A stretch of 64,000 nucleotides of DNA from Streptomyces sp. NBS 14/10 (lineage in GTDB: Bacteria; Actinomycetota; Actinomycetes; Streptomycetales; Streptomycetaceae), in assembly GCF_002224125.1 (NCBI RefSeq), contig NZ_NCSM01000056.1:62001-126000 (forward strand), in the 5' to 3' direction. The position numbers were made by a program, and so were the translations under genes. Under the pieces are notes generated by a model that was not told the origin of the DNA, searched no databases, and saw only the letters and a program-made list of their open reading frames with translations. Below are positions 1 through 64,000 of this stretch, piece by piece. Each line of letters starts with the position of its first letter. The first letter of the stretch is position 1.

Positions 1-949
1 CGATACGGGGCCCGAGGCGGGCGTCCGGCCAGCCCGGCGGCTGCCCTTCGCGGGTGGCGCAGGCGTCGATGACCGCGTCCACGGTCGGACGGTCCGCGGG
101 CCACTTGCGCAGGCAGCGGCCGATCAGCACGCTCAGCTCCGGATCACCGCAGTCCAGGTAGCCCGGGTCCGGCTCGGCGTTGATGACGCGGTACAGCACC
201 TCGCTCGGCGGCCCGTCGCCGAACGGCGGCCGGCCGGTGACCGCGTACGCGAGCACGCAGCCCAGGGCGAAGATGTCGGAGGCGCGGGTGACCGGGCGCC
301 CGTCGGCCTGTTCTGGCGACATGAACCCGAGCGTGCCGAGCCGGACGCCGGTGCTGGTCAGCCGGGTGGCGTCGGCCGCGGCCGCGATCCCGAAGTCGAT
401 GACCTTCGGCCCGTCGGCGTCCAGCAGCACATTGCTCGGCTTGAGGTCGCGGTGCACCACCCCGGCCGCGTGGATGGCGCCCAGCGCCTCGGCGACGCCG
501 GCGCCGAGCCGCCGCGCCGTGAGCGGCGTCAGCGGGCCGCCGTCCTCGACGGTCTCGCCCAGCGAGGGCCCGGCGATGTACGAGGTGGCCAGCCAGGGCA
601 GTTCCGCGTCCGGGTCGGCGGCCACGACGGCCGGGGTGTACGGGCCCTGGACCCGGCGGGCGGCGGCGACTTCCGCGGCGAAGCGGCGGCGGAAGACGGG
701 CTCCTCGGCCAGGTCGGCGCGTACGACCTTCACGGCGGTCGGCCGCCCGGCCCGCGACACCCCCAGATACACCCGCCCCATGCCCCCGGCGCCGAGCCGC
801 CCGACCAGCCGGAACGAGCCGATACGCGCCGGGTCCCCGGCCGCCGGCGGGGCGACTCCGTCCGGTGCGCGGGCCGGGCCCGGCAGCGGCCCCTCAGCTA
901 ACGGACCGTCTAACGGACCGTCCGGAACCGGCATCTCCGATCCGCTCAT
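1..949 (-). CDS. Ser/Thr protein kinase, C-terminus cut by window edge
   Basis: Hanks-type Ser/Thr kinase; about 316 residues are visible and the reading frame runs off the left edge, so any membrane segment or sensor domain lies outside. The glycine loop (GAGGMGRVYLG, about residues 53-63), the ATP lysine in AVKVV (about 74), the catalytic loop HRDLKPSN (about 166-173) and DFG (about 185-187) are all present, so the domain should be active. A Pro/Gly-rich stretch of about 40 residues precedes the kinase domain. The ATG at 949 is chosen because the kinase domain follows directly. It is divergent from the lipoprotein gene at 1081, with about 130 bp between. Confidence 0.9.
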   Translation of the reverse strand, partial: MSGSEMPVPDGPLDGPLAEGPLPGPARAPDGVAPPAAGDPARIGSFRLVGRLGAGGMGRVYLGVSRAGRPTAVKVVRADLAEEPVFRRRFAAEVAAARRVQGPYTPAVVAADPDAELPWLATSYIAGPSLGETVEDGGPLTPLTARRLGAGVAEALGAIHAAGVVHRDLKPSNVLLDADGPKVIDFGIAAAADATRLTSTGVRLGTLGFMSPEQADGRPVTRASDIFALGCVLAYAVTGRPPFGDGPPSEVLYRVINAEPDPGYLDCGDPELSVLIGRCLRKWPADRPTVDAVIDACATREGQPPGWPDARLGPRI

Positions 950-1080
950 GATCCCCACAGCCTCTCGTCGCCGTCGCCGCAGTTCGTCGGTGGCACATCT
1001 CCCCCAGTCAACCGGGATCCGTTCCGGATAAGCTGCGGCGAATTTTCGATTTTTCTGTGGAGAAGGCGGGGAACAGCGCA

Positions 1081-1764
1081 ATGCGCATACCTGGTCGGGC
1101 AGCCGTGGGCGCCGCTGTGGCGATCGGCGTGATCGGCATGTTCGGGGCACTGACGGGCTGCTCCTCGGACTCCGGCGACGACAGCAAGGGCGGCAAGGGC
1201 AACAAGGGGGAGAAGAGCGGCAAGGGCGGCGTCAAGGTGGCGGCGGCGAGCGGCGAACTCGGCGGCCGGGACACGGCGTGTGCGCTGCCGGTGCGGTTCA
1301 GCCTGGCCAAGTCGTGGAAGCCGGAGGCGGTGAAGGAGCTGGAGGGGGCCGACCCCGAGCTGGGCTCCACCCTCCTCTCCCAAGGTCCGGTGACCCTCGT
1401 CTGCGAGATCGACGCGAAGCCCGCCGGGCACATCGGCTTTCTGCGCGTATGGACCGGCGACAAGGGCAAGGCCGCGGCCGGCACCGAGCCCCGGCAGCTG
1501 CTGAAGGCGTTCATGGCCGATGAGAAGGGCGTACGCGACGCCCAGTACAGCGATGTGAAGGCCGGCGACCTGCCCGCCGCGGAGATCAGCTACATCCTCG
1601 ACAACCCCGATCTGGACGAGTCCAAGCGGGAGCGGGCGCTGGCGGTGGTGACCCCGAAGGGCGGCGTCGTACTGCACCTCGGCGGGCTCGACAGCGATGA
1701 GCACGACGCCATGCTGCCCGCGTACGAGCTGGCCAAGCAGACCATGGCAGGCGCCGGCAGCTGA
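1081..1764 (+). CDS. Putative secreted lipoprotein
   Basis: Short exported protein of about 227 residues. The N-terminus is a lipoprotein signal: MRIPGR, a hydrophobic run, then the lipobox LTGC, followed by a Ser/Asp/Lys/Gly-rich linker. A folded domain of about 170 residues follows with two cysteines (TACAL and LVCEI) that could form a disulfide. I do not recognise a catalytic family. The ATG at 1081 gives a clean signal peptide; an in-frame GTG at 1057 would add eight residues before it. It is divergent from the partial Ser/Thr kinase, so it might be its extracytoplasmic partner, but that is inference from position only. Confidence 0.75.
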   Translation: MRIPGRAAVGAAVAIGVIGMFGALTGCSSDSGDDSKGGKGNKGEKSGKGGVKVAAASGELGGRDTACALPVRFSLAKSWKPEAVKELEGADPELGSTLLSQGPVTLVCEIDAKPAGHIGFLRVWTGDKGKAAAGTEPRQLLKAFMADEKGVRDAQYSDVKAGDLPAAEISYILDNPDLDESKRERALAVVTPKGGVVLHLGGLDSDEHDAMLPAYELAKQTMAGAGS

Positions 1765-2282
1765 CCGCGCCGCCAGGCGCATTCCTGGGGCTCACCGGGG
1801 AGGCACAGCGGGAGCACAGGGCCGATCTTGTTCGCAGCGTGCCACGGTGGTCGTCGGCGCGCGGTGGCCGGGCGAGGGGACCATCGGTGCGCTGGACCGG
1901 GGGCGCGCGAGCGTGACGAACGGGCCGGCGATCGCTGGGCGGCATGGTCCGGACGCCGCGTGCGGGCATCGTCTCGCGCCTTCGGCGCGGCCAGCAGCGG
2001 GAAGGGGAGGGGCGCCAGAGGCTTCGTCGCCGTCCAGCCCAAGGGGTCGGCACCGGCTGGCGGGCAGGGGCGGTGGATGGTTGCCCGGAGCGGTGGGCGC
2101 CGGTCCGGTTGGGGCTCTTGTTGACCGGTCGGCCACCGCGCGGCAGCAGCTGCGGCGGAGCGCAGCGGAGCCTCTTTGAGCTCAGCCGCCCGCCGGGCCG
2201 AGGAATCGGGACGCCGGGCCAGCCGCCCCCTTCCCCGAGTTCTTTACCCCACGTTGATCCGGCGGGACTTTGACGACAGGGC
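1765..2282. other. Non-coding gap between convergent genes
   Basis: 518 bases separate the stop of the lipoprotein gene from the stop of the TetR gene. Several reading frames stay open here, as expected at this GC content. None has a convincing ribosome-binding site, family motif or actinobacterial third-position GC pattern. I see no strong terminator hairpin. It could hold a decayed gene, but nothing supports one. Confidence 0.5.
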
Positions 2283-2987
2283 CTACGCGGGCAGGCCCAG
2301 ACCGCGGATCAGCTGGGCCAGCTCCGCGCGGTAGATCTTGTCGGGGCGCGAGGTCTGGACGCGCATATGGCCGTAGATCTCCAGTGAGACCAGGCCGTGC
2401 AGATGGCCCCAGATGCGCAGCGCGACGGCCACGGCGGCGGGCGGCAGGCCGGGGAACTCCTCGCGCACCTCGGCCGCGAGCTTGGGGTCGAAGTCCGACC
2501 ACTCGAACTCGGCTTCCGGGTAGAGCTCCTTGGCGTGCGGCCAGGCCCCCGCGGCCAGGCCGGTGAGCCCGGCGCAGACGCGGTGTTCGGCCTCGGGCGC
2601 GGCGCTGGTCTCGGGCGCCTGGTAGCCGGGTACGGGGTCGCCGTAGATCAGCCGGAAGCCCTCGGGGTTGGTGAGCGCCCAGTCGCGGAAGGCGTTTGCC
2701 CAGGCCGCGATGCGGCCGGCCGGGTCGCCTGTGGGGCAGGCGTCCCGGGCGGCGTCCACGGCGTCGGCGAGTGAGGTGTACACATCGCTGATCAGCGTGG
2801 TGACCAGGTCGTCCCGGGTGGCGAAGTAGCCGTAGATGGCGTTGGCCGTCATGCCCATCTCGCGGGCGATGGCGCGCAGGGTGATCGCGTCCGGCCCGCC
2901 CGAGGACATCAGCCCGAGCGCGACCTTCTTGATCTCGGCCGTCGTCTCGGCCCGCAGCCTCTCCCGGCGTCCCGTCGTCGTGCCCAC
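2283..2987 (-). CDS. TetR/AcrR-family transcriptional regulator
   Basis: TetR-family regulator of 234 residues. The N-terminal helix-turn-helix is clear: RRERLRAETTAEIKKVAL, then ITLRAIAREMGMTANAIYGY, with the typical FATRDDL after the recognition helix (about residues 10-62). The C-terminal ligand domain contains WANAFRDWALTNPEGFRLIYGDP and GLVSLEIYGH, features of the WHG-type C-terminal domain. It is divergent from the NAD(P)-binding oxidoreductase at 3096, with only 108 bp between. Repression of that gene, relieved by a small substrate-like ligand, is the usual arrangement for such pairs and is inferred here. Confidence 0.92.
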   Translation of the reverse strand: MGTTTGRRERLRAETTAEIKKVALGLMSSGGPDAITLRAIAREMGMTANAIYGYFATRDDLVTTLISDVYTSLADAVDAARDACPTGDPAGRIAAWANAFRDWALTNPEGFRLIYGDPVPGYQAPETSAAPEAEHRVCAGLTGLAAGAWPHAKELYPEAEFEWSDFDPKLAAEVREEFPGLPPAAVAVALRIWGHLHGLVSLEIYGHMRVQTSRPDKIYRAELAQLIRGLGLPA

Positions 2988-3017
2988 GGGAGCACTCTAC
3001 AGCGTCACAATCCTTGG

Positions 3018-3047
3018 TTGCCGTATTAAAACTTCACGCCGTATAGT
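3018..3047 (+). promoter_or_regulatory. Vegetative-type promoter of the oxidoreductase gene
   Basis: TTGCCG (3018-3023) and TATAGT (3042-3047) are separated by 18 bp, close to the housekeeping sigma consensus. They sit 49 bp before the ATG at 3096, which has GGAG at 3082-3085. The region is unusually AT-rich for this DNA. A TetR operator would be expected to overlap it, but I see no long perfect palindrome. Confidence 0.5.
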
Positions 3048-3095
3048 CACCGCACGCCGTACAGGCACACCTTCCGCCATTGGAGATCTGCTTTC

Positions 3096-3797
3096 ATGCG
3101 CATAGGAATCATTGGCGCCACCGGCAACATCGGACAGCGCGTCGTCACCGAAGCCCTCGGCCGGGGCCATGACGTCATCGCGTTCACCCGCGACGCCTCC
3201 CGTATCGAGGAGGACCGCGAGCACGTGGTGTGGAAGAGCGTCGACGTCCTCGACCCCGACAGCGTGGCGGCCGTCCTGCCCGGTCTGGACGTCCTGATCA
3301 GCGGCTTCCAGCCGGGCAACGCCGCCCAGGACATGGCGGACACCGTGCGGCGCTCGATCGCCGATCCGACGGTCTACGCCACGGCCGCCAAGGTGCTGCT
3401 GAAGGCTCTGGAGAGCCGCCCCCGGACCCGGCTGATCGTGATCGGCGGCGCGGGAAGCCTGGAGATCAGGCCGGGGGTCACGCGCGCCGACTCCGACGAG
3501 GAGCTGTACGCGGCGCTGGACTCGCTCGGCCTGCCGAGGGAGTACGCCGCCGCGGTCCGCGGCCACCGGGACGCGCTGAACGTGCTGCGCACCTCGAACC
3601 GGCTGTGGACCTACTTCAGCCCGGCCGAGGACATCGCCCCCGGCGAGCGCACCGGCCGCTTCCGGCTCGGCGGCGACCAGCCGGTCCTGGACGCCGAGGG
3701 GCGCAGCCGGATCTCCGTCGAGGACGCCGCCGTCGCGCTGGTCGACGAGGCCGAGCTGCCCCGGTTCGTCCAGCGGCGGTTCACCATCGGCTACTAG
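3096..3797 (+). CDS. NAD(P)-binding NmrA/SDR-type oxidoreductase
   Basis: Protein of 233 residues with an N-terminal Rossmann fold: MRIGIIGATGNIGQR gives the GxxGxxG dinucleotide motif at residues 7-13, followed by VIAFTRD. It resembles the NAD(P)H-binding (NmrA-like/atypical SDR) family, including YwnB/YesF-like proteins, with a conserved RLIVIGGAGSLE strand near residue 115. These proteins act as quinone or flavin reductases or as redox sensors; the substrate cannot be told. The start is supported by GGAG 10 nt upstream. The divergent TetR gene is the probable regulator. Confidence 0.85.
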   Translation: MRIGIIGATGNIGQRVVTEALGRGHDVIAFTRDASRIEEDREHVVWKSVDVLDPDSVAAVLPGLDVLISGFQPGNAAQDMADTVRRSIADPTVYATAAKVLLKALESRPRTRLIVIGGAGSLEIRPGVTRADSDEELYAALDSLGLPREYAAAVRGHRDALNVLRTSNRLWTYFSPAEDIAPGERTGRFRLGGDQPVLDAEGRSRISVEDAAVALVDEAELPRFVQRRFTIGY

Positions 3798-3827
3798 CCG
3801 CAGGTCAGCCAGGCGCGGGCCACAGGG

Positions 3828-4586
3828 TCACACCAGGCGGCGGGCCGTCGCCCAGCGGGTCAGCTCGTGGCGGTTGGAGAGCTGGAGCTTGCGCAGCACC
3901 GCCGAGACATGGCTCTCCACCGTCTTCACCGAGATGAACAGCTGCTTGGCGATCTCCTTGTACGCGTACCCGCGGGCGATCAGCCGCAGCACCTCGCGTT
4001 CGCGCTGGGTGAGGCGGTCGAGGTCCTCGTCCACCGGCGGGGCGTCCGTGGAGGCGAACGCGTCGAGGACGAAACCGGCGAGGCGGGGCGAGAAGACAGC
4101 GTCGCCCTCGGAGACCCGGAAGATCGCGTCGACCAGGTCGGTGCCGGTGATGGTCTTGGTGACATAGCCGCGGGCGCCGCCGCGGATCACCCCGATGACG
4201 TCCTCGGCGGCGTCCGAGACCGACAGCGCCAGGAAGCGCACCGGCCGGTCGGCGGCGGCCATCAGGGCCGCGCTGCGGCGCAGCACCTCGACGCCTCCGC
4301 CGCCCGGGAGGTGGACGTCGAGGAGGACGACCTCCGGCCGGGTGGCGCCGATCACCGTGACGGCCTGGTCGACGTCCGCCGCCTCCCCGACCACCTCGAC
4401 GCCCGTACGGGCCGTCTCCCCGATCTCGGCCTGGACGCCGGTCCGGAACATCCGGTGGTCGTCGACGAGGACGACCCGGACCCGGCGCTGGGCCGGCTCC
4501 TCCGCCGCCCCGCTCGCCGCCTGCCCGGTCCCGTCCGCCGGCCGGCTCGCCCCGCTCGCCCCGCTCGCCCCGCTCGCGTCGGTCAT
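3828..4586 (-). CDS. LuxR/NarL-family response regulator
   Basis: Two-component response regulator of 252 residues. The receiver domain shows VVLVDDHRMFRTGV, the phospho-acceptor aspartate in VVLLDVHLPGGGG, and the switch lysine in GYVTKTITG. The C-terminal LuxR helix-turn-helix reads LTQREREVLRLIARGYAYKE and IAKQLFISVKTVESHVS. The first 30 residues are a low-complexity GASGASGAS tract encoded by a 9-nt tandem repeat. It follows the histidine kinase on the minus strand with a 4-bp ATGA overlap, so the two are translationally coupled partners. Confidence 0.95.
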   Translation of the reverse strand: MTDASGASGASGASRPADGTGQAASGAAEEPAQRRVRVVLVDDHRMFRTGVQAEIGETARTGVEVVGEAADVDQAVTVIGATRPEVVLLDVHLPGGGGVEVLRRSAALMAAADRPVRFLALSVSDAAEDVIGVIRGGARGYVTKTITGTDLVDAIFRVSEGDAVFSPRLAGFVLDAFASTDAPPVDEDLDRLTQREREVLRLIARGYAYKEIAKQLFISVKTVESHVSAVLRKLQLSNRHELTRWATARRLV

Positions 4587-5851
4587 GTCGTCGTCGCCGC
4601 CCTCTCCATCTCCAGCTCCACTACCGTGCCTCCGTCCGGCGCGGACCTCAGCCGCGCCGTGCCGCCGTTCCGCCGCATTCTGCCGATGATGGACTCGCGT
4701 ACGCCCATCCGGTCCTCCGGCACCGCGTCCAGGTCGAAGCCCGGCCCCCGGTCCCGTACGGAGATGAACACCGTGGCCCCCTCGACCTCGGCGAAGACCT
4801 GGACGGCCCCGCCGTCGCCACCGTACTTGGCGGCGTTGACCATCGCCTCGCGCGCTGCCTGCAGCTGCGCGGCCAGCTTCTCGTCCAGCGGGCAGTCGCC
4901 GACGACGACCACCTCGATCGGCACGCCGTGGTGGTCCTCGACCTCCGCGGCGGCCGCCTTGACCGCCTCCGCCAGCGTGTCCGGCTCCTCGGCCTCGTCC
5001 TTGCCCCTGCCCTCCGGCCGGTACAGCCAGGCGCGCAGCTCGCGCTCCTGGGCCCGGGCCAGCCGGGCGACCTCCCGGGGGTCCTCCGCGTTCCGCTGGA
5101 TCAGGGTCAGGGTGTGCAGCACGGAGTCATGGACATGGGCGGCGACCTCGGCCCGCTCCTGGGCGCGGATGCGCATCAGGCGCTCCTCGGAGAGGTCCTG
5201 GGCCATCCGCACCAGGTAAGGCCCGGCCAGCAGCGCTATGCCCACCAGCACCGCGAGCGCGGCCTGCAGCACCGCGCCCAGGTGCTTGGCCGAGCCCTGG
5301 AGTACGACGATGCCGGTGACCCCGGCGCCGACCAGCACCACCCCGGCGGCGCCCCGCGCGATCGGCAGCACCTGCTTGCGGCGGCTGAGCTCGACCCACT
5401 GGGCGCGCCGGGAGTTGTCGGCCTGGCGCCAGACCAGGGCCACGCCCGCGCCGATGAGCAGCAGCGGCCAGATGTAGGTGTTGGCGCGGCCCAGCTGGAA
5501 GTTCTCGACGAACACGCCCAGGCCGACCAGCAGCGCGAGCAGCGCGAAGACCTGTCCCTTGTCCGGTTTGCGGGACAGGATGCGGCGCCCGCCGTCGGCA
5601 CCCCGGTCGGACGCCGGGCGGGGGGTCTCGACGCCGCCGAAGCCCAGCGGCACCACGAACCAGAACAGCGCGTACACCAGCGCGCCGAAGCCCTCGGCCA
5701 TCAGCAGCGCGATGAACACGAACCGCACCCAGGACACCGGCAGCCCCAGATGGCCGGCCAGCCCGCGCGCCACGCCGCCGACCATCCGCCCCTCGGCGCT
5801 GCGGTACAGCTTGCGCGGGGGCGGCTCGGCGGCGGGGGGCGCGGCGGTCAT
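4583..5851 (-). CDS. PspC-domain sensor histidine kinase
   Basis: Histidine kinase of 422 residues. An N-terminal PspC domain (RKLYRSAEGRMVGGVARGLA, about residues 12-70) is followed by several membrane segments. The HisKA_3 phospho-acceptor is in AAHVHDSVLHTLTL (about 245), and the ATPase domain has MVNAAKYGG, RDRGPGFDLD and a G-rich end. PspC-kinase fusions are typical of actinobacteria and are thought to sense envelope state. It is coupled by ATGA overlap to the downstream response regulator. The Ser/Thr kinase upstream on the same strand and the PspC protein at 7876 suggest a shared envelope-stress theme. Confidence 0.93.
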   Translation of the reverse strand: MTAAPPAAEPPPRKLYRSAEGRMVGGVARGLAGHLGLPVSWVRFVFIALLMAEGFGALVYALFWFVVPLGFGGVETPRPASDRGADGGRRILSRKPDKGQVFALLALLVGLGVFVENFQLGRANTYIWPLLLIGAGVALVWRQADNSRRAQWVELSRRKQVLPIARGAAGVVLVGAGVTGIVVLQGSAKHLGAVLQAALAVLVGIALLAGPYLVRMAQDLSEERLMRIRAQERAEVAAHVHDSVLHTLTLIQRNAEDPREVARLARAQERELRAWLYRPEGRGKDEAEEPDTLAEAVKAAAAEVEDHHGVPIEVVVVGDCPLDEKLAAQLQAAREAMVNAAKYGGDGGAVQVFAEVEGATVFISVRDRGPGFDLDAVPEDRMGVRESIIGRMRRNGGTARLRSAPDGGTVVELEMERAATTT

Positions 5852-5944
5852 GCACCGATCGTCACACGAACGGCTCCGCCCGGGTATCAGGGTCGCCCCT
5901 GATCGTTCCCCGACTGTTCGTTTCCCGACTGATCGTTCCCCGGC

Positions 5945-7729
5945 CTACGAGGAACCGTCCTCGATCTTGAAGCCGTCCCGGGCGTTCCGGAAGACCTCCA
6001 GATAGTCGCCCCACTCGTCCGCGGGTGCGCTGAGGTAGAGCGCGTACGCCTTGCCACCCTCCTTGCCGAAGCCGAGGTCGATGGCGCGGTACATGCGCTC
6101 CCGCCCCTGGAACTTGAACTCCCAGATCGCCCCGGGCAGACCCCGGTACGTCGTCTTGTCCAAGCGCATCCGCTGGTAGACCGGATACTGCTGCTTGATC
6201 GAGGGCTCGAGGTCCTCGAAGTGCTGCACATGGTCGGAGCCCGCGTAGTCCAGAACGTTGACCATCAGCCTGGCCTTCTGGCTGCCGTCCAGGAACCTGA
6301 CCTCCTGGGTGCTGTCCACCGTGCCCTGCGAGCTGGAGTCGGGCTGGCGCTTCCAGTCGTCCGGTACGGGGAGGGAGACGCCGAAGTCCGTCAGCTCCTC
6401 CCGGTGGTAGCCGTCGGGCAGCTCCGGGATCTTGTACGTCGCCGACGCCGAGGCCGTGGGTGAGGAGGTCCCGGAACCCGCCCCGTCGTCCTTGCCCCCG
6501 CCGAATTCGACGCCCGACAGATACAACCCGGCCGCGACCCCGGCCACGGCCACGGCGGCCGCCGACGCGGTCCACAGCGCCGTACGCCCCCTGCGCCGGC
6601 CGCCGCCCGGGGCGGGGGGCACGGGTGGCACGGGGGCGGGCGGGAAGCCGGCCCCGTGGACGTGTGCGGGCGGCGGTGTGGGCAGCTGCGTGGACGGCGG
6701 CGTGGGGTGCTGCGTGGGCGGCGGTGTGGGGGCGTGCGTGGCGGGGTGCCCGTACACGGGCGTGGACGGGTTCGCCGGGTGCCCGTACACCGGCGTGGAC
6801 GTCTCCGCCGGATGCCCGTACCCGGGCGTGGACGTCTCCGCGGGGCCGAAGCCGACCGTGGGCATCAGGGTGGTGGCCGCCGGGTCGGGCCTTGGCATCG
6901 ATGTCGTCTCGGGCAGCCCGGCCGGGCCTCGCAGCGCCCGCTCGGTCTGCTCCGCCGACGGCCGGTCCTCGGGCTCCTTGGCCAGCAGCCCCTCGATCAG
7001 CCCGGTCAGCGGCCCCGACCGCACCGGCGGCTCGAGCGGGTCGACGGCGATCGCGTACCCGGTCTCGATCGGCGTGGCCTTGCGGAACGGCGGCCGTCCC
7101 TCGATGGCCTGATAGAGCGTCGCGCCCAGCGCCCACAGGTCCGAGGAGGGCCCCGGGGTCTTGCCCCTGATCCGCTCGGGCGCGATGTAGTCGATGGAGC
7201 CGACGACTTCGCCGGTCTTGGTGAGCGTGGAGGTGCCGGTGGCCATGGCGATGCCGAAGTCGGTGAGCACGACCCGGCCGTCGTCGCCGAGGAGGACGTT
7301 GCCGGGCTTTACGTCGCGGTGCAGCACTCCGGCCGCGTGCGCGGCCCGCAGCGCGGCGATCATGCCGCGGCCGATCCTGGCCGCCTCGTCGGGGGCGACG
7401 GTCCGGCCGGTCTTGAGCAGATCGCCCAGCGTGGTCGAGGGCACGTACTCCATGACGATGCACGGCATACCCGAGTCCTCCACCACGTCATGGACGACCA
7501 CGACATTGGGGTGCGCGATACGGGCGGCGCTGCGCGCCTCGCGGCGGGTGCGCTCGAAGAGGGTGGCGACCTCCTCCTCGGCGAGGTGCGGCGACATGTG
7601 CAGTTGCTTCAGCGCGACCTGGCGGTCCAGCAGTTCGTCCTGGGCACGCCAAACCGTGCCCATGCCTCCGCGGCCGATCTGCTCGACCAGCCGGTACCTC
7701 CCCGCGATCAGCCGCCCTTCTTCTGACAC
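5945..7729 (-). CDS. Transmembrane Ser/Thr protein kinase with Pro/Thr repeat linker
   Basis: Hanks-type kinase of 594 residues. The kinase domain (about 10-270) has GRGGMGTVW, VALKQLH, HRDVKPGNVLL, DFGIAM and APERIRG. A disordered linker follows, with an 11-residue tandem repeat (ETSTPVYGHPA and variants, three to four copies) and a Pro/Thr/His tract. One transmembrane helix (about 385-405) follows, then an extracytoplasmic domain of about 170 residues with no recognised PASTA repeats. GTG start at 7729 has GGGAGGGG 8 nt upstream. It is divergent from the PspC protein gene. Confidence 0.93.
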   Translation of the reverse strand: MSEEGRLIAGRYRLVEQIGRGGMGTVWRAQDELLDRQVALKQLHMSPHLAEEEVATLFERTRREARSAARIAHPNVVVVHDVVEDSGMPCIVMEYVPSTTLGDLLKTGRTVAPDEAARIGRGMIAALRAAHAAGVLHRDVKPGNVLLGDDGRVVLTDFGIAMATGTSTLTKTGEVVGSIDYIAPERIRGKTPGPSSDLWALGATLYQAIEGRPPFRKATPIETGYAIAVDPLEPPVRSGPLTGLIEGLLAKEPEDRPSAEQTERALRGPAGLPETTSMPRPDPAATTLMPTVGFGPAETSTPGYGHPAETSTPVYGHPANPSTPVYGHPATHAPTPPPTQHPTPPSTQLPTPPPAHVHGAGFPPAPVPPVPPAPGGGRRRGRTALWTASAAAVAVAGVAAGLYLSGVEFGGGKDDGAGSGTSSPTASASATYKIPELPDGYHREELTDFGVSLPVPDDWKRQPDSSSQGTVDSTQEVRFLDGSQKARLMVNVLDYAGSDHVQHFEDLEPSIKQQYPVYQRMRLDKTTYRGLPGAIWEFKFQGRERMYRAIDLGFGKEGGKAYALYLSAPADEWGDYLEVFRNARDGFKIEDGSS

Positions 7730-7875
7730 GATGTGCCCCTCCCGCTCCCCCTGCTGGCCATGTCCCCCCGCATATGTTCGATGCGGCAGCCACGATAGCC
7801 GCCGCGGCCTCGGGGAAGATCTCAGGGAAGGCCCAGGGTTGTCACGGATACAGCCGCGGCCGGCGGCTTGTCACC

Positions 7876-9243
7876 ATGGTGAGCATGACCGATGCCCCCA
7901 CCGTCACGAATCCGGCCCCCGGCGCGCCCGGGTCCGGCGCGCCCGGGTCCGGCGATCCGCGGCCGCCGACGAGGGCGCCGCTGCGCCGCAGCCGCGATCA
8001 GAAGATGATCTCGGGCGTATGCGGGGGGCTCGGCCGGTTCTGCGATGTGGACCCGGTGATCTTCCGGGTGGTGCTGTCGGTGCTCGCCGTCACGGGCGGC
8101 CTCGGCCTGATCGTGTACGGCTTCTGCTGGCTGCTGGTCCCGCTCCAGGGCGAGGAGGAGAACGAGGGCCGCAAGCTGCTCTCGGGCCGGGTGGAGGGCC
8201 CGGCGCTCACCGCGGTGCTGTGCGCGCTGGTGGGCTGCGGTCTGTTCCTGTCCATGCTCAACAACGGCAGCGTGATCTTCTTCTCCATCATGCTGACCAT
8301 CGCCGCGGCGGGCGCCGGCACCTGGTCCCGCCACCGCCACCAGGCGGAGAGCGGGGGCGTGGTGGACCCGGCGACGGCCCAGGCGGTGGCCGACGCGCCG
8401 CCCGAGACCAAGGCCCCGCCACCGGCCTGGGGCAACCCGTCCTGGTGGCGGGACCCGATCGTCAAGGACGGTACGACGGGCCCGGTCGGCGCGGACACGG
8501 GCTATCTGTGGGGCCCCGACGACGGCTCGGACGGCGCCTCGTACGCCACCGGGGCCGCCGGGCGGGGGGCTCCGTTCCGCAGGCCCCGCAGGGCGCCCGG
8601 AGCGCCCGGAGCGCCCGAGAGGACGTCGATCGGCGGCTGGACGTTTCTGCTCGCCCTGGTGGCGGCCGTGGCGGGCGCGGGCGCGACGTGGGGCTCCCGG
8701 CCGCTCGGCACCAGCCTGGAGATCGGGTTCGCGTGCGCGCTGGGCGTCTTCGGGCTCGGCATCGCGGTCAGCTCCCGGTACGGCCGCACCGGCGCGGGCA
8801 CCATCGTGCTGGCGGTGGTGACCACCGCCCTGCTGGCGGCCGCCGCCTGGCTCCCCAAGTCCGTCACCACCGACTGGTCGCGCCGCACCTGGGCGCCCAC
8901 CTCCACGGCCGCCGTACACGGCTCGTACGCGCTGGGCGGGGGCGTCGGCGAACTCAAACTGGACCGCATGTCCCTGAAGAAGGGCCAGACCGTCACCACG
9001 CACGCCGAGGTCGGCGCCGGGAAGCTGGCCGTCACCGTGCCCAAGGACACGCGGCTCGAGCTGACCATCCATGTGGGGTTCGGCGACATCCGGCTGCCGG
9101 GCGAGAGGGGCGACGACATCGACATCGAGCCGAACAGGGACCGGACCGTGACCGTGCCGCCCGCCGATGGGCACACCGCGAAGGGCACGCTGCGGCTGGA
9201 CCTGGAAATCGGCCTGGGCAATGTGGAGGTGAGCTGGTCATGA
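7876..9243 (+). CDS. PspC-domain multi-pass membrane protein
   Basis: Membrane protein of about 455 residues. A PspC domain follows a Pro/Gly N-terminus with a duplicated GAPGS unit: RSRDQKMISGVCGGLGRF, then a helix ending in WLLVPL. Several further membrane segments follow. The C-terminal 120 residues are soluble and beta-rich (LGGGVGELKLDRM, GAGKLAVTVP, GFGDIRLPGE), resembling DUF1707/LiaF-type C-terminal domains. Such proteins modulate cell-envelope stress signalling. ATG at 7876 is preferred, with an alternative at 7885; the open frame extends upstream to 7774 without coding character. Confidence 0.85.
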   Translation: MVSMTDAPTVTNPAPGAPGSGAPGSGDPRPPTRAPLRRSRDQKMISGVCGGLGRFCDVDPVIFRVVLSVLAVTGGLGLIVYGFCWLLVPLQGEEENEGRKLLSGRVEGPALTAVLCALVGCGLFLSMLNNGSVIFFSIMLTIAAAGAGTWSRHRHQAESGGVVDPATAQAVADAPPETKAPPPAWGNPSWWRDPIVKDGTTGPVGADTGYLWGPDDGSDGASYATGAAGRGAPFRRPRRAPGAPGAPERTSIGGWTFLLALVAAVAGAGATWGSRPLGTSLEIGFACALGVFGLGIAVSSRYGRTGAGTIVLAVVTTALLAAAAWLPKSVTTDWSRRTWAPTSTAAVHGSYALGGGVGELKLDRMSLKKGQTVTTHAEVGAGKLAVTVPKDTRLELTIHVGFGDIRLPGERGDDIDIEPNRDRTVTVPPADGHTAKGTLRLDLEIGLGNVEVSWS

Positions 9244-9575
9244 GGCGCCACCGCTTCCAGCCCGGCAGGCTGACCGCCGGACTCGTCGTCCTCGGGACGG
9301 CCCTCGCGTACGGTCTGGACGCCGCCGGGGAGTGGGATCTGCCGCCCTTCGCGCCCCTGCCCGTCCTCCTGGGCGGGCTGTGCCTGGCGGGGCTCGTCTC
9401 GGCGCTCGCCTTCGGCGCCCGGCGGCGCCGCAGCCGCCTCTCCGAGCACACCGCACCGCCGCTGCGCGATCTGCCCATGGACGAGCTGCGCCGCCGCTAC
9501 GAGGCGCCGCCCGCGGGCCGCGGCAGCGGCGGCGACGACAGGGACGTACGGGAGGACCGGGAGGCGGCTAGCTGA
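9240..9575 (+). CDS. Small two-helix membrane protein
   Basis: Protein of 111 residues starting with ATG at 9240, overlapping the stop of the PspC gene by ATGA, so it is translationally coupled to it. Two hydrophobic stretches (LTAGLVVLGTALAYGLDA and LPVLLGGLCLAGLVSALAFG) are followed by a charged Arg/Glu/Asp tail. No family is recognised. Its job is presumably linked to the PspC protein. Its 3' end overlaps the convergent DoxX gene by 8 bp. Confidence 0.75.
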   Translation: MRRHRFQPGRLTAGLVVLGTALAYGLDAAGEWDLPPFAPLPVLLGGLCLAGLVSALAFGARRRRSRLSEHTAPPLRDLPMDELRRRYEAPPAGRGSGGDDRDVREDREAAS

Positions 9576-10140
9576 ACAGCTGCGCGCCCTGGCGCCTGCG
9601 CCGCTTGGAGATGGCCACGTCCAGCGACAGATAGGGGGTGCCCGCCAGGACCAGCGGCAGCCACGCCATCAGATACGCCAAATCGTTTCCGTAGTAGTAC
9701 GGGTCCGACTGCCAGCTGACCGTCAGCCACAGGCTCAGCGAGATCAGCGCGCCGCCGAACGCCGCCAGCCGCCCCAGCAGCCCCACGATCGTGCCCAGCC
9801 CGACCGCCAGTTCCCCGAAGGCCATGGCGTACCCGAAGCTGGTCGGGTCCTTGAGCGCCAGGTCGATCAGCCACGGCACCGCGGAGCTGTCGCGCACGCC
9901 CCGCATCAGCTCACCCATCGAGCCGGTGCCGCTGTCGGCCAGGAAGGCCGAGTCCGTCAGCTTGTCGATCCCCGCGTAGATGAACGTCACCCCGAGGAAG
10001 ATCCGCAGCGGCAGCAGGGCGTACCGCGCGGCGGAGTCCCGCCAGCCGCCGGTGCCGCCGCTGCCGCCTATCCCGCTCACGCCGCCCACGCCGCCCACAC
10101 TGCCCGAGCCGGCTCCGACCGTTCTGTCAGCATGCCTCAT
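9568..10140 (-). CDS. DoxX-family membrane protein
   Basis: Protein of 190 residues with a Gly/Ser/Val-rich N-terminal tract (GSVGGVGGVSGIGGSGGTGG region) and four predicted membrane helices. RIFLGVTFIYAGIDKL and GYAMAFGELAVGLGTIVGLL are the conserved DoxX-type helices. DoxX proteins are linked to membrane redox and thiosulfate/quinone chemistry; the precise role here is unknown. GGAG lies before the ATG at 10140. It overlaps the convergent small membrane protein gene by 8 bp. Confidence 0.85.
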   Translation of the reverse strand: MRHADRTVGAGSGSVGGVGGVSGIGGSGGTGGWRDSAARYALLPLRIFLGVTFIYAGIDKLTDSAFLADSGTGSMGELMRGVRDSSAVPWLIDLALKDPTSFGYAMAFGELAVGLGTIVGLLGRLAAFGGALISLSLWLTVSWQSDPYYYGNDLAYLMAWLPLVLAGTPYLSLDVAISKRRRRQGAQLFS

Positions 10141-10200
10141 GACGCCCGCCTCTCCCGTTGCCTCGTCAACAAAACCTTACGGAGGAAACGGGGAGGCGAC

Positions 10201-11475
10201 TCAGTCCAGAACGTCGATCGGATAGCGGTTTGTCTCCGCCCCCGCCGCGGTGACGACCTGCACCTCCGCCCGCCCCGGCTCCACATCCACCGGCACCGGC
10301 ACGGTCAGCACGGTGTCGGTCGGGTTGCTGAAGCCCCCGGCGACCGGCACCAGCGGCACCTGAACGTGCACCGCCCCGATCCGTACGACCATACGGGCGA
10401 GCCGGTCCGGCTCCTCCGCCCCCGGGGGTACGAAGCCGCTGCCGCGGATCTCGATGTCGTCCCCGGTGCGGATCGGCGCGTCCCGGTCGAAACCGCCCTC
10501 CTCGGGCCGGACCCGGACCACCGAGAGCACCGTGGGCCGACCGCCCTCCGTGTACTTCCCGGCCAGGTACATCAGCACCGAGACGGCGGCCAGCAGCGCC
10601 AGGCCCCAGGGCAGTTCGGGCAGCCGCTGCGGCTCGCGCGCCAGCCGCACCGCGGCGAACACCAGCACGACCGCCTGCACCACCACGTACTGAGCGTCCG
10701 CCAGGCTGCCGCGGCCCGCGTCGTCGGTCAGCAGATCCGCGGCGCGCGGCCGCAGCGCCCGGACCTTCTGCAGCCGCTGCGCCCGCACCCGCGCCGCCAC
10801 CACGAGCCGGGCCGCGACCGCGGCCAGGCAGGCCAGGGCGGTGACGGTGAGCAGCCCGGCGGCGCCGTCCAGCGCGAGACCGTCGGCCGTCCGCTCCCCC
10901 GCCTCCGGGGCGAAGGCCAGCTCGACCGCGAGCATCAGCACCGCGAAGACCGCGAACAGCAGCCACGCGGCGGCCACGGCGCGCGAGGTGGACAGGCGGT
11001 TGTCCTCGCCGACGAGCGGGGCGAGCGGGCCGCCGCTGCCACGGTGCAGCCGGGCGGCGAGCGTCAGCAGCCCGGCCGCGAGCAGCGCGACGGTCAGCGA
11101 GGCCGTACGCGCCGCCGACCAGCCCGCGCCGACCGCCGTGGCCAACTGCCCGATCAGCAGCGCCCCGACCGCGCCCCACACCACGTACAGCGTGCGCCGC
11201 CGCACCGCCCCGCCCCATGCGAAGCTCTCGACGCGGCCGGTGTCCCAGGTCGTCCGGGCCGCCTGCGTCAGCTCGTCCGACACCCACTGCCGGGATGCCT
11301 CGGCGGAGTGCGCGAGCGCCGCCGGCAGGCCCTCCCCAGCCGCGAACCGGTCACGCAGGGCCAAGAACGCGGCCACCGCCCGCCGGTGCCCGTCCCGGGC
11401 GCATTCGCCGCACTCGCATCCGCTGTGCTTATGGCGCTCTGCCGTCGTGGCGTCTTCCGCCGCTTTCACCGCCAC
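10201..11475 (-). CDS. Unknown multi-pass membrane protein with Cys cluster and C-terminal Ig/IPT-like domain
   Basis: Protein of 424 residues that I cannot place in a named family. Near the N-terminus (about residues 15-31) is HKHSGCECGECARDGH, a compact Cys/His cluster that could bind metal. At least six hydrophobic segments follow between about residues 75 and 300. The last 110 residues (from PTVLSVVRVRPEEGGF) look like an IPT/TIG-type immunoglobulin fold: IRGSGFVPPGAEE, a VRIGAVHVQVPLVPV strand region, and PGRAEVQVVTAAGAE. Such domains usually mediate protein or surface contacts. No partner gene is evident nearby. Confidence 0.7.
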   Translation of the reverse strand: MAVKAAEDATTAERHKHSGCECGECARDGHRRAVAAFLALRDRFAAGEGLPAALAHSAEASRQWVSDELTQAARTTWDTGRVESFAWGGAVRRRTLYVVWGAVGALLIGQLATAVGAGWSAARTASLTVALLAAGLLTLAARLHRGSGGPLAPLVGEDNRLSTSRAVAAAWLLFAVFAVLMLAVELAFAPEAGERTADGLALDGAAGLLTVTALACLAAVAARLVVAARVRAQRLQKVRALRPRAADLLTDDAGRGSLADAQYVVVQAVVLVFAAVRLAREPQRLPELPWGLALLAAVSVLMYLAGKYTEGGRPTVLSVVRVRPEEGGFDRDAPIRTGDDIEIRGSGFVPPGAEEPDRLARMVVRIGAVHVQVPLVPVAGGFSNPTDTVLTVPVPVDVEPGRAEVQVVTAAGAETNRYPIDVLD

Positions 11476-11568
11476 GAGGCGCTCCGCTCATCGTTCTCCC
11501 GGGTCAGTCGGCGCTCTGGTCCCAACTGACATGTCTTGACAGGGGATTGTGCCGTAAGTCGGGGGGTC

Positions 11569-12357
11569 TCAGCTCAGCAGGTCCGGCTCGCCGCGGGTGA
11601 TCTGCTGGTACAGAGGTTGATAGTTGATCCAGGCGACGAGATCGGTGCCCAGCTGCTCACGGGTCTGCACCGCGTTCTTGTAGTCGATCAGGACCGGCTT
11701 GCCCGCGGCCTTCGCGGCCAGCTGCACCTGGCAGGAGCGCTCCATCGCGATGAACCACCAGGCGGCCGCGTCGACCGAGTCGCCGACCGTCAGAAGACCG
11801 TGATTGCGCAGGATGACGGCCTTACGGGGGCCGAGCGCGGCCGCGATGGCCCGCCCCTCCGCCTCGTCCACGATCACGCCCGTATAGCGGTCGTAGAGCG
11901 CGTGGTCCTCGAAGAAGGCGCAGACGTCCTGGGTGATGGGTTCGAGCAGTTCACCGAGCGCCGACAGGGCGCGGCCGTGCACCGAGTGGCAGTGCGCGAC
12001 GGCCACGACCTCCGGCCGCGCCTGATGCACGGACGAGTGAACGACAAACGCCGCCTGGTTGACGTGGTGGCGCCCCTGGACCACCCGGCCCGCCTGGTTG
12101 ACGAGGATCAGATCGCTGACGGTGATGTGGCGGAAGGACATCCCGAAGGGGTTCACCCAGAAGCAGTCGGTGAACTCCGGGTCCCGCGCGGTGATATGGC
12201 CCGAGACCCCCTCCTCGAACCCGTACCGCCCGAAGAGGCGCAGGGCGGCGGCCAGCCGCTCCTTGCGGTGGCGCCGCTCGTCCGCCGGCGAGGCGTGCTG
12301 CGGCGGCAGGGTGAAGTGCAACTGGTCGGTGGGGATCGGCTCCGGCATCGGCGGCAT
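11569..12357 (-). CDS. Class II aldolase/adducin-family protein
   Basis: Protein of 262 residues of the class II aldolase fold, which includes L-fuculose- and L-ribulose-phosphate epimerase/aldolases. Family marks include GHITARDPE and FWVNPFGMSF. The metal-binding histidines sit in VAVAHCHSVHG, with the third ligand in ILRNHGLLTVG. The substrate is not inferable; many actinobacterial members of this type are unassigned. It lies downstream of guaA on the same strand but is separated from it by a strong terminator, so it is probably expressed on its own. Confidence 0.88.
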   Translation of the reverse strand: MPPMPEPIPTDQLHFTLPPQHASPADERRHRKERLAAALRLFGRYGFEEGVSGHITARDPEFTDCFWVNPFGMSFRHITVSDLILVNQAGRVVQGRHHVNQAAFVVHSSVHQARPEVVAVAHCHSVHGRALSALGELLEPITQDVCAFFEDHALYDRYTGVIVDEAEGRAIAAALGPRKAVILRNHGLLTVGDSVDAAAWWFIAMERSCQVQLAAKAAGKPVLIDYKNAVQTREQLGTDLVAWINYQPLYQQITRGEPDLLS

Positions 12358-12455
12358 CGGCGGCTCACTCCTTGGCGCACTGCGTGCTCTCAGGGCTCGG
12401 AGCGGAAGCTACCTGGGGGTATCACAGGACGCCAGAGCGATGACGCAACGGCGAC

Positions 12456-12490
12456 GACGCCGCCGCCCGGAAAGATCGGGCGACGGCGTC
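12456..12490 (-). terminator. Rho-independent-like terminator of guaA
   Basis: A 14-bp stem with a single mismatch (12456-12469 against 12477-12490) encloses a 7-base loop, GAAAGAT. It begins 31 bases beyond the guaA stop. There is no long T run, as is common for Streptomyces terminators. Confidence 0.7.
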
Positions 12491-12520
12491 GACGTGTATA
12501 CGGGATACGAGGGGTCGGGG

Positions 12521-14098
12521 TCACTCCCACTCGATGGTGCCCGGGGGCTTGCTGGTGATGTCCAGGACCACGCGGTTCACCTCGTCGACCTCGTTGGTGA
12601 TCCGGGTCGAGATCCGCGACAGCACGTCGTACGGCAGCCGCGACCAGTCCGCGGTCATCGCGTCCTCGGAGGAGACGGGGCGCAGCACGATCGGGTGGCC
12701 ATACGTACGGCCGTCGCCCTGTACGCCCACCGAGCGCACATCCGCGAGCAGCACCACCGGGCACTGCCAGATGTCCCGGTCAAGGCCCGCGGCGGTCAGC
12801 TCCTCGCGCGCGATGGCGTCGGCCTCGCGCAGCAGGTCCAGGCGCTCCTTGGTGACCTCGCCGACGATACGGATGCCCAGGCCGGGGCCCGGGAAGGGCT
12901 GGCGCTGGACGATCTCGGCCGGGAGCCCGAGCTCCTGGCCGACCATCCGCACCTCGTCCTTGAACAGCCGGCGCAGCGGCTCGATCAGCTTGAACTCGAG
13001 GTCGTCCGGGAGCCCGCCCACGTTGTGGTGGGACTTGATGTTGGCGGTGCCGGTGCCGCCGCCGGACTCCACCACGTCCGGGTAGAGGGTGCCCTGCACC
13101 AGGAACTCCACGGCCGGGCCCTCGTCCGCGATGATCTCGGCCTGGGCCTGCTCGAAGACCCGGATGAACTCCCGGCCGATGATCTTCCGCTTCTCCTCGG
13201 GGTCGGACACCCCGGCGAGCGCGGTCAGGAAGCGCTCCTCGGCGTCGACGACCTTCAGCTGGACGCCGGTGGCCGCGACGAAGTCCTTCTCGACCTGCTC
13301 GGACTCGCCCTTGCGCATCAGGCCGTGGTCCACGTACACGCAGGTCAGCTGGTCGCCGATGGCCCGCTGGACGAGGGCGGCGGCGACGGCGGAGTCCACG
13401 CCGCCGGACAGGCCGCAGATCGCGCGCTTGGTGCCGACCTGCTCACGGATGGCGGCGACGGACTCCTCCACCACATTGCTGGTGGTCCAGCTCGGCTCGA
13501 TCCCGGCGCCCCGGTAGAGGAAGTGCTCCAGCACCTGCTGCCCGTGGGTGGAGTGCATCACCTCGGGGTGGTGCTGCACGCCGTACAGCTTCTTCTCGTC
13601 GTTCTCGAAGGCCGCGACCGGCACCACATCGGTGGAGGCGGTGACGGTGAAGCCCTCGGGGGCCGCCGAGCAGGCGTCGCCGTGCGACATCCACACAGTC
13701 TGCTCGGCCGGGGTGCCCTCGAAGAGCGTGGAGCCGGGCTTGGAGACGGTCAGCGGCGTACGGCCGTACTCGCGGGCCCCGGTGTTGTCGACGGTGCCGC
13801 CGAGCGTGGTGGCCATCAGCTGGAAGCCGTAGCACATGCCGAAGATCGGCACCCCGGCCTCGAACAGCGCGCGGTCGACGGTGGGCGCACCCTCCGCGTA
13901 CACCGACGAGGGGCCGCCGGAGAGGATGATCGCCCTCGGCTTCCTGGCGAGCATTTCGGCCACCGGCATGGTGGACGGGACGATCTCGCTGTAGACCCGG
14001 GCCTCGCGGACGCGACGGGCGATGAGCTGGGCGTACTGCGCGCCGAAGTCGACGACCAGGACGGTGTCGGGGGCGGCAGCAGGGGACGCTGATGGCAC
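12521..14098 (-). CDS. guaA: GMP synthase (glutamine-hydrolysing)
   Basis: Full-length GMP synthetase of 525 residues, converting XMP to GMP with glutamine and ATP in purine synthesis. The glutamine amidotransferase domain has its nucleophile cysteine in GMCYGFQLM (about 86) and the His/Glu pair in [10 protein letters not shown] (about 176-178). The ATP pyrophosphatase P-loop is SGGVDS (about 229). The C-terminal dimerisation domain ends [10 protein letters not shown], as in other GuaA. GTG start at 14098 has GGAAGG upstream. It has its own terminator and a long non-coding upstream region. Confidence 0.98.
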
Positions 14099-14149
14099 TT
14101 CGGCGGCCTTCCGGCGGAGGTTGCGGTGTTTCCGGGGGTTGGACCATCG

Positions 14150-14155
14150 ATTCTA
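14150..14155 (-). promoter_or_regulatory. Possible -10 element of guaA
   Basis: Read on the minus strand this is TAGAAT, about 52 bp before the GTG start. No good -35 element is seen at the right distance, so the assignment is weak. Confidence 0.3.
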
Positions 14156-14461
14156 ACGGGCTCGCCATCACGACTTTCCTGGCGCGTTCAGCGCGCATTC
14201 CGGGACCTCCCCGGGCACTCCCCGTCACCGCCGCCGTCACACACCGTCACCCGTACGCCACGTGACCGGGCCGTGAGCGGCTTCGTTGAGCCCGTTGTCC
14301 GCGCCAGCCAGGAGCGGCCCGGAAGTATCCACGCGTGGCTCAGATCCGCCGAAGCGATGAGACGCGGCCCCCTGCGGTGATTCAGGCGGCGCGTCGTGGG
14401 ACCTCGCTTCGGCGAGGTGACCGGTCAGCAGGGGACAGCAGCCCGGTCACCACCCCAAAGA

Positions 14462-14495
14462 ACGGTCGGCCCCGGGGACGCCTGGGGCCGACCGT
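14462..14495. repeat. Perfect 12-bp inverted repeat upstream of guaA
   Basis: ACGGTCGGCCCC (14462-14473) pairs perfectly with GGGGCCGACCGT (14484-14495) around a 10-base loop. It lies 365 bp upstream of guaA in non-coding DNA. It could be a terminator for an unseen transcript or a structural element of a small RNA. Confidence 0.6.
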
Positions 14496-14658
14496 ATCCG
14501 GTCGAAACGGTTGCGCCGGAAGCGCCACATCCACCACGATGCACGGAGGGAAGACGCCCCCGGACCTCCCTACCGTCATTGGTCCGACCACGCGGGCGTA
14601 CGCCCCTCTTGTATCGCCGCTGCACCACCGCGCTCCACCCGCAAGCGCACCGCTAGCT

Positions 14659-14703
14659 CGCAGGCGTACGACCCGCAGGCGTACGACTGGCAGGCGCACC
14701 ACT
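14659..14703. repeat. 15-nt tandem repeat, three copies
   Basis: The unit CGCAGGCGTACGACC is followed by CGCAGGCGTACGACT and a diverged third copy GGCAGGCGCACCACT. The period keeps reading frame, but no gene is supported here. Confidence 0.6.
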
Positions 14704-14782
14704 CGCGGCGGCTCAAAAGCGCACCACCCCGAAAGACCGGCGGCCTCCAAAGCCAGCGGCGCTCCCCCCGGCGCCGCCCTTC

Positions 14783-14811
14783 AGCACCGGCGCTGCCCTG
14801 ACGCCGGTGCT
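14783..14811. terminator. Hairpin with 10-bp perfect stem
   Basis: AGCACCGGCG and CGCCGGTGCT enclose a 9-base loop. It is immediately followed by a second, stronger hairpin at 14820-14865, a tandem arrangement that resembles a double terminator although no gene clearly ends here. Confidence 0.45.
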
Positions 14812-14819
14812 GACCGCCT

Positions 14820-14865
14820 AGGGCCCCGGGGACGCCCGCCCCGCTCGGACGCCCCCGGGGCCCTT
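14820..14865. terminator. Strong GC-rich hairpin
   Basis: AGGGCCCCGGGG (14820-14831) pairs with CCCCGGGGCCCT (14853-14864) around about 21 bases. Forming either a terminator or a stable RNA 3' end is plausible. Confidence 0.5.
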
Positions 14866-15112
14866 CGCGCGCCGCCTCGCACGCCGTGTTCGCGCGCCGC
14901 CTTCTCACGCCGCCTTCTCACGCCGTCAGGGGCCCGTGACCTTGATCGGGTTTTTCTGTGACCATTCTGTGAGCAAACCCAGGGGCAACCTTTCGGCCAC
15001 CCGACCGGTCATGTACGTGCAAACGCACGGCCAGACCGCGCCCCCACCGCGACGGCCTTCCACCGCGTGCCGCTGACGACCAGCGGCGCGAACGGACCCA
15101 GAAGAGGTCTTC

Positions 15113-16153
15113 ATGAAGCTTCGCCGCGCCCTGGCGACCGCCGCCGCGACGGCCGCCATCGTCCCCGCCGCGCTGCTGGCGGCGCCCGCTGCCTTTGCCG
15201 ACGAGCCCACGGACGAGCCGACCGCCACGGTCTCCCCGACCCCCGACCCCACGGTGACCACCCCGTCCCCGGCCGACCCGACGACCAACCCGCCCACCAC
15301 CGAGCCGACGGACACCAAGCCCCCGACCACCCCGCCCACCACGAACACCCCGACGGACACCAAGCCGCCGACCATCCCGCCCACCACCGACACCCCCACG
15401 ACCACCCCGCCGACCGGCGACCCCACGGACGAGCCGACGCCGGGTGACGACTGCAACGACGACGGGTCGTACGAGGAGAACCCGGACCTCACCACCACCA
15501 TCGCCGGCCTGCCGTCGAAGGTCGTGGCGGGCAGCGGTTTCCACGGCTTCAAGTTCCAGGTCAAGAACGACTCGGACAAGTCCCTCAAGCGCGTGGACTT
15601 CGGCGTCTTCGCCGGCACCGCGGACTCCAAGCACCCCGACGGCACCGGCAAGTTCCTGACGCTGCAGTACAAGGACCCGGACACCGGCGCCTGGACGTCG
15701 ATCTCCACCGACGAGAACGACCCGGGCGCGGGCTACATCGGCTACACCGACGTACGCGCCCACGAGACCATCACCCTCGACATGCGGCTGAGCGTGTCCG
15801 CCAAGGCCCTCGGTGACGGCTTCGGCTACGCGCTGACCTTTGGTGTCTACACGGACGACGAGGGCAACTGCGTCTTCTCGACCGGCGACTACTACGAGTT
15901 CGACGTCCTCCCGGCCGGCTCGAAGCCCGGCCACATCCCGCCGGCCGAGCCCAAGCCGGAGCCGCAGGGCGGCAAGAAGCCCCTGCCCAAGCCGGCGGGC
16001 GACACGAAGATCAACCCCAAGGGCTCCCTCGCCGAGACCGGCTCCTCCTCCGCGCTGCCGACCATCGCCGTGATCGGTGGCGTCGCGATGGCCGCGGGCG
16101 CGGGCGCGGTGTTCGTGGTGCGCCGTCGCCGCAGCGGTGGCGTGGCCGCGTAA
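15113..16153 (+). CDS. LAETG-anchored (sortase) cell-surface protein
   Basis: Exported protein of 346 residues. A Sec signal peptide (MKLRRALATAAATAAIVPAA, cleavage near AFADEP) is followed by a Thr/Pro/Asp-rich stalk with TDTKPPT-type repeats (about 25-105). A folded beta-rich domain (about 115-270) is reminiscent of DUF11-like/bacterial surface domains. At the C-terminus lies LAETG (about 305-309), a hydrophobic helix and an RRRRSGG tail. LAxTG is the class E sortase recognition motif of Streptomyces. No sortase gene is in the window. AAGAGG precedes the ATG, and a strong terminator follows at 16206. Confidence 0.88.
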   Translation: MKLRRALATAAATAAIVPAALLAAPAAFADEPTDEPTATVSPTPDPTVTTPSPADPTTNPPTTEPTDTKPPTTPPTTNTPTDTKPPTIPPTTDTPTTTPPTGDPTDEPTPGDDCNDDGSYEENPDLTTTIAGLPSKVVAGSGFHGFKFQVKNDSDKSLKRVDFGVFAGTADSKHPDGTGKFLTLQYKDPDTGAWTSISTDENDPGAGYIGYTDVRAHETITLDMRLSVSAKALGDGFGYALTFGVYTDDEGNCVFSTGDYYEFDVLPAGSKPGHIPPAEPKPEPQGGKKPLPKPAGDTKINPKGSLAETGSSSALPTIAVIGGVAMAAGAGAVFVVRRRRSGGVAA

Positions 16154-16205
16154 CGACGCCATGACAGCAGCCTGACGGCGTGACGGCCTGAGCCGACGGG
16201 CCATG

Positions 16206-16240
16206 GCGAAGGGGTCGCCCCGGAGGGGCGGCCCCTTCGC
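16206..16240 (+). terminator. Terminator of the LAETG-protein gene
   Basis: A near-perfect 16-bp stem (GCGAAGGGG-T-CGCCCC against GGGGCG-G-CCCCTTCGC, with one T:G wobble) has only a 3-base loop. It lies 53 bp after the stop and could also serve the convergent TetR gene at 16311. Confidence 0.75.
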
Positions 16241-16310
16241 ACATGCGCGGCCGCACCGGTCGGATGGCGAGGCACGGCGGCGGTGAGGCCCGTACGAGCC
16301 GCGACGCCCC

Positions 16311-17084
16311 TCAGGAGTCGGGGCCCTCGATCCGGACGGCGACGCCGTCGAGGATCAGCTCCAGCCCGAGCGAGAAGTCCGCATCGGCGATCGCCGCATC
16401 GGGGGTGTCCGACGGCGGCGCCTCGAACAACGTCGAGGAAAACAGCCGGGCCGTCTCGGGGAAGCGTTCGGGCTCGACGAGCCGCGCCAGCGCGCGACCG
16501 TATTCGCGCTCGGCGTCGGCCTGCCCCTGGCCCTCGGACCTGCCCTCGGCGAGCTCGCTGTACTGCCGAACCGACTGGACCACGTAACCGCTGATCAGCG
16601 ATAGGACGCCGACCTTGTGCGCCCAGTCGAGGCGGGTGCGGGACAAGATCGCCAGAGCGGCCTCCATCCAGGCGATCTGATTCGGCCCGGAGGGTGGTCC
16701 GGAGGTGGGCACGCGCGTCAGCCACGCCCGGCGCCGGAAAACCGCGCGCTGCGCGAAGGCCCAGCCGCGCAGCCCTTCGCGCCAGTCGTCGGCGTCCATG
16801 GCCGGCGGCGCACCCAGGGCGGAGTCGGCCATGAGCGTGAGCAACTCGTCCTTGGATCCGACGTACCGGTAGAGCGACATCCCCGTGAAGCCGAGGCTCT
16901 TGGCGACCTTGGGAAGCGTCACACCGCCGAGCCCGTCGCGGTCGGCGATTTTCACCGCCGCGGCGACGACCAGGTTGACGTCGAGGACCGCGGGCCGCCC
17001 GAGACGCGAGGACTCCGAGATCCCCCACAGCCGGCGAAGCGCCGCCGGAATGAAGTCCTCGCTGGTCATGACTCCCTCGTTCAC
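16311..17084 (-). CDS. TetR-family regulator (TetR_C_1-like)
   Basis: Regulator of 257 residues. The helix-turn-helix is at about residues 30-80: LVVAAAVKIADRDGLGGVTL, PKVAKSLGFTGMSLYRYVGS and KDELLTLMAD. The C-terminal half contains WREGLRGWAFAQRAVFRRRA and FSLGLELILDGV, typical of TetR-type drug-responsive regulators. The start is uncertain: GTG at 17084 or ATG at 17069, which would have a very close GAGGGAG. It is divergent from the DUF418 membrane protein, its probable target; dyads in the gap support this. Confidence 0.9.
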   Translation of the reverse strand: MNEGVMTSEDFIPAALRRLWGISESSRLGRPAVLDVNLVVAAAVKIADRDGLGGVTLPKVAKSLGFTGMSLYRYVGSKDELLTLMADSALGAPPAMDADDWREGLRGWAFAQRAVFRRRAWLTRVPTSGPPSGPNQIAWMEAALAILSRTRLDWAHKVGVLSLISGYVVQSVRQYSELAEGRSEGQGQADAEREYGRALARLVEPERFPETARLFSSTLFEAPPSDTPDAAIADADFSLGLELILDGVAVRIEGPDS

Positions 17085-17133
17085 CCCGGATCGTGAGGCC
17101 CATCATGCCAGATCCAGTACACCTGTCGCATTT

Positions 17134-17162
17134 AGTATGTCAGTGATACTTTCTCTGAGAAA
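17134..17162. promoter_or_regulatory. Candidate TetR operator dyads
   Basis: In the 110-bp divergent gap, AGTAT (17134-17138) and ATACT (17146-17150) form an inverted repeat with a 7-base centre. Next to it TTTCTC-T-GAGAAA (17150-17162) is a perfect 13-bp dyad. The area is markedly AT-rich for this DNA and includes a -10-like GATACT at 17145-17150. Repressor binding here would block both genes. Confidence 0.5.
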
Positions 17163-17194
17163 CTAAGTACAGGATCTCGGGGAGAGGGACGAAC

Positions 17195-18397
17195 GTGAGC
17201 GCTGACACCGCACCGCGGACATCAAGAGGGCGAGGGCCCGTACGGCGCGCCGAACGCGCCCTCGCGCCGGACCTGGCCCGGGGGGCGATGCTGCTGATCA
17301 TCACGCTGGCCAACGTCACCGGAGTCGTCTTCGCCGGCGAGCCCGGCCTCGACACCACGCCAGAAGGCGCCGACCGCGGCCTCAACTTCGCGCTCTTCGA
17401 ACTCGTCCACGCCCGTGGATACCCGGTCTTCGCCGTGATGTTCGGCTACGGACTCGTCCAACTCGCCCGCCGCCAGGACGCCTCCGGCGCCACGCCGAAG
17501 CAGGTCCGTTCGGTGCTTTTACGCCGCAACCTGTGGCTCGTCGCCTTCGGGTTCGTGCACGCCGCCTTGCTGTACTACGGCGACTTCCTCGGCGCCTACG
17601 GGATCGTCGGGATCGTGATGACCCTGGTGCTACTGCGCCGCGGCGACAGGTTCCACCGGACCGTGCTGGTGCTCTGGGCTCTGTCCGCGGTCGAGGTGCT
17701 GGTCCTCGGCGCCATCGTGGTGAGCGGCATCGGAGGTTCGGGCGGATCGGCCCCGCTGCCGTCGGGCCACGTCGACTCCCTCGCCGCGCCCGACTACCTC
17801 GCATCCGTGCTGGATCGCCTCGGCGAATGGCCGATGCACACGCTGACCGTCCTGCCCTTCATCATCATCACGTGGCTGGGCATGTGGGCCGCCCGCCGTC
17901 GCGTCCTCGAGGAACCGGCCCGCCACAAGGTCCTGCTCAAGTGGACCGCCGTCCTTGGACTCGGCGTCGCCATCGCCGGAGGTCTCCCGGCCGCTCTGGT
18001 CGGCGCCGGATGGCTGCACGTCGACGAGTCGGCCGCCGGCCTGATGATGATGCTCCACGGTGCCAGCGGCATGTTCGCCGGCCCGGGTTACGTGGCCGTC
18101 TTCGGCCTGATCGCCATGCGGGCCGCCCGGCCCGGCCCCGTCGTCGGCGCGCTCTCGGCCCTGGGCCGGCGCTCCCTGTCGGGATACCTGTTCCAGTCGG
18201 TAGCCTGGCTGGTCCTCCTGGCACCCTTCACGCTCGCCCTCGGCGACCGTTTCGGCAGCCCCACCGTGACCGGTCTGACCATCGCGGTGACCGTCTGGCT
18301 CATGACCGTTCTGGTCGCCCGCCTGCTCGACAAACGCGACCAGGCCGGCCCCGCCGAGATCGTCCTGCGCCGCCTCACCTACGGGCCGCGGGCATGA
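17195..18397 (+). CDS. DUF418-family membrane protein
   Basis: Multi-pass membrane protein of 400 residues with eight to ten hydrophobic segments. It carries the DUF418 pattern: ALAPDLARGAMLLIITLANV near the N-terminus, FALFELVHARGYPVFAVMFG, and the C-terminal LGRRSLSGYLFQSVAWLVL. Relatives are proposed transporters or acyl-modifying membrane proteins, but no biochemical role is settled. GTG start has GGGGAGAGGG upstream. Control by the divergent TetR regulator is likely. Confidence 0.85.
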   Translation: MSADTAPRTSRGRGPVRRAERALAPDLARGAMLLIITLANVTGVVFAGEPGLDTTPEGADRGLNFALFELVHARGYPVFAVMFGYGLVQLARRQDASGATPKQVRSVLLRRNLWLVAFGFVHAALLYYGDFLGAYGIVGIVMTLVLLRRGDRFHRTVLVLWALSAVEVLVLGAIVVSGIGGSGGSAPLPSGHVDSLAAPDYLASVLDRLGEWPMHTLTVLPFIIITWLGMWAARRRVLEEPARHKVLLKWTAVLGLGVAIAGGLPAALVGAGWLHVDESAAGLMMMLHGASGMFAGPGYVAVFGLIAMRAARPGPVVGALSALGRRSLSGYLFQSVAWLVLLAPFTLALGDRFGSPTVTGLTIAVTVWLMTVLVARLLDKRDQAGPAEIVLRRLTYGPRA

Positions 18398-18480
18398 TCG
18401 GCGCGGCCCGAAACGGCCCCCGCCGGCCGGCTCGTGGCCACGGGCGCGGTGTTCGTCGTGCGTGACGGGCGTGCGCGCGG

Positions 18481-18779
18481 TTACTCCTCACGCAGGTTCC
18501 GAACTGGGCATCCGAGCCCTGGTGCACCACTGAACTTCCCGTCCACCGTGACCAGGTCCGCCCCCAGCGTCTCCGCCAGCGCCACATACGACGCGTCGTA
18601 CGGCCGCATGTTGTGCCGCAGCTCCCAGATCCGCGGCAGGAACGGCACGTGGTCGTACCTCGTCAGGTTGATGGCGCCGAGCAGCTCCAACGCCCGCTTG
18701 TGGCCACGCGCACCTTCTCCGCGACGGCATCCGCGCCGACCAGGAACCCGACCAGCGCTGAGGTGTCCAGCACGATCAC
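18481..18779 (-). pseudogene. Broken vapC-like PIN-domain toxin gene
   Basis: Two pieces of a PIN-domain ribonuclease lie in different frames. The N-terminal piece, from GTG at 18779, reads VIVLDTSALVGFLVGADAVA with the first catalytic aspartate (LDTSAL). After about 20 codons the frame is lost. The rest continues in another frame as LTRYDHVPFLPRIWELRHN, then YDASYVALAETLGADLVTVD, with the later acidic residues, ending at 18481. Intact VapC proteins have about 35-45 more residues between these pieces, so an internal deletion with frameshift is the likely cause. No vapB antitoxin lies upstream; the aldo/keto reductase gene ends there instead. Confidence 0.75.
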
Positions 18780-18805
18780 TGGCGGGGCGGTGCGCCGCAG
18801 CAAGC

Positions 18806-19792
<987 letters not shown>

Positions 19793-19845
19793 GCCGCTTG
19801 GCCTCCTGGGCTCGGAACCGTCTGCCTCGGAACCGTCTGCCCAGG

Positions 19846-19876
19846 ACACTAGGAGCTGGAGCGCGCTCCACGTCAA
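19846..19876 (-). promoter_or_regulatory. MerR-type promoter with 19-bp spacer and palindromic operator
   Basis: On the minus strand TTGACG (19876-19871) and TAGTGT (19851-19846) are spaced by 19 bp. The spacer holds a perfect 14-bp palindrome, TGGAGCGCGCTCCA (19857-19870), abutting the -35. An overlong 19-20 bp spacer filled by a dyad is the hallmark of promoters activated by MerR-family proteins through DNA distortion. It drives the aldo/keto reductase at 18806-19792. No MerR gene is present in the window. Confidence 0.65.
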
Positions 19877-19945
19877 ACGATTTTGACGCCGTCGGCCGGA
19901 ATCAGCGGCCGGGCGGACGGGAGTGACAAGGTCTAGGGTCGGCCC

Positions 19946-20983
19946 ATGGAACATCGTCAACTCGGCGGCAGCGGCCTGATGGTCAGCGAGATCACGTACG
20001 GCAACTGGCTGACCCATGGGGAGTCGGTCGGCAGGGACGCGGCCCTGGCGTGTGTGCGGACGGCGCTCGACTGCGGTGTCACGACCTTCGACACCGCCGA
20101 CGTCTACGCCCAAGGCGCCGCGGAAGAGCTGCTCGGAGAGGCGCTCGGCGGGGTGCGGCGCTCGTCGGTGGAGATCGCCACGAAGGTCTGCCTGCCGACC
20201 GGGGACGGCCCCAACGACCGCGGCCTGTCCCGTAAGCACGTCATGGAGTCCTGCCACGCCTCGCTGCGCCGGCTGGGGACGGACTACGTCGACCTCTACC
20301 AGGCGCATCGGTTCGACGAGCGGACGCCGCTGGAGGAGACGCTTGTCGCCTTCGACGATCTGGTACGGCAGGGCAAGGTGCTCTACTTCGGGGTGTCCGA
20401 GTGGACGGCGCCCCAGATCGAGGCCGCGCTGCGGATGGCCGGGGAGCTCGGACTGCGCGGCCGGATCGTGTCGAACCAGCCGCAGTACAACATGCTGTGG
20501 CGGGTCATCGAGCCCGAAGTCCTTCCGCTGTGCCTGCGGGAAGGCATCGGCCAACTGGCCTTCCAGCCGCTGGCGCAGGGCGTGCTCACCGGTAAGTACC
20601 GCCCCGGCCAGGCTCCCCCGGAAGGCTCCCGGGCCACCGCGTCGGGCCGGGCCCCGAGGTTCGTCAGCCGGGTGCTCGGCAGCGGTCTGCTGGAGCGGGT
20701 GGCGCGGCTGCGTCCGGTCGCCGAGGACGCCGGATTGTCCATGGCCCAGCTCGCGATCGCCTGGGTGCTGCGGCGGCCGGGGGTCTCGGCCACCGTCATC
20801 GGTGCCTCGCGGCCCGAGCAGGTGACCGAGAACGCCACGGCGGCCGGTGTGCGTCTGGAGGACGAGGTGCTGGAGCGCGTCGACAAGGTGCTCGGCGAGA
20901 TGGTCGATCGCGACGCGTCGAAGACCGCGCGCATGATGGCGGTCGAACCCGACTGGCGCGCCGAGCTCGACGGGTCCGCCTAG
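19946..20983 (+). CDS. Aldo/keto reductase (Kv-beta-like group)
   Basis: Aldo/keto reductase of 345 residues, more like the voltage-gated potassium channel beta-subunit/YghZ group than its divergent neighbour. Tetrad residues are in [25 protein letters not shown] and LYQAHRFDE; the QPQYNMLWR and [17 protein letters not shown] segments are typical of this subgroup. NADPH-dependent reduction of small aldehydes or ketones is expected; the physiological substrate is unknown. The 3' end overlaps the convergent GMC oxidoreductase gene by 4 bp. Confidence 0.92.
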
Positions 20984-22845
20984 TCGGCGGCCGGCGGCAC
21001 CTTCGGGACCGGGAGCAGGAGCTTCAGGGCGCCGAAGGCGTCCTCGGGGACGGCGGGGGCTGTGGGCGCGACCGGGGACAGGCGCTTGTACGGGGCGCCC
21101 TGGGGTGGGCGTGGGTCGGGGGTGCCCTTGTTGGGCCAGAGGGACATCGCGCGCTCCGCCTGGGCCGTGATGGTCAGGGACGGGTTGACGCCCAGGTTCG
21201 CGGTGACCGCCGCGCCGTCCACGACGTGGATGCCCGGGTGCCCGTACAGCCGGTGGTACGGGTCGATCACGCCGTGGTCGGGGTCCGTGCCGATGGGGCA
21301 GCCGCCGAGGAAGTGGGCGGTGAGCGGGGTGCCCATCAGTTCGCCGACGTTGCTGCCCGGGAAGCCGTTGATGGACTCGGCGAGGTGGCGGGCGGCCTCG
21401 GCGCCCTCGGGGATGTGGTCCGGGTTGGGTTCGCCGTGCCCCTGCCGGGCGGTGAGCAGGCCCTTCCCGATCCCCTTCGGCTTGCGGTAGGTGGTGAGCG
21501 AGTTGTCGTGGGTCTGCATGACCAGACCGATGATGGTGCGCTCCGACCAGCGGCGGTTGGACATCGAGCGCATCGCGAGCGTCGGATGCCGGAGGTTGGC
21601 CCCCAGGAACCGCAGCCAGCGCGGCAGTCGGCCGCCGTCGGGGATCTGCAGGACGGACAGCAGCCCCATCGCGTTGGAGCCCTTGCCGTAGCGGACGGGT
21701 TCGATGTGGGTGGTGTCGTCGGGGTGGATGGAGGAGGTGATCGCCACGCCGCGGGTGAAGTCGGCCCGCTCCCGCGCCGGGTGGACCTTGCGGTAGCGGC
21801 GGTCCGAGGTCTGCGCGCCGACCAGGGCCTCGGAGTTGGTGCGGGTGAGCATGCCGAGCCGGTCGGAGATCCGGGGCAGCAGGCCCTTGTCCCGCATGGT
21901 GTGCAGCAGCGTCTGGGTGCCGTACGTCCCGGCGGCCAGTACGACCTGGCGGGCGCGCAGCGCGCGCGGCGGGCTCTTGCGGCGGCGGCCCTTGCGGCGG
22001 CGGTCGGTGGGGACGGTGGTGACCCGGTAGCCGCCGCGCCGGTCCTCGCTGATGGCCACGACGGTGGTCATGGGGTGGACGACGGCGCCGGCCCGCTCGG
22101 CGAGGTGGAGGTAGTTCTCGTTGAGGGTGTTCTTCGCGCCGTGGCGGCAGCCGGTCATGCACTCGCCGCATTCGGTGCAGGCCCGGCGGGAGGGGCCGGC
22201 GCCGCCGAAGTACGGGTCGGGGACGCGCTCCCCCGGCGCCGCCGTGGTCGTGCCGTCCGCGTCGTCGCCGTCCCCGAAGAAGACCCCCACCGGCGCCATA
22301 TGGAAGCTCTCGCCCACCCCCATCCGCTCGGCGGCGGCTTTCAGATGCTCGTCGGAGGGGGTCATGGTCTTGTTCAGGCGCGCCCCGAGCATCCGCCGCG
22401 CCTGGTCGTAGTACGGGGCGAGCTCCGCCCGCCAGTCGGTGATGGCGCCCCACTGCGGGTCCCGGAAGAAGGGCTCGGGCGGTACGTAGAGGGTGTTGGC
22501 GTAGTTGAGCGAGCCGCCCCCGACCCCGGCTCCCGCCAGCACCATGACCTTGCCCAGGACGTGGATGCGCTGGATGCCGTAGCAGCCGAGGGCGGGGGCC
22601 CACAGATAGTCGCGGAGGTGCCAGGAGTTCCTGGGCAGGGTCTCGGGGGTGAAGCGGCGGCCCGCCTCCAGGACCCCGACGCGGTACCCCTTCTCGGTCA
22701 GGCGCAGGGCCGTCACCGAGCCGCCGAAGCCCGAGCCGACGACGATCACGTCGTAGTCGTACGCGCCGTCGCGCACGTCGTCCTCCGCGCCGTCGTACGC
22801 GTCGTCGCGCACGTCGTTGTCCACAGCGTCGTACGTGTCATCCAC
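20980..22845 (-). CDS. GMC-type FAD oxidoreductase (ChoD-like)
   Basis: Flavoprotein of 621 residues. The FAD-binding motif [17 protein letters not shown] (about 33-49) follows an acidic N-terminal tract with a 13-residue duplication (DVRDDAYDG and DVRDGAYDY). A Cys-rich element [19 protein letters not shown] (about 222-240) is characteristic of the mycobacterial ChoD/long GMC subgroup. The C-terminal GMC motif includes [11 protein letters not shown] and [19 protein letters not shown]. ChoD relatives oxidise sterol-like or alcohol substrates, but the substrate here is unproven. It lies 28 bp downstream of the aldehyde dehydrogenase, which could take its aldehyde product. Confidence 0.88.
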
Positions 22846-22873
22846 CGCGATACCTCCCCTTGCCGCGCGCCAC

Positions 22874-24616
22874 TCAGCGCAGGCGCAGCGCCTTCATCGC
22901 GCGCAGGCTGCGGGTCATGAACGCCGCGTACTTCTCGTCCGTCATCCCGAAGGCGGGCCCGAGCGGCAGCAGCCGCTGGTGCGCGACCGTCTGCGCCTCG
23001 GTGAACTTGAGGATCCCCTCCGAGCCGTGGCGGCGCCCAAGGCCGGAGTCGCCCATCCCGCCCAGCGGCGCCCGGACGCTGCCGTATGCCGCGCCGTAGC
23101 CCTCGTTGACGTTGACCGTGCCGGCCTGCAGCCGGGCGGCGACCGCCCGGCCGCGCCGCCCGTCCTTCGTCCAGACGCTGGCGTTGAGGCCGTACGGGGT
23201 GGCGTTGGCGCGCTCGACCGCCTCGTCCTCGTCGGTGAAGCGGTAGATGGAGACGACCGGGCCAAACGTTTCCTCCGCGCACACCGCCATCGGCGGTTCG
23301 ACGCCGTCGAGGATGGTCGGCTCGTAGAAGTACGGGCCGATGTCGGGGCGGGCGCGGCCGCCGGTGAGCACCTTCGCGCCCTTCTCCCGGGCCTCGTCGA
23401 CATGGCGTACGACCGTCGCCAACTGCCGCTCGCCCGCCATCGAGCCCATCTCGGCCCCGTACGCCAGGGCCGTGCCCAGGCGCATCGCCTTCGTCCTGGC
23501 GACGAACCGCTCCAGGAAGGCGTCGGCGATCGACGTATGGACGTAAAGGCGCTCGATGGACTCGCACAGCTGCCCGGCGGAGGAGAAGCAGGCGCGCACC
23601 GAGCCCTCGGCGGCCTTGTCGAGGTCGGCGTCCCGCAGCACCAGCATGGCGTTCTTGCCGCCCAGTTCCAGGGAGCAGCCGACCAGCCGGGCAGCCGCGC
23701 GCTGGGCGACCTCGCGGCCGGTGCGGGTGGAGCCGGTGAAGGAGACGTAGTCGGCGTGCTGGACGACGGCGGGGCCGACGACCGGGCCCTCGCCGAGCAC
23801 GATCTGCCATACGCCCTCGGGCAGCCCGGCCTCGATCATCAGCTCACGGGCCCACAGGGCGGTCAGCGCGGTCTCGGTGTCCGGTTTCATCACCAGGGCG
23901 TTGCCCGCGGCGAAGGCCGGGAGCGAGTCGCCGACGGAGAGGGAGAGGGGGTAGTTCCAGGGGGATATCAGGCCTATGACGCCCTTGGCCTGGCGCAGCT
24001 CGGTGACCTTGGTGAGGACGGGAACGGCGCCGGTGTGGCGGCGGGCACCCAGGTAGCCGGGGGCCTTGCGCCCGTAGTGGCGGGCGGTGAGGCAGACCTC
24101 CTGCACCTCCTCGTGGGCGTGCAGCCGGGTCTTGCCCGTCTCCACCTGGATCAGGTCCAGCACCTCGGACTGACGGCGGACGAGCAGGTCATGGAAGCGC
24201 AGCAGCACGGCGGCGCGCCGACGCACGGGGGTACGGGCCCAGGCCGGCTGCGCCTTGCGCGCCCGCTCGTACGCCTCGGCGACGTCCTCGGGGGTGGACT
24301 CGGGCAGTTCGGCCAGGACTTCCCCGGTGAAGGGGGTGTGGCTGGTGGTGCTGCCACTGCCCACCACGCCGCGCGCGAGCTGGGCGATCAGCTCGGGGGT
24401 GACGACATGGGCGGCGGTACGGGCGCCCGCGGGGGCGACCGGGTTGCCGTCGGCGCGGGCAGGTGCGGCCGCCTGTCCGGCGTCGGATGCGACGTCCTGC
24501 GAGGCATCGGGGGCGACGTCCTGCGAGGCATCGGGGGCAGCCGCCTGCGGGGCGTCCGGTGCGGCCTCCTGAGGGGCGTCCTGCGTGGGCTGTGCGCTGT
24601 CCTGCGAGTCCGTCAT
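22874..24616 (-). CDS. Succinate-semialdehyde-type aldehyde dehydrogenase
   Basis: NAD(P)-dependent aldehyde dehydrogenase of 580 residues, closest in feel to the actinobacterial GabD2 succinate-semialdehyde dehydrogenases. Key residues are the general-base glutamate in LELGGKNAML (about 318) and the nucleophile cysteine in SSAGQLCESIERLYV (about 349), with GSTRTGREV for cofactor binding and FGPVVSIYRF. The first 80 residues are a disordered Asp/Ala/Gln/Pro tract with an 8-residue repeat encoded by a 24-nt tandem duplication (24489 and 24513). It precedes the GMC oxidase on the same strand, probably in one operon. Confidence 0.88.
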   Translation of the reverse strand: MTDSQDSAQPTQDAPQEAAPDAPQAAAPDASQDVAPDASQDVASDAGQAAAPARADGNPVAPAGARTAAHVVTPELIAQLARGVVGSGSTTSHTPFTGEVLAELPESTPEDVAEAYERARKAQPAWARTPVRRRAAVLLRFHDLLVRRQSEVLDLIQVETGKTRLHAHEEVQEVCLTARHYGRKAPGYLGARRHTGAVPVLTKVTELRQAKGVIGLISPWNYPLSLSVGDSLPAFAAGNALVMKPDTETALTALWARELMIEAGLPEGVWQIVLGEGPVVGPAVVQHADYVSFTGSTRTGREVAQRAAARLVGCSLELGGKNAMLVLRDADLDKAAEGSVRACFSSAGQLCESIERLYVHTSIADAFLERFVARTKAMRLGTALAYGAEMGSMAGERQLATVVRHVDEAREKGAKVLTGGRARPDIGPYFYEPTILDGVEPPMAVCAEETFGPVVSIYRFTDEDEAVERANATPYGLNASVWTKDGRRGRAVAARLQAGTVNVNEGYGAAYGSVRAPLGGMGDSGLGRRHGSEGILKFTEAQTVAHQRLLPLGPAFGMTDEKYAAFMTRSLRAMKALRLR

Positions 24617-24666
24617 GGGGGCGAGGGTAGGCCCGCCCCGGCCGGTTTGACTACCCGACGGTAACT

Positions 24667-26691
24667 CTATTTCGCTGCTGTCTTGAGGTCCTGGATCTCC
24701 AGGCGCTTCACGACTTCCTCGTAGAGCTTGTCGCCCGTCTTACGGGCCTCCCCCTTGGCGGGCATGGTCACGCTCAGCCGCCACGCCGTCTTGTCGGAGT
24801 TGACATAGATGTGGGTGCGCTCGAGATAGGGGATGTAGTCGTCGCGGTTGCTGGAGTAGGGGCGGTAGGTGGTGTTCACGTCCTCCGCCGGCTGGCCCTG
24901 CTGGGAGGATTTCACCCGCTTGCTGTGGGCGTCCGCGTAGTCGTACTGGGTATCGCTCTCGCGCTTCGCGATCGTCTTCTCGACCGCGTCCTTGAGCCCG
25001 GTGACGTCCTCCTCGCCGTCCTTGACGGCCCGGAGGAAATAGATGGTGAAGACCCCACTGGGGTCCTTGAAGGTGACGGACTGGTTGTCCTCGTCGCTGT
25101 CGTCCAGCACCCGCTTGTAGTCCTCGGGTACGGCGAGCGACGCGTCGACCACCTCGCGCTCGTCCCGGACCGTCCACCCGGACGGGAGGCCGCTGCCCTC
25201 GCTCGCGAACGGCTTCATCAGCACCAGCACCAGCGCGGCGGCCACCAGCACCACCACACCGCCCAGGCCCAGCTGCGCCTTGCGGTTCTTGTGCAGGATG
25301 GGCGGTACGAAGCGGCTGCCCGCACTCTGCGCCTCCCCGGCGCCTTCCCCGGCGTCGGCCCCGACCCCGACCCCGATCCCGGCCCCTCCCCCGACCTGGC
25401 CGTACAGGCGGGTCGCCAGCACCGTCGGCGCCGGCTGCGGGGGCCGCACCACCTCCTCCAGCGCCTGCCGCGCCTCGGCCGCCGACGGCCGCGCCGCCGC
25501 GTCCTTGCGCAGCAACTGCATGATCAGCGTGCCGAGCGCCCCCGAGCCGCGGGCGGGCGTCTGCGGCTCGGCGGAGAGGATGGCCTGGAGGGTCGCGGGG
25601 GCGTGCGAGCGGCGGAACGGGGACATGCCCTCGACCGCCGCGTACAGCACGACGCCCAGCGACCAGAGGTCCGATTCGGGCCCGGGCCGCTGGCCCAGCA
25701 CCCGCTCGGGCGCGATGAACTCGGGGGAGCCGACGAACGCGCCGGTCTCCGTCAGCCCCTGCTCGCCCTCGACCTGCGCGATGCCGAAGTCGGTCAGCAC
25801 CACCCGGTCGTTCCGGCCGAGCAGCACGTTGTCCGGTTTGACGTCGCGGTGCAGCACTCCGGCCTCGTGCGCGGCCGTCAGCGCGCCCAGCACCGCGACG
25901 CCGATCCGGGCCGCCTCGCGCGGGTCCAGCGTGCCCTCGGCCAGCCGGTCGGCGAGCGAGTCGCCGCGCACCAGCTCCATCACCAGCCAGGGCCGGCCGT
26001 CCTCGACGGCCACGTCGTACACGGAGACGACCGAGGGGTGGTCGATCCGGGCCGCGGCGCGCGCCTCGCGCTGCATCCGCTGGTAGACCTTCTGCCGCTC
26101 GGCCTCCGGCAGGGTCTCGGGCACCCGCGGCTCCTTGACCGCGACATCGCGGTCGACGACCTGGTCGTGCGCCTTCCAGACCGTGCCCATGCCGCCGTGT
26201 CCCAGACGCGAGACGAGACGGTAACGGCCGCCGATGACACGGCCGATGCCGGGGTCCTGGGCGGCGGGCGGGGGCGGCGACGTACGGGGGTCGGGCTGTC
26301 CGGAGGCGGGCTGCCCGGCGGGGGGCCGCTCGGGGGTGGACGGCTCGGAGGACGGCCGCTCGGAGGTGGGCGGCACGGAGGTGGACGGCTCGGAGGATGG
26401 CTGCCCGGGGGTGGACGGCTCGGAGGTGGACGGTTCGGAGGATGGCTGCCCGGGGGTGGTCCGGCCGTCGAGCTGCGTCGGCTGGTACGTGCTGTGCGGC
26501 CGGTCCTCGGTGCCCTGCCGAGCGCCCTGCGCAGGCAGCCCAGGCGGCCCCGGCGGCTCCTGAGCCGCGTCGCGGGACGGCTCCTGGGACGGCACCGGCT
26601 CGGTTGGAGGCGGTGCCGGCGTGGCCGGAGCCTGCGGCGGCCGCAGCTCGTAGCTGGTGGGCTCGTTCGCCCGTCCCCCGTCGTTCGTCAT
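24667..26691 (-). CDS. Transmembrane Ser/Thr protein kinase with long disordered N-terminus
   Basis: Hanks-type kinase of about 674 residues. Unusually, about 155 disordered residues precede the kinase domain; these include PSSEPST/SEPSTPGQ-type repeats. The kinase domain shows GHGGMGTVWKA, VAVKEPRV, HRDVKPDNVLLG, DFGIAQ and APERVLG. After a linker with GxGxG repeats comes one transmembrane helix (LGLGGVVVLVAAALVLVLM). An extracytoplasmic domain of about 160 residues follows and has no PASTA repeats. ATG at 26691 is preferred to the upstream GTG at 26715. It follows another kinase gene on the same strand. Confidence 0.92.
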   Translation of the reverse strand: MTNDGGRANEPTSYELRPPQAPATPAPPPTEPVPSQEPSRDAAQEPPGPPGLPAQGARQGTEDRPHSTYQPTQLDGRTTPGQPSSEPSTSEPSTPGQPSSEPSTSVPPTSERPSSEPSTPERPPAGQPASGQPDPRTSPPPPAAQDPGIGRVIGGRYRLVSRLGHGGMGTVWKAHDQVVDRDVAVKEPRVPETLPEAERQKVYQRMQREARAAARIDHPSVVSVYDVAVEDGRPWLVMELVRGDSLADRLAEGTLDPREAARIGVAVLGALTAAHEAGVLHRDVKPDNVLLGRNDRVVLTDFGIAQVEGEQGLTETGAFVGSPEFIAPERVLGQRPGPESDLWSLGVVLYAAVEGMSPFRRSHAPATLQAILSAEPQTPARGSGALGTLIMQLLRKDAAARPSAAEARQALEEVVRPPQPAPTVLATRLYGQVGGGAGIGVGVGADAGEGAGEAQSAGSRFVPPILHKNRKAQLGLGGVVVLVAAALVLVLMKPFASEGSGLPSGWTVRDEREVVDASLAVPEDYKRVLDDSDEDNQSVTFKDPSGVFTIYFLRAVKDGEEDVTGLKDAVEKTIAKRESDTQYDYADAHSKRVKSSQQGQPAEDVNTTYRPYSSNRDDYIPYLERTHIYVNSDKTAWRLSVTMPAKGEARKTGDKLYEEVVKRLEIQDLKTAAK

Positions 26692-26779
26692 GGCTCCATC
26701 ATTACCTTCTCGCACACGCGACCCGCCACCGGCCCCAGGACGGCTGTGACCGCTCGTGACAAAGCCGTTGCGCTGCTGT

Positions 26780-28519
26780 TCAGTTCTGGCCGGCGGACCG
26801 GGAGAAAGTGTTAACAGCGGTGTCGAAATGCTGCTTTCCCTCGGATTTCTTCCCGACCGGCGCGGACACCCATACGTCGTACATCTTGCCCGCCTCGTTC
26901 CAGGTCAGGTCATAGGTCTGACGCGAGCCGCCGTCGTCGGCCGAGCCGTTCCAGATGAACGCCCATAGGGCGGCGGGCTGCCCCTTGCGGTCCGTCTCGA
27001 TGACCTGGCCGCCGCGGTAGCCCGGGTAGTCCTCCGACCCCCTGGCGTCCGCCTCCCGGCTCAGCTGAAGCGGGCCCTTGGGGTCCTGCTCCTGGATGTG
27101 GATCCCGATCCGGAACTCCATGCCGGGCGAGTTGTAGTAGACGCGCGGGGGCTTGACGTCGCGGGAGTACCCCTCGGGTACGGCGATCGTGAAGCCGGCC
27201 GGGTCGTCCACCAGCTCATAGCCGTCCGGGACGGCGGCCTTCGAGGACGTTGGCGACTGCTTGCCCGACGGCGACGGCTTCTTGCCGGGGTCCGTCGGGG
27301 CGGTGGCCGAGGTCTTGTCCCCGCTTCGGCCCTCGTCCGCGGTGCCGCCGTCCTTCCGGTCGAGCGCCAGCACCGCGACCCCGGCGCCGATGCCGGCCAG
27401 CGCGACCACCGCGACGCCGGCCATCAGCGCCTTACGGCGGCGGGGGCCCCGGCCGAGCGGGGCGGGCGCGACGGGGGTGGGGGGCTCCGGAGCCGCCGGG
27501 GCCGCCGCCGGGGTGGCGCCGCCCCCGTACCCGGCGCCCCCGTACCCAGCAGCCCCATATCCGGACGCTTGGCCGGGCGTATGGCCGGACGCATGGCCAG
27601 GCGTCTGGCCGGTCGCCACCGGCACGGCGGGCTGCGTCGGCGTGTACTCCAGGGGGATCTCGGGGGTGTCCCCCGGCGCCAGGCACATCCGCAGCATCCG
27701 CGCCGCCGCGTCCCCGGTCAGCCGTACGTCGGGGTCACGCTGCAACAGCCCCTCGATGACCGGGCCCAGGGCCCCGGCGGCCTCGGGCGCCCGTATCTCG
27801 TCGAACACGACCGCGTGCAGCACACCGCCCAACGAGTCACGGCGGAACGGGGACTCGCCGCTGACCAGCGTGCACAGCAGCACACCCAGCGACCACAGGT
27901 CCGACTCCGGACCGGTGCGGCGCCCCGACATCCGCTCCGGCGCGGTGTATTCGGGCGAGCCCACGAACGTCCCGGTCTCGGTGATCGTCGTGCTCCCGGT
28001 CACCTGCGCGATCCCGAAGTCCGTCAGCACCACCCGCCGGGTGCCCGCCTCCACCAGCACATTGGCGGGCTTGATGTCCCGGTGCAGCACCCCGCTCGCA
28101 TGCGCCACCCGCAACGCGTCCACCAGCGCGACCCCGACCCGCGCCGCCTCACGCGGCCCGACCGCCCCCTCGGCGGCCAACTGGTCGGCGAGCGAGCTGC
28201 CGTCGACCAACTCCATGACGATCCAAGGGCGTCCGTCCTCCTCCACGACATCGTGCAGGACGATCACATTCGGATGCTTGATCTGCGCCACGGTCCGGGC
28301 CTCGCGCAGCGTGCGCTCATGCTGCTGCTGGACGTCGAGGGCCGACATCCCGTCCAACTCCTCGTCGAAGTGCAGCTCCTTGACCGCCACGTCCCGGCCG
28401 AGCAACGTGTCGACGGCCCGCCACACCGTACCCATGCCGCCGCGCCCCAGCCGTGACACCAACTGATAACGCCCGGCCAGCAAGCGATCACTTCCCCCGA
28501 AGCTACCCATGCCCCTCAT
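26780..28519 (-). CDS. Transmembrane Ser/Thr protein kinase
   Basis: Hanks-type kinase of about 579 residues with the domain at the N-terminus: GRGGMGTVWRA, VAVKELHF, HRDIKPANVLV, DFGIAQVTG, APERMSG. A linker holds G-Y-G-A repeats and a QTPGHASGHTPGQASG tract, followed by one transmembrane helix (ALMAGVAVVALAGIGAGVAV). The extracytoplasmic domain, of about 140 residues, starts PDGYELVDDPAGFTIAVPEG and resembles the same region of the two other full-length kinases here. ATG at 28519 with GGGGGAG 9 nt upstream is preferred. Tandem with the kinase downstream suggests duplication. Confidence 0.92.
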   Translation of the reverse strand: MRGMGSFGGSDRLLAGRYQLVSRLGRGGMGTVWRAVDTLLGRDVAVKELHFDEELDGMSALDVQQQHERTLREARTVAQIKHPNVIVLHDVVEEDGRPWIVMELVDGSSLADQLAAEGAVGPREAARVGVALVDALRVAHASGVLHRDIKPANVLVEAGTRRVVLTDFGIAQVTGSTTITETGTFVGSPEYTAPERMSGRRTGPESDLWSLGVLLCTLVSGESPFRRDSLGGVLHAVVFDEIRAPEAAGALGPVIEGLLQRDPDVRLTGDAAARMLRMCLAPGDTPEIPLEYTPTQPAVPVATGQTPGHASGHTPGQASGYGAAGYGGAGYGGGATPAAAPAAPEPPTPVAPAPLGRGPRRRKALMAGVAVVALAGIGAGVAVLALDRKDGGTADEGRSGDKTSATAPTDPGKKPSPSGKQSPTSSKAAVPDGYELVDDPAGFTIAVPEGYSRDVKPPRVYYNSPGMEFRIGIHIQEQDPKGPLQLSREADARGSEDYPGYRGGQVIETDRKGQPAALWAFIWNGSADDGGSRQTYDLTWNEAGKMYDVWVSAPVGKKSEGKQHFDTAVNTFSRSAGQN

Positions 28520-28592
28520 CTTGCCGCACTCCCCCGACGCCCTCCGCCCTCGACCCCGGCGACGCCCGCCCGCACTGTGGTCAACTTCCCCT

Positions 28593-29060
28593 ATGGAGGC
28601 AGTTCTGGCGAGTTTCATAGCCGTGCTCGGCACGGTGTTGGGTTCCGGTGTCACCTACGTCTTCCAGCGGCGGACCACCGAACGCGGCGAGCACTTCGCC
28701 CGGGCGGAGAAGCTGCGGCAGGAACGCATCGACGCGTACTGCGCATACGCGGGGGCGCTGCTCAACTACCGCCGGGTGCTGGTCCAGTGGTGGTTCGTCA
28801 CCCACGAGAACCGCCCCGACGAGGACACCCCGGAGCTGCAGGAGCACGTCTACGAATTGCGGTACGCGGCGCAGGAGGCGATGTTCCGCGTGCAGATGAT
28901 CTCGGACGACCCCGCGCTCGTGGAACTCTCCGAGCGGATCTTGGAGTACGTCACCGAGCTGCACCGGGCCGAGGACCGCGACCGGCTGAACGACATCCGC
29001 GAGCGGTCCCGGCAGAGCGTCCGCGACTTCATCGCCGCCGCGACACCGCACGTTCGCTGA
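28593..29060 (+). CDS. Small membrane-anchored coiled-coil protein, unknown function
   Basis: Protein of 155 residues. One N-terminal helix (MEAVLASFIAVLGTVLGSGV) anchors or secretes it; the remainder is charged and helical (RRTTERGEHFARAEKLRQER, ELHRAEDRDRLNDIRERSRQ). I recognise no family. Similar short proteins are common in Streptomyces genomes. It is divergent from the Ser/Thr kinase at 26780-28519 with only 73 bp between, so the two may share a control region. Confidence 0.75.
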   Translation: MEAVLASFIAVLGTVLGSGVTYVFQRRTTERGEHFARAEKLRQERIDAYCAYAGALLNYRRVLVQWWFVTHENRPDEDTPELQEHVYELRYAAQEAMFRVQMISDDPALVELSERILEYVTELHRAEDRDRLNDIRERSRQSVRDFIAAATPHVR

Positions 29061-29089
29061 CTCGTCCCGGCCCCTCCCTCACCCGTCCA

Positions 29090-29842
29090 TCAGCGGTCCG
29101 AACGTGGCTCGGTGGTGTCGCCTGAGGTCGTTTCGGCTTTGGTGTAAAGGACTTCGCGGGCCTGCTCCGCGGCGCGGATGAGGCTTTCGGAGACGAAGTC
29201 GAGGAAGCGGGCAGCACTTTCGAGGCGGGCGGCGGCCGGGGTGCCGGCGCCGAGGACGCCGGCGCCCTGCCGCGCGACCTCGACGAACCGGTCGTTGTCC
29301 CGGGCGCTGCGGATCATCGACTGGTACCAGAGGTCGTTGTCGACGATGTAGCGCTCGCGGCGGCGCTCGTCGCGTTCCCGGCGGACAAGCTCCAGGCCCT
29401 CGAGGAACGCGATCGCTTTGGAAATGGACGGCGGGCTGACCTGGAGGCGCTGGGCGAGTTCGGACGCGGTGAGGCTGCCCGCGTCGGTGGTGTAGAGGCA
29501 GGCCATCACTCGGGCCATCATCTTGGGCAGGCCCGACTGCATGAGGATGGTGGTGAGCAACTCCTCGTACTCGCGCACGGCCTCGGCGTCGCGGCCATGC
29601 GGCTGAGGGACCGACTCCGCCCCTCGGGAGGAGGCGGGCCTGCGCCGGTGAGCGCGGCGTTCGGTGGCGCGGTGAGCCAGGTCGGCGCGGTAGGCGGTGG
29701 GGCCGCCGTTGCGCATCACCTCACGCGTGATCGTTGAGGTCGGACGTTCGAGGCGTCGGGCGATCTCGGCGTACGGGAGGCTGTCGGCCAGCCCCAGCGC
29801 GATCTGCTGGCGTTCCTGCTGGGTGAGTCTGCCTCCTGGCAT
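29090..29842 (-). CDS. Two-headed regulator: IS30-type HTH_38 plus MarR/GbsR winged helix
   Basis: Regulator of 250 residues carrying two DNA-binding modules. Residues 1-60 match the HTH_38 domain of IS30-family transposases: LTQQERQQIALGLADSL, then YAEIARRLERPTSTITREV and NGGPTAYRA. After a linker, residues 95-190 form a MarR/GbsR-like winged helix: SLTASELAQRLQVSPPSISK and AIAFLEGLELVRRERDERR. ATG at 29842 is chosen because AAGGAGA lies 6-7 nt upstream. It is divergent from the DUF4097-ABC operon, and its own promoter (29886-29915) overlaps a 12-bp palindrome, suggesting autoregulation. Confidence 0.88.
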   Translation of the reverse strand: MPGGRLTQQERQQIALGLADSLPYAEIARRLERPTSTITREVMRNGGPTAYRADLAHRATERRAHRRRPASSRGAESVPQPHGRDAEAVREYEELLTTILMQSGLPKMMARVMACLYTTDAGSLTASELAQRLQVSPPSISKAIAFLEGLELVRRERDERRRERYIVDNDLWYQSMIRSARDNDRFVEVARQGAGVLGAGTPAAARLESAARFLDFVSESLIRAAEQAREVLYTKAETTSGDTTEPRSDR

Positions 29843-29885
29843 CGCGATCTCCTTGGTGATCCTTCGCGGTGGTCCCTGGCCCCCC

Positions 29886-29915
29886 ACCGTAGCGTTCCTT
29901 TCTTACTCATTGCAA
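29886..29915 (-). promoter_or_regulatory. Promoter of the HTH_38-MarR gene
   Basis: On the minus strand TTGCAA (29915-29910) and TACGGT (29891-29886) are 18 bp apart, about 45 bp before the ATG. The -35 lies inside the perfect palindrome TCATTGCAATGA (29907-29918). Confidence 0.5.
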
Positions 29916-30032
29916 TGATCGAGGCAGTCGTCGTTGCGTTATCTGCCAGGCCGTTGCAACAGTTTCATGGCCTCCACCTGCGCAAATACTCAACCTTCGC
30001 AACAAGTACGTTGCCACTATCTGGAAAGCAAC
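29907..30032. promoter_or_regulatory. Cluster of GTTGC/GCAAC operator boxes
   Basis: In the divergent gap lie TCATTGCAATGA (29907-29918), GTTGC (29933-29937), the palindrome GTTGCAAC (29953-29960), GCAAC (29999-30003) facing GTTGC (30010-30014), and GCAAC (30028-30032). The stretch is AT-rich and the boxes overlap the -35 elements of both divergent promoters. They are strong candidates for binding sites of the adjacent regulator. Confidence 0.6.
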
Positions 30033-30039
30033 GTAGCGT
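30011..30039 (+). promoter_or_regulatory. Promoter of the DUF4097-ABC operon
   Basis: TTGCCA (30011-30016) and TAGCGT (30034-30039) are spaced by 17 bp, 40 bp before the ATG at 30080, which has CAGGAG upstream. The -35 overlaps a GTTGC box. Confidence 0.5.
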
Positions 30040-30079
30040 TTCCGGTGTCAGAAACAACGAGCGACAGCAGGAGAGCACG

Positions 30080-30745
30080 ATGCAGAAGTTCGACACCCCC
30101 GCCCCGATCGCCGCCGTCCTGGACATCCCCGCCGGACGTATCCAGTTCATCGCCGCCGACCGCGCCGACACCACCGTCGAGGTCCTGCCCGCCAACCCCG
30201 CCAAGAGCCGCGACGTCCAGACCGCCGAGCAGACCACCGTCACCTACGCCGACGGCGTCCTGCGGATCCACACCCCCGAGCCCAAGAACCAGCTCCTCGC
30301 CCCTTCCGGATCCCTGGAGGTCACCGTCAAGCTGCCCGCCGGCTCCCGTATCGAGGCCAAGACCGCCAGCTCCGAGCTCCGCGGCGTCGGCCGCCTCGGC
30401 GACATCGCCTTCGAAGGCGCGTACCGCCAGATCAAGATCGACGAGGCCGCGGGCGTCCGCCTCACCGCGATCGACGGCGATGTCGAGATCGGCCGGCTCA
30501 ACGGCCCCGCGGAGATCAGCACCACAAGGGGCGACATCCAGATCACCGAGGCCGTGCGCGGCACGGTCGTGCTGCGCACCCAGTCCGGCGACATCACGGT
30601 CGGCGCCGCCACCGGCGTCTCGGCCGCCCTGGACGCCGACACCGCCTACGGCCGCGTCAGCAACGCCCTCAAGAACGATGGCACCGCCGAACTCGACATC
30701 CGCGCCACCACCTCGCACGGCGACATCACCGCCCGCAGCCTGTAA
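30080..30745 (+). CDS. DUF4097-family beta-strand repeat protein
   Basis: Protein of 221 residues with no signal peptide or membrane helix. It consists of repeating short beta strands typical of DUF4097/DUF4098 (LTAIDGDVEIGRL, ISTTRGDIQITEA, LRTQSGDITVGAA, ATTSHGDITARSL), which fold as a right-handed beta helix. The role of this family is not settled; genes are often next to ABC exporters or anti-sigma factors. It is the first gene of an operon with a DrrAB-like exporter, starting 32 bp before the ATPase gene. Confidence 0.87.
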   Translation: MQKFDTPAPIAAVLDIPAGRIQFIAADRADTTVEVLPANPAKSRDVQTAEQTTVTYADGVLRIHTPEPKNQLLAPSGSLEVTVKLPAGSRIEAKTASSELRGVGRLGDIAFEGAYRQIKIDEAAGVRLTAIDGDVEIGRLNGPAEISTTRGDIQITEAVRGTVVLRTQSGDITVGAATGVSAALDADTAYGRVSNALKNDGTAELDIRATTSHGDITARSL

Positions 30746-30777
30746 AACCCGCAGCCCGCCAAAAGGAGCACTCCCTC

Positions 30778-31740
30778 ATGACCGACTTGGCCATCGCGGC
30801 GACCGGGCTGCGCAAGTCCTACGGCGACAAGACCGTCCTCGACGGCATCGCCCTGGCCGTCCCGGCCGGCTCGGTGTTCGCGCTGCTCGGCCCGAACGGC
30901 GCCGGCAAGACCACCGCCGTGAAGATCCTGTCCACCCTCATCTCCCCCGACCCCGCCAGTGGCCAGATCCGTGTCGCGGGCCACGACATCGCCTCCGACC
31001 CGCAGGCCGTGCGTGCCGCTATCGGGGTCACCGGGCAGTTCTCCGCCGTCGACGGCCTGATCACCGGCGAGGAGAACATGCTCCTCATGGCAGACCTGCA
31101 CCACCTCCCCAAACGCGAAGGACGGCAGGTCACCGCCGAACTGCTGGAGCGCTTCGACCTCACCGACGCGGCGAAGAAGCCCGCCTCCACCTACTCCGGT
31201 GGCATGAAGCGCCGCCTGGACATCGCCATGACCCTGGTCGGCAACCCACGCATCATCTTCCTCGACGAACCCACCACCGGCCTCGACCCGCGCTCCCGGC
31301 ACAACATGTGGCAGATCATCCGCGAACTCGTCACCGGCGGCGTCACCGTCTTCCTCACCACCCAATACCTGGAGGAAGCCGACGAACTCGCCGACCGCAT
31401 CGCCCTGCTCAACAACGGCAAAATCGCAGCCGAAGGCACCGCAGACGAGCTGAAGCGGCTGATCCCCGGCGGGCACATACAACTCCGCTTCACCGACCCC
31501 GCCGCCTACCAGTCCGCTGCTCTCGCGCTACGGGAGGTCACCCGCGACGACGAGGCCCTGTCGCTGCAGATCCCCAGCGACGGCAGCCAGCGCGAACTGC
31601 GCTCCATCCTCGACCGGCTCGACACCGCCGGCATCGAAGCCGACGAACTCACCGTCCACACCCCCGACCTCGACGACGTCTTCTTCGCCCTCACCAGCAG
31701 CACCAGCGTCCCCAACCAGCCCAAGGAGACTGTCCGATGA
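30778..31740 (+). CDS. ABC transporter ATP-binding subunit (DrrA-like)
   Basis: ATPase of 320 residues of the daunorubicin-resistance type. Walker A is GPNGAGKTT (about 39-47), the signature is TYSGGMKRRLDIAM, and Walker B with catalytic glutamate is IIFLDEPTTGLD, followed by the switch TTQYLEEAD. The C-terminal extension, DELTVHTPDLDDVFFALTSS, is the DrrA-specific region. It should energise the adjacent permease to export a hydrophobic compound or drug. The stop overlaps the permease start (ATGA). Confidence 0.93.
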   Translation: MTDLAIAATGLRKSYGDKTVLDGIALAVPAGSVFALLGPNGAGKTTAVKILSTLISPDPASGQIRVAGHDIASDPQAVRAAIGVTGQFSAVDGLITGEENMLLMADLHHLPKREGRQVTAELLERFDLTDAAKKPASTYSGGMKRRLDIAMTLVGNPRIIFLDEPTTGLDPRSRHNMWQIIRELVTGGVTVFLTTQYLEEADELADRIALLNNGKIAAEGTADELKRLIPGGHIQLRFTDPAAYQSAALALREVTRDDEALSLQIPSDGSQRELRSILDRLDTAGIEADELTVHTPDLDDVFFALTSSTSVPNQPKETVR

Positions 31741-32528
31741 GCTCGCTGTCCCTCGCCGTACGCGACTCCGCCACGATGCTGCGCCGCAACCTCCTGCACG
31801 CCCGGCGCTACCCGTCGCTCACCCTGAACCTGCTGCTCACCCCGATCATGCTGCTCCTGCTGTTCGTCTACATCTTCGGCGACACCATGAGCGCGGGCAT
31901 CGGCGGCGGAGGCGCCAGCCGCACCGACTACATCAGATACCTCGTCCCTGGCCTGCTCCTGATGACCATCGGCAGCACCACCATCGGCACCGCGGTCTCC
32001 GTCTCCAACGACATGACCGAGGGCATCATCGCCCGCTTCCGCACCATGGCCATCCACCGCGGCTCCGTGCTCATCGGACACGTCATAGGCAGTGTGCTGC
32101 AGGCGGTCATCAGCGTCGTCCTCGTCGGCGCCGTCGGCGTGGCCATCGGCTTCCGCTCCACGGATGCCACGGCCCTGGAGTGGCTGGCGGCGTTCGGGCT
32201 GCTCGCGCTGTTCGCCCTGGCACTCACCTGGATCGCCGTCGGAATGGGCATGGTCAGCCCCAGCGCGGAAGCCGCCAGCAACAACGCCATGCCGCTGATC
32301 TTCCTGCCGCTGATCTCCAGCACCTTCGTCCCGGTCGACGCCATGCCCGGCTGGTTCCAGCCGATCGCCGAATACCAGCCCTTCACCCCGACCATCGAGA
32401 CCGTGCGCGGGCTGCTGCTCGGCACCGACATCGGCAACAACTGGTGGATCAGCATCGCCTGGTGCCTCGGCCTGACAGCCCTCGGCTACCGCTGGTCCAA
32501 GGCGGTGTTCAACCGCGACCCGAAGTAG
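31737..32528 (+). CDS. ABC-2 transporter permease (DrrB-like)
   Basis: Integral membrane subunit of 263 residues with six predicted helices. The ABC-2 signature region includes LVPGLLLMTIGSTTIGTAVS, EGIIARFRTMAIHRGSVLIG and FLPLISSTFVPVDAMPGWFQ. It partners the DrrA-like ATPase by translational coupling at 31737. Export of an antibiotic-like molecule under control of the HTH_38-MarR regulator is inferred. Confidence 0.92.
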   Translation: MSSLSLAVRDSATMLRRNLLHARRYPSLTLNLLLTPIMLLLLFVYIFGDTMSAGIGGGGASRTDYIRYLVPGLLLMTIGSTTIGTAVSVSNDMTEGIIARFRTMAIHRGSVLIGHVIGSVLQAVISVVLVGAVGVAIGFRSTDATALEWLAAFGLLALFALALTWIAVGMGMVSPSAEAASNNAMPLIFLPLISSTFVPVDAMPGWFQPIAEYQPFTPTIETVRGLLLGTDIGNNWWISIAWCLGLTALGYRWSKAVFNRDPK

Positions 32529-32604
32529 GCGACATGAGCGCGCGGACTTTCTCCCGCAGCTCGTCCCCCCACCCGAGGGCGGCGTACACCGACACCACGT
32601 CGGC

Positions 32605-32874
32605 TTACGCCGCCCCGTTCGTGTTCAAGGCAGCGGTGGCGTAGCCGAGGAAGTCGCGCCAGGCAGTGGCGGTGAAGTGGAGGCGGGGGCCGTCGGGGTT
32701 CTTGGAGTCGCGGACGGCTATGCCACGGCTGATCTCGGCGCACTCGACGCAATCACCACCCTGGCCGCTGCTGTAGCTGGACTTCGACCAGGTGGCATCG
32801 CCGAGGGGGGCGCACTCGACGCAATCACCACCCTGGCTGCTGCTGTAACTGGACTTGCGCCACGTGCTGGTCAT
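32605..32874 (-). CDS. DUF397 protein with internal tandem duplication
   Basis: Small protein of 89 residues. It carries the DUF397 core TWRKSSYSSSQGGDCVECA twice in tandem: the second copy begins TWSKSSYSSGQGGDCVECA, 24 residues on. It then continues with IAVRDSKNPDGPRLHFT and WRDFLGYA. DUF397 proteins work with WhiJ-type XRE regulators in Streptomyces development and may act like antitoxin or co-regulator partners. Its ATG at 32874 overlaps the stop of the XRE gene (ATGA), so the two are coupled. The duplication is a near-identical 72-bp repeat. Confidence 0.9.
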   Translation of the reverse strand: MTSTWRKSSYSSSQGGDCVECAPLGDATWSKSSYSSGQGGDCVECAEISRGIAVRDSKNPDGPRLHFTATAWRDFLGYATAALNTNGAA

Positions 32875-33680
32875 AGCTCCTCCAGGAGTGAGGCGATCAG
32901 CTTCCACGAGTCCTCCGCCGAGAGCGCGGCGGTGCGCAGAAGATCGTAACGGAATCCCGCCCGCTCGAACTCCTCCGGATGCGCAAGGACTTGGGCGGTA
33001 CCCACACCTTCGCTGTACACCAGGTCCGCGCCTTCGTCCATGCTCAGGAGGTTGAACGAGCCGTCCAGCGAGGCCGGAAAGCCCGCACGGAACGGGAGGA
33101 TCTGGATCACCATCTTCGGGTCATAGCGGTAGTCCAACAAACGCTGGAGTTGCACCCGCATGGCTTCGTCGTCCTCGGGGCGTCGGCGCAGCACCGCCTC
33201 GTCCAGCACCGCCCAGATCTTGGGTGCCTCCGGCCGCTGGAGGATGCGCTGCCGCTCCATCCGGGCCGCCACCATGGCATCCAGATCCTCGTGGCGGCTC
33301 GTACACATCACCGCGCGGGCGTAGTCCTCGGTCTGCAACAGGCCGTAAATGGTCTGCGCCTGGTACGTACGGATCGCCCTGGCTCCCGCCTCGAAGTCCA
33401 CGTAGTGGCGAAACGAATGCGGCAACACGAACCGGCTCACCAGCGGCCACAGCCGCACGAAGAACCCACCCGTCCCGAACACTTCGTCACAGCGCTCCGC
33501 GAACTCCAGCGTCGGATACCGCTTCGCCGCCTCGATGTACCCGACAAGCGCGCCCGAGCAGTACAGCACCTTGCCAAGGTCCTGCTGCGACATGCCCGCC
33601 TTCTCGCGCTCCAGCCGCACCTCCGAGCCGAAGAAGGCCAGCGGGGACCGGGACGGGTCGAGGTCGTTGGGATTTGGCAC
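32871..33680 (-). CDS. WhiJ-type XRE regulator (HTH plus DUF5753)
   Basis: Regulator of 269 residues. The XRE helix-turn-helix covers about 13-70: GSEVRLEREKAGMSQQDLGK, VLYCSGALVGYIEAAKRYPT. The remaining 190 residues are a DUF5753 domain (AIRTYQAQTIYGLLQTEDYA, RQRILQRPEAPKIWAVLDEA). Such genes with an adjacent DUF397 gene and an anti-sigma-like ATPase form the whiJ/abaA-like paralogous sets of Streptomyces that affect development and antibiotics. GTG at 33680 with GAGGGGG 5 nt upstream is preferred to TTG at 33698. Confidence 0.92.
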   Translation of the reverse strand: MPNPNDLDPSRSPLAFFGSEVRLEREKAGMSQQDLGKVLYCSGALVGYIEAAKRYPTLEFAERCDEVFGTGGFFVRLWPLVSRFVLPHSFRHYVDFEAGARAIRTYQAQTIYGLLQTEDYARAVMCTSRHEDLDAMVAARMERQRILQRPEAPKIWAVLDEAVLRRRPEDDEAMRVQLQRLLDYRYDPKMVIQILPFRAGFPASLDGSFNLLSMDEGADLVYSEGVGTAQVLAHPEEFERAGFRYDLLRTAALSAEDSWKLIASLLEEL

Positions 33681-33761
33681 GGCTACCCCCTCACACAACA
33701 GTCGCTGCGGTCAGCGACCGAGTCATTGCCGAGCGTAATCGAGGCCACCGACATTGGACTC

Positions 33762-34178
33762 GTGAATGACGCAAATGACCCTGGACTCCACATCAGCCGC
33801 ATGCCTCTCCCTCACGCGCCCAAGGCAGCGGGCACCGCCCGGCGCCATGTCCGCGACGTCCTTGACGCGTGGTGCGTGGACGGCGAGTTGACCGAGTGCA
33901 TCGAGGTGGTGGCCAGCGAGCTCGTCAGCAACGCGGTGCGGCACGCCGGGCATGCTGATGGCGTGATCGCGCTGACGATGCTGCGCAGTGCGAAGCGACT
34001 ACGGCTGGAAGTGGACGACCCGGACCGTCGGCCGCCGGTCTGGCCCGCCGGGCCCGTGCCCGACAGCCGGGAGCGGGGGCGGGGACTGGTGATCGTGGCG
34101 GCGCTCAGCAAGGACTGGGGACATCACGCCCGGCCGCTGCGCGGAAAGGTGGTGTGGGCCGACTTCGCCGTGCCGTAA
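33762..34178 (+). CDS. Anti-sigma-factor-like ATP-binding protein (HATPase_c)
   Basis: Small GHKL-ATPase of about 125-138 residues, like SpoIIAB/RsbW relatives. The N-box is ELVSNAVRHAG, followed by LRLEVDDPDRRPP and the G-box RGRGLVIVAALSKDWG. It probably belongs functionally with the divergent WhiJ-type XRE and DUF397 pair, a combination repeated many times in Streptomyces. The start is uncertain: GTG at 33762, or ATG at 33801 giving MPLPHAPKAAG; neither has a strong ribosome-binding site. Confidence 0.85.
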   Translation: MNDANDPGLHISRMPLPHAPKAAGTARRHVRDVLDAWCVDGELTECIEVVASELVSNAVRHAGHADGVIALTMLRSAKRLRLEVDDPDRRPPVWPAGPVPDSRERGRGLVIVAALSKDWGHHARPLRGKVVWADFAVP

Positions 34179-34204
34179 GGCTCACTCGGCCCCTCAACCC
34201 ACCA

Positions 34205-34262
34205 CCTCTAAAAGAATCGCTTGCTCTATTACTTGCTCTGCATCAAGCAGCTTTTTTAGAGG
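34205..34262 (+). terminator. AT-rich nested hairpin element
   Basis: CCTCTAAAA (34205-34213) pairs with TTTTAGAGG (34254-34262). Inside the 40-base loop GCTTG (34219-34223) pairs with CAAGC (34244-34248), and CTTGCTCT occurs twice. It begins 27 bp after the ATPase stop and ends 72 bp before the next start. Its GC content is far below the surroundings. It may be a terminator with a 6-T run or a structured leader or small RNA. Confidence 0.5.
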
Positions 34263-34334
34263 GGTGGGGGGAGGGGCTATGAAGGAGCCGTACCTGCCAG
34301 GAGATGACAGGTATGCCCCCTACGGTCAGCCCCC

Positions 34335-35720
34335 ATGAGCGACCACCTCCCCCGTATCACCCCCGCCCAGCGCCGCGCCCGCCTCGGGCGGCGGCATCTG
34401 CTGGCCCCGTCCGCGCGGGCGGCACGCGTCGAGGCCGTGGCGGACGCGGTCGTCGGGCTGCATGCGACCGATCCGGCCACCGTCTATCTGTCCGCGTGCG
34501 CGCGGCTGCGGGAGCCGGGGGCCGGGGAGGTGGAGCGGGCGCTGTACGAGGATGTCTCGCTGGTCAAGCTGTTGAGCATGCGGCGCACGATCTTCGCCGT
34601 CACGACCGAACTCGCGCCGGTCGTCGGCTCGTCCACCGCGCGGGCGATCGCGGTCCGGGAGCGGGCCACGCTGCTGAAGCATCTGCGGGAGCGCGCCGAG
34701 GAGCACTGGGACGAGGCGCGGCTGGCCGAGGTGGAGAAGGCCGTACTGGCGGCGGTGGCCGAACGGGGCGAGGCGACGACCGCCGAGGTGGCCGAGGACG
34801 TGCCCGCGCTGCGGGAGCGGATCGTGATGGCGCCCGGCAAGCCGTACGCGGCCCGGCAGACCGTCGGCAGCCGGCTGCTGCGCCTGCTCGCCTCCGATGG
34901 CCACCTGCGCCGCTGCCGCCCGCGCGGCTCCTGGACCAGCAGCCTCTACCCCTGGGCCCTGGTCCCGCCGCTCCCCGACCTGCCCGTCCGCGAGGCGAAG
35001 GCCGAACTGGCCCGCCGCTGGCTGGCCGCGTACGGTCCGGCGACCGAGGCCGATCTGAAGTGGTGGACGGGGTGGACGGTGACCGACACCCGGCGCGCGC
35101 TGGCCGACATCGGCGCGCAGGGTGTGACGCTGGCGGAGGGGCCGGGGTACGTGGTGCCAGGAGATGTGCCCGGGGACGCCGAGCCGTTGACGGACGGCGG
35201 ACCGTTGGCGGGCGGGGAGCCCGTGGCGGACGGCGAACCGGTGGCGGACGGCGAGCCATTGGCGGGCGGGGAGCCGGCAGCGGGCAGGGAGCCCGCGGCG
35301 GACGGCGAGCCGTTGGCGGGCGAGTCGCCCGTGGCGGACAGATCGCCGGCAGCGGGCGAGTCGCCCGTGGCGGGCCGGTCGCCACTGGCCGACGACGAGC
35401 CGTGGGCCGCGTTGCTGCCCGGGCTCGACCCGACCGCCATGGGCTGGCAGGCCCGCGGCTGGTACCTCGACCCCGACCATGTGAAGCCGCTCTTCGACGG
35501 CAGCGGCAACATCGGCCCCACCGTGTGGTGGAACGGCCGCATCGTCGGCGGCTGGGCCCAGCGCGCGAACGGCGAGGTGGTCTGGCGCGCGCTCACCGAC
35601 GTGGGCCGGGAGGCGACGGCCGCCGTGGCGGCGGAGGCGGCGCGGCTGAGCGGTTGGCTGGGGGAGGTCCGGGTCACCCCCCGGTTCCGTACGCCGCTGG
35701 AGCGCGATTTGGCATCGTAG
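34335..35720 (+). CDS. HTH_42 (AlkZ/YcaQ-like) winged-helix protein with repeat insertion
   Basis: Protein of 461 residues of the winged-helix DNA-binding family that includes the DNA glycosylase AlkZ and many unassigned actinobacterial relatives. Family features are VVGLHATDPATVYLSACARL, RRTIFAVTTELAPVV, RWLAAYGPATEADLKWWTGW and GWYLDPDHVKPLF. About residues 278-357 are not part of the usual fold: they form a low-complexity tract of about twelve six-residue units ([GD]GEPLA-like) encoded by an 18-nt minisatellite, inserted before WAALLPGLDPTAMGW. Enzyme activity is uncertain; many relatives lack the AlkZ catalytic QxD/QxQ motif. Confidence 0.85.
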   Translation: MSDHLPRITPAQRRARLGRRHLLAPSARAARVEAVADAVVGLHATDPATVYLSACARLREPGAGEVERALYEDVSLVKLLSMRRTIFAVTTELAPVVGSSTARAIAVRERATLLKHLRERAEEHWDEARLAEVEKAVLAAVAERGEATTAEVAEDVPALRERIVMAPGKPYAARQTVGSRLLRLLASDGHLRRCRPRGSWTSSLYPWALVPPLPDLPVREAKAELARRWLAAYGPATEADLKWWTGWTVTDTRRALADIGAQGVTLAEGPGYVVPGDVPGDAEPLTDGGPLAGGEPVADGEPVADGEPLAGGEPAAGREPAADGEPLAGESPVADRSPAAGESPVAGRSPLADDEPWAALLPGLDPTAMGWQARGWYLDPDHVKPLFDGSGNIGPTVWWNGRIVGGWAQRANGEVVWRALTDVGREATAAVAAEAARLSGWLGEVRVTPRFRTPLERDLAS

Positions 35721-35736
35721 CCGCGTGCGCCCGACC

Positions 35737-36636
35737 TCAGTCCGTTGTCCCGGTGGCCAGTTCACACGCGCGTACATACTCCCGCACCAGCGGGCGGCGG
35801 TCGTCGGCGCGCCAGGCCAGGGCGAAGCGGCTGGGCGAGATGCCCCGCACCACCCGGGTGACGACTCCGCCGAGGGTGATCAGCGGGGTGTTCCCGGCCG
35901 CCAGCAGGACCACTCCGAGACCCGCGACAAGTGCCTCGTACGTCTCCTCGGTGCTTGCCACCTCCGCGCCGACGCGGGCCGGCTTCCCGCCGCGGGCGTC
36001 GGTGGCGAGCCAGTAGTCCCGCAGCGGCCCGGCGCTGTCGGGCAGGGCGAGGAACGGCTCGTCCAGCAGGTCGGTGAAGTCGATGATCTCCCTGTCGGCG
36101 AGTGGATGAGTATCGGCCATGGCGACCAGCCGGGGTTCCTCGGCGACCACCACCCACCGGTAGCGGGACGGATCGGGCAGCGGCAGCCAGACGAACGCCG
36201 CGTCGCATGTGCCGTCGGCGAGCCCGGCGGTCGAGTCCTGCCAGGGCACCTGGCGAAGTACGAGGCGGGCATCGGGGCGCGCGGCGGTGAAGCGGGAGCG
36301 GATCGCCGGCAGCACGCCCCCGCGCCCCGGGCTGGTGCTCATCCCCACGACGAGACGGCCCGCCTGGTCGGCCATGACCCGGGCGACTGCCTCCTGGGCC
36401 GCCTCCCACTCGGCGAGAATGCGCTGAGCATGCGGCAGCAGCGCCGCACCGACCGCGCTCAGCCGCACTTCGCGCCGGTCGCGCTCGAACAACGCGGCCC
36501 CCACCTGCTTCTCCAGCATCCTGATCTGCTTGCTCAGCGCGGGCTGCGAGACGTACAGCCGCTCGGCCGCGCGCGTGAAGTGCAACTCCTCGGCCACTGC
36601 GGCGAAGTACCTCAGGTCCCGTCCGTGAACGTCCAT
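35737..36636 (-). CDS. LysR-family transcriptional regulator
   Basis: Regulator of 299 residues. The N-terminal winged helix is textbook: RDLRYFAAVAEELHFTRAAE, RLYVSQPALSKQIRMLEKQV (residues 5-45). The periplasmic-binding-like effector domain runs from about 90 to the end. It is divergent from the SDR gene at 36738 (101 bp gap), the usual arrangement for a LysR activator and its target. The gap contains a TTG-N6-CAA dyad (36661-36672) compatible with a T-N11-A LysR box, but this is weak. Confidence 0.93.
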   Translation of the reverse strand: MDVHGRDLRYFAAVAEELHFTRAAERLYVSQPALSKQIRMLEKQVGAALFERDRREVRLSAVGAALLPHAQRILAEWEAAQEAVARVMADQAGRLVVGMSTSPGRGGVLPAIRSRFTAARPDARLVLRQVPWQDSTAGLADGTCDAAFVWLPLPDPSRYRWVVVAEEPRLVAMADTHPLADREIIDFTDLLDEPFLALPDSAGPLRDYWLATDARGGKPARVGAEVASTEETYEALVAGLGVVLLAAGNTPLITLGGVVTRVVRGISPSRFALAWRADDRRPLVREYVRACELATGTTD

Positions 36637-36737
36637 AACGATCGGCTATCACAGCAGGTCTTGGACGTGCAAACGGTATGCCCCGCAAGGTGGTGCACAC
36701 ACGGACCGCCGAGAACAGAAGATCAGAGGAGACGGAC

Positions 36738-37574
36738 ATGAACAGGGTATGGCTGGTCACCGGGGCGAGCAGCGGGTTCGGCCGGGCGATCGCCGAAGCG
36801 GCGGTGGCCGCGGGCGACATCGTGGTCGCCGCCGCCCGCCGTACGGCGCTGCTCGACGATCTGGTCGCCGCGCACCCGGACCAGGTCGAGGCCCTACCGC
36901 TGGACGTCACCGACATCGCGGGCGTCCAAGCCGCGGTCGACGGCGTGGCGGCCCGGCACGGCCGGATCGACGTCCTGGTCAACAACGCCGGGCGGGGCAT
37001 GGTGGGGGCGGTCGAGGAGACCACCGACGCGGAGCTGCGGGACCTGATGGACCTGCACTTCTTCGGCCCGGCCGCGCTCACCCGGGCCGCGCTGCCGCAT
37101 ATGCGCCGCCGGGGCTCGGGCGCCGTCGTGCAGCTGACCAGCATGGGTGGGCGGTTCGCCTTCGCCGGGGTCGGCGCCTACTGCGCCACCAAGTTCGCCC
37201 TGGAGGGGCTCTCCGAGGCCTTGGCCGCCGAGGTCGCCCCGCACGGCATCCGGGTGCTGATCATCGAGCCCGGCGCGTTCCGTACCGGCTTCGCCGGCAC
37301 CGCGGCACTGCGGCCCGCCACGGCTGCCCTGGACGCCTACCAGGACACCGTGGGCCCCGTCCTTTCCGGGCTCCCGGGCGGAAGCGGCCAGGAACCCGGG
37401 GACCCGGCCAAGGCCGCGGCCGCCATCCTCACCGCTCTGGACGCCGACGAACCGCCGCTGCGTCTGCCGCTCGGCAACGACGCCGCCGACGCGATCGGCG
37501 ACCACCTCGACCGTGCCCGCACCGAACTCCGCTCCTGGGAAAAGCTCATCCGCTCCACCGACTTCGACGACTGA
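36738..37574 (+). CDS. Short-chain dehydrogenase/reductase
   Basis: Classical SDR of 278 residues. The cofactor motif is VTGASSGFGRAIAE (about 6-19), NNAGRG lies near residue 84, the catalytic serine is in VVQLTSMGG and the YxxxK pair is in GAYCATKFALEGL (about 147-151). NADP preference is suggested by the Arg after the second strand (AAARR). Many close relatives are annotated only as oxidoreductases; the substrate is unknown. GAGGAG precedes the ATG. Regulation by the divergent LysR protein is likely. Confidence 0.9.
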   Translation: MNRVWLVTGASSGFGRAIAEAAVAAGDIVVAAARRTALLDDLVAAHPDQVEALPLDVTDIAGVQAAVDGVAARHGRIDVLVNNAGRGMVGAVEETTDAELRDLMDLHFFGPAALTRAALPHMRRRGSGAVVQLTSMGGRFAFAGVGAYCATKFALEGLSEALAAEVAPHGIRVLIIEPGAFRTGFAGTAALRPATAALDAYQDTVGPVLSGLPGGSGQEPGDPAKAAAAILTALDADEPPLRLPLGNDAADAIGDHLDRARTELRSWEKLIRSTDFDD

Positions 37575-37648
37575 CACCTTGACACTGCCACGGGACGGAT
37601 ACTGGGGCAGGCAGGCGTGAGGTGCGGGGGATAACCCCCTCCCCCCGG

Positions 37649-37680
37649 TCCACCGATCGGTGGAGGGCAGGTTCAACCTG
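37649..37680. promoter_or_regulatory. Candidate operators upstream of the MMPL-two-component operon
   Basis: TCCACCGATCGGTGGA (37649-37664) is a perfect 16-bp palindrome. Three bases later CAGGTT-C-AACCTG (37668-37680) is a second perfect dyad. They lie 45-76 bp before the MMPL gene start. The response regulator encoded at the end of the operon is the obvious candidate binder. Confidence 0.55.
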
Positions 37681-37724
37681 ACGCCTCTGTCCGCCAAACC
37701 CCCTGCTCAGCCAGGCTTTCAGGC

Positions 37725-39950
37725 ATGAAATCACTTACTGTGCGGGTGGCTCGCTGGAGCGCGCTCCACCCCTGGCGGGCGGTTGTCGGATGGCTTGTGT
37801 TCGTGGCGCTGTGCCTGGTCGTCGGCGGGGCCGTCGGCATCAACAGCGCCAAGACGGCGGACTACCGCGTCGGCGAGGCGGGCCGGGCCGAGGCCATGGC
37901 GGCCGAGGGGCATCTGGAGCGCCGGTCCACTGAGCAGGTGTTGATCTCCGCCCGTTCCGGCGCCCTCGACAGCCGGGTCGACAAGCAGGCCGCCGAGGCG
38001 GCAGCCCGGGACCTCACGGCGCGGATGAAGTCACTGCCCGAGGTCGCGAGCGTGGCCGCGCCGCTGTGGTCCGGCGACGGCCGGATCCTCATGGTCGAGG
38101 TGGCCATCAAGGGCGAGGAGCTGGACGCGGACGCCAAGGTCGGCGCGCTGGTCGCACAGACGGCCGCCGTCCAGAAGTCCCACTCCCGGCTGCTGATCGA
38201 GGAGACCGGAAGTCCCTCCACAAGCAAGGGGGTCGATCAGCAGCGCGACGACGACCTGGCGCTGTCCGAGGCGATCACACTTCCGGTCACGCTGATCACG
38301 CTGCTGGTGGTCTTCGGTTCGGTCGTCATGGCCGCGGTGCCGCTGCTGCTCGCCCTGTCGTCGATCGCGGCGGCGATCGGTCTGTCGATGGTGGTCTCGC
38401 ACCTGTCCCCCGACGTCGGGGTCGGCACGAACGTCATCCTGATGATCGGTCTCGCGGTCGGCGTCGACTACACGCTCTTCTACCTCAAGCGGGAGCGCGA
38501 GGAGCGGGCCCGCGGCGGCGGCCGGTTGAGCGCCGAGGCGCTGGTGGAGCTGGCGGCGGCCACCTCGGGTCATGCGGTGGTGGTGTCGGGTCTTGCGGTC
38601 GTCGCCTCCACCGCGACGCTGTATCTGGCCTCCGACGTGATCTTCTCCTCGCTCGCCACCGGCACCATCGTGGTCGTCCTGGTCGCCGTGGCCAGCTCCC
38701 TGACGGCGCTGCCCGCGCTGCTGGTCGTACTCGGCAAGCGGGCGGAGCGCAGGGCACGGCGCCGGGCGGAGCGTGGTAAGCCGGCCCGGCGGGCGCGCGG
38801 CGAGGGCGGCGGCCGGATCTGGGCGGCGCTGTTGCGGCCCGCCGCCCGGCATCCCCTCGCCACGCTCTGCGTCTCGGCTCTCGCGCTGCTCGCCCTCGTC
38901 CTTCCGCTGACGGGGCTGAAGATCACGGAGATGAGCCGGGACACCCACTCCCGCGAGATCCCCGCGATGCGGGTGTACGACCGTCTCAACGAGGCGTTTC
39001 CGGAGCAGAGGGTCACACACGACGTCGTCGTACGCGCCGACGCCTCGCGCACCCGTGAGGTCACCGGGGCGCTGCGCGACCTCGCCGAGCGGGCCGACCG
39101 GGATCCGCTGTTCGCCGACGGCTCGCGGATCGTGACGTCGGCCGACCACCGGATCAGCGTGCTGCGGCTGAAGGTGCCGTATCTCGGCAACTCCCGTCAG
39201 GCCAAGACATCCCTGGACCATCTGCGCCACGACTATCTGCCCGCCACCGTCGGCCGGATCGCGGGCGCGGAGTACGGGGTCAGCGGTGACGTCGCCCGCT
39301 ACGCCGACTATCCCGCACACCAGAACAGCAAACTGCCCCTGGTGATCGGCGCGTTGCTGCTGGTGACGTTCGCGATGACCGTGTACGCCTTCCGTTCCGC
39401 GGTGCTCGGTCTGATCGGTGTCGTACTGAACCTGCTGTCGGCCGCGGCCGCGCTCGGGCTGCTCGTCCTCGTCTTCCAGGGCACCTGGGCCGAGGGGCTG
39501 CTGGACTTCCACTCCACCGGCTCGATCGGATCGCGCGTCCCGCTCTTCCTCTTCGTGATCCTCTTCGGGCTCTCCATGGACTACCAGGTGTTCGTGGTCA
39601 GCCGGATCAGGGAGGCCGTGCTCGCCGGCGTTCCCACCCGGCAGGCGGTGCTGGACGGTCTCCGTACCTCGGCGAGCGTGGTCACCAGCGCCGCGGTCGT
39701 GATGACGACCGTGTTCGTGAGCTTCGTCTTCCTGCACATCATCGAGATGAAGCAGATCGGCTTCGTGCTGGCGGCGGCCGTGCTGCTGGACGCCTTCGTC
39801 GTACGGATCATGGTTCTGCCCTCGGCCCTGCTGCTGCTCGGCGAGGCGACCTGGTGGCCGTCGCGGCCGGGGCCGTCGCGGACGCGGGGGCAGGCCGCGG
39901 CCGTGCCGGGGCCCGCGGACCGTGAGCACCCGGTGGTCGACGTACGTTGA
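37725..39950 (+). CDS. MMPL-family (RND superfamily) transporter
   Basis: Membrane transporter of 741 residues with the MMPL layout: one helix near residue 20, a large extracytoplasmic loop, five helices (about 185-345), a second loop, and five helices (about 545-720). Family marks include GVGTNVILMIGLAVGVDYTL and LFVILFGLSMDYQVFVVSRI, with the proton-relay Asp-Tyr pairs in both. Actinobacterial MMPL proteins export lipids, siderophores or antibiotics, and the cargo cannot be told here. A two-component system follows directly, its kinase start lying within 10 bp of this stop. Confidence 0.93.
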   Translation: MKSLTVRVARWSALHPWRAVVGWLVFVALCLVVGGAVGINSAKTADYRVGEAGRAEAMAAEGHLERRSTEQVLISARSGALDSRVDKQAAEAAARDLTARMKSLPEVASVAAPLWSGDGRILMVEVAIKGEELDADAKVGALVAQTAAVQKSHSRLLIEETGSPSTSKGVDQQRDDDLALSEAITLPVTLITLLVVFGSVVMAAVPLLLALSSIAAAIGLSMVVSHLSPDVGVGTNVILMIGLAVGVDYTLFYLKREREERARGGGRLSAEALVELAAATSGHAVVVSGLAVVASTATLYLASDVIFSSLATGTIVVVLVAVASSLTALPALLVVLGKRAERRARRRAERGKPARRARGEGGGRIWAALLRPAARHPLATLCVSALALLALVLPLTGLKITEMSRDTHSREIPAMRVYDRLNEAFPEQRVTHDVVVRADASRTREVTGALRDLAERADRDPLFADGSRIVTSADHRISVLRLKVPYLGNSRQAKTSLDHLRHDYLPATVGRIAGAEYGVSGDVARYADYPAHQNSKLPLVIGALLLVTFAMTVYAFRSAVLGLIGVVLNLLSAAAALGLLVLVFQGTWAEGLLDFHSTGSIGSRVPLFLFVILFGLSMDYQVFVVSRIREAVLAGVPTRQAVLDGLRTSASVVTSAAVVMTTVFVSFVFLHIIEMKQIGFVLAAAVLLDAFVVRIMVLPSALLLLGEATWWPSRPGPSRTRGQAAAVPGPADREHPVVDVR

Positions 39951-39955
39951 TCGGT

Positions 39956-41188
39956 ATGACTGCTCTCGCCGGACCCTCCGCCGACGCCTTCTGGGCCGCG
40001 TCGCTGCGCCGCTGGAACGCGGTGTGCTGGGTGCTGTTCGCGGCGATGGCCGTCGGGCTCGCCGCGATGGACCGGCCCGGCGGGAGCAGATACGGGGCGC
40101 TGGCGCTGCTCGGCTGTGTGGTGCTGTGCTACGCGCTCCTGGACCGCTTCCCCGGCAATCCCGTCGTACGGCCGCATGTCTACCTCTCGGTGCTGGTGCT
40201 CGCGCTCGGCGGGCTGGCGTATCTGCGCAGCAGCTATGCGGCGCTGTTCATGGTGACGCTGCCGCACTACTGGATGTTCGGGCGGACCCCCAGGGCCTCC
40301 ATGGGGTTCCTGGGTCTGGCCACCGCCGCGACGCTGGCGGGGAGCTGGTGGCGGCAGGGCTGGTCGCTGGAGTTCTTCAGCGAGACGGTGGTGTCCACCC
40401 TGATCGTGGTGGCCGTCGGGGTCCTGATCGGGCTGTGGGCCCACTCGGTGGTCGCCCAGAGCACCGAACGGGCCCGGCTGATCGTCGAACTGGAGCGGAC
40501 CCAGGCGGAGCTGTCCGAGGCGCATCAGCGCCAGGGGGCGGCGGACGAACGGGAGCGGATGGCGCGGGACATCCACGACACCCTCGCACAGGGCTTCGCG
40601 TCGATCGTCGTGCTCGCGGAGGCGGCCCGGGCCGGGCTCGCCGCCGATCCGGCGCGCAGCGCCCAGCAGCTGCGCTCGATCGAGTCGACGGCCCGCGAGA
40701 ACCTGGCCGAGGCGCGGGAGCTGGTGGGCTCGGCGCAGCGGCAGGACGGTGCGGCGGCCGGCTCCGTGGCGCGGACGCTGCGCCGTATCCTCGACCGCTT
40801 CGCGGAGGACACCGGGCTCACGGTGGCCGCCGACCTGGCGGACGTCGGCTGCGACCAGCAGACCCGGATCGCGTTGCTGCGCTGCACCCAGGAGTCCCTG
40901 GCCAACGTCCGCAAACACGCACGGGCGTCCACGGTCGGGGTGATCCTGACCCGCCGGCCGTACGGGGTGGAGCTGGAGGTCACCGACGACGGCACCGGTT
41001 TCGTTCCGGAGGAGTCGGCGGGCTTCGGGCTCGACGGGATGCGTAAACGCCTGGCGGAACTGGGCGGCCGGCTGACGGTCACCAGCTCGGTCGGCGACGG
41101 GACCCGGATCCTGGCGGTGATTCAGCTGGAGACACAGCTGGAGACACCTCTGGAGACACAGAGCGAAGCGCGCGAGGGGATCGGATGA
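39956..41188 (+). CDS. Sensor histidine kinase (HisKA_3), partner of MMPL operon
   Basis: Histidine kinase of 410 residues. Four to six helices (about 20-165) form the sensor. The phospho-acceptor is in ERMARDIHDTLAQGFASIVV (about residue 205). The ATPase domain has TQESLANVRKHARAS, VTDDGTGF and GFGLDGMRKRLAELGG. The last residues contain (QLET)3, encoded by a 12-nt tandem repeat. ATG at 39956 is chosen; a TTG at 39947 overlapping the MMPL stop is possible. It is coupled to the response regulator by ATGA. Confidence 0.92.
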   Translation: MTALAGPSADAFWAASLRRWNAVCWVLFAAMAVGLAAMDRPGGSRYGALALLGCVVLCYALLDRFPGNPVVRPHVYLSVLVLALGGLAYLRSSYAALFMVTLPHYWMFGRTPRASMGFLGLATAATLAGSWWRQGWSLEFFSETVVSTLIVVAVGVLIGLWAHSVVAQSTERARLIVELERTQAELSEAHQRQGAADERERMARDIHDTLAQGFASIVVLAEAARAGLAADPARSAQQLRSIESTARENLAEARELVGSAQRQDGAAAGSVARTLRRILDRFAEDTGLTVAADLADVGCDQQTRIALLRCTQESLANVRKHARASTVGVILTRRPYGVELEVTDDGTGFVPEESAGFGLDGMRKRLAELGGRLTVTSSVGDGTRILAVIQLETQLETPLETQSEAREGIG

Positions 41189-41823
41189 GCGGCGAACGGG
41201 TTCGGGTGATCGTGGTGGACGACCACACCGTGATGCGGGCGGGCGTGGTCGCCCTGCTCGCCGGTGAGGACGGCATCGAGATCGTCGGGGAGGCGGGGGA
41301 CGGCAGGGCGGCCCTCGAACTCGTCGAGCGGTACGACCCCGATGTCGCGCTCGTCGATCTGCGGATGCCGGTGCTCGACGGTGTGGGGGCGACCGCCGAA
41401 ATCGTCGCCCGGCATCCGCGCACCCGGGTGCTGATCCTGACGACGTACGACACCGACCAGGACATCGAGCGCGGTGTGGAGGCGGGTGCCATCGGCTATC
41501 TCCTCAAGGACACCACCCGCGAACAGCTCGCCGACGCGATCCGCTCGGCGGCGCGCGGTGAGACGGTCCTCGCGCCCCGGGTGGCCGAGAAGCTGATCGC
41601 GCGTATGCGCCGCCCGGTCCAGGACCCGCTGACCGCGCGCGAGACCGATGTGCTGGGCGCCGTGGCGGACGGCCTGACCAACGCCGAGATCGGCAAGCGC
41701 CTCGTCATCACGGAGGCCACGGTCAAGACCCATCTGCTGCGCCTGTTCGCCAAGCTCGATGTGAACGACCGGACGCGCGCGGTGGTGGTGGCGCTGGAGC
41801 GGGGGCTGCTGCGGCGGCCCTAG
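41185..41823 (+). CDS. LuxR/NarL-family response regulator
   Basis: Response regulator of 212 residues. The receiver shows VIVVDDHTVMRAGV, the phospho-aspartate in DVALVDLRMPVLDG and the lysine in GYLLKDTTRE. The LuxR helix-turn-helix reads LTARETDVLGAVADGLTNAE and IGKRLVITEATVKTHLLRLF. It overlaps the kinase gene by 4 bp. It probably controls the MMPL transporter of the same operon, perhaps through the 37649 palindrome. Confidence 0.94.
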   Translation: MSGERVRVIVVDDHTVMRAGVVALLAGEDGIEIVGEAGDGRAALELVERYDPDVALVDLRMPVLDGVGATAEIVARHPRTRVLILTTYDTDQDIERGVEAGAIGYLLKDTTREQLADAIRSAARGETVLAPRVAEKLIARMRRPVQDPLTARETDVLGAVADGLTNAEIGKRLVITEATVKTHLLRLFAKLDVNDRTRAVVVALERGLLRRP

Positions 41824-41932
41824 GGCACGTACCAGTGCCTGCCGCATCGGGCACGGTGGATTGCCGGGCGGCTGTCGGACGCTTCTGTGACCATGGTCCG
41901 GACTCCCGAAGTCCCCTGCTGTGGAAGGTCCG

Positions 41933-44305
41933 ATGGCCACCGATCTGTACGGCATACGCGTCCTCGATGTCGCTCCTGACGAGTTGCGCGTCCGGTTCCG
42001 CGTCTTCGTCGTGTACTACGACACCGAAAGCCGGACCCACGCGCCGCTGCCCGACGATCCGAGCTTTTTCTTCTGCATGCTGTGGGAGGCGACGAACCGC
42101 CTGCCGCTCACCTCGCTCCACCCGCTGCGGATGGTCGGCGTCGACGAGGTCCTGGATGGTGAGTGGGTCGCCGCGCACACCCATCGGTACGTACGGCGGA
42201 TCGAGCGGATCGCCACCCGCAACCACCCGGTGGCCGAGGCCGGCTGGCAGCGCCTGAGCGACTTCTACTACGAGCGTGACGGCCGCTGGAAGGACGAGGA
42301 CCTGCTCGCGCAGGCCGACTACGACGTCGAGGTCACCGACGCCCGCTGGCTGGAGTCGCTCAGCCCCGGCCATGGCTGGGCGACCGCCTCGTACTCGATG
42401 ACGGCCGACCAGGTGCTGGAGGCGGACGCGCCCACGGTGCTGGACCTGCGGCGTCCCGCGGTGACGCTCGACCCGTTCCCGGACGAGGAGACCGACGAGG
42501 GCACCCCCAGCGATCTGGCCTTCTCGGACGACGGGCGGTATCTCGCGGTCACCAGCCAGGCGTGCGAGCTGGTGGTGTTCCGCACCGACGACTGGAGCGA
42601 GCACACCCGCGTCCCCTTCAGCGCCCTGTGGGGCCAGGACATCCAGTGGGTGCCCGGCACCCACCGGATCACCAAGCGCGTCCGATGGGGCGGCGGCGAC
42701 ACGGACGACGACGCCGCGACCCGCGCCTACGACGTCGACAGCGGCGCCGAGGTGGATGTCCCCCCGCAGCCCCGCGAGTCCCGCTCGCGCACCGGCCGCT
42801 ACCGGGCGGACGTCGGCTTCGGCCGCCACCGCGCCGATGGCGGCTACGGCGGCTTCACCGGTTTCGGCGGCTGGGTCGACGTCCTGTGCTCATCCGGCCC
42901 ATCGCCCCGCCGACTGCACCTTCCGCGCGGGAAGGAGTCGGTCGGAAGCGTCTCCTTCACCGGCGACGAGCCCGGCGGCGAAACCCGGATGTTCGTCGGC
43001 CAGGGGAGCGATGTGCACATCCTGGACCCGGAGACCGGACACGTCCTGACCACGCTCACCGGAATCAAGTCCGACGCGATCGTCCGGCCGGACGGGGCCT
43101 ATCTGGTGGCCGGCGGCGGAAAGGGCCCGGACGACGACGGGATCGAGGGGGGCGAGCGGATCGACCTGTGGCGGGTCCGTGACGGCGCGCTGCTCATGCG
43201 CTGCCGGACCGGCGGCGACATCCTCCCCGCCATGGCCTGGTCGCCCGACGGCAGCATGCTCGCGGTCTCGGTGATCACCGGATACCAGGGCTACGGAGGC
43301 GAGTTCCGGATCTACCGCGCCGGGGCGCCCGTCGAGCCCCCGGAGGAGCCGCGCCTGACGCTCGAAGAGCTGCGCGAGCTCGCCGCGGACGCCCGGGACA
43401 AGGACGCCCTCTTCCTGTACGACCAGCTGATCGAGCGAGAGGAGGACCCGGCGGCCCTCGGCAGGGCGTACCGGAAGAAGGCCGATCTGCTGCGGGAGCG
43501 GGGCCGCGATCCGCGCGGCGCCGCCGAGGCGTACCGGCGGGCGATCGACATCGGCGGGGCGACGAACGCCCTGCGCGCCGCCTACGACCTGGCCTCGGTG
43601 CTGTACACCCTGCGGGACTTCGACGGCGCCGTGGAGGCCGCCCGGACGGCTCACCGCATCGCCGCCGGGCGCGATCTCGACCAGAAGAAGAACCGGACGT
43701 CGCTGGCCGAGATGGTGGTGCGCCTCGCCGACATGCTGCGCACCCGCGGCGGCGACGGCGACAACGAGGAAGCCCGCGCCGCCTACCAGCAGGCCCTCGA
43801 CCTCGGGGTCAAAAAGCCCGCCTGGGCGACCCTCGGCCTCGGCTGGACGGCCGTCAACCTGGGGGACGAGGAGAGCGCCGAGCCGTATCTGCTGCGCGCG
43901 GTGGAGCTGGCCGGAAGCGAGCTCACCACGCGGGGCTACGCCGCCATGCTGCTCGGTGGTATCGCCAAGGACCGCCGCGATCTGCCCGACGCGCTGAAGT
44001 GGTACCAGAAGGCGTTCAAGGCCGACGACATCCACCGGCCGCTGGCCACCGGCCACCTCGGCGAGCTGCACTACTGGCTGGGCGACCGCGACGGCGCCCG
44101 CACCTGGTACGAGCGGCTGCTGAGGGCCACCCACGAGCCCGAGCTGATCGCCGAGGGCGCCTTCAGACTCGGCGAGATGGCCGCCGAGGACGGCGACCGC
44201 GGGCGAGCGGGCGAGCTGCTGGAGCGGGCCGCCGGGACCGGAAGCGGGGAGTTCGCCGCGCGGGCCCGGGTGCTGCTGCGCGGGCTGTCGGGGGACAAGT
44301 CCTGA
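41933..44305 (+). CDS. Beta-propeller plus TPR protein, unknown function
   Basis: Large cytosolic protein of 790 residues. An N-terminal domain of about 150 residues has no match I recognise. The middle (about 170-465) shows WD40-like blades: LAFSDDGRYLAVTSQACELV, VHILDPETGHVLTTLTG, MAWSPDGSMLAVSVITGYQG. The rest is helical with TPR-like repeats (AAEAYRRAIDIGGATNALRA, YLLRAVELAGSELTTRGYAA, KWYQKAFKADDIHRPLATGH). Such scaffolds assemble complexes; no partner is evident. GGAAGG lies 4 nt before the ATG. The stop lies in a 10-bp tandem repeat (44301-44330). Confidence 0.8.
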   Translation: MATDLYGIRVLDVAPDELRVRFRVFVVYYDTESRTHAPLPDDPSFFFCMLWEATNRLPLTSLHPLRMVGVDEVLDGEWVAAHTHRYVRRIERIATRNHPVAEAGWQRLSDFYYERDGRWKDEDLLAQADYDVEVTDARWLESLSPGHGWATASYSMTADQVLEADAPTVLDLRRPAVTLDPFPDEETDEGTPSDLAFSDDGRYLAVTSQACELVVFRTDDWSEHTRVPFSALWGQDIQWVPGTHRITKRVRWGGGDTDDDAATRAYDVDSGAEVDVPPQPRESRSRTGRYRADVGFGRHRADGGYGGFTGFGGWVDVLCSSGPSPRRLHLPRGKESVGSVSFTGDEPGGETRMFVGQGSDVHILDPETGHVLTTLTGIKSDAIVRPDGAYLVAGGGKGPDDDGIEGGERIDLWRVRDGALLMRCRTGGDILPAMAWSPDGSMLAVSVITGYQGYGGEFRIYRAGAPVEPPEEPRLTLEELRELAADARDKDALFLYDQLIEREEDPAALGRAYRKKADLLRERGRDPRGAAEAYRRAIDIGGATNALRAAYDLASVLYTLRDFDGAVEAARTAHRIAAGRDLDQKKNRTSLAEMVVRLADMLRTRGGDGDNEEARAAYQQALDLGVKKPAWATLGLGWTAVNLGDEESAEPYLLRAVELAGSELTTRGYAAMLLGGIAKDRRDLPDALKWYQKAFKADDIHRPLATGHLGELHYWLGDRDGARTWYERLLRATHEPELIAEGAFRLGEMAAEDGDRGRAGELLERAAGTGSGEFAARARVLLRGLSGDKS

Positions 44306-44330
44306 CTGGTCCTGACTGGTCCTGACTGGT
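44301..44330. repeat. 10-bp tandem repeat carrying stops in three frames
   Basis: CCTGACTGGT occurs three times exactly. Because the period is 10, its TGA triplets at 44303, 44313 and 44323 fall in all three forward frames; the first is the stop of the TPR gene. Confidence 0.85.
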
Positions 44331-44363
44331 GGGCTACGGATGTGGGGGTGTTAGGGAGGGATA

Positions 44364-44426
44364 TTGACGCCCTTGTGGCGTCTGCGCACGATAGGAGGCT
44401 CCTTATCACTCATTTGGCTGAGGAGC
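44364..44426 (+). promoter_or_regulatory. Possible promoter and SD-masking hairpin of the lipase gene
   Basis: TTGACG (44364-44369) and CACGAT (44387-44392) are spaced by 17 bp, a weak vegetative promoter. In the leader GCTCCT (44398-44403) can pair with AGGAGC (44421-44426), which contains the Shine-Dalgarno sequence of the ATG at 44433. Translation may therefore be structure-controlled. Confidence 0.35.
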
Positions 44427-44432
44427 TTCCTC

Positions 44433-45407
44433 ATGCGATTACGTACCTGGGCCGCCGGCCTCACGGCGGCCCTGCTGACGCTGGTTCTGCTCCCCCTGTC
44501 CGCGCGGGCCGACAGCGACCCCGGTCCACCGCTGGAGACCCCGGTGGCCGAGCTCGCCAAGGGGCTGCACTGCGATACGGACCAGACGGACACCGGTAAA
44601 CCGACCGTGCTGTTCATACCCGGCACCGTGGTCAAAGGAGAGGAGAGCTTCGCCTGGAACTACATGGCCGAGCTGAAGAAGAGCGGCTATCCGGCCTGTT
44701 GGGTGGACTACCCCGGCCGCGGTCTGCGGGATATGCAGGAGTCCGTCGAGTACGTGGTGTACGCGGCGCGCACGATCCACGAGCGCACCGGCCGCAAGGT
44801 CGATCTGATCGGCCACAGTCAAGGCGGCCTCCTGGCGGCCTGGGCGCTGCGCTTCTGGCCGGATCTGGCGGCCAAGGTCGATGACATGGTGACCCTGGGC
44901 GCCCCGTTCCAGGGCACGACCATCGCCAGTTCCTGCCTCCCGCTCACCGAGATCACCGGCTGCCCGGCGGCGATCCTCCAGCTCGCCCGCGACTCCAACT
45001 GGTCGAAGGCGCTCGCCGCGCACGGCACTCCGATGCCCGCGGGCCCCTCGTACACCGTGGTCTACTCCCTGGCCGACGAGGCCGTACTGGCCGACGGGCC
45101 CCCGGTCCTGCCGGGCACCCGGAACATCGGCGTCCAGGACATCTGCCCCGGACGGCTGTGGCCCAGCCACTTCGCCCTGGTCGTCGATCTGGTGTCGTAC
45201 GAACTCGCCGCCGACGCCATCGAACACCCCGGCGCCGCCGACCCCGGCAGAATCAACCGCGCTGACTGCGCCACCCTGCTGATGCCCCTCAACCTCGAGG
45301 AAGCGGTCAAGACCCTGCCGGGCCTGCTGAGCCTGCCGTTCGACGTCGCGATCCACAGCCGGCCGTGGGCCGCCGCGGAGCCCCCGCTGCGCCCCTACGC
45401 GCAATAG
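44433..45407 (+). CDS. Secreted triacylglycerol lipase/esterase (alpha/beta hydrolase)
   Basis: Exported hydrolase of 324 residues. A Sec signal peptide (MRLRTWAAGLTAALLTLVLL, cleavage after ARA) is followed by an EstA/lipase class 2-type domain. TVLFIPGTVVKGEE opens the fold, and the nucleophile serine is in DLIGHSQGGLLAAW (about 129). The acid and histidine are probably in SLADEAVLADGP and LWPSHFALVVDL. Several cysteines suggest disulfides. The hydrophobic lipid or ester substrate is inferred from family. ATG at 44433 fits both signal peptide and GAGGAG; the frame is open from 44364. Confidence 0.88.
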   Translation: MRLRTWAAGLTAALLTLVLLPLSARADSDPGPPLETPVAELAKGLHCDTDQTDTGKPTVLFIPGTVVKGEESFAWNYMAELKKSGYPACWVDYPGRGLRDMQESVEYVVYAARTIHERTGRKVDLIGHSQGGLLAAWALRFWPDLAAKVDDMVTLGAPFQGTTIASSCLPLTEITGCPAAILQLARDSNWSKALAAHGTPMPAGPSYTVVYSLADEAVLADGPPVLPGTRNIGVQDICPGRLWPSHFALVVDLVSYELAADAIEHPGAADPGRINRADCATLLMPLNLEEAVKTLPGLLSLPFDVAIHSRPWAAAEPPLRPYAQ

Positions 45408-45444
45408 GCCGCGACAGGCAGCGCGGAAGAGAAGCGCAAAAGAA

Positions 45445-45475
45445 GCCGCCCCGCGGCGGGGGTCCACGGGGCGGC
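45445..45475. terminator. Bidirectional terminator between lipase and M64 peptidase genes
   Basis: GCCGCCCCG (45445-45453) and CGGGGCGGC (45467-45475) form a perfect 9-bp stem with a 13-base loop, placed between two convergent genes. Confidence 0.65.
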
Positions 45476-45501
45476 AGCTGGGGGGTGGCGGCGGTGAGCG
45501 G

Positions 45502-46878
45502 CTAGGAGGCAGCGACCTTCCAAGTACGGGAGGCCGTCAGCTTCTTCTGCAGGGCGGGGTCCTTGACCGCCTTGGTGTTGTCCGTGGCCTTGGCGGTGAT
45601 GGTGTGCGCCTGACCATCAGCGGTGATGCCGAGGGAGGCCGGGGTGACCGAGCTCTTGCCGCGCGCGGCGGTGACCTCGGTGCCGTCCACGGACCAGGTG
45701 ATCGACGCGGAGGCCGGGAAGGTGACCTTGATGGTCGCGTCGCGCTTGAGGGCGGTGCCCGTACCGGTGTTGCTGCCGAGCACGCCGGCGTGCTGGTAGA
45801 AGCCCGCGATCATCGCCTCCCGGCCGGGGAGGCTGAACTCCCGGCCGAGGGTGCGCATGATCGAGTTATCGGTGGGGCGGTTGATGCCCTTGGGGTAGTA
45901 GCGCCCGCCCTCGTACGCGCCGACCGTGCCCCCGTCGGGCGAGGTCTGGCCGATCCAGCGGTACCACTTCTTCTGCTGCGAGGTCATCTGCGCCGCGGTC
46001 AGCTTGGTGGCGTTGGACTCGCCGGGCTCGGCGCCGGTGTAGGTGCCGTAGTCGTCGTAGTAGTACTCGTCGGCCAGCTTGCCGAGCGAGTGGCCGGTCT
46101 CATGGACGGCCACCTGGTCGGAGTCGGCGTGGTCGGAGGAGGCGGTGGCGATGCCGTCGTAGCCGACCTGCGAGGTGAGGGTGTAGCCGGCGCCGCCGTA
46201 CTTGGTGGAGTTGGAGAGCACGACGACCAGGTCGGCGTCCGGGGCCTTGGCGGCGTACGACTCGACCTTGGCGGTGTCGACGCACAGCAGCCGCTCGATG
46301 TCGTCGCACCAGAAGTACGACTTCAGCGCGGTGTCCTTGACGACGTCCTTGCCCGGGTCACCGGAGACGCCCGACTGGTTGGAGACCGCGTCCACCGACC
46401 AGACGTTGAACAGCTCCTTGTAGGAGGCGTACGGCTCGACGGCGGACATCTGGTCCCACTTGGACCGCAGATCGGCGTGGAAGTCGCCCTGCTGGGCGGA
46501 GGTGTAGCCGTCGCCGATGAAGACGACATCGAGCTTGTCGCCCACCGGTCCGGTCTGGATGACCGCGCTGACGTCGCCGTCGGCGGCCGCCTCGGAGGCG
46601 GACAGGGCGCGGTCCGCGCGGGCGATGCGGTCGGGGGTGGCGGCCGGGACCTCGGTGTGTCGGGGATGGCTGCCGGGGCGGGTGAAGTACTCCACCTCAT
46701 GGGTGCGCTCGGCGGCCGGGGCCGCCGCGGCGCTGACGGGGGCCGCCGCGGCGCTGCTGGGGGGCGGCGGCGGATCCGTGGTGGCCGAGGCCGTCGCGGC
46801 CAGTGCGGCCGTCAGAACGAAACCGCCGGCGACTGCTGCGGTGCGTATGGAGAAACGTCTGGGCAGACGTCTGCGCAC
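45502..46878 (-). CDS. Secreted M64-family (IgA peptidase-like) metalloprotease
   Basis: Exported zinc protease of 458 residues. A Sec signal (MRRRLPRRFSIRTAAVAGGF, then an Ala-rich run ending ATASA) precedes an Ala/Pro-rich spacer. The catalytic domain opens DKLDVVFIGDGYTSAQQGDF and contains the zinc motif HETGH in VAVHETGHSLGKLADEYYY (about 258), with SIMRTLGREFSLPGREAMI downstream, all typical of peptidase family M64. The last 90 residues look like a beta-sandwich (ITWSVDGTEVTAARGKSSVT). The target protein is unknown. Confidence 0.9.
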   Translation of the reverse strand: MRRRLPRRFSIRTAAVAGGFVLTAALAATASATTDPPPPPSSAAAAPVSAAAAPAAERTHEVEYFTRPGSHPRHTEVPAATPDRIARADRALSASEAAADGDVSAVIQTGPVGDKLDVVFIGDGYTSAQQGDFHADLRSKWDQMSAVEPYASYKELFNVWSVDAVSNQSGVSGDPGKDVVKDTALKSYFWCDDIERLLCVDTAKVESYAAKAPDADLVVVLSNSTKYGGAGYTLTSQVGYDGIATASSDHADSDQVAVHETGHSLGKLADEYYYDDYGTYTGAEPGESNATKLTAAQMTSQQKKWYRWIGQTSPDGGTVGAYEGGRYYPKGINRPTDNSIMRTLGREFSLPGREAMIAGFYQHAGVLGSNTGTGTALKRDATIKVTFPASASITWSVDGTEVTAARGKSSVTPASLGITADGQAHTITAKATDNTKAVKDPALQKKLTASRTWKVAAS

Positions 46879-47293
46879 GGTCGATACCCCCCGAACTCAA
46901 CTTCGTAAGCAGCCAGTTAAGCACGATTAAGTCGCCGCTCAACCTAGGGGCTCGGGCCGCGATTCGGCAATGGGGATTAGGGAAGTCGCTAGTAATCGTC
47001 AGCAGTTGTCAGTAGTCACCGGCGTCCCTCCGGCCCCGGCCGACAGTGTCTCAGATGGCGTCTCACCATGTGTTTTCGGGGTGCGATCGCGATCCGTTCG
47101 GCGCCGGGAGCCGTATCGTCGAGCGATACGTCGAAGTGGTGGCCGGTGGGCGGCCGGTGGGCCCCAGGATCCTGGCCGACGGACGGTCACCGCTTCTGCT
47201 CGACCGGCCCTTCCACCACCTGGGCATGTTTCAATCCTCGCATAAATGGACTTAGCTCGGTGATTAAGTTGCCGCCGAGGAGAAGAGGGCAGG
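46879..47293. other. 415-bp divergent regulatory region
   Basis: No gene is supported. It holds two copies of GATTAAGT[CT]GCCGC (46925-46938 and 47262-47275), one near each divergent start, an additional TTAAG nearby (46915-46919), and a perfect dyad CGTATCG-TCGAG-CGATACG (47112-47130). Local composition is less GC-rich than coding DNA. The repeated boxes are possible targets of the XRE-TPR regulator at 47294. Confidence 0.5.
47112..47130. promoter_or_regulatory. Perfect 7-bp-arm dyad
   Basis: CGTATCG (47112-47118) and CGATACG (47124-47130) flank TCGAG, midway between the M64 protease and XRE-TPR genes. Operator-like spacing suggests a dimeric regulator. Confidence 0.4.
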
Positions 47294-48715
47294 GTGGGCG
47301 AGAGAAGCGCCGGGGACGTACGAACGGCGGACGGAGCCGCGGAGATCGGACGCCGGGTGCTCCGGCTGCGTACGGAACGGGGGCTCACCCAGCGGCAGCT
47401 GGCCGAGCCCGCCTACACCGCCGCGTATGTCTCCACACTGGAGTCCGGGAAAGTACGCCCCTCCGAAGCCGCGCTGCGCCATCTCGCCGCACGTCTCGGC
47501 ATCAGCTACGAGGAGCTGACCACGGGCCGCGACCCGCACGACGCGGTCCGGCTGCGCGCCGGGCTCACCGACGCCCGTAAGGCGCTGGCCACCGGCGACG
47601 CCAAGGACGCGGCCGCGCTGTTCGAGGAGCTGATGACCGAAGCCGAGCGGCTCGGCTTCCGCGACGAGCGGGCCACCGCCCTGGTGGGGCTCGGCGACTG
47701 CGCACAGGAGACCGGCGAACTCGTCGCGGCGCGCGCCCACTACGAGGCGGCGGAACAGCTGCTGGCCGACGAGCCGCTGCCCCGGCGGGTCCCGGCCATC
47801 CGCGGCCGTGCCGTGGCCCATTTCCTCTCGGGCGAGCTGCGCTACTCCTGCTACCTCCTGGAGAGCGCCATCGACGAGCTCAACGCCTCGGGCCTGCACG
47901 ACCCCAACGCCCTGCTGCTGCTCTACACCGCCTCGATCGCCCCGTACATGGACATGGGCGCGCACGCCCGCGCCGCGCGCTCCGCCGAGTTGGCGCTCGC
48001 GCTGGCCCCCAGCGTCGACGACCCGGGGCTGATCGCCCGGCTGCACCGCGGCGTGGCCCGCACCCTCATCGCCGAGGGCCGCACCGCCGAGGCGGACGCC
48101 TCGCTGGCCAAGGCGCAGGAGCTGTACGAGCAGCTGCGCATCCACACCGACCTGGCCCACTGCCACTGGATGCGCGGCTACGTCCACGCCCAGGACGGCA
48201 ACCTGGAGCGGGCGGAGCGCGAACTGCGCGTCGCGCGCGACATGCTGGCGTCCAAGCGGGCCACGCTGTACGTGGTGCAGGTGGAGGTGGAGCTGGCGGA
48301 CGTACTGCGGCGGCGCGGGCGTACGGCGGAGGCGGAGGCGCTGCTGCTGCCACTGCTGAAGCGGTCCACGGGGAACGGTGGGGCTGAAGCAGGAGAGGAC
48401 GCGGGTACGACGTCCGGGCTCACCACCGAGACGGGCGCGGTGCACGCGGGCGGGGCACACCGGCTGCTCGGCCTGATCGCGGAGGAGCGCGGCGACGCGG
48501 CGACGGCGGAGGAGCACTACCGCGCGGCCCTGTCCCTGCTGGAACGGACGGGCGCGGCGGGCGATCTGGCCGACCTGTGCCGGCTGCTGGGCGATCTGCT
48601 GCGGCGCGCCGGCCGCGCGGAGGCGGCGATGGACGCGTACCGCATGGGCCTGGGCCACCGCGCGGCCCCCGGCACCACCACCCTGGGCCCGGCCCCGGCG
48701 GAACCGCCGGTGTGA
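47294..48715 (+). CDS. XRE-type HTH regulator with TPR domain
   Basis: Regulator of 473 residues. The N-terminal XRE helix-turn-helix (about 18-75) reads IGRRVLRLRTERGLTQRQLA and AAYVSTLESGKVRPSEAALR. The rest is tetratricopeptide helices (RKALATGDAKDAAALFEELM, LVGLGDCAQETGELVAARAH, ERAERELRVARDMLASKRAT). The layout resembles the RRNPP class, in which TPRs bind small peptides, but no adjacent peptide gene is visible. GTG start has GAAGAGGG upstream. It is divergent from the M64 protease. Confidence 0.87.
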   Translation: MGERSAGDVRTADGAAEIGRRVLRLRTERGLTQRQLAEPAYTAAYVSTLESGKVRPSEAALRHLAARLGISYEELTTGRDPHDAVRLRAGLTDARKALATGDAKDAAALFEELMTEAERLGFRDERATALVGLGDCAQETGELVAARAHYEAAEQLLADEPLPRRVPAIRGRAVAHFLSGELRYSCYLLESAIDELNASGLHDPNALLLLYTASIAPYMDMGAHARAARSAELALALAPSVDDPGLIARLHRGVARTLIAEGRTAEADASLAKAQELYEQLRIHTDLAHCHWMRGYVHAQDGNLERAERELRVARDMLASKRATLYVVQVEVELADVLRRRGRTAEAEALLLPLLKRSTGNGGAEAGEDAGTTSGLTTETGAVHAGGAHRLLGLIAEERGDAATAEEHYRAALSLLERTGAAGDLADLCRLLGDLLRRAGRAEAAMDAYRMGLGHRAAPGTTTLGPAPAEPPV

Positions 48716-48739
48716 GGTAGCGAAACCGGTGTGAGGTAG
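48707..48739. repeat. Direct repeat duplicating the stop region of the XRE-TPR gene
   Basis: CCGGTGTGAGGTAG occurs at 48707-48720 and 48726-48739. With the TAG at 48718 and the TGAs at 48713 and 48732, all three forward frames are closed within 22 bp. Confidence 0.75.
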
Positions 48740-48745
48740 AGGAAA

Positions 48746-48776
48746 AGGCCGCCGCGTGTGGGGGCCGCGGCGGCCT
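48746..48776 (+). terminator. Terminator of the XRE-TPR gene
   Basis: AGGCCGCCGCG (48746-48756) and CGCGGCGGCCT (48766-48776) form a perfect 11-bp stem around a 9-base loop, 31 bp after the stop. Confidence 0.75.
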
Positions 48777-48974
48777 GGGCCGCGGGGTGGCGCGGCGTGG
48801 GACCACTGTGCCCCGCAACGGACCGGCGGGGAATCCACCCCTGGTCTCCCGTCACCCCCGCCGACCGGCGGGGGTGCTCCCCCCGATGGACGGAGGTAGC
48901 CACTCCACTTCGTACCGCGCATGCGGCAGGCTGTCCGGGCAATGAGCATGACAGCCAAGGGGAGGGAGCGGCCG

Positions 48975-49724
48975 GTGATCCGTGTGGCTGTGGTGGACGA
49001 CGAAGCGCTCGTACGGTCCGGATTGCGGCTGATCCTGGGCACGGCCCCGGACATCGAGGTCGTCGCGGAGTGCTCCGGCGCCGGCGCGGTGGCGGCGGTG
49101 CGCGGCAGCGCGGCCGATGTGGTCCTCCTGGACATCCGGATGCCCGACGTGGACGGGCTGACCGTGCTGAGACGGCTGTTGGAGGCGGACCGCGCCCCGG
49201 CCGTCGCCATGCTGACCACCTTCGACGCGCAGGAGTACGTCACGGCCGCACTGCGCGCGGGGGCCGCGGGGTTTCTGCTCAAGGACACCGATCCGGAACA
49301 GCTGGTCGGGGCCGTACGGACGCTGGCGCAGGGCGGCAGCGTGCTGGACCCGGGCGTCACCCGGGCCGTGATCGGCGGCTATCTGGCGGCCGAGGCGGAG
49401 GCCACGGCCTCGGCGGCGGTCGAGGCGCTGACGCCGCGCGAGCGGGAGGTGCTGGCGCTGCTCGGGGAGGGGCTGGCCAATCCGCAGATCGCGGAGCGGA
49501 TGGGGCTGGCGCCCAGCACGGTCAAGGACCATGTTCGGGCGCTGCTGGCCAAGTTGGGCGGGGTCAACCGGGTGCAGGCCGCGATCGTGGCCGACCGGGC
49601 GGGGCTGCTGGCGGGCGCTCCGTGGGCCGAAGGACCAGGGGGATCAGGGAGACCAGGCAGAACAGGGGCGCCAGGGACGGCAGGTGCGCCAGGGGCCGCA
49701 GGGGCGCCCGGGGGGCCTCGATGA
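48975..49724 (+). CDS. LuxR/NarL-family response regulator
   Basis: Response regulator of 249 residues. The receiver has VAVVDDEALVRSGLRL, the phospho-aspartate in DVVLLDIRMPDVDG and the lysine in GFLLKDTDPE. The LuxR domain reads LTPREREVLALLGEGLANPQ and IAERMGLAPSTVKDHVRALL. The tail is a low-complexity GAPGTAGAPGAAGAPGG stretch. GTG at 48975 is preferred, with GGAGGGAG about 8 nt upstream; the frame is open from 48921. It overlaps the following kinase gene by ATGA. Confidence 0.92.
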   Translation: MIRVAVVDDEALVRSGLRLILGTAPDIEVVAECSGAGAVAAVRGSAADVVLLDIRMPDVDGLTVLRRLLEADRAPAVAMLTTFDAQEYVTAALRAGAAGFLLKDTDPEQLVGAVRTLAQGGSVLDPGVTRAVIGGYLAAEAEATASAAVEALTPREREVLALLGEGLANPQIAERMGLAPSTVKDHVRALLAKLGGVNRVQAAIVADRAGLLAGAPWAEGPGGSGRPGRTGAPGTAGAPGAAGAPGGPR

Positions 49725-50908
49725 CCACGATGACCGCCCCCGTGCCGCGCTGGGCGTCGCTGCTCGTCCCCATGGCCCTCGCCGTGGCCGACGCGCTGCT
49801 GGTCAACGGCGTGACGCTGGGCCTGGAGCTGAATGTGTCGCTGGTCGCCGCCGCCGCGCTGCTGCTGCGCCGACGGCTGCCGATGACCGTGTTCCTGGCC
49901 ACCCTGCCGGGGATCCTCATCGGCTACGTCTGGTTCGCGCCCATGATCGCGATGTACACCGTGGCCGCGCGCCGCCCCGACCGCCGGCTGCTCGCGTTCT
50001 CGGCGCTGCTGCTGGCCATCGCGCACTTCGTACCGTGGCCGGTCTCGGACTTCGAGCCGACCGCGTACAGGGAGAACACCCTGACCCTGATCGACGCATG
50101 CGTGACCTCCGTCGGCCCCATCGCGCTGGGCCTGCTGGTGCGCACCCGCAGCGAACTGGCCGCCCGTATCGCAGAGCTGACGCACAGCCGCCGCCACGCC
50201 GACGAGCTGCTGGCCCAGCAGGTGCTGAGCACCGAACGGGCCCGCCTCGCCCGGGAGATGCACGATGTCGTCGCCCACCAGGTCAGCCTCATCAGCCTGC
50301 AGGCCGGGGCGGTGCAGATCAGCGCGGCGGACACCCAGGCGCGGGAGAGCGCCCGGACGATCCGCGAGCTGTCGGTGCGCACCCTGGACGAGCTGCGCCA
50401 CATGGTGGGCGTGCTGCGCGCGGCGGGCGGCGACCTGGAAGAACTCACCCCGCAGCCGTGCCTGGCCGATCTGCCGCGGCTGATCGAGCTGAGCGCGCTG
50501 GACGTGGACTACGAGGCGGACTACGGGGAGGGGGTGTTGGAGGGCCTGGGGCAGTCGGAGGCGGTCGAGCGGGCGGTGTTCCGCATCGTGCAGGAGGCGT
50601 TGACCAATGTCCGCAAGCACGCGCCGGGCGCGCGGGTACGGGTCCGGGTCAGCGAGGCCAGTGCTGTCGGCGCGGAAGGCGACGGTAAGGGAGTGCGGGA
50701 GCTGCGGGTCGAGGTGCGCAACGGGGCGCCCGACGCGACAGCCACCGCGCCCGGCCTGCCGGGCGGCGGCCACGGCCTGATCGGCCTGCGCGAACGCGCC
50801 CAACTGCTCGGCGGCACACTGGAGGCGCACCCCCTGCCCGACGGCGGCTTCGCCGTACGCGCCCGGCTGCCCGGAGTCCGGCCCGCGCCCCGGGCGCCCC
50901 GGAGCTGA
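49721..50908 (+). CDS. Sensor histidine kinase (HisKA_3)
   Basis: Histidine kinase of 395 residues. Four or five membrane helices (about 12-130) form the sensor. The phospho-acceptor is in RLAREMHDVVAHQVSLISLQ (about residue 183). The ATPase domain carries FRIVQEALTNVRKHAPGA and GGHGLIGLRERAQLLGG. The order regulator-kinase is typical of this group in Streptomyces. The stimulus is unknown. It is coupled to the upstream regulator by the ATGA overlap. Confidence 0.92.
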   Translation: MTTMTAPVPRWASLLVPMALAVADALLVNGVTLGLELNVSLVAAAALLLRRRLPMTVFLATLPGILIGYVWFAPMIAMYTVAARRPDRRLLAFSALLLAIAHFVPWPVSDFEPTAYRENTLTLIDACVTSVGPIALGLLVRTRSELAARIAELTHSRRHADELLAQQVLSTERARLAREMHDVVAHQVSLISLQAGAVQISAADTQARESARTIRELSVRTLDELRHMVGVLRAAGGDLEELTPQPCLADLPRLIELSALDVDYEADYGEGVLEGLGQSEAVERAVFRIVQEALTNVRKHAPGARVRVRVSEASAVGAEGDGKGVRELRVEVRNGAPDATATAPGLPGGGHGLIGLRERAQLLGGTLEAHPLPDGGFAVRARLPGVRPAPRAPRS

Positions 50909-50938
50909 GCGCCGGAGGTGAGCGCCCGGGCCGGAGCG

Positions 50939-51313
50939 CTAAGCGCTCAGCGGGTCGACGGCCGCCTCGGTCGCGGCGGTCAAGTCCGGGTAGACGTCGA
51001 ACAGCCGCCGTACGCCCAGGGCCGCGAGGACCCGGTGGACATGGGAGCCGTGGGCCTCGCCCTGCGGGGGCAGGATCAGCCGCAGCCGGCCGGAACAGGA
51101 CCGCATCAGCCGCCGCGTCGCGATGAGGACGCCGACCCCGCTGGAATCACAGAAGCGCACCTCCTGGAGGTCGAGGACCAACCAGTGGCGGCCCTCGGCC
51201 ACCGCGTCGTGGACGTGCTGCCGGACCGCGGGGGAGGTCACCAGGTCCATCTCTCCTGAGACCTGGAGGACGACCCACTCCCCCCGCCGGCCCTCCATCA
51301 CCTTCAACGTCAC
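50939..51313 (-). CDS. STAS-domain anti-sigma factor antagonist
   Basis: Small STAS protein of 124 residues, like SpoIIAA/BldG/RsbV. The conserved strand is WLVLDLQEVRFCDSSGVGVL with the serine phosphorylated by partner kinases (DSSGVG, about residue 57). It would release a sigma factor by binding its anti-sigma kinase. No RsbW-type gene is adjacent; the ATPase at 33762 is far away. It is divergent from the ECF sigma gene at 51624 across a gap with an inverted repeat. Confidence 0.9.
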   Translation of the reverse strand: MTLKVMEGRRGEWVVLQVSGEMDLVTSPAVRQHVHDAVAEGRHWLVLDLQEVRFCDSSGVGVLIATRRLMRSCSGRLRLILPPQGEAHGSHVHRVLAALGVRRLFDVYPDLTAATEAAVDPLSA

Positions 51314-51623
51314 GCGCCCGAAGCCCTTCGCTCGCCCGCTAACCGGAATTGCCTGTTCCCCAGCGGCTGCCCGCCCGATGCCCCACCAAACACCCCCCGG
51401 CAGAAGCCGGAGATGACGACCTTATGCCGTGCGGAAGCGTTTCGTCGCAGGATTCGTGCGCAAAGTGACGGGCCCAATACCATCCGCAGCCCCACCGTGC
51501 CGCACTTTGCCGCATGGGGGCGTGTTGTGTCACCCCCCGCACTACATTCGATATGACGGTGGCATCGGCCCCGAAGACCTGGAGCCGACGCCCGGACGAT
51601 CGAACACGAGGAATGGGGGCCGT
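51314..51623. other. 310-bp divergent gap between STAS and ECF sigma genes
   Basis: No gene is supported. GCAAAGTG (51460-51467) and CACTTTGC (51503-51510) form an 8-bp inverted repeat with 35 bases between. I could not identify an unambiguous ECF-type promoter pair. Confidence 0.45.
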
Positions 51624-52235
51624 ATGGCGAACGACGCACCGCCCCGCTGGGATCGCAGGATGCAGCAGCGGCTGGCACGCGGCGAGGCCGCCGCGCTGGG
51701 CGAGTTGTACGACCGTTTCGCCTCCCTCGTCCACAATCTGGCCCACCGCGTGCTCGAGGACGAGGAGGCCGCCGACCGCGTCACCCGCGAAGTGTTCGGC
51801 TACGCCTGGGAGAACCCGGACGCGTACGACCCCAAGCAGGGCACGCTGCGCTCCTGGATCGCCACACTCACCCACCGCCAGGCGGTGCACCGGCTCCGCG
51901 AGGCCGAGGCGCGCGCCGCCGCCCAACCGACCGCCGCCCAAACAACTGCCGCCCAGACCACCGACCGCACCCAGGAGGACATCGAGGAGAGGATCCGCGA
52001 AGCCTCCGTGGCCGCCCGCGCCGACTACATCGTCACGTCCATGCCCGCCCCGCTGCGCGCCGCCCTCGAACTGGCCTACTTCGACCGCCGCGACTACCGC
52101 CAGGCCGCGGCCGAGCTCGGTGTGACGGAGGACGAGGCGAGACGCCGCCTCCGGTTGGGCCTGCAACTGCTGTCGACGGCCAACGTCCCACCCCCGGACG
52201 CCGCTCCGCCTCCCGGTTACGGACGGGCGCTGTGA
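51624..52235 (+). CDS. ECF-type RNA polymerase sigma factor
   Basis: Sigma factor of 203 residues with only regions 2 and 4. Region 2 reads GELYDRFASLVHNLAHRVLE and AWENPDAYDPKQGTLRSWIA (about 22-85). Region 4 is MPAPLRAALELAYFDRRDYR and QAAAELGVTEDEARRRLRLG (about 140-180). An Ala/Gln/Thr linker with an AAQTT repeat joins them. GTG of the next gene overlaps its stop, and that gene encodes a zinc-binding anti-sigma protein. This is the usual arrangement for a sigma/anti-sigma pair. Confidence 0.92.
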   Translation: MANDAPPRWDRRMQQRLARGEAAALGELYDRFASLVHNLAHRVLEDEEAADRVTREVFGYAWENPDAYDPKQGTLRSWIATLTHRQAVHRLREAEARAAAQPTAAQTTAAQTTDRTQEDIEERIREASVAARADYIVTSMPAPLRAALELAYFDRRDYRQAAAELGVTEDEARRRLRLGLQLLSTANVPPPDAAPPPGYGRAL

Positions 52236-53650
52236 ACAGGCCCGGCGACGGCGTCGGCGGCACCGACGGCCCGGGGCGCGGCGACGAGCCGCCGCTCGCG
52301 CCCGAGCCCGCCGACGCGCCGCGCATACCCCCGCCGCGCCCGGCCGCCGAGGACAGCGGCCACTGGCCCACCCACTGGCGCCCGGCGCCCGACCCCGCGC
52401 CCGACCCCGGGTCCGACCCCGCGCCCGACCCCGGGTCCGACCCCGCGTCCGGCCCCGCGCCCGAACCCGCCCCCGCCCCCAGGTCCGACGCCCCGCACGA
52501 GCCGGGCACCGGCCCGGACCCGGAGCCCTTCGACCCGCCGCTCCTCTCCCACGCCGTGCTGAAGTCGCTGCTGGGCGCCTGGGCCCTGACCGCATGCCCA
52601 CCCGAGGAGACCGCGGCCGTGGAGGCGCACCTCAACCACTGCACCCCGTGCGCCGAAGAGGCCCTGCGGCTGCGCGAGGCGGTCGGTCTGCTGCACACCG
52701 AGCAGAGCCTGGACCTCGACCCGCTGCTGCGCTCCCGCGTGCTGGCAGGCTGTCTGGGCCGCCGCCCGGCCCGTATCCCGGTGCCCGACTGGGCCGGGGT
52801 GTACGACGCGGAGGCCGCCCGGCTGGACGCGCTGCTGCGCGACATGGGCGAGGCGGAGTGGAGAGCGCCGGTGCGGCTCAGATGGTTCGACGGGGAGCGG
52901 CTGGTGGGGCGGGACACCACCGTCGCCGGGGTGATAGGCCACCTGATGGTGGTCGACGGCATCCTCGCCGCGTCCCTCGGGCTGCCCGATCCGCTCGGCG
53001 CCCACGCGCCGGGCTCCCCGGCGGACCGTACGGAGGCGTACTGGCGCGGCGTGCCCGCGCGGGGGCCGAGAGCCGACGGGGAGCCGGGGGCGGTGCGCGA
53101 ACCGTGGCGGGAGCAGGGCCATGCGCTGGTGCGGACCGTGTCCTTCGCCGGGCGCGGCGTACGCGATCTCTCCGTGCCGTACGGGGACTTCTCGCTGCCC
53201 ATACGCGACTCGTTCCTCGACCGCGCCTTCGAGTGCTGGGTGCACGCCGGGGACATCGCCGAGGCGATCGACTACCCGTACGAGCCGCCCGCCTCGGCCC
53301 ATCTCAAGCCCATGGTCGACCTGTGCGCCCGGCTGCTGCCCGACGCCCTCGCGGAGCGCCGCCGGGCCGGGCTCGCGGGGCCGCCCCGGCGGCTGGTCGA
53401 GGCCGGCGCGCCGGGCCGTACGCTCCATCTGGAGGTCGAGGGCAGCGGCGACTGGTACATCCCGCTGGACTCCCCCGCCGCACAGCCCTCCCCGGAGGAT
53501 GCGGTGGCCCATATCGCGCTCGACCGCGAGGCCTTCTACCAGCTGGCGGCCGGGCATGTGCCGCCCCAGGAGGCGGCCGCCGGGCAGCTCGGCGACCCGG
53601 AGGCGATCCGCGACGTCCTCTTCGCGACGGCGTCCCTGTCGCGCCTGTGA
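52232..53650 (+). CDS. Predicted ZAS anti-sigma factor fused to a mycothiol-enzyme-like (MDMPI/DinB) domain
   Basis: Protein of 472 residues, coupled to the ECF sigma gene by a GTGA overlap. The first 110 residues are disordered and include a DPAPDPGS repeat from a 24-nt tandem duplication. A zinc-binding anti-sigma motif, H-x3-C-x2-C (HLNHCTPC, about 133-140), follows in a zf-HC2 domain. From about residue 188 lies a maleylpyruvate-isomerase/DinB-like domain (VYDAEAARLDALLRDMGEAE, TTVAGVIGHLMVVDG, CWVHAGDIAEAID), whose histidines are the metal ligands in mycothiol-dependent enzymes. A thiol/redox-responsive anti-sigma role is inferred. Confidence 0.85.
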   Translation: MNRPGDGVGGTDGPGRGDEPPLAPEPADAPRIPPPRPAAEDSGHWPTHWRPAPDPAPDPGSDPAPDPGSDPASGPAPEPAPAPRSDAPHEPGTGPDPEPFDPPLLSHAVLKSLLGAWALTACPPEETAAVEAHLNHCTPCAEEALRLREAVGLLHTEQSLDLDPLLRSRVLAGCLGRRPARIPVPDWAGVYDAEAARLDALLRDMGEAEWRAPVRLRWFDGERLVGRDTTVAGVIGHLMVVDGILAASLGLPDPLGAHAPGSPADRTEAYWRGVPARGPRADGEPGAVREPWREQGHALVRTVSFAGRGVRDLSVPYGDFSLPIRDSFLDRAFECWVHAGDIAEAIDYPYEPPASAHLKPMVDLCARLLPDALAERRRAGLAGPPRRLVEAGAPGRTLHLEVEGSGDWYIPLDSPAAQPSPEDAVAHIALDREAFYQLAAGHVPPQEAAAGQLGDPEAIRDVLFATASLSRL

Positions 53651-53691
53651 GACCTGTCGCGCCTGTGAGACCTTTCGCGCCTGTGAGACCC
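53638..53691. repeat. 18-bp tandem repeat with repeated in-frame stop
   Basis: GTCGCGCCTGTGAGACCT occurs at 53638-53655 and 53656-53673, with a slightly diverged third copy at 53674-53691. As 18 is a multiple of three, the TGA stop of the anti-sigma gene (53648) recurs in the same frame at 53666 and 53684. Confidence 0.85.
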
Positions 53692-53719
53692 GGGCGGCCC
53701 GAGCCCTGAAAGGGGAGCC

Positions 53720-54592
53720 TCAGGCGAACACCACGGTCCGGTGGCCGTTGAGCAGCACCCGCCGCTCGCTGTGCCACTTCACCGCCCGCGCCAGCGCCTG
53801 GCACTCCACATCGCGCCCCACCGCCACCAGCTGGTCCGGGGTGAGCTCATGGCCCACCCGCTCGACCTCCTGCTCGATGATCGGGCCCTCGTCCAGGTCA
53901 GCCGTCACATAGTGGGCCGTCGCGCCGATCAGCTTCACGCCGCGGGCGTGCGCCTGGTGGTACGGCTTGGCGCCCTTGAAGCTCGGCAGGAAGGAGTGGT
54001 GGATGTTGATGATGCGCCCCGCCAGCCGCTTGCACAGGTCGTCCGAGAGCACCTGCATATAGCGGGCCAGGACCACCAGCTCCACCTTCTCGGCCTCCAC
54101 CAGCTCCAGCAGCTCCGCCTCCGCCTGGGCCTTGTTCTCCTTCGTCACCGGGATGTGCCGGAAGGGGACCCCGTACGAGCCCACCAGCTCCGCGAAGTCG
54201 GTGTGGTTGGAGACCACCGCCGCGATCTCCACCGGCAGCGCCCCGATCCGCGAGCGGAAGAGCAGGTCGTTCAGGCAGTGGCCGAACTTGCTGACCAGCA
54301 GCACGACGCGCATCTTCTCGGCGGCCGAGTGGATCTGCCAGTCCATCTGGAAGGACTCGCCGACCGCCGCGAAGCTCGCCCGCAGGTCCTCCACCCGCAC
54401 CGGCGAGACCGCCCGGAAGTGCACCCGCATGAAGAAGAGCCCGGTGTCGCGGTCGCCGAACTGCTGACTGTCCTCGATGTTGCAGCCGGTCATGAAGAGG
54501 TAACTCGACACGGCGTGCACGATGCCCTGCTTGTCCGGGCAGGACAGCGTGAGGATGTACTGGTCGGCGGCGGCGGAATGCGACTGGCTCAT
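53720..54592 (-). CDS. purU: Formyltetrahydrofolate deformylase
   Basis: Enzyme of 290 residues that hydrolyses 10-formyltetrahydrofolate to formate and tetrahydrofolate, balancing one-carbon pools and feeding formate to purine synthesis. An N-terminal ACT domain (YILTLSCPDKQGIVHAVSSY) is followed by a formyltransferase fold with INIHHSFLPSFKGAKPYHQA (catalytic Asn and His) and TAHYVTADLDEGPI (Asp). ATG at 54592 (MSQSHSAAA) is preferred; an upstream GTG at 54610 is possible. No terminator is visible before the tandem repeat at its 3' side. Confidence 0.95.
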   Translation of the reverse strand: MSQSHSAAADQYILTLSCPDKQGIVHAVSSYLFMTGCNIEDSQQFGDRDTGLFFMRVHFRAVSPVRVEDLRASFAAVGESFQMDWQIHSAAEKMRVVLLVSKFGHCLNDLLFRSRIGALPVEIAAVVSNHTDFAELVGSYGVPFRHIPVTKENKAQAEAELLELVEAEKVELVVLARYMQVLSDDLCKRLAGRIINIHHSFLPSFKGAKPYHQAHARGVKLIGATAHYVTADLDEGPIIEQEVERVGHELTPDQLVAVGRDVECQALARAVKWHSERRVLLNGHRTVVFA

Positions 54593-54622
54593 GACTCCAT
54601 AGCGTCGCACACCCCGCGCGGA

Positions 54623-54646
54623 TCCCTGGACCGCTCCCTGGACCGC
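54623..54646. repeat. 12-bp perfect tandem repeat
   Basis: TCCCTGGACCGC occurs twice directly, ending one base before the stop codon of the 54648-55172 gene. Confidence 0.75.
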
Positions 54647-54647
54647 G

Positions 54648-55172
54648 TCAGACCGCGTTGGTCATGATCGCCAGCACTTCGAGGGTGTGCGGGGGCAGGT
54701 CGGGGTCCTCACCGTCGTTGGCCGCGAGCCGCACATGCGCCTCGCGCGCCGCACGGATCGCCTCCGGCCACCCGTGGTGCTCCAGGTAGGCCGCGACCTG
54801 GGCGTCCGCGCCCACCTGGTGCATTATCCGCAGCACTCTGAGGACGGCGACGTCGACGAGCGCCGCCTCCTGCGAGTCGCGGAAGATCGTGCCGACGTAC
54901 TTCTCGGCCGACCAGTTGTCCAGCCAGGTGTCCTCCACCAGCCGGTACACGGCGTCGGTGACGTCCCCGTATCCGTCCAGGCCCGCCAGCCAGCACTCCT
55001 GCTGGAAGACGGGATCAGAGAGCATATGCAGCGCTGAGCGCACATTGCTGCGCCAGCGCCACCACGGCATGTCATTGACAGGCATGCCGCCCATGGTGGT
55101 CGAGCGACGGCCGCGACGGGAAGACTTCTCCGAACCTTGCACGGGAATCGATCGTACGTTCTTCGCGGGCAC
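54648..55172 (-). CDS. Conserved actinobacterial protein of unknown function
   Basis: Cytosolic protein of up to 174 residues. The core begins MPVNDMPWWRWRSNVRSALH and continues with ECWLAGLDGYGDVTDAVYRL and WSAEKYVGTIFRDSQEAALV; it is acidic and helical, with no signal peptide. The family seems common in Streptomyces, but I know of no function. The start is uncertain: GTG at 55172 (basic 35-residue extension), or ATGs at 55094 and 55085. It lies immediately upstream of purU on the same strand, 55 bp before the purU start. Confidence 0.8.
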   Translation of the reverse strand: MPAKNVRSIPVQGSEKSSRRGRRSTTMGGMPVNDMPWWRWRSNVRSALHMLSDPVFQQECWLAGLDGYGDVTDAVYRLVEDTWLDNWSAEKYVGTIFRDSQEAALVDVAVLRVLRIMHQVGADAQVAAYLEHHGWPEAIRAAREAHVRLAANDGEDPDLPPHTLEVLAIMTNAV

Positions 55173-55265
55173 ACATGCACCGACCCCCGTAATTCACCCT
55201 CTCGTCACTTTCTCGTCATTTGCGATAGCCGCCCCGTTACGAGCGGAACGCCACGCTCACATGCC

Positions 55266-56567
55266 ATGACCGGATGGCGACTTTTCTCCCCACGCCCGTG
55301 GCTGGGGGCCGCGCTCTGCGCTGCGGCCGGGGCGGGGACGCTGACCGGCTGCGGCGCACTGTCCGGGGCGGGATCCAAGGACCCCGTCACCGTCATGACC
55401 TGGGCGCCCGAGAACACCAAAGCGACCAATATGCCCGAGATGCCCGCGATGGCGAAGGCGTACGCCCGCTGGGTCAACGACAACGGCGGCATCCACGGCC
55501 GCAAGCTGAAGGTGCTCACCTGCAACGAGCGCAACGACCCCTCGGAGGCGGCCCGCTGCGCCCGGCGCGCCGCGGCTGAGAACGTCGTCGCGGTCGTCGG
55601 CTCGTACAGCCAGTTCGGCCGCTACTTCATCTCCGCCCTGGAGGGCTCGGGCATCCCCTATATCGGCGGATACGGGCTGACGCAGGAGGAGTTCGACAGC
55701 CCGTACTCCTACCCGGTCAACGGCGGCCAGGCCGCCCTGCTGGCCGGGAACGGACGGCAGCTGGCGTCCGTATGCCGCCGCGTCTCCCTCGTCCGCCCCG
55801 ACACCATCGCGGGCGACGAGCTGCCCGAACTCCTCGACGCGGGCCTGACGGCCGGCAAGCGCCGCGCCGCCACCGACGTACGGGCCCCCGAGGACGCCGG
55901 CGACTATATGCGGCAGGCCCGCACCGCCCTGAACGGCGTGGGCGCCGAGACCGCCCTGGGCGGCGCCGCGCAGGGCGCCGAGCTGCCCGACTCCTGTGTG
56001 ACCGCGGCGCTGGGCGAGCGCACCGGCACCTTCTTCGACTCCTTCCGCCGGCTCCAGGAGGACCACCCGAAGGTACGGACAGCCTCCGTGCTCGGCAGCG
56101 TCCGCCAGTCCCTCGTGGACAGCACCGGCGGCCGCGAGAGCCCGCTGGAGGGCGCGTACGCCACCGGCTGGTACCCGGCCGCGGACGATCCGCGCTGGGC
56201 GCCCATGAAGAAGGTCATCAAGGACTACGCCTTCGAAGACGCCCGTATCGACGCGGAGGACCCCGGCACCCAGACCACCTGGATCGCCTACAGCGTGCTG
56301 CGGTCCGTCCTGAACTCCCTGAAGGCCGACGACATCAGCGCCCGCTCCATCCGGCGCGAGCTGGACAACGGCCACGCGGTCGGCACCGGGGGCCTCACCC
56401 CGGAACTCCGCTGGGGCTACAAGGACGCGCTGTCCATCCACGGCTATCCGCGCATGGTGAACGCGGACGTGACCTACCAGGTGGTGCGGGACGGGCGGCT
56501 GGTCGCGGTCCGCAAGGGGTTCGTGGACGTCTCGACGACGCTCCGGCGGTACGCCAAGGCGGACTGA
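55266..56567 (+). CDS. Substrate-binding lipoprotein (branched-chain amino acid ABC type)
   Basis: Exported lipoprotein of 433 residues. The signal ends in the lipobox LTGC, 34 residues in. The mature part is a type I periplasmic-binding fold of the leucine/branched-chain family: MAKAYARWVNDNGGIHGRKL, NVVAVVGSYSQFGRYFISAL and GIPYIGGYGLTQEEF. No permease or ATPase genes are adjacent, so it may act as a receptor, or with a transporter encoded elsewhere. ATG at 55266 gives a well-formed signal; the open frame extends upstream to 55137. Confidence 0.88.
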   Translation: MTGWRLFSPRPWLGAALCAAAGAGTLTGCGALSGAGSKDPVTVMTWAPENTKATNMPEMPAMAKAYARWVNDNGGIHGRKLKVLTCNERNDPSEAARCARRAAAENVVAVVGSYSQFGRYFISALEGSGIPYIGGYGLTQEEFDSPYSYPVNGGQAALLAGNGRQLASVCRRVSLVRPDTIAGDELPELLDAGLTAGKRRAATDVRAPEDAGDYMRQARTALNGVGAETALGGAAQGAELPDSCVTAALGERTGTFFDSFRRLQEDHPKVRTASVLGSVRQSLVDSTGGRESPLEGAYATGWYPAADDPRWAPMKKVIKDYAFEDARIDAEDPGTQTTWIAYSVLRSVLNSLKADDISARSIRRELDNGHAVGTGGLTPELRWGYKDALSIHGYPRMVNADVTYQVVRDGRLVAVRKGFVDVSTTLRRYAKAD

Positions 56568-56643
56568 GAACGTCCCCTGAAGCCGAGCTGATGCGACACA
56601 CCTTCAGCCGTCCGAATGCGCCCTTGCAAACGAAAATCGCCGT

Positions 56644-56656
56644 TGACACAGTGTCA
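56644..56656. promoter_or_regulatory. Perfect dyad upstream of the SH3-like protein gene
   Basis: TGACAC-A-GTGTCA is a perfect 13-bp dyad 30 bp before the ATG at 56686. It overlaps a TTGACA hexamer (56643-56648), so a bound regulator could control this gene or its leader. Confidence 0.4.
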
Positions 56657-56685
56657 CCTGATCGCCACCTTTCGAGGAGACACTC

Positions 56686-57042
56686 ATGCGCTTTCGGAAA
56701 GTTCGATCAACGGGGTTGGCGTCCGCGTTATTGGGGTCCTTGATGGCTCTCGCACTCCCGGGTACGGCAGCGGCCGGAACCCAGGACTACGCGGCCGTCT
56801 TCACCTACAACGGCCACGCCGTCAACGTGCGGGACGAAGCCACCACCAGCTCAGCCAAGATCGGGAGCATTCCCGCCGCCGACTCGTGGCCGTGTTTCTC
56901 GAGCAGCGGCTGCTACACCAAAGCCGGTAGCTCTTACACCTGCTGGAGCGGCGGCCCCTCGGGCAGCCGGTGGGTGAAAGTGGCTTGGGGGGACTTCTAC
57001 GGCTGGGTCCCGCAATCCTGCGTGAGGATCGGCCGGGCCTAG
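56686..57042 (+). CDS. Small secreted SH3-like protein
   Basis: Secreted protein of 118 residues. A Sec signal peptide (MRFRKVRSTGLASALLGSLM, cleavage near TAAAG) is followed by one bacterial SH3-type domain. VNVRDEATTSSAKIGSIPA is the typical start; four cysteines (WPCF, GCYT, YTCW, QSCV) suggest two disulfides, and YGWVPQSCV closes the fold. Such domains bind cell-wall glycans; an enzymatic part is absent. AGGAG lies before the ATG. Confidence 0.85.
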   Translation: MRFRKVRSTGLASALLGSLMALALPGTAAAGTQDYAAVFTYNGHAVNVRDEATTSSAKIGSIPAADSWPCFSSSGCYTKAGSSYTCWSGGPSGSRWVKVAWGDFYGWVPQSCVRIGRA

Positions 57043-57063
57043 CGCCCGGCACAGTCCATAGAG

Positions 57064-57109
57064 CGCGGGCAATCGGTCGCCGCCAGGAATTGGCAGCCGA
57101 TTGCCCGCG
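57064..57109. terminator. Bidirectional terminator
   Basis: CGCGGGCAATCGG (57064-57076) pairs perfectly with CCGATTGCCCGCG (57097-57109), a 13-bp stem with a 20-base loop, between the convergent SH3-like and Pro/Gln-rich genes. Confidence 0.75.
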
Positions 57110-57121
57110 GCCCGGCGTTCG

Positions 57122-59101
57122 TCAGAGTTGAGCGGCCTGCCGCTGCTGCAATCCATACTGTGTGGCTATCTCGTTCCACAGCACCACGGCCTCCCCCTTC
57201 GCCTTCGAGGCGTTGGTGCTGGCGAGATCACCCGCCCGTTTCTTGGGGGTGGCACGGGCCTGGCCCTTGTGACAGCCCTTCTTGCCGCCGACCTGATCGG
57301 CCCAGGCCGCGTACTGGTTGTCGGCCGTGGCGGAGGACTGCCATGCCTTGGTCAGCGACGAGGTCAGCTGGGCGTTCTTCGGCAGCTTGTCGACGGAGAT
57401 CTTGCCGAGCCGGGTCACCAGGTCGGTGCGCTGCCCGGCGGCGGTGCGCAGGTTCGTGGCCGCGGTGGACAGGTTCTTGCAGGTCTTGATGTCCTCCACG
57501 GCCTTGATCACCGCCGCACGGCTGTTGTTGCTGTCCGCGAGCAGCGCGTCGAGCGCCTTGGCCTGCGCCTCGGCGGGGTCGGCCGCCTTGGTCTTGTCGT
57601 CGACCTTGGGATCCGGCGTCTGGCTCCCTTCGGCCTTCGTGTCCTTCTTGTCGTCGTCGCCCCCGCCGCTGAGCGCCGCTCCGGCGGCGAGGCCGGCGAT
57701 GGCACAGACCCCGACGACGATGCCGATGAGGGCGGCGGGCGACATACGGCGACGGCCGCCGCCTCGCCTGCCCGGCCCATCGCCCTCGGGCGCGGGGGCG
57801 GGCGGTCCTGGCATCGGGCCCTGGTCGCTGAACTGGGGCAGCTGCTGGGTCGAGTCCGCCCCTGCCGCGGGCCCGCCCTCGGCACGGAACAGGCCGTCGA
57901 ACTCCGACGGCGGCTGCCGGTCGCCCGGCATACCGGGCCGGATCGCGTACGGCGCGGGGCCGCCCGGCTGGGGGGCGCCGTGGCCCTGCTGCTGAGGCGG
58001 TGGCCCTGCCGCCGGGATCGGCCCGGGCAGGACCGTCGTCTCCTCGGCGGCACCGGGGACCGGCTGACCGGGGGCCTGCCGGCCCGGGGCGGCCTGCGGG
58101 GCGCCGTGGCGGGCGCGGCCGGGGCGGACCGCCCGCAGAACGGTGGTGGACTCTTTGTCCGATTCGGGCTGCGTTTGAGGGTGACCGGACCGGTTCTCCG
58201 GCGGCAGCGGCGTGCTCGCGGGGGCCCGGCCGGCGGCGGCCTGGGCGGGGTCCTGGCCCGGGGCGGCATGCGCGGGGGCGGCATGCGCGGGAGGAGCGGT
58301 GGGGGCCGCGCCCTCGGGCGGCAGCGGCATCGCGCCGGGCGCCTGCCCGGCAACGGGCGGTATGTACTGAGTCGCCTCGGAGTCGGCCGCGGGCGGCCCG
58401 GGGAAGCCGGGCTGCGGCGGCAGCATCTGGGTCTCGGCGGCGGGTCCGGCGCCTCCGGCGAAGGGCTGCGCCTGTCTGTCCGGCGCCGGCGGCCCTCCTT
58501 GCGGCTGAGGCGGCATCGGCGGCTGCCCCTGCGGCATCGGCGGCTGGCCCTGCGGCTGCTGCCCGTGCGCGGGCGGCCACCCCTGCTGGGCGTACGGCTG
58601 CCCCTGGGCGGGCATCGGCGCACCCTGCGGCCCGCCGTACGAAGCGCCGTGCGGCGCGGCGGGACCGGCGGGCAGGCCGTTCTGCGGCGCGCCGGGGGGC
58701 GGGCTCAGCGGGGCGCCGCCCTGGAAGCCGTGCTGTGGCGCGTTCTGCGGGACGCTCTGCGGGGCGTGCTGGGGAACGTTCTGCTCGCCGTTCTGCGGCC
58801 AGCCCTGCTGGGCCTGGGCCGCGGCGTCCCCCTGGGGCTGCGGCAGCGGCTGAGGCTGTACCGGCGCACCCTGTACCGGCGCACCCGGCTGCCCGGGGGT
58901 CTGCGGTGCGGTCTGAGGGGCACCCTGCGGACCCCATGGCTGTCCCCAAGCCTGGCCACCGGCCGGGGCCGCCTGGTGCTGGTCGTGGGCCCGCTGATCG
59001 CCCTGAGCGGGCAGCACGACACCCTCGCGCACGGGCTGCGTGGGCTGCGCGGGCGGGACCGCAGGCAGCTGCGGCTCGTTCCCCTGTCCGCTCTGCGTCA
59101 C
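57122..59101 (-). CDS. Pro/Gln-rich single-pass membrane protein
   Basis: Protein of 659 residues. About 440 residues at the N-terminus are a disordered Pro/Gln/Ala/Gly region with short repeats (GQPPMPQGQPPMPPQP, QNVPQHAPQSVPQNAPQH). A single transmembrane helix (ALIGIVVGVCAIAGLAAGAA, about 465-485) follows a basic GRRGGGRRR segment, so the long tail is cytosolic. The C-terminal 170 residues are extracytoplasmic and helical, with two cysteines (IKTCKN, KKGCHK). I recognise no family. GTG start has AAGGAG upstream. Confidence 0.8.
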   Translation of the reverse strand: MTQSGQGNEPQLPAVPPAQPTQPVREGVVLPAQGDQRAHDQHQAAPAGGQAWGQPWGPQGAPQTAPQTPGQPGAPVQGAPVQPQPLPQPQGDAAAQAQQGWPQNGEQNVPQHAPQSVPQNAPQHGFQGGAPLSPPPGAPQNGLPAGPAAPHGASYGGPQGAPMPAQGQPYAQQGWPPAHGQQPQGQPPMPQGQPPMPPQPQGGPPAPDRQAQPFAGGAGPAAETQMLPPQPGFPGPPAADSEATQYIPPVAGQAPGAMPLPPEGAAPTAPPAHAAPAHAAPGQDPAQAAAGRAPASTPLPPENRSGHPQTQPESDKESTTVLRAVRPGRARHGAPQAAPGRQAPGQPVPGAAEETTVLPGPIPAAGPPPQQQGHGAPQPGGPAPYAIRPGMPGDRQPPSEFDGLFRAEGGPAAGADSTQQLPQFSDQGPMPGPPAPAPEGDGPGRRGGGRRRMSPAALIGIVVGVCAIAGLAAGAALSGGGDDDKKDTKAEGSQTPDPKVDDKTKAADPAEAQAKALDALLADSNNSRAAVIKAVEDIKTCKNLSTAATNLRTAAGQRTDLVTRLGKISVDKLPKNAQLTSSLTKAWQSSATADNQYAAWADQVGGKKGCHKGQARATPKKRAGDLASTNASKAKGEAVVLWNEIATQYGLQQRQAAQL

Positions 59102-59210
59102 CGGGACTCCTTGGCTATACGACTTACGGAATCAACGGCTCACGCTACCGGGTCCCCGGACAGTGCGGTGCCCGGCGGCCCTGGGGAGAACGAGACACTT
59201 GTCACCCGTC

Positions 59211-60602
59211 TCAGGCGACCTGGACCTCCAACCGCGCGCCGAATTCCCGCACCACCGGCTCGTCCCGATACGGCTCGAGCCGCTGCTGGAAGTCGTCCAG
59301 ATACTCCACCCCCCGGTTGGAGCGCAGGGATCCGAGCAGTTCGACCGCCTGGGTCCCGGTGTGGCAGGCCTGTTCCACATCGCGCTGCTGCACATGCGCC
59401 GTGGCCAGCAGCAACAGCCCGATCGCCCGCCGCCGCACCCGGCTGTCCGGATGGCCTTCCAGGGCCTCCTCCGCGCGGCGCCTGGCGGGCTCGCCCTGGC
59501 CGAGGTCGCGATGGCAGTGGGCCAACTCGTCGGCCAGATAGGCGTGGTCGAAATGGCGGATCCAGGCGGGGTCGTCGCCGGTCTCGCCCCCGCTGCCCGC
59601 CGCCCGCTCCATGGCGTCGAGCGCGCGGCCCGCCGCGACCTGGCAGGCGCGCCCGTCGCCGAGCAGCGCGTGGCCGCGGGCCTCCGCCGCCAGGAACAGC
59701 GATTCGGCCCGCGGCGGCACCTGTCCCCGCGCCCCTTCCTGCGCGGCCTTCGCCAACTGGGCGATCTCCCGCGGGTTCCCGAGCTGGGCCGCGAGATGGC
59801 TCATGCTCGCGGCGAGCACATAGCCGCCGTAGCCCCGGTCCCCGGCGGCCTGGGCCAGCCGCAGCGCCTGGATGTAGTAGCGCTGGGCGAGCCCCGACTG
59901 GCCGGTGTCGACCGCCATATAGCCGGCCAGCTCGGTCAGCCTGGCGACGGCGGCGAACAGTTCGCGCCCGACCGATTCGCGGTAGGAGCCGGCCAGCAGC
60001 CCGGAGACCACGCTGTTGAGGTAGTGGACGACGACGGGGCGCACATGGCCGCTCCCGTACCGGTGGTCGAGCTCGATGAGCGCGTCGGTGGTCGCCCGCA
60101 CCGCCGCCACGTCGGACCTGCCGACCTTCGCCCCGGCCGTCCGCGCGACCTGGGAGTCCGCCCCAGTGATCAGCCAGTCCCGGCTGGGCTCCACCAGCGC
60201 CGAGGCCGCGACCGTCGAACCGCTCAGAAAGTCACGGCGCCCGACGTCGCTCCGCCACAACTCGCAGACCTGCTCTATCGCGCCGAGGACGGTGGGCGAG
60301 AACTGCAGCCCCACGCCCGAGGCGAGGTTCTTGCCGTTGGCCATGCCGATCTCGTCGATCGTGACCGTACGGCCGAGCTTGCGGCCGAGCGCCTCGGCGA
60401 TGATGCCCGGGGCCCGGCCCCTCGGCTGCTGGCCGCGCAGCCAGCGGGCGACCGAGGTCTTGTCGTAGCGCAGATCGAGGCCGTGCTCGGCGCCGCACAT
60501 GTTGACCCTGCGCGCCAAGCCGGCGTTGGAACACGCGGCTTCCTGGATGAGCGCCTGCAGCCTTTCGTTCGGCTGCCGCGCCACAAGCGGCCTAGCGGCC
60601 AT
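59211..60602 (-). CDS. HTH/TPR regulatory protein (NsdA-like)
   Basis: Protein of 463 residues. The N-terminal 60 residues look like a divergent helix-turn-helix: NERLQALIQEAACSNAGLAR, LDLRYDKTSVARWLRGQQPR. A middle motif VGRRDFLSGSTVAASALVEP is followed by TPR-like helices (ELFAAVARLTELAGYMAVDT, RYYIQALRLAQAAGDRGYGG, LADELAHCHRDLGQGEPARR). This layout recalls NsdA-type negative regulators of Streptomyces differentiation, an assignment from memory only. ATG at 60602 with GGGGG 7 nt upstream is preferred to ATG at 60608. Confidence 0.8.
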   Translation of the reverse strand: MAARPLVARQPNERLQALIQEAACSNAGLARRVNMCGAEHGLDLRYDKTSVARWLRGQQPRGRAPGIIAEALGRKLGRTVTIDEIGMANGKNLASGVGLQFSPTVLGAIEQVCELWRSDVGRRDFLSGSTVAASALVEPSRDWLITGADSQVARTAGAKVGRSDVAAVRATTDALIELDHRYGSGHVRPVVVHYLNSVVSGLLAGSYRESVGRELFAAVARLTELAGYMAVDTGQSGLAQRYYIQALRLAQAAGDRGYGGYVLAASMSHLAAQLGNPREIAQLAKAAQEGARGQVPPRAESLFLAAEARGHALLGDGRACQVAAGRALDAMERAAGSGGETGDDPAWIRHFDHAYLADELAHCHRDLGQGEPARRRAEEALEGHPDSRVRRRAIGLLLLATAHVQQRDVEQACHTGTQAVELLGSLRSNRGVEYLDDFQQRLEPYRDEPVVREFGARLEVQVA

Positions 60603-60981
60603 GGTCATACCCCCAGTGACTGCTGTGCGTTTACGGCGGATGCCGTCCCTGTTGATCACTGCCCCGCAGATATCGCGGATACGCCAGGCATGTGCGGAGA
60701 ATGCAGGACTTGCCCGAATTGACCGCGATCGTGCGCGTACGGCGCCGACAGGAGTCCGGGGCCGCACCACTGGAACACGGCACGGCCTACCGGACACTCG
60801 TACGCCCGTCACGCATGGTGGCTACCCGCTCACGCAGCCGCGTCCCCATGCGCGCCCCCGACCGTGCACCCATGCGCCCCACATGCCCGGAGCATGCTTC
60901 CTTTCTTCCCTTCAGTACTCGGCTCCGCCGGCCCGGCAGGGTGGGGCGTAACCCCCGCAGACCCCTGGAGTTGTGCTGGTC
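60603..60981. other. Divergent gap of about 380 bp
   Basis: The gap between the TPR regulator and the prim-pol-like gene shows no supported gene. I see no strong hairpin, and only a lone TTGACC (60719-60724) without a good -10. Confidence 0.4.
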
Positions 60982-61677
60982 GTGGACGAGACCATGGACG
61001 TGACAAACGACGTGACTGACGATGTGACAGGAGCACCACAGATCCCCGAACAGCGCGGGGAGCGGCTGCGGGACGCCGCGGTGCGCTATGCGGAGGAGCG
61101 GCACTGGGACGTGCTCCCCGGCGCCTGGCTGGAGCCCGTGGCCGGCGCGGGCCAGTGGTGGGACCAATGCTGCTGCGGCGCGGCCGACTGCCCCTCCCCC
61201 GGCGCCCATCCGACCCGCCCCGACTGGGCGGACCAGGCGACCGGCAGCGCCGTCGTCGCGCGCCGGATGTGGGCCAGGGCGCCGCGCGCCTCGATCCTGC
61301 TGCCGACCGGGCGCACCTTCGACGCGCTGGACGTACCGGAGACGGCGGGCTGTCTGGCGCTGGCGCGGATGGAGCGCATGGACGTCGAACTCGGCCCGGT
61401 CACCTCCACCCCGGGGCGCCGGATGCTGTTCTTCGTCCTGCCGGGCGCCGCCGCCAAGATCCCGCACCTGGTACGGAACCAGGGCTGGCCACCCTCGTCG
61501 ATCGACCTCGTGGCACGCGGCGAGGGCGACTACGTGGTCGCACCGCCCACCCGCGTGGGCCGGCACGGCTCCTCGGTCCAGTGGGCACGCCGCCCGACCG
61601 CCGCCAACCGCTGGCTCCCCGACGCCGAGGAGTTGGTCAGCGCCCTCGCCTACGCCTGCGGCCGCGAAGGGCGCTGA
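60982..61677 (+). CDS. Orphan prim-pol-like protein
   Basis: Protein of about 231 residues that matches the N-terminal bifunctional DNA primase/polymerase domain seen in Streptomyces proteins: RDAAVRYAEERHWDVLPGAW opens it. A Cys motif CCCGAADCPSPGAHP and the SSIDLVARGEGDYVVAPPTR segment follow. The usual catalytic Asp-hxD pair of active prim-pol enzymes is not evident, and no helicase part follows, so activity is doubtful. GTG at 60982 is preferred (GGAG 11 nt upstream); GTG 60973 and ATG 60994 are alternatives. Confidence 0.8.
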   Translation: MDETMDVTNDVTDDVTGAPQIPEQRGERLRDAAVRYAEERHWDVLPGAWLEPVAGAGQWWDQCCCGAADCPSPGAHPTRPDWADQATGSAVVARRMWARAPRASILLPTGRTFDALDVPETAGCLALARMERMDVELGPVTSTPGRRMLFFVLPGAAAKIPHLVRNQGWPPSSIDLVARGEGDYVVAPPTRVGRHGSSVQWARRPTAANRWLPDAEELVSALAYACGREGR

Positions 61678-61738
61678 GGCGCGCCGGACGCGGCGCCGGG
61701 GCGCGCCGACGCCCGCCGGGCACCGGCGTCCGCGCGCC
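61678..61738 (+). terminator. Imperfect long hairpin after the prim-pol-like gene
   Basis: GGCGCGCCGGACGC (61678-61691) pairs with GCGTCCGCGCGCC (61726-61738) with one bulged base, directly after the stop codon. Confidence 0.5.
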
Positions 61739-61806
61739 GTATGCCCCTATCGTGGGCGGCGGACGGGGGCGTTGACCGGGCCTCCGCGCGTTCGAAAGGG
61801 GACCCG

Positions 61807-62610
61807 GTGGCAGAGGAGCCGGAGGAGAAGGGGAAGTCGGCCATACCGGCGGTGCTCGTACGGGGGCTGTGGAAGCGGTACGGAGAGCAGGTCGCCGTCG
61901 CCGGGATCGATCTGGAGCTGCCCGCCGGGCGGTTCATCGGGCTGGTCGGGCCCAACGGCGCGGGCAAGACGACCACCTTGTCGATGGTGACCGGGCTGCT
62001 GCGGCCCGACTCCGGCAGCGTCGAGGTCGGCGGGCACGACGTATGGCGGGACCCGGTCGCGGTGAAGGCCCGGATCGGGGTGCTGCCCGAGGGGCTGCGC
62101 CTGTTCGAGCGGCTGTCGGGCCGCGAACTCCTCGACTACACCGGGCGGCTGCGCGGACTGCCCGGCGACGAGGTCCACAAGCGCGCCACCCAGCTGCTGG
62201 ACGTGCTCGACCTCGCGGGGGCGCAGCACAAGCTGGTCGTCGACTACTCGACCGGTATGCGGAAGAAGATCGGCCTGGCCGCCGCGCTCCTCCACAATCC
62301 GGAAGTCCTCTTTCTGGACGAGCCCTTCGAGGGCGTGGACCCGGTGTCCGCGCAGACGATCCGCGGGGTGCTGGAGCGCTACACCCGCTCCGGCGCCACC
62401 GTGGTCTTCTCCAGCCATGTCATGGAGCTGGTGGAGTCACTGTGCGACTGGGTCGCGGTGCTGGCCTCCGGCCGGATCCGGGCCCACGGCCCGCTGGCGG
62501 AGGTACGGGGCGCGGCGCCGTCGCTGCAGGACGCCTTCCTGGAACTGGTCGGCGCGAACGACCGGGCGGCCGGCCATGACCTCGACTGGCTGGGCGGCGG
62601 CGCCCGATGA
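61807..62610 (+). CDS. ABC transporter ATP-binding subunit (ABC-2 type)
   Basis: ATPase of 267 residues. Walker A is GPNGAGKTT (about 48-56), Walker B with catalytic Glu is VLFLDEPFEGVD, and the H-loop is VFSSHVMELVE. The signature reads YSTGMRKKIGLAAAL, the STGM variant found in EcsA/YxlF-like exporters. GTG at 61807 with GAAAGGGG upstream is preferred; the frame is open from 61741. It overlaps the permease gene by ATGA. Its cargo is unknown. Confidence 0.92.
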   Translation: MAEEPEEKGKSAIPAVLVRGLWKRYGEQVAVAGIDLELPAGRFIGLVGPNGAGKTTTLSMVTGLLRPDSGSVEVGGHDVWRDPVAVKARIGVLPEGLRLFERLSGRELLDYTGRLRGLPGDEVHKRATQLLDVLDLAGAQHKLVVDYSTGMRKKIGLAAALLHNPEVLFLDEPFEGVDPVSAQTIRGVLERYTRSGATVVFSSHVMELVESLCDWVAVLASGRIRAHGPLAEVRGAAPSLQDAFLELVGANDRAAGHDLDWLGGGAR

Positions 62611-64000
62611 CCGCCACCGGCCCGCTCACCGCGCTCTTCGTCCGGCTCAAGCTGTCCCTGCTGCGCAACGGGCTGCGGCAGTCCGCCGGGCGCCGCGCCG
62701 CGTACATCAGCTCCGTCGTCGTCATCCTCCTCTTCGCGGCGTTCCATCTGCTCGGCCTGATCCTGCTGCGCGGCAACGACCACGCCGCCGCGCTGGTCAC
62801 CCTGCTCGCCGCGGTCTTCGCCCTCGGCTGGGCCGTGATGCCGCTGTTCTTCCCCGGCGGCGACGAAACCCTCGACCCCACGCGGCTGGTGATGCTGCCG
62901 CTGCGGCCCCGCCCGCTGGTCGCCGCCCTGCTGGTGTCCTCACTGATCGGCGTCGGCCCGCTGTTCACCCTCATCTTCCTCGTCGGCTCGGTGATCGCCG
63001 TGGCGCACGGCGCGGCGGCCGCGGCGACGGGTGTGGTGGCCGTGGTGGTGTCGATGCTGCTGTGCGTGGCGCTGTCGCGGGCCGTCGCGACCGCCAACAC
63101 CCAGCTGCTGACCAGCCGCCGGGGCCGCGATCTCGCCCTGCTCAGCGGCCTGTTCGTGGCGGTGGGCGCACAACTGGTCAACGTAGGGGTGGGGCAGCTG
63201 TCCGGCGAGGACGGGCTGTCCTCCCTGGAGCCGGTGGCGGACGTACTGCGCTGGGTACCGCCCGCCGCGGCGATCGACGCGGTCCAGGGCGTCGGCGACG
63301 GCTCGTACGGGACCGCGGCCGCCCAGCTCGCCCTCTCGGTAGGGCTGCTGGCGCTGCTGCTGTGGTGGTGGCAGCGCGGTCTGACCCACCTGATGACCTC
63401 ACCGGACTCCTCGACCATCCAGGCGGCCGAGCCCAGCCGCAAGCGCCCCGGCTCGGCCGCCGCACGGCCCGCCCTGCACCGGCTGCTGCCCGAGAACCGC
63501 ACCGGCACGGTCGTGCTGCGTACGCTGCGCTACGCCTGGCGGGACCCGAAGACCAAGTCCGCGTGGGTGACCTCGCTGGCCGTCGGCCTGCTGGTGCCGG
63601 TCGTCACCACGGTCCAGGGCACCGGCAGCGTCTACGCCTCCTGCTGGGCCGCCGGGCTGCTCGGCATGCAGATGTACAACCAGTTCGGGCAGGACTCCTC
63701 CGCCTTCTGGATGGTGGCGCAGACGATCTCCGCACCGCGCGACGCCTATCTGGAGCTGCGCGGGCGCGCGCTGGCTCTCGCACTGGTCGGCGTGCCCTAC
63801 GTCACGCTGGCGGTCCTTGGCGCGGCCGCGCTCATGGACGAGTGGGCGGCGGTCCCCGACGCGCTCGGCCTCGCCCTGGCGCTGTTCGGCGCGCTGGTCG
63901 CGACCGGCGCCATGACCTCGGCCCTGTACCCCTACTCCATTCCGCAGGACAGCGGCTACAAGAACGTGGCGCCGGGGCAGGCGGGCCTGGCCTGGATCGG
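62607..64000 (+). CDS. ABC transporter permease, C-terminus cut by window end
   Basis: Membrane subunit of which 464 residues are visible; the frame is open to the end of the window. It has many hydrophobic helices, including RRAAYISSVVVILLFAAFHL and LRWVPPAAAIDAVQGVGDGS, and a VLRTLRYAWRDPKTKSAWVT segment typical of large ABC-2 permeases in actinobacteria. It starts at ATG 62607 inside the ATPase stop (ATGA), so the two form one exporter. About ten helices are visible and the protein probably ends soon after the window. Confidence 0.9.
   Translation, partial: MTATGPLTALFVRLKLSLLRNGLRQSAGRRAAYISSVVVILLFAAFHLLGLILLRGNDHAAALVTLLAAVFALGWAVMPLFFPGGDETLDPTRLVMLPLRPRPLVAALLVSSLIGVGPLFTLIFLVGSVIAVAHGAAAAATGVVAVVVSMLLCVALSRAVATANTQLLTSRRGRDLALLSGLFVAVGAQLVNVGVGQLSGEDGLSSLEPVADVLRWVPPAAAIDAVQGVGDGSYGTAAAQLALSVGLLALLLWWWQRGLTHLMTSPDSSTIQAAEPSRKRPGSAAARPALHRLLPENRTGTVVLRTLRYAWRDPKTKSAWVTSLAVGLLVPVVTTVQGTGSVYASCWAAGLLGMQMYNQFGQDSSAFWMVAQTISAPRDAYLELRGRALALALVGVPYVTLAVLGAAALMDEWAAVPDALGLALALFGALVATGAMTSALYPYSIPQDSGYKNVAPGQAGLAWI

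Follow-up and report, generated by a model that had tools for sequence, protein, structure and literature searches.

Organization of the reductase locus

The window, that is the whole 64,000-nt stretch of Streptomyces DNA analysed here, carries an aldo/keto reductase (AKR) gene on its minus strand together with an upstream promoter element and a second, divergent AKR gene (Table 1). By sequence, the nearest solved structure to the reductase is perakine reductase (3uyi, E 1.2e-94). A PIN-domain (VapC-like) gene at 18481–18797 on the minus strand (N-terminal part VIVLDTSALVGFL) is split over two frames and scores 23.5 bits against PF01850, just below the 23.6 cut-off; either a decayed gene or an assembly indel may account for the split.

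Table 1 Features of the reductase locus and the candidate regulator gene. Positions without a prefix are those of the window; C95 is another contig of the same genome.
Feature	Position	Strand	Remarks
-35 element TTGACG	19871..19876	minus	read directly; TTGAC invariant in the window and 9 relatives
Spacer, 19 bp, TGGAGCGCGCTCCAGCTCC	19852..19870	minus	read directly
Perfect 14-bp dyad TGGAGCGCGCTCCA, putative MerR operator	19857..19870	no strand	spacer begins with the dyad
-10 element TAGTGT	19846..19851	minus	read directly
Predicted transcription start region, 7–9 nt after -10	19837..19839	minus	inferred from sister promoters
Ribosome-binding site AGGAGG of the reductase	19802..19807	minus	AGGAG invariant among aligned relatives
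AKR, 328 aa, proposed regulated gene	18806..19792	minus	PF00248, E 6.5e-82
Second AKR	19946..20983		divergent; 39% identical to the reductase
TetR gene	16311..17084
NmlR-like MerR, candidate regulator	C95:307365..307814		150 aa with the chosen start; PF13411, PF00376 and PF09278 only

The initial annotation had described TTGACG and TAGTGT at 19-bp spacing, with a 14-bp palindrome at the start of the spacer, and every element and coordinate proved exact on the minus strand. Its further statement that the 64 kb hold no MerR gene was borne out. A MerR profile built here found none at E ≤ 1e-6 among the window's open reading frames of at least 80 aa, and none of the 44 PF13411 matches in the genome falls within C80:62001–126000, which is the window. 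The same contig has a PF13411 match at C80:1016–1219, about 81 kb from the promoter.

Geometry of the promoter element

Spacers of 19–20 bp are typical of MerR-family promoters, and a spacer of 19 bp is unfavourable for unaided polymerase (excerpt of PMC9909328). A further mark of the family is a dyad centred 7–8 bp from the 3' end of the -35 box, with 7 bp the value for 21-bp sites (excerpt of PMC5045206). In the window the spacer is 19 bp long and the dyad within it is centred after spacer base 7, a distance of 7 bp by the same measure. The outermost pair of this dyad is G/G, not the C-G or T-A pair found in 31 of 49 distinct sites (own site included), and the dyad core is intact. The -10 reads TANNGT in all 34 strict sites found at related AKR loci, though the search pattern fixes only TANNNT. 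A generic sigma-70 scan restricted to spacers of 16–18 bp returned no promoter within 18500–21500, as would be expected of a 19-bp spacer.

The -10 is 53 nt from the reductase ATG. A 15-bp perfect tandem duplication (CTCGGAACCGTCTGC twice) occupies 19811–19840 of the intervening leader; among nine aligned relatives L041 alone also has a longer leader, and its duplication looks independent. An RNA hairpin with 8-bp arms at 19804–19811 and 19839–19846 could sequester AGGAGG, an option we set aside since the 19839–19846 arm lies almost wholly before the predicted start.

The window holds a single instance of TTGACN-N19-TANNNT whose spacer contains a perfect dyad of at least 12 bp, and 200 dinucleotide shuffles gave none. 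The 14-bp palindrome must be interpreted with more caution. On its own it is weak evidence, with two or more matches at up to two mismatches in 25 of 100 shuffles, and it is the combination with the -35, the spacing and the -10 that is special. The 12.1-Mb genome holds two exact copies of the palindrome, both in the window. The second, at 37755–37768, lies inside the start of an MMPL-family reading frame and is probably a coding coincidence; we therefore rejected a local regulon built on the two copies.

Conservation among reductase relatives

Relatives were taken as the best 80 of 591 AKR relatives, and the 28 closest (L033–L060) encode proteins 79–93% identical to the reductase. According to a leave-one-out weight matrix built from the 34 strict sites of AKR-relative loci, the element is kept in 27 of these 28 loci. 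Scores were at least 31 in 26 of them and 7.7 in L048, a weak case where the -35 is lost; the background over the 28 loci, with each locus shuffled 30 times by single bases, reached -1.7 at most. Loss of the palindrome from close relatives that keep the reductase, which the initial annotation had held to count against its reading, was looked for; of the 28 loci, L043 (S. roseus) alone has lost the element. When the window was aligned with nine of the 28 relatives, 20 of 31 columns were invariant inside the site and 2 of 60 outside it, a count that omits the last 22 window bases with the ribosome site and start codon. In a DNA search the block appears as a separate match (query 144–182) in G084, G173 and G175.

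Spacer length appears to be held rigidly. With a search open to 15–26 bp across 52 loci (L033–L084), all 45 sites found have a spacer of exactly 19 bp, and seven loci gave no match (L043, L048, L055, L070, L073, L081, L083).

Among the other 52 loci (L061–L112), the element lies directly before the AKR gene in four Nocardia loci (L068, L076, L077, L080) and before a merR gene upstream of the AKR in 16. AKR upstream regions in L087, L090, L098 and L108 carry a variant dyad, TTCGAG-N4-CTCGAA, in similar geometry (scores 11–33), a possible sister operator class. In the remaining loci no element was found.

Sister sites in Streptomyces and other actinobacteria

Across 295 Streptomyces genomes, the strict pattern TTGACNTGGAGNNNNCTCCAN5TANNNT is matched exactly at 66 places, spread over 61 of the genomes, and the reversed pattern nowhere. 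That only 61 genomes have it counts against the reading, although variant sites escape so strict a pattern. All 30 of the exact sites that we examined lie in sense before a gene. The genes that follow comprise 14 AKRs, seven MerRs, five short-chain-dehydrogenase-type (SDR) proteins, three of the CMD family and one luciferase-like oxidoreductase, with AKR and MerR families assigned by blastp and the others by one Pfam example each plus resemblance.

An in-frame start codon stands 7–9 nt after the -10 in 14 of these 30 promoters (seven MerR, five SDR, two CMD), and in none of the 14 AKR genes. The 14 mRNAs are apparently leaderless, and the start of the promoter class was inferred from these start codons; the predicted start region of the reductase follows from them and agrees roughly with the start that the initial annotation had expected, some 7 bp downstream of 19846. 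Beyond the genus, merR-akr operons were aligned at 17 loci, and 16 of them, in Amycolatopsis, Kutzneria, Prauserella and Actinosynnema, have this element in front; at the remaining one, Actinocrispum L070, the strict form of the element was not found. Two of these operons, L065 and L069, encode AKRs with 71–72% identity to the window's reductase.

A scan of the window's own genome with up to three mismatches gave eight places against two for the reversed control, and matches at three mismatches are not safe. One site (C69, one mismatch) precedes another AKR. Two sites with two mismatches lie before an SDR (C43) and a 3-hydroxyisobutyrate-dehydrogenase-like gene (C95:315501), and one with three lies before a CMD protein (C53); in each of these the ATG is 7–9 nt after the -10, and the families were assigned by Pfam. 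Sites beside MerR genes (C82 and C95:307888) have three mismatches each, and the site on C13 is antisense inside another reading frame.

A candidate regulator in trans

The initial annotation had suggested a search for MerR genes that are preceded by this site. This search was positive in the relatives and, with a one-base shift, in the window's own genome, where it leads to the MerR gene on contig C95. The element thus stands before MerR genes in three settings, namely C95 itself, seven of the 30 genus sites and the merR-akr operons. Upstream of the C95 gene, TTGCTTGGAGTGCACTCCAAGTCAATAGCGT matches the merR-type pattern with no mismatch; five other places in the genome match at three mismatches, and the control matches at four places. 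Compared with the reductase promoters, those of the C95 gene and its orthologues have the dyad shifted by one base towards the -35. This shift may mean that one protein acts differently at the two promoters, or that different MerRs act on them.

C95 also provides the best own-genome relative of the Amycolatopsis operon MerR (C95:307395–307730, 49%). With a cut-off of E ≤ 1e-30, 116 of 121 Streptomyces genomes have a C95 orthologue, including all 23 of the 121 that bear an exact site. Among 30 orthologue loci examined (own included), a dyad promoter precedes the gene in 20 by pattern and in eight more, on inspection, in variant form or shifted position; of the last two loci, L211 has a partial promoter and L200, over the stretch viewed, lacks one. 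An AKR gene follows the C95-type MerR within 1.5 kb in 26 of the 30 loci, and none does so in the own genome, L196, L200 or L207. Given the 26 loci, merR plus akr is the usual pair, and this pair is uncoupled in the window's genome, with a MerR that lacks its AKR and a reductase that has its site elsewhere.

The C95-type proteins (L192–L221) share a conserved N-terminal extension (~28 aa) that carries an HPRPxGQD-like motif and, in 28 of 30 (not L197 or L210), one Cys. At the position aligned with the Cys54/Cys52 sensor they have Lys (Arg in L217). Lys also stands there in the 17 MerRs from the operons of Amycolatopsis and related genera, all of which have a Cys in the C-terminal helix. Since an N-terminal or C-terminal Cys is present and Cys54 is absent, a thiol sensor is possible in these MerRs, and it would differ from that of NmlR.

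Alternative explanations

Our preferred reading, to which we give a probability of about 0.85, is that the element is a MerR-type activatable promoter of the reductase under control in trans, most likely by the C95 MerR, with binding and activation as predictions. The MerR-type geometry proposed in the initial annotation is supported by the shuffles, by conservation and by recurrence of the element before MerR genes.

Another MerR might serve the promoter instead, either the one at C82:17458–17808 or several paralogues sharing the dyad, a possibility that we regard as rather unlikely. The stretch preceding the C82 gene contains TTGACC-N20-TAGCGT with a TTGGAGCGTACTCCA dyad, and a third MerR type in some Streptomyces has leaderless TTGAC..GGAG..CTCC promoters, which suggests that several MerRs could read similar dyads. 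Against this, the C82 MerR is restricted to 11 of 121 genomes, two of them among the 23 that bear a site, and nothing in the own genome is closely related to the third type, whose L167 example finds its best matches there in C95 (46%) and C73 (40%). The C73 MerR was rejected as first-choice regulator on the grounds that its adjoining AKR has a different dyad, CTAGA/TCTAG. In L053, L055, L058 and L060 the reductase has a relative of the C73 MerR 1.5–2.9 kb upstream of it (56% identity between L058 and C73). At C73:30047–31453 (L237) the own MerR sits beside an AKR with the different spacer dyad TTGATCTAGAGCCGAGTCTAGTTCCTAGGGT; this locus suggests a separate MerR-AKR specificity.

The dyad could also be the operator of an ordinary TetR-like repressor, so that the gene would be switched on by derepression, not by untwisting. 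Repressors often have their operator between -35 and -10, and a TetR gene is nearby (Table 1). We consider this very improbable, as the spacer is fixed at 19 bp in every site found, a length unfavourable for unaided polymerase (excerpt of PMC9909328), and as the same element recurs before MerR genes. A weight-matrix scan of the whole window found no second site above 0, so the TetR gene has none near it.

In Streptomyces, spacers as long as ~19 bp are tolerated, and the element could in principle be an ordinary housekeeping promoter whose spacer is a little long and whose palindrome arose by chance. This is contradicted by conservation of the dyad along with the -35 and -10, by the position of the 30 examined copies before genes, by the 66 exact sites against none reversed and by the fixed spacer, and we give it hardly any weight. 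A chance palindrome is excluded by the shuffles, the reversed-pattern control, the fixed spacer and conservation. We likewise rejected, as next to impossible, a true operator at the second inverted repeat CGTCAAA-N4-TTTGACG (19871–19888), which overlaps the -35 and has perfect 7-bp arms but is not conserved, with no exact match in the 28 loci L033–L060 and one or more matches at up to three mismatches in 50 of 100 window shuffles.

Proposed mechanism and implications

We hypothesize that, without a signal, the 19-bp spacer would hold the -35 and -10 out of phase, so that RNA polymerase would open the promoter poorly. A MerR dimer would sit on the TTGGAG-N4-CTCCAA-type dyad in the spacer and, once triggered, would kink and untwist the DNA and turn the reductase gene on. 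The C95 MerR, whose own promoter carries the same dyad, is the most likely regulator in this genome and would act in trans on a small group of oxidoreductase genes. Its signal is probably a reactive carbonyl, a quinone or another electrophile or oxidant, and the targets (a perakine-reductase-like AKR, SDR and CMD proteins) would fit carbonyl or redox stress, in keeping with the electrophiles or oxidants suggested by the initial annotation.

A wider picture, which we hold to be about evenly balanced between right and wrong, is an actinobacterial MerR regulon of carbonyl-handling enzymes (AKR, SDR, CMD and luciferase-like). Its regulator in Streptomyces would be a near-universal MerR of NmlR-like type, without the NmlR sensor Cys but with a conserved N-terminal extension that has a single Cys. 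Many of its targets would be leaderless, and the window would represent a stage in the uncoupling of merR and reductase. The exact motifs TGGAGCGCGCTCCA, CTTGGAGTGCACTCCAAG and TTGGAGTGCACTCCAA were not found in the open-access literature, and word searches there for MerR combined with aldo-keto reductase, CMD, Streptomyces or a spacer of 19 bp gave no paper that was to the point, judged by title. The kind of promoter is known, and a MerR regulon of carbonyl enzymes was not met in the open-access papers searched.

These comparisons turn a single suggestive promoter into a testable regulon, with a near-universal Streptomyces MerR, a 31-bp element and few oxidoreductase targets, which would parallel NmlR/AdhR in actinobacteria while relying on a different sensor. 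Even with no regulator gene nearby, a case for a MerR-type promoter can be made from comparative data. The tight off-state expected of this promoter geometry could also serve in a biosensor.

Comparison with known systems

The window's promoter resembles the activatable promoters of the MerR family (merTPCAD and the targets of CueR, SoxR and BmrR) in its 19-bp spacer, in the dyad within that spacer and in the distance of the dyad centre from the -35, which is that of 21-bp sites (excerpt of PMC5045206). It differs from them in that its target has no adjoining regulator gene. A TTGGAG-N4-CTCCAA-type dyad was not met in the excerpt of PMC5045206, a source that treats metal sensors.

NmlR/AdhR (HI_0186 of H. 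influenzae, or HiNmlR, and AdhR of B. subtilis) are the nearest relatives of the candidate regulator. NmlR is the best PDB match of the C95 MerR (5e01/5d8c, E ~3e-24), and the best NCBIfam match is NF041849, at 103.3 bits, far below the 175 bits required for NmlR. The C95 MerR shares with this group a MerR helix-turn-helix followed by a short coiled coil with no separate effector domain, as well as oxidoreductase targets. Unlike the NmlR clade, where Cys54 is absolutely conserved (excerpt of PMC4776306), it has Lys at this position (Arg in one orthologue), and its target here is an AKR, whereas the target there is the dehydrogenase adhC. The merR-akr operons of Amycolatopsis, Kutzneria and Prauserella have the same promoter element as the window's reductase; there merR is in cis, whereas in the window's genome merR and reductase lie on different contigs.
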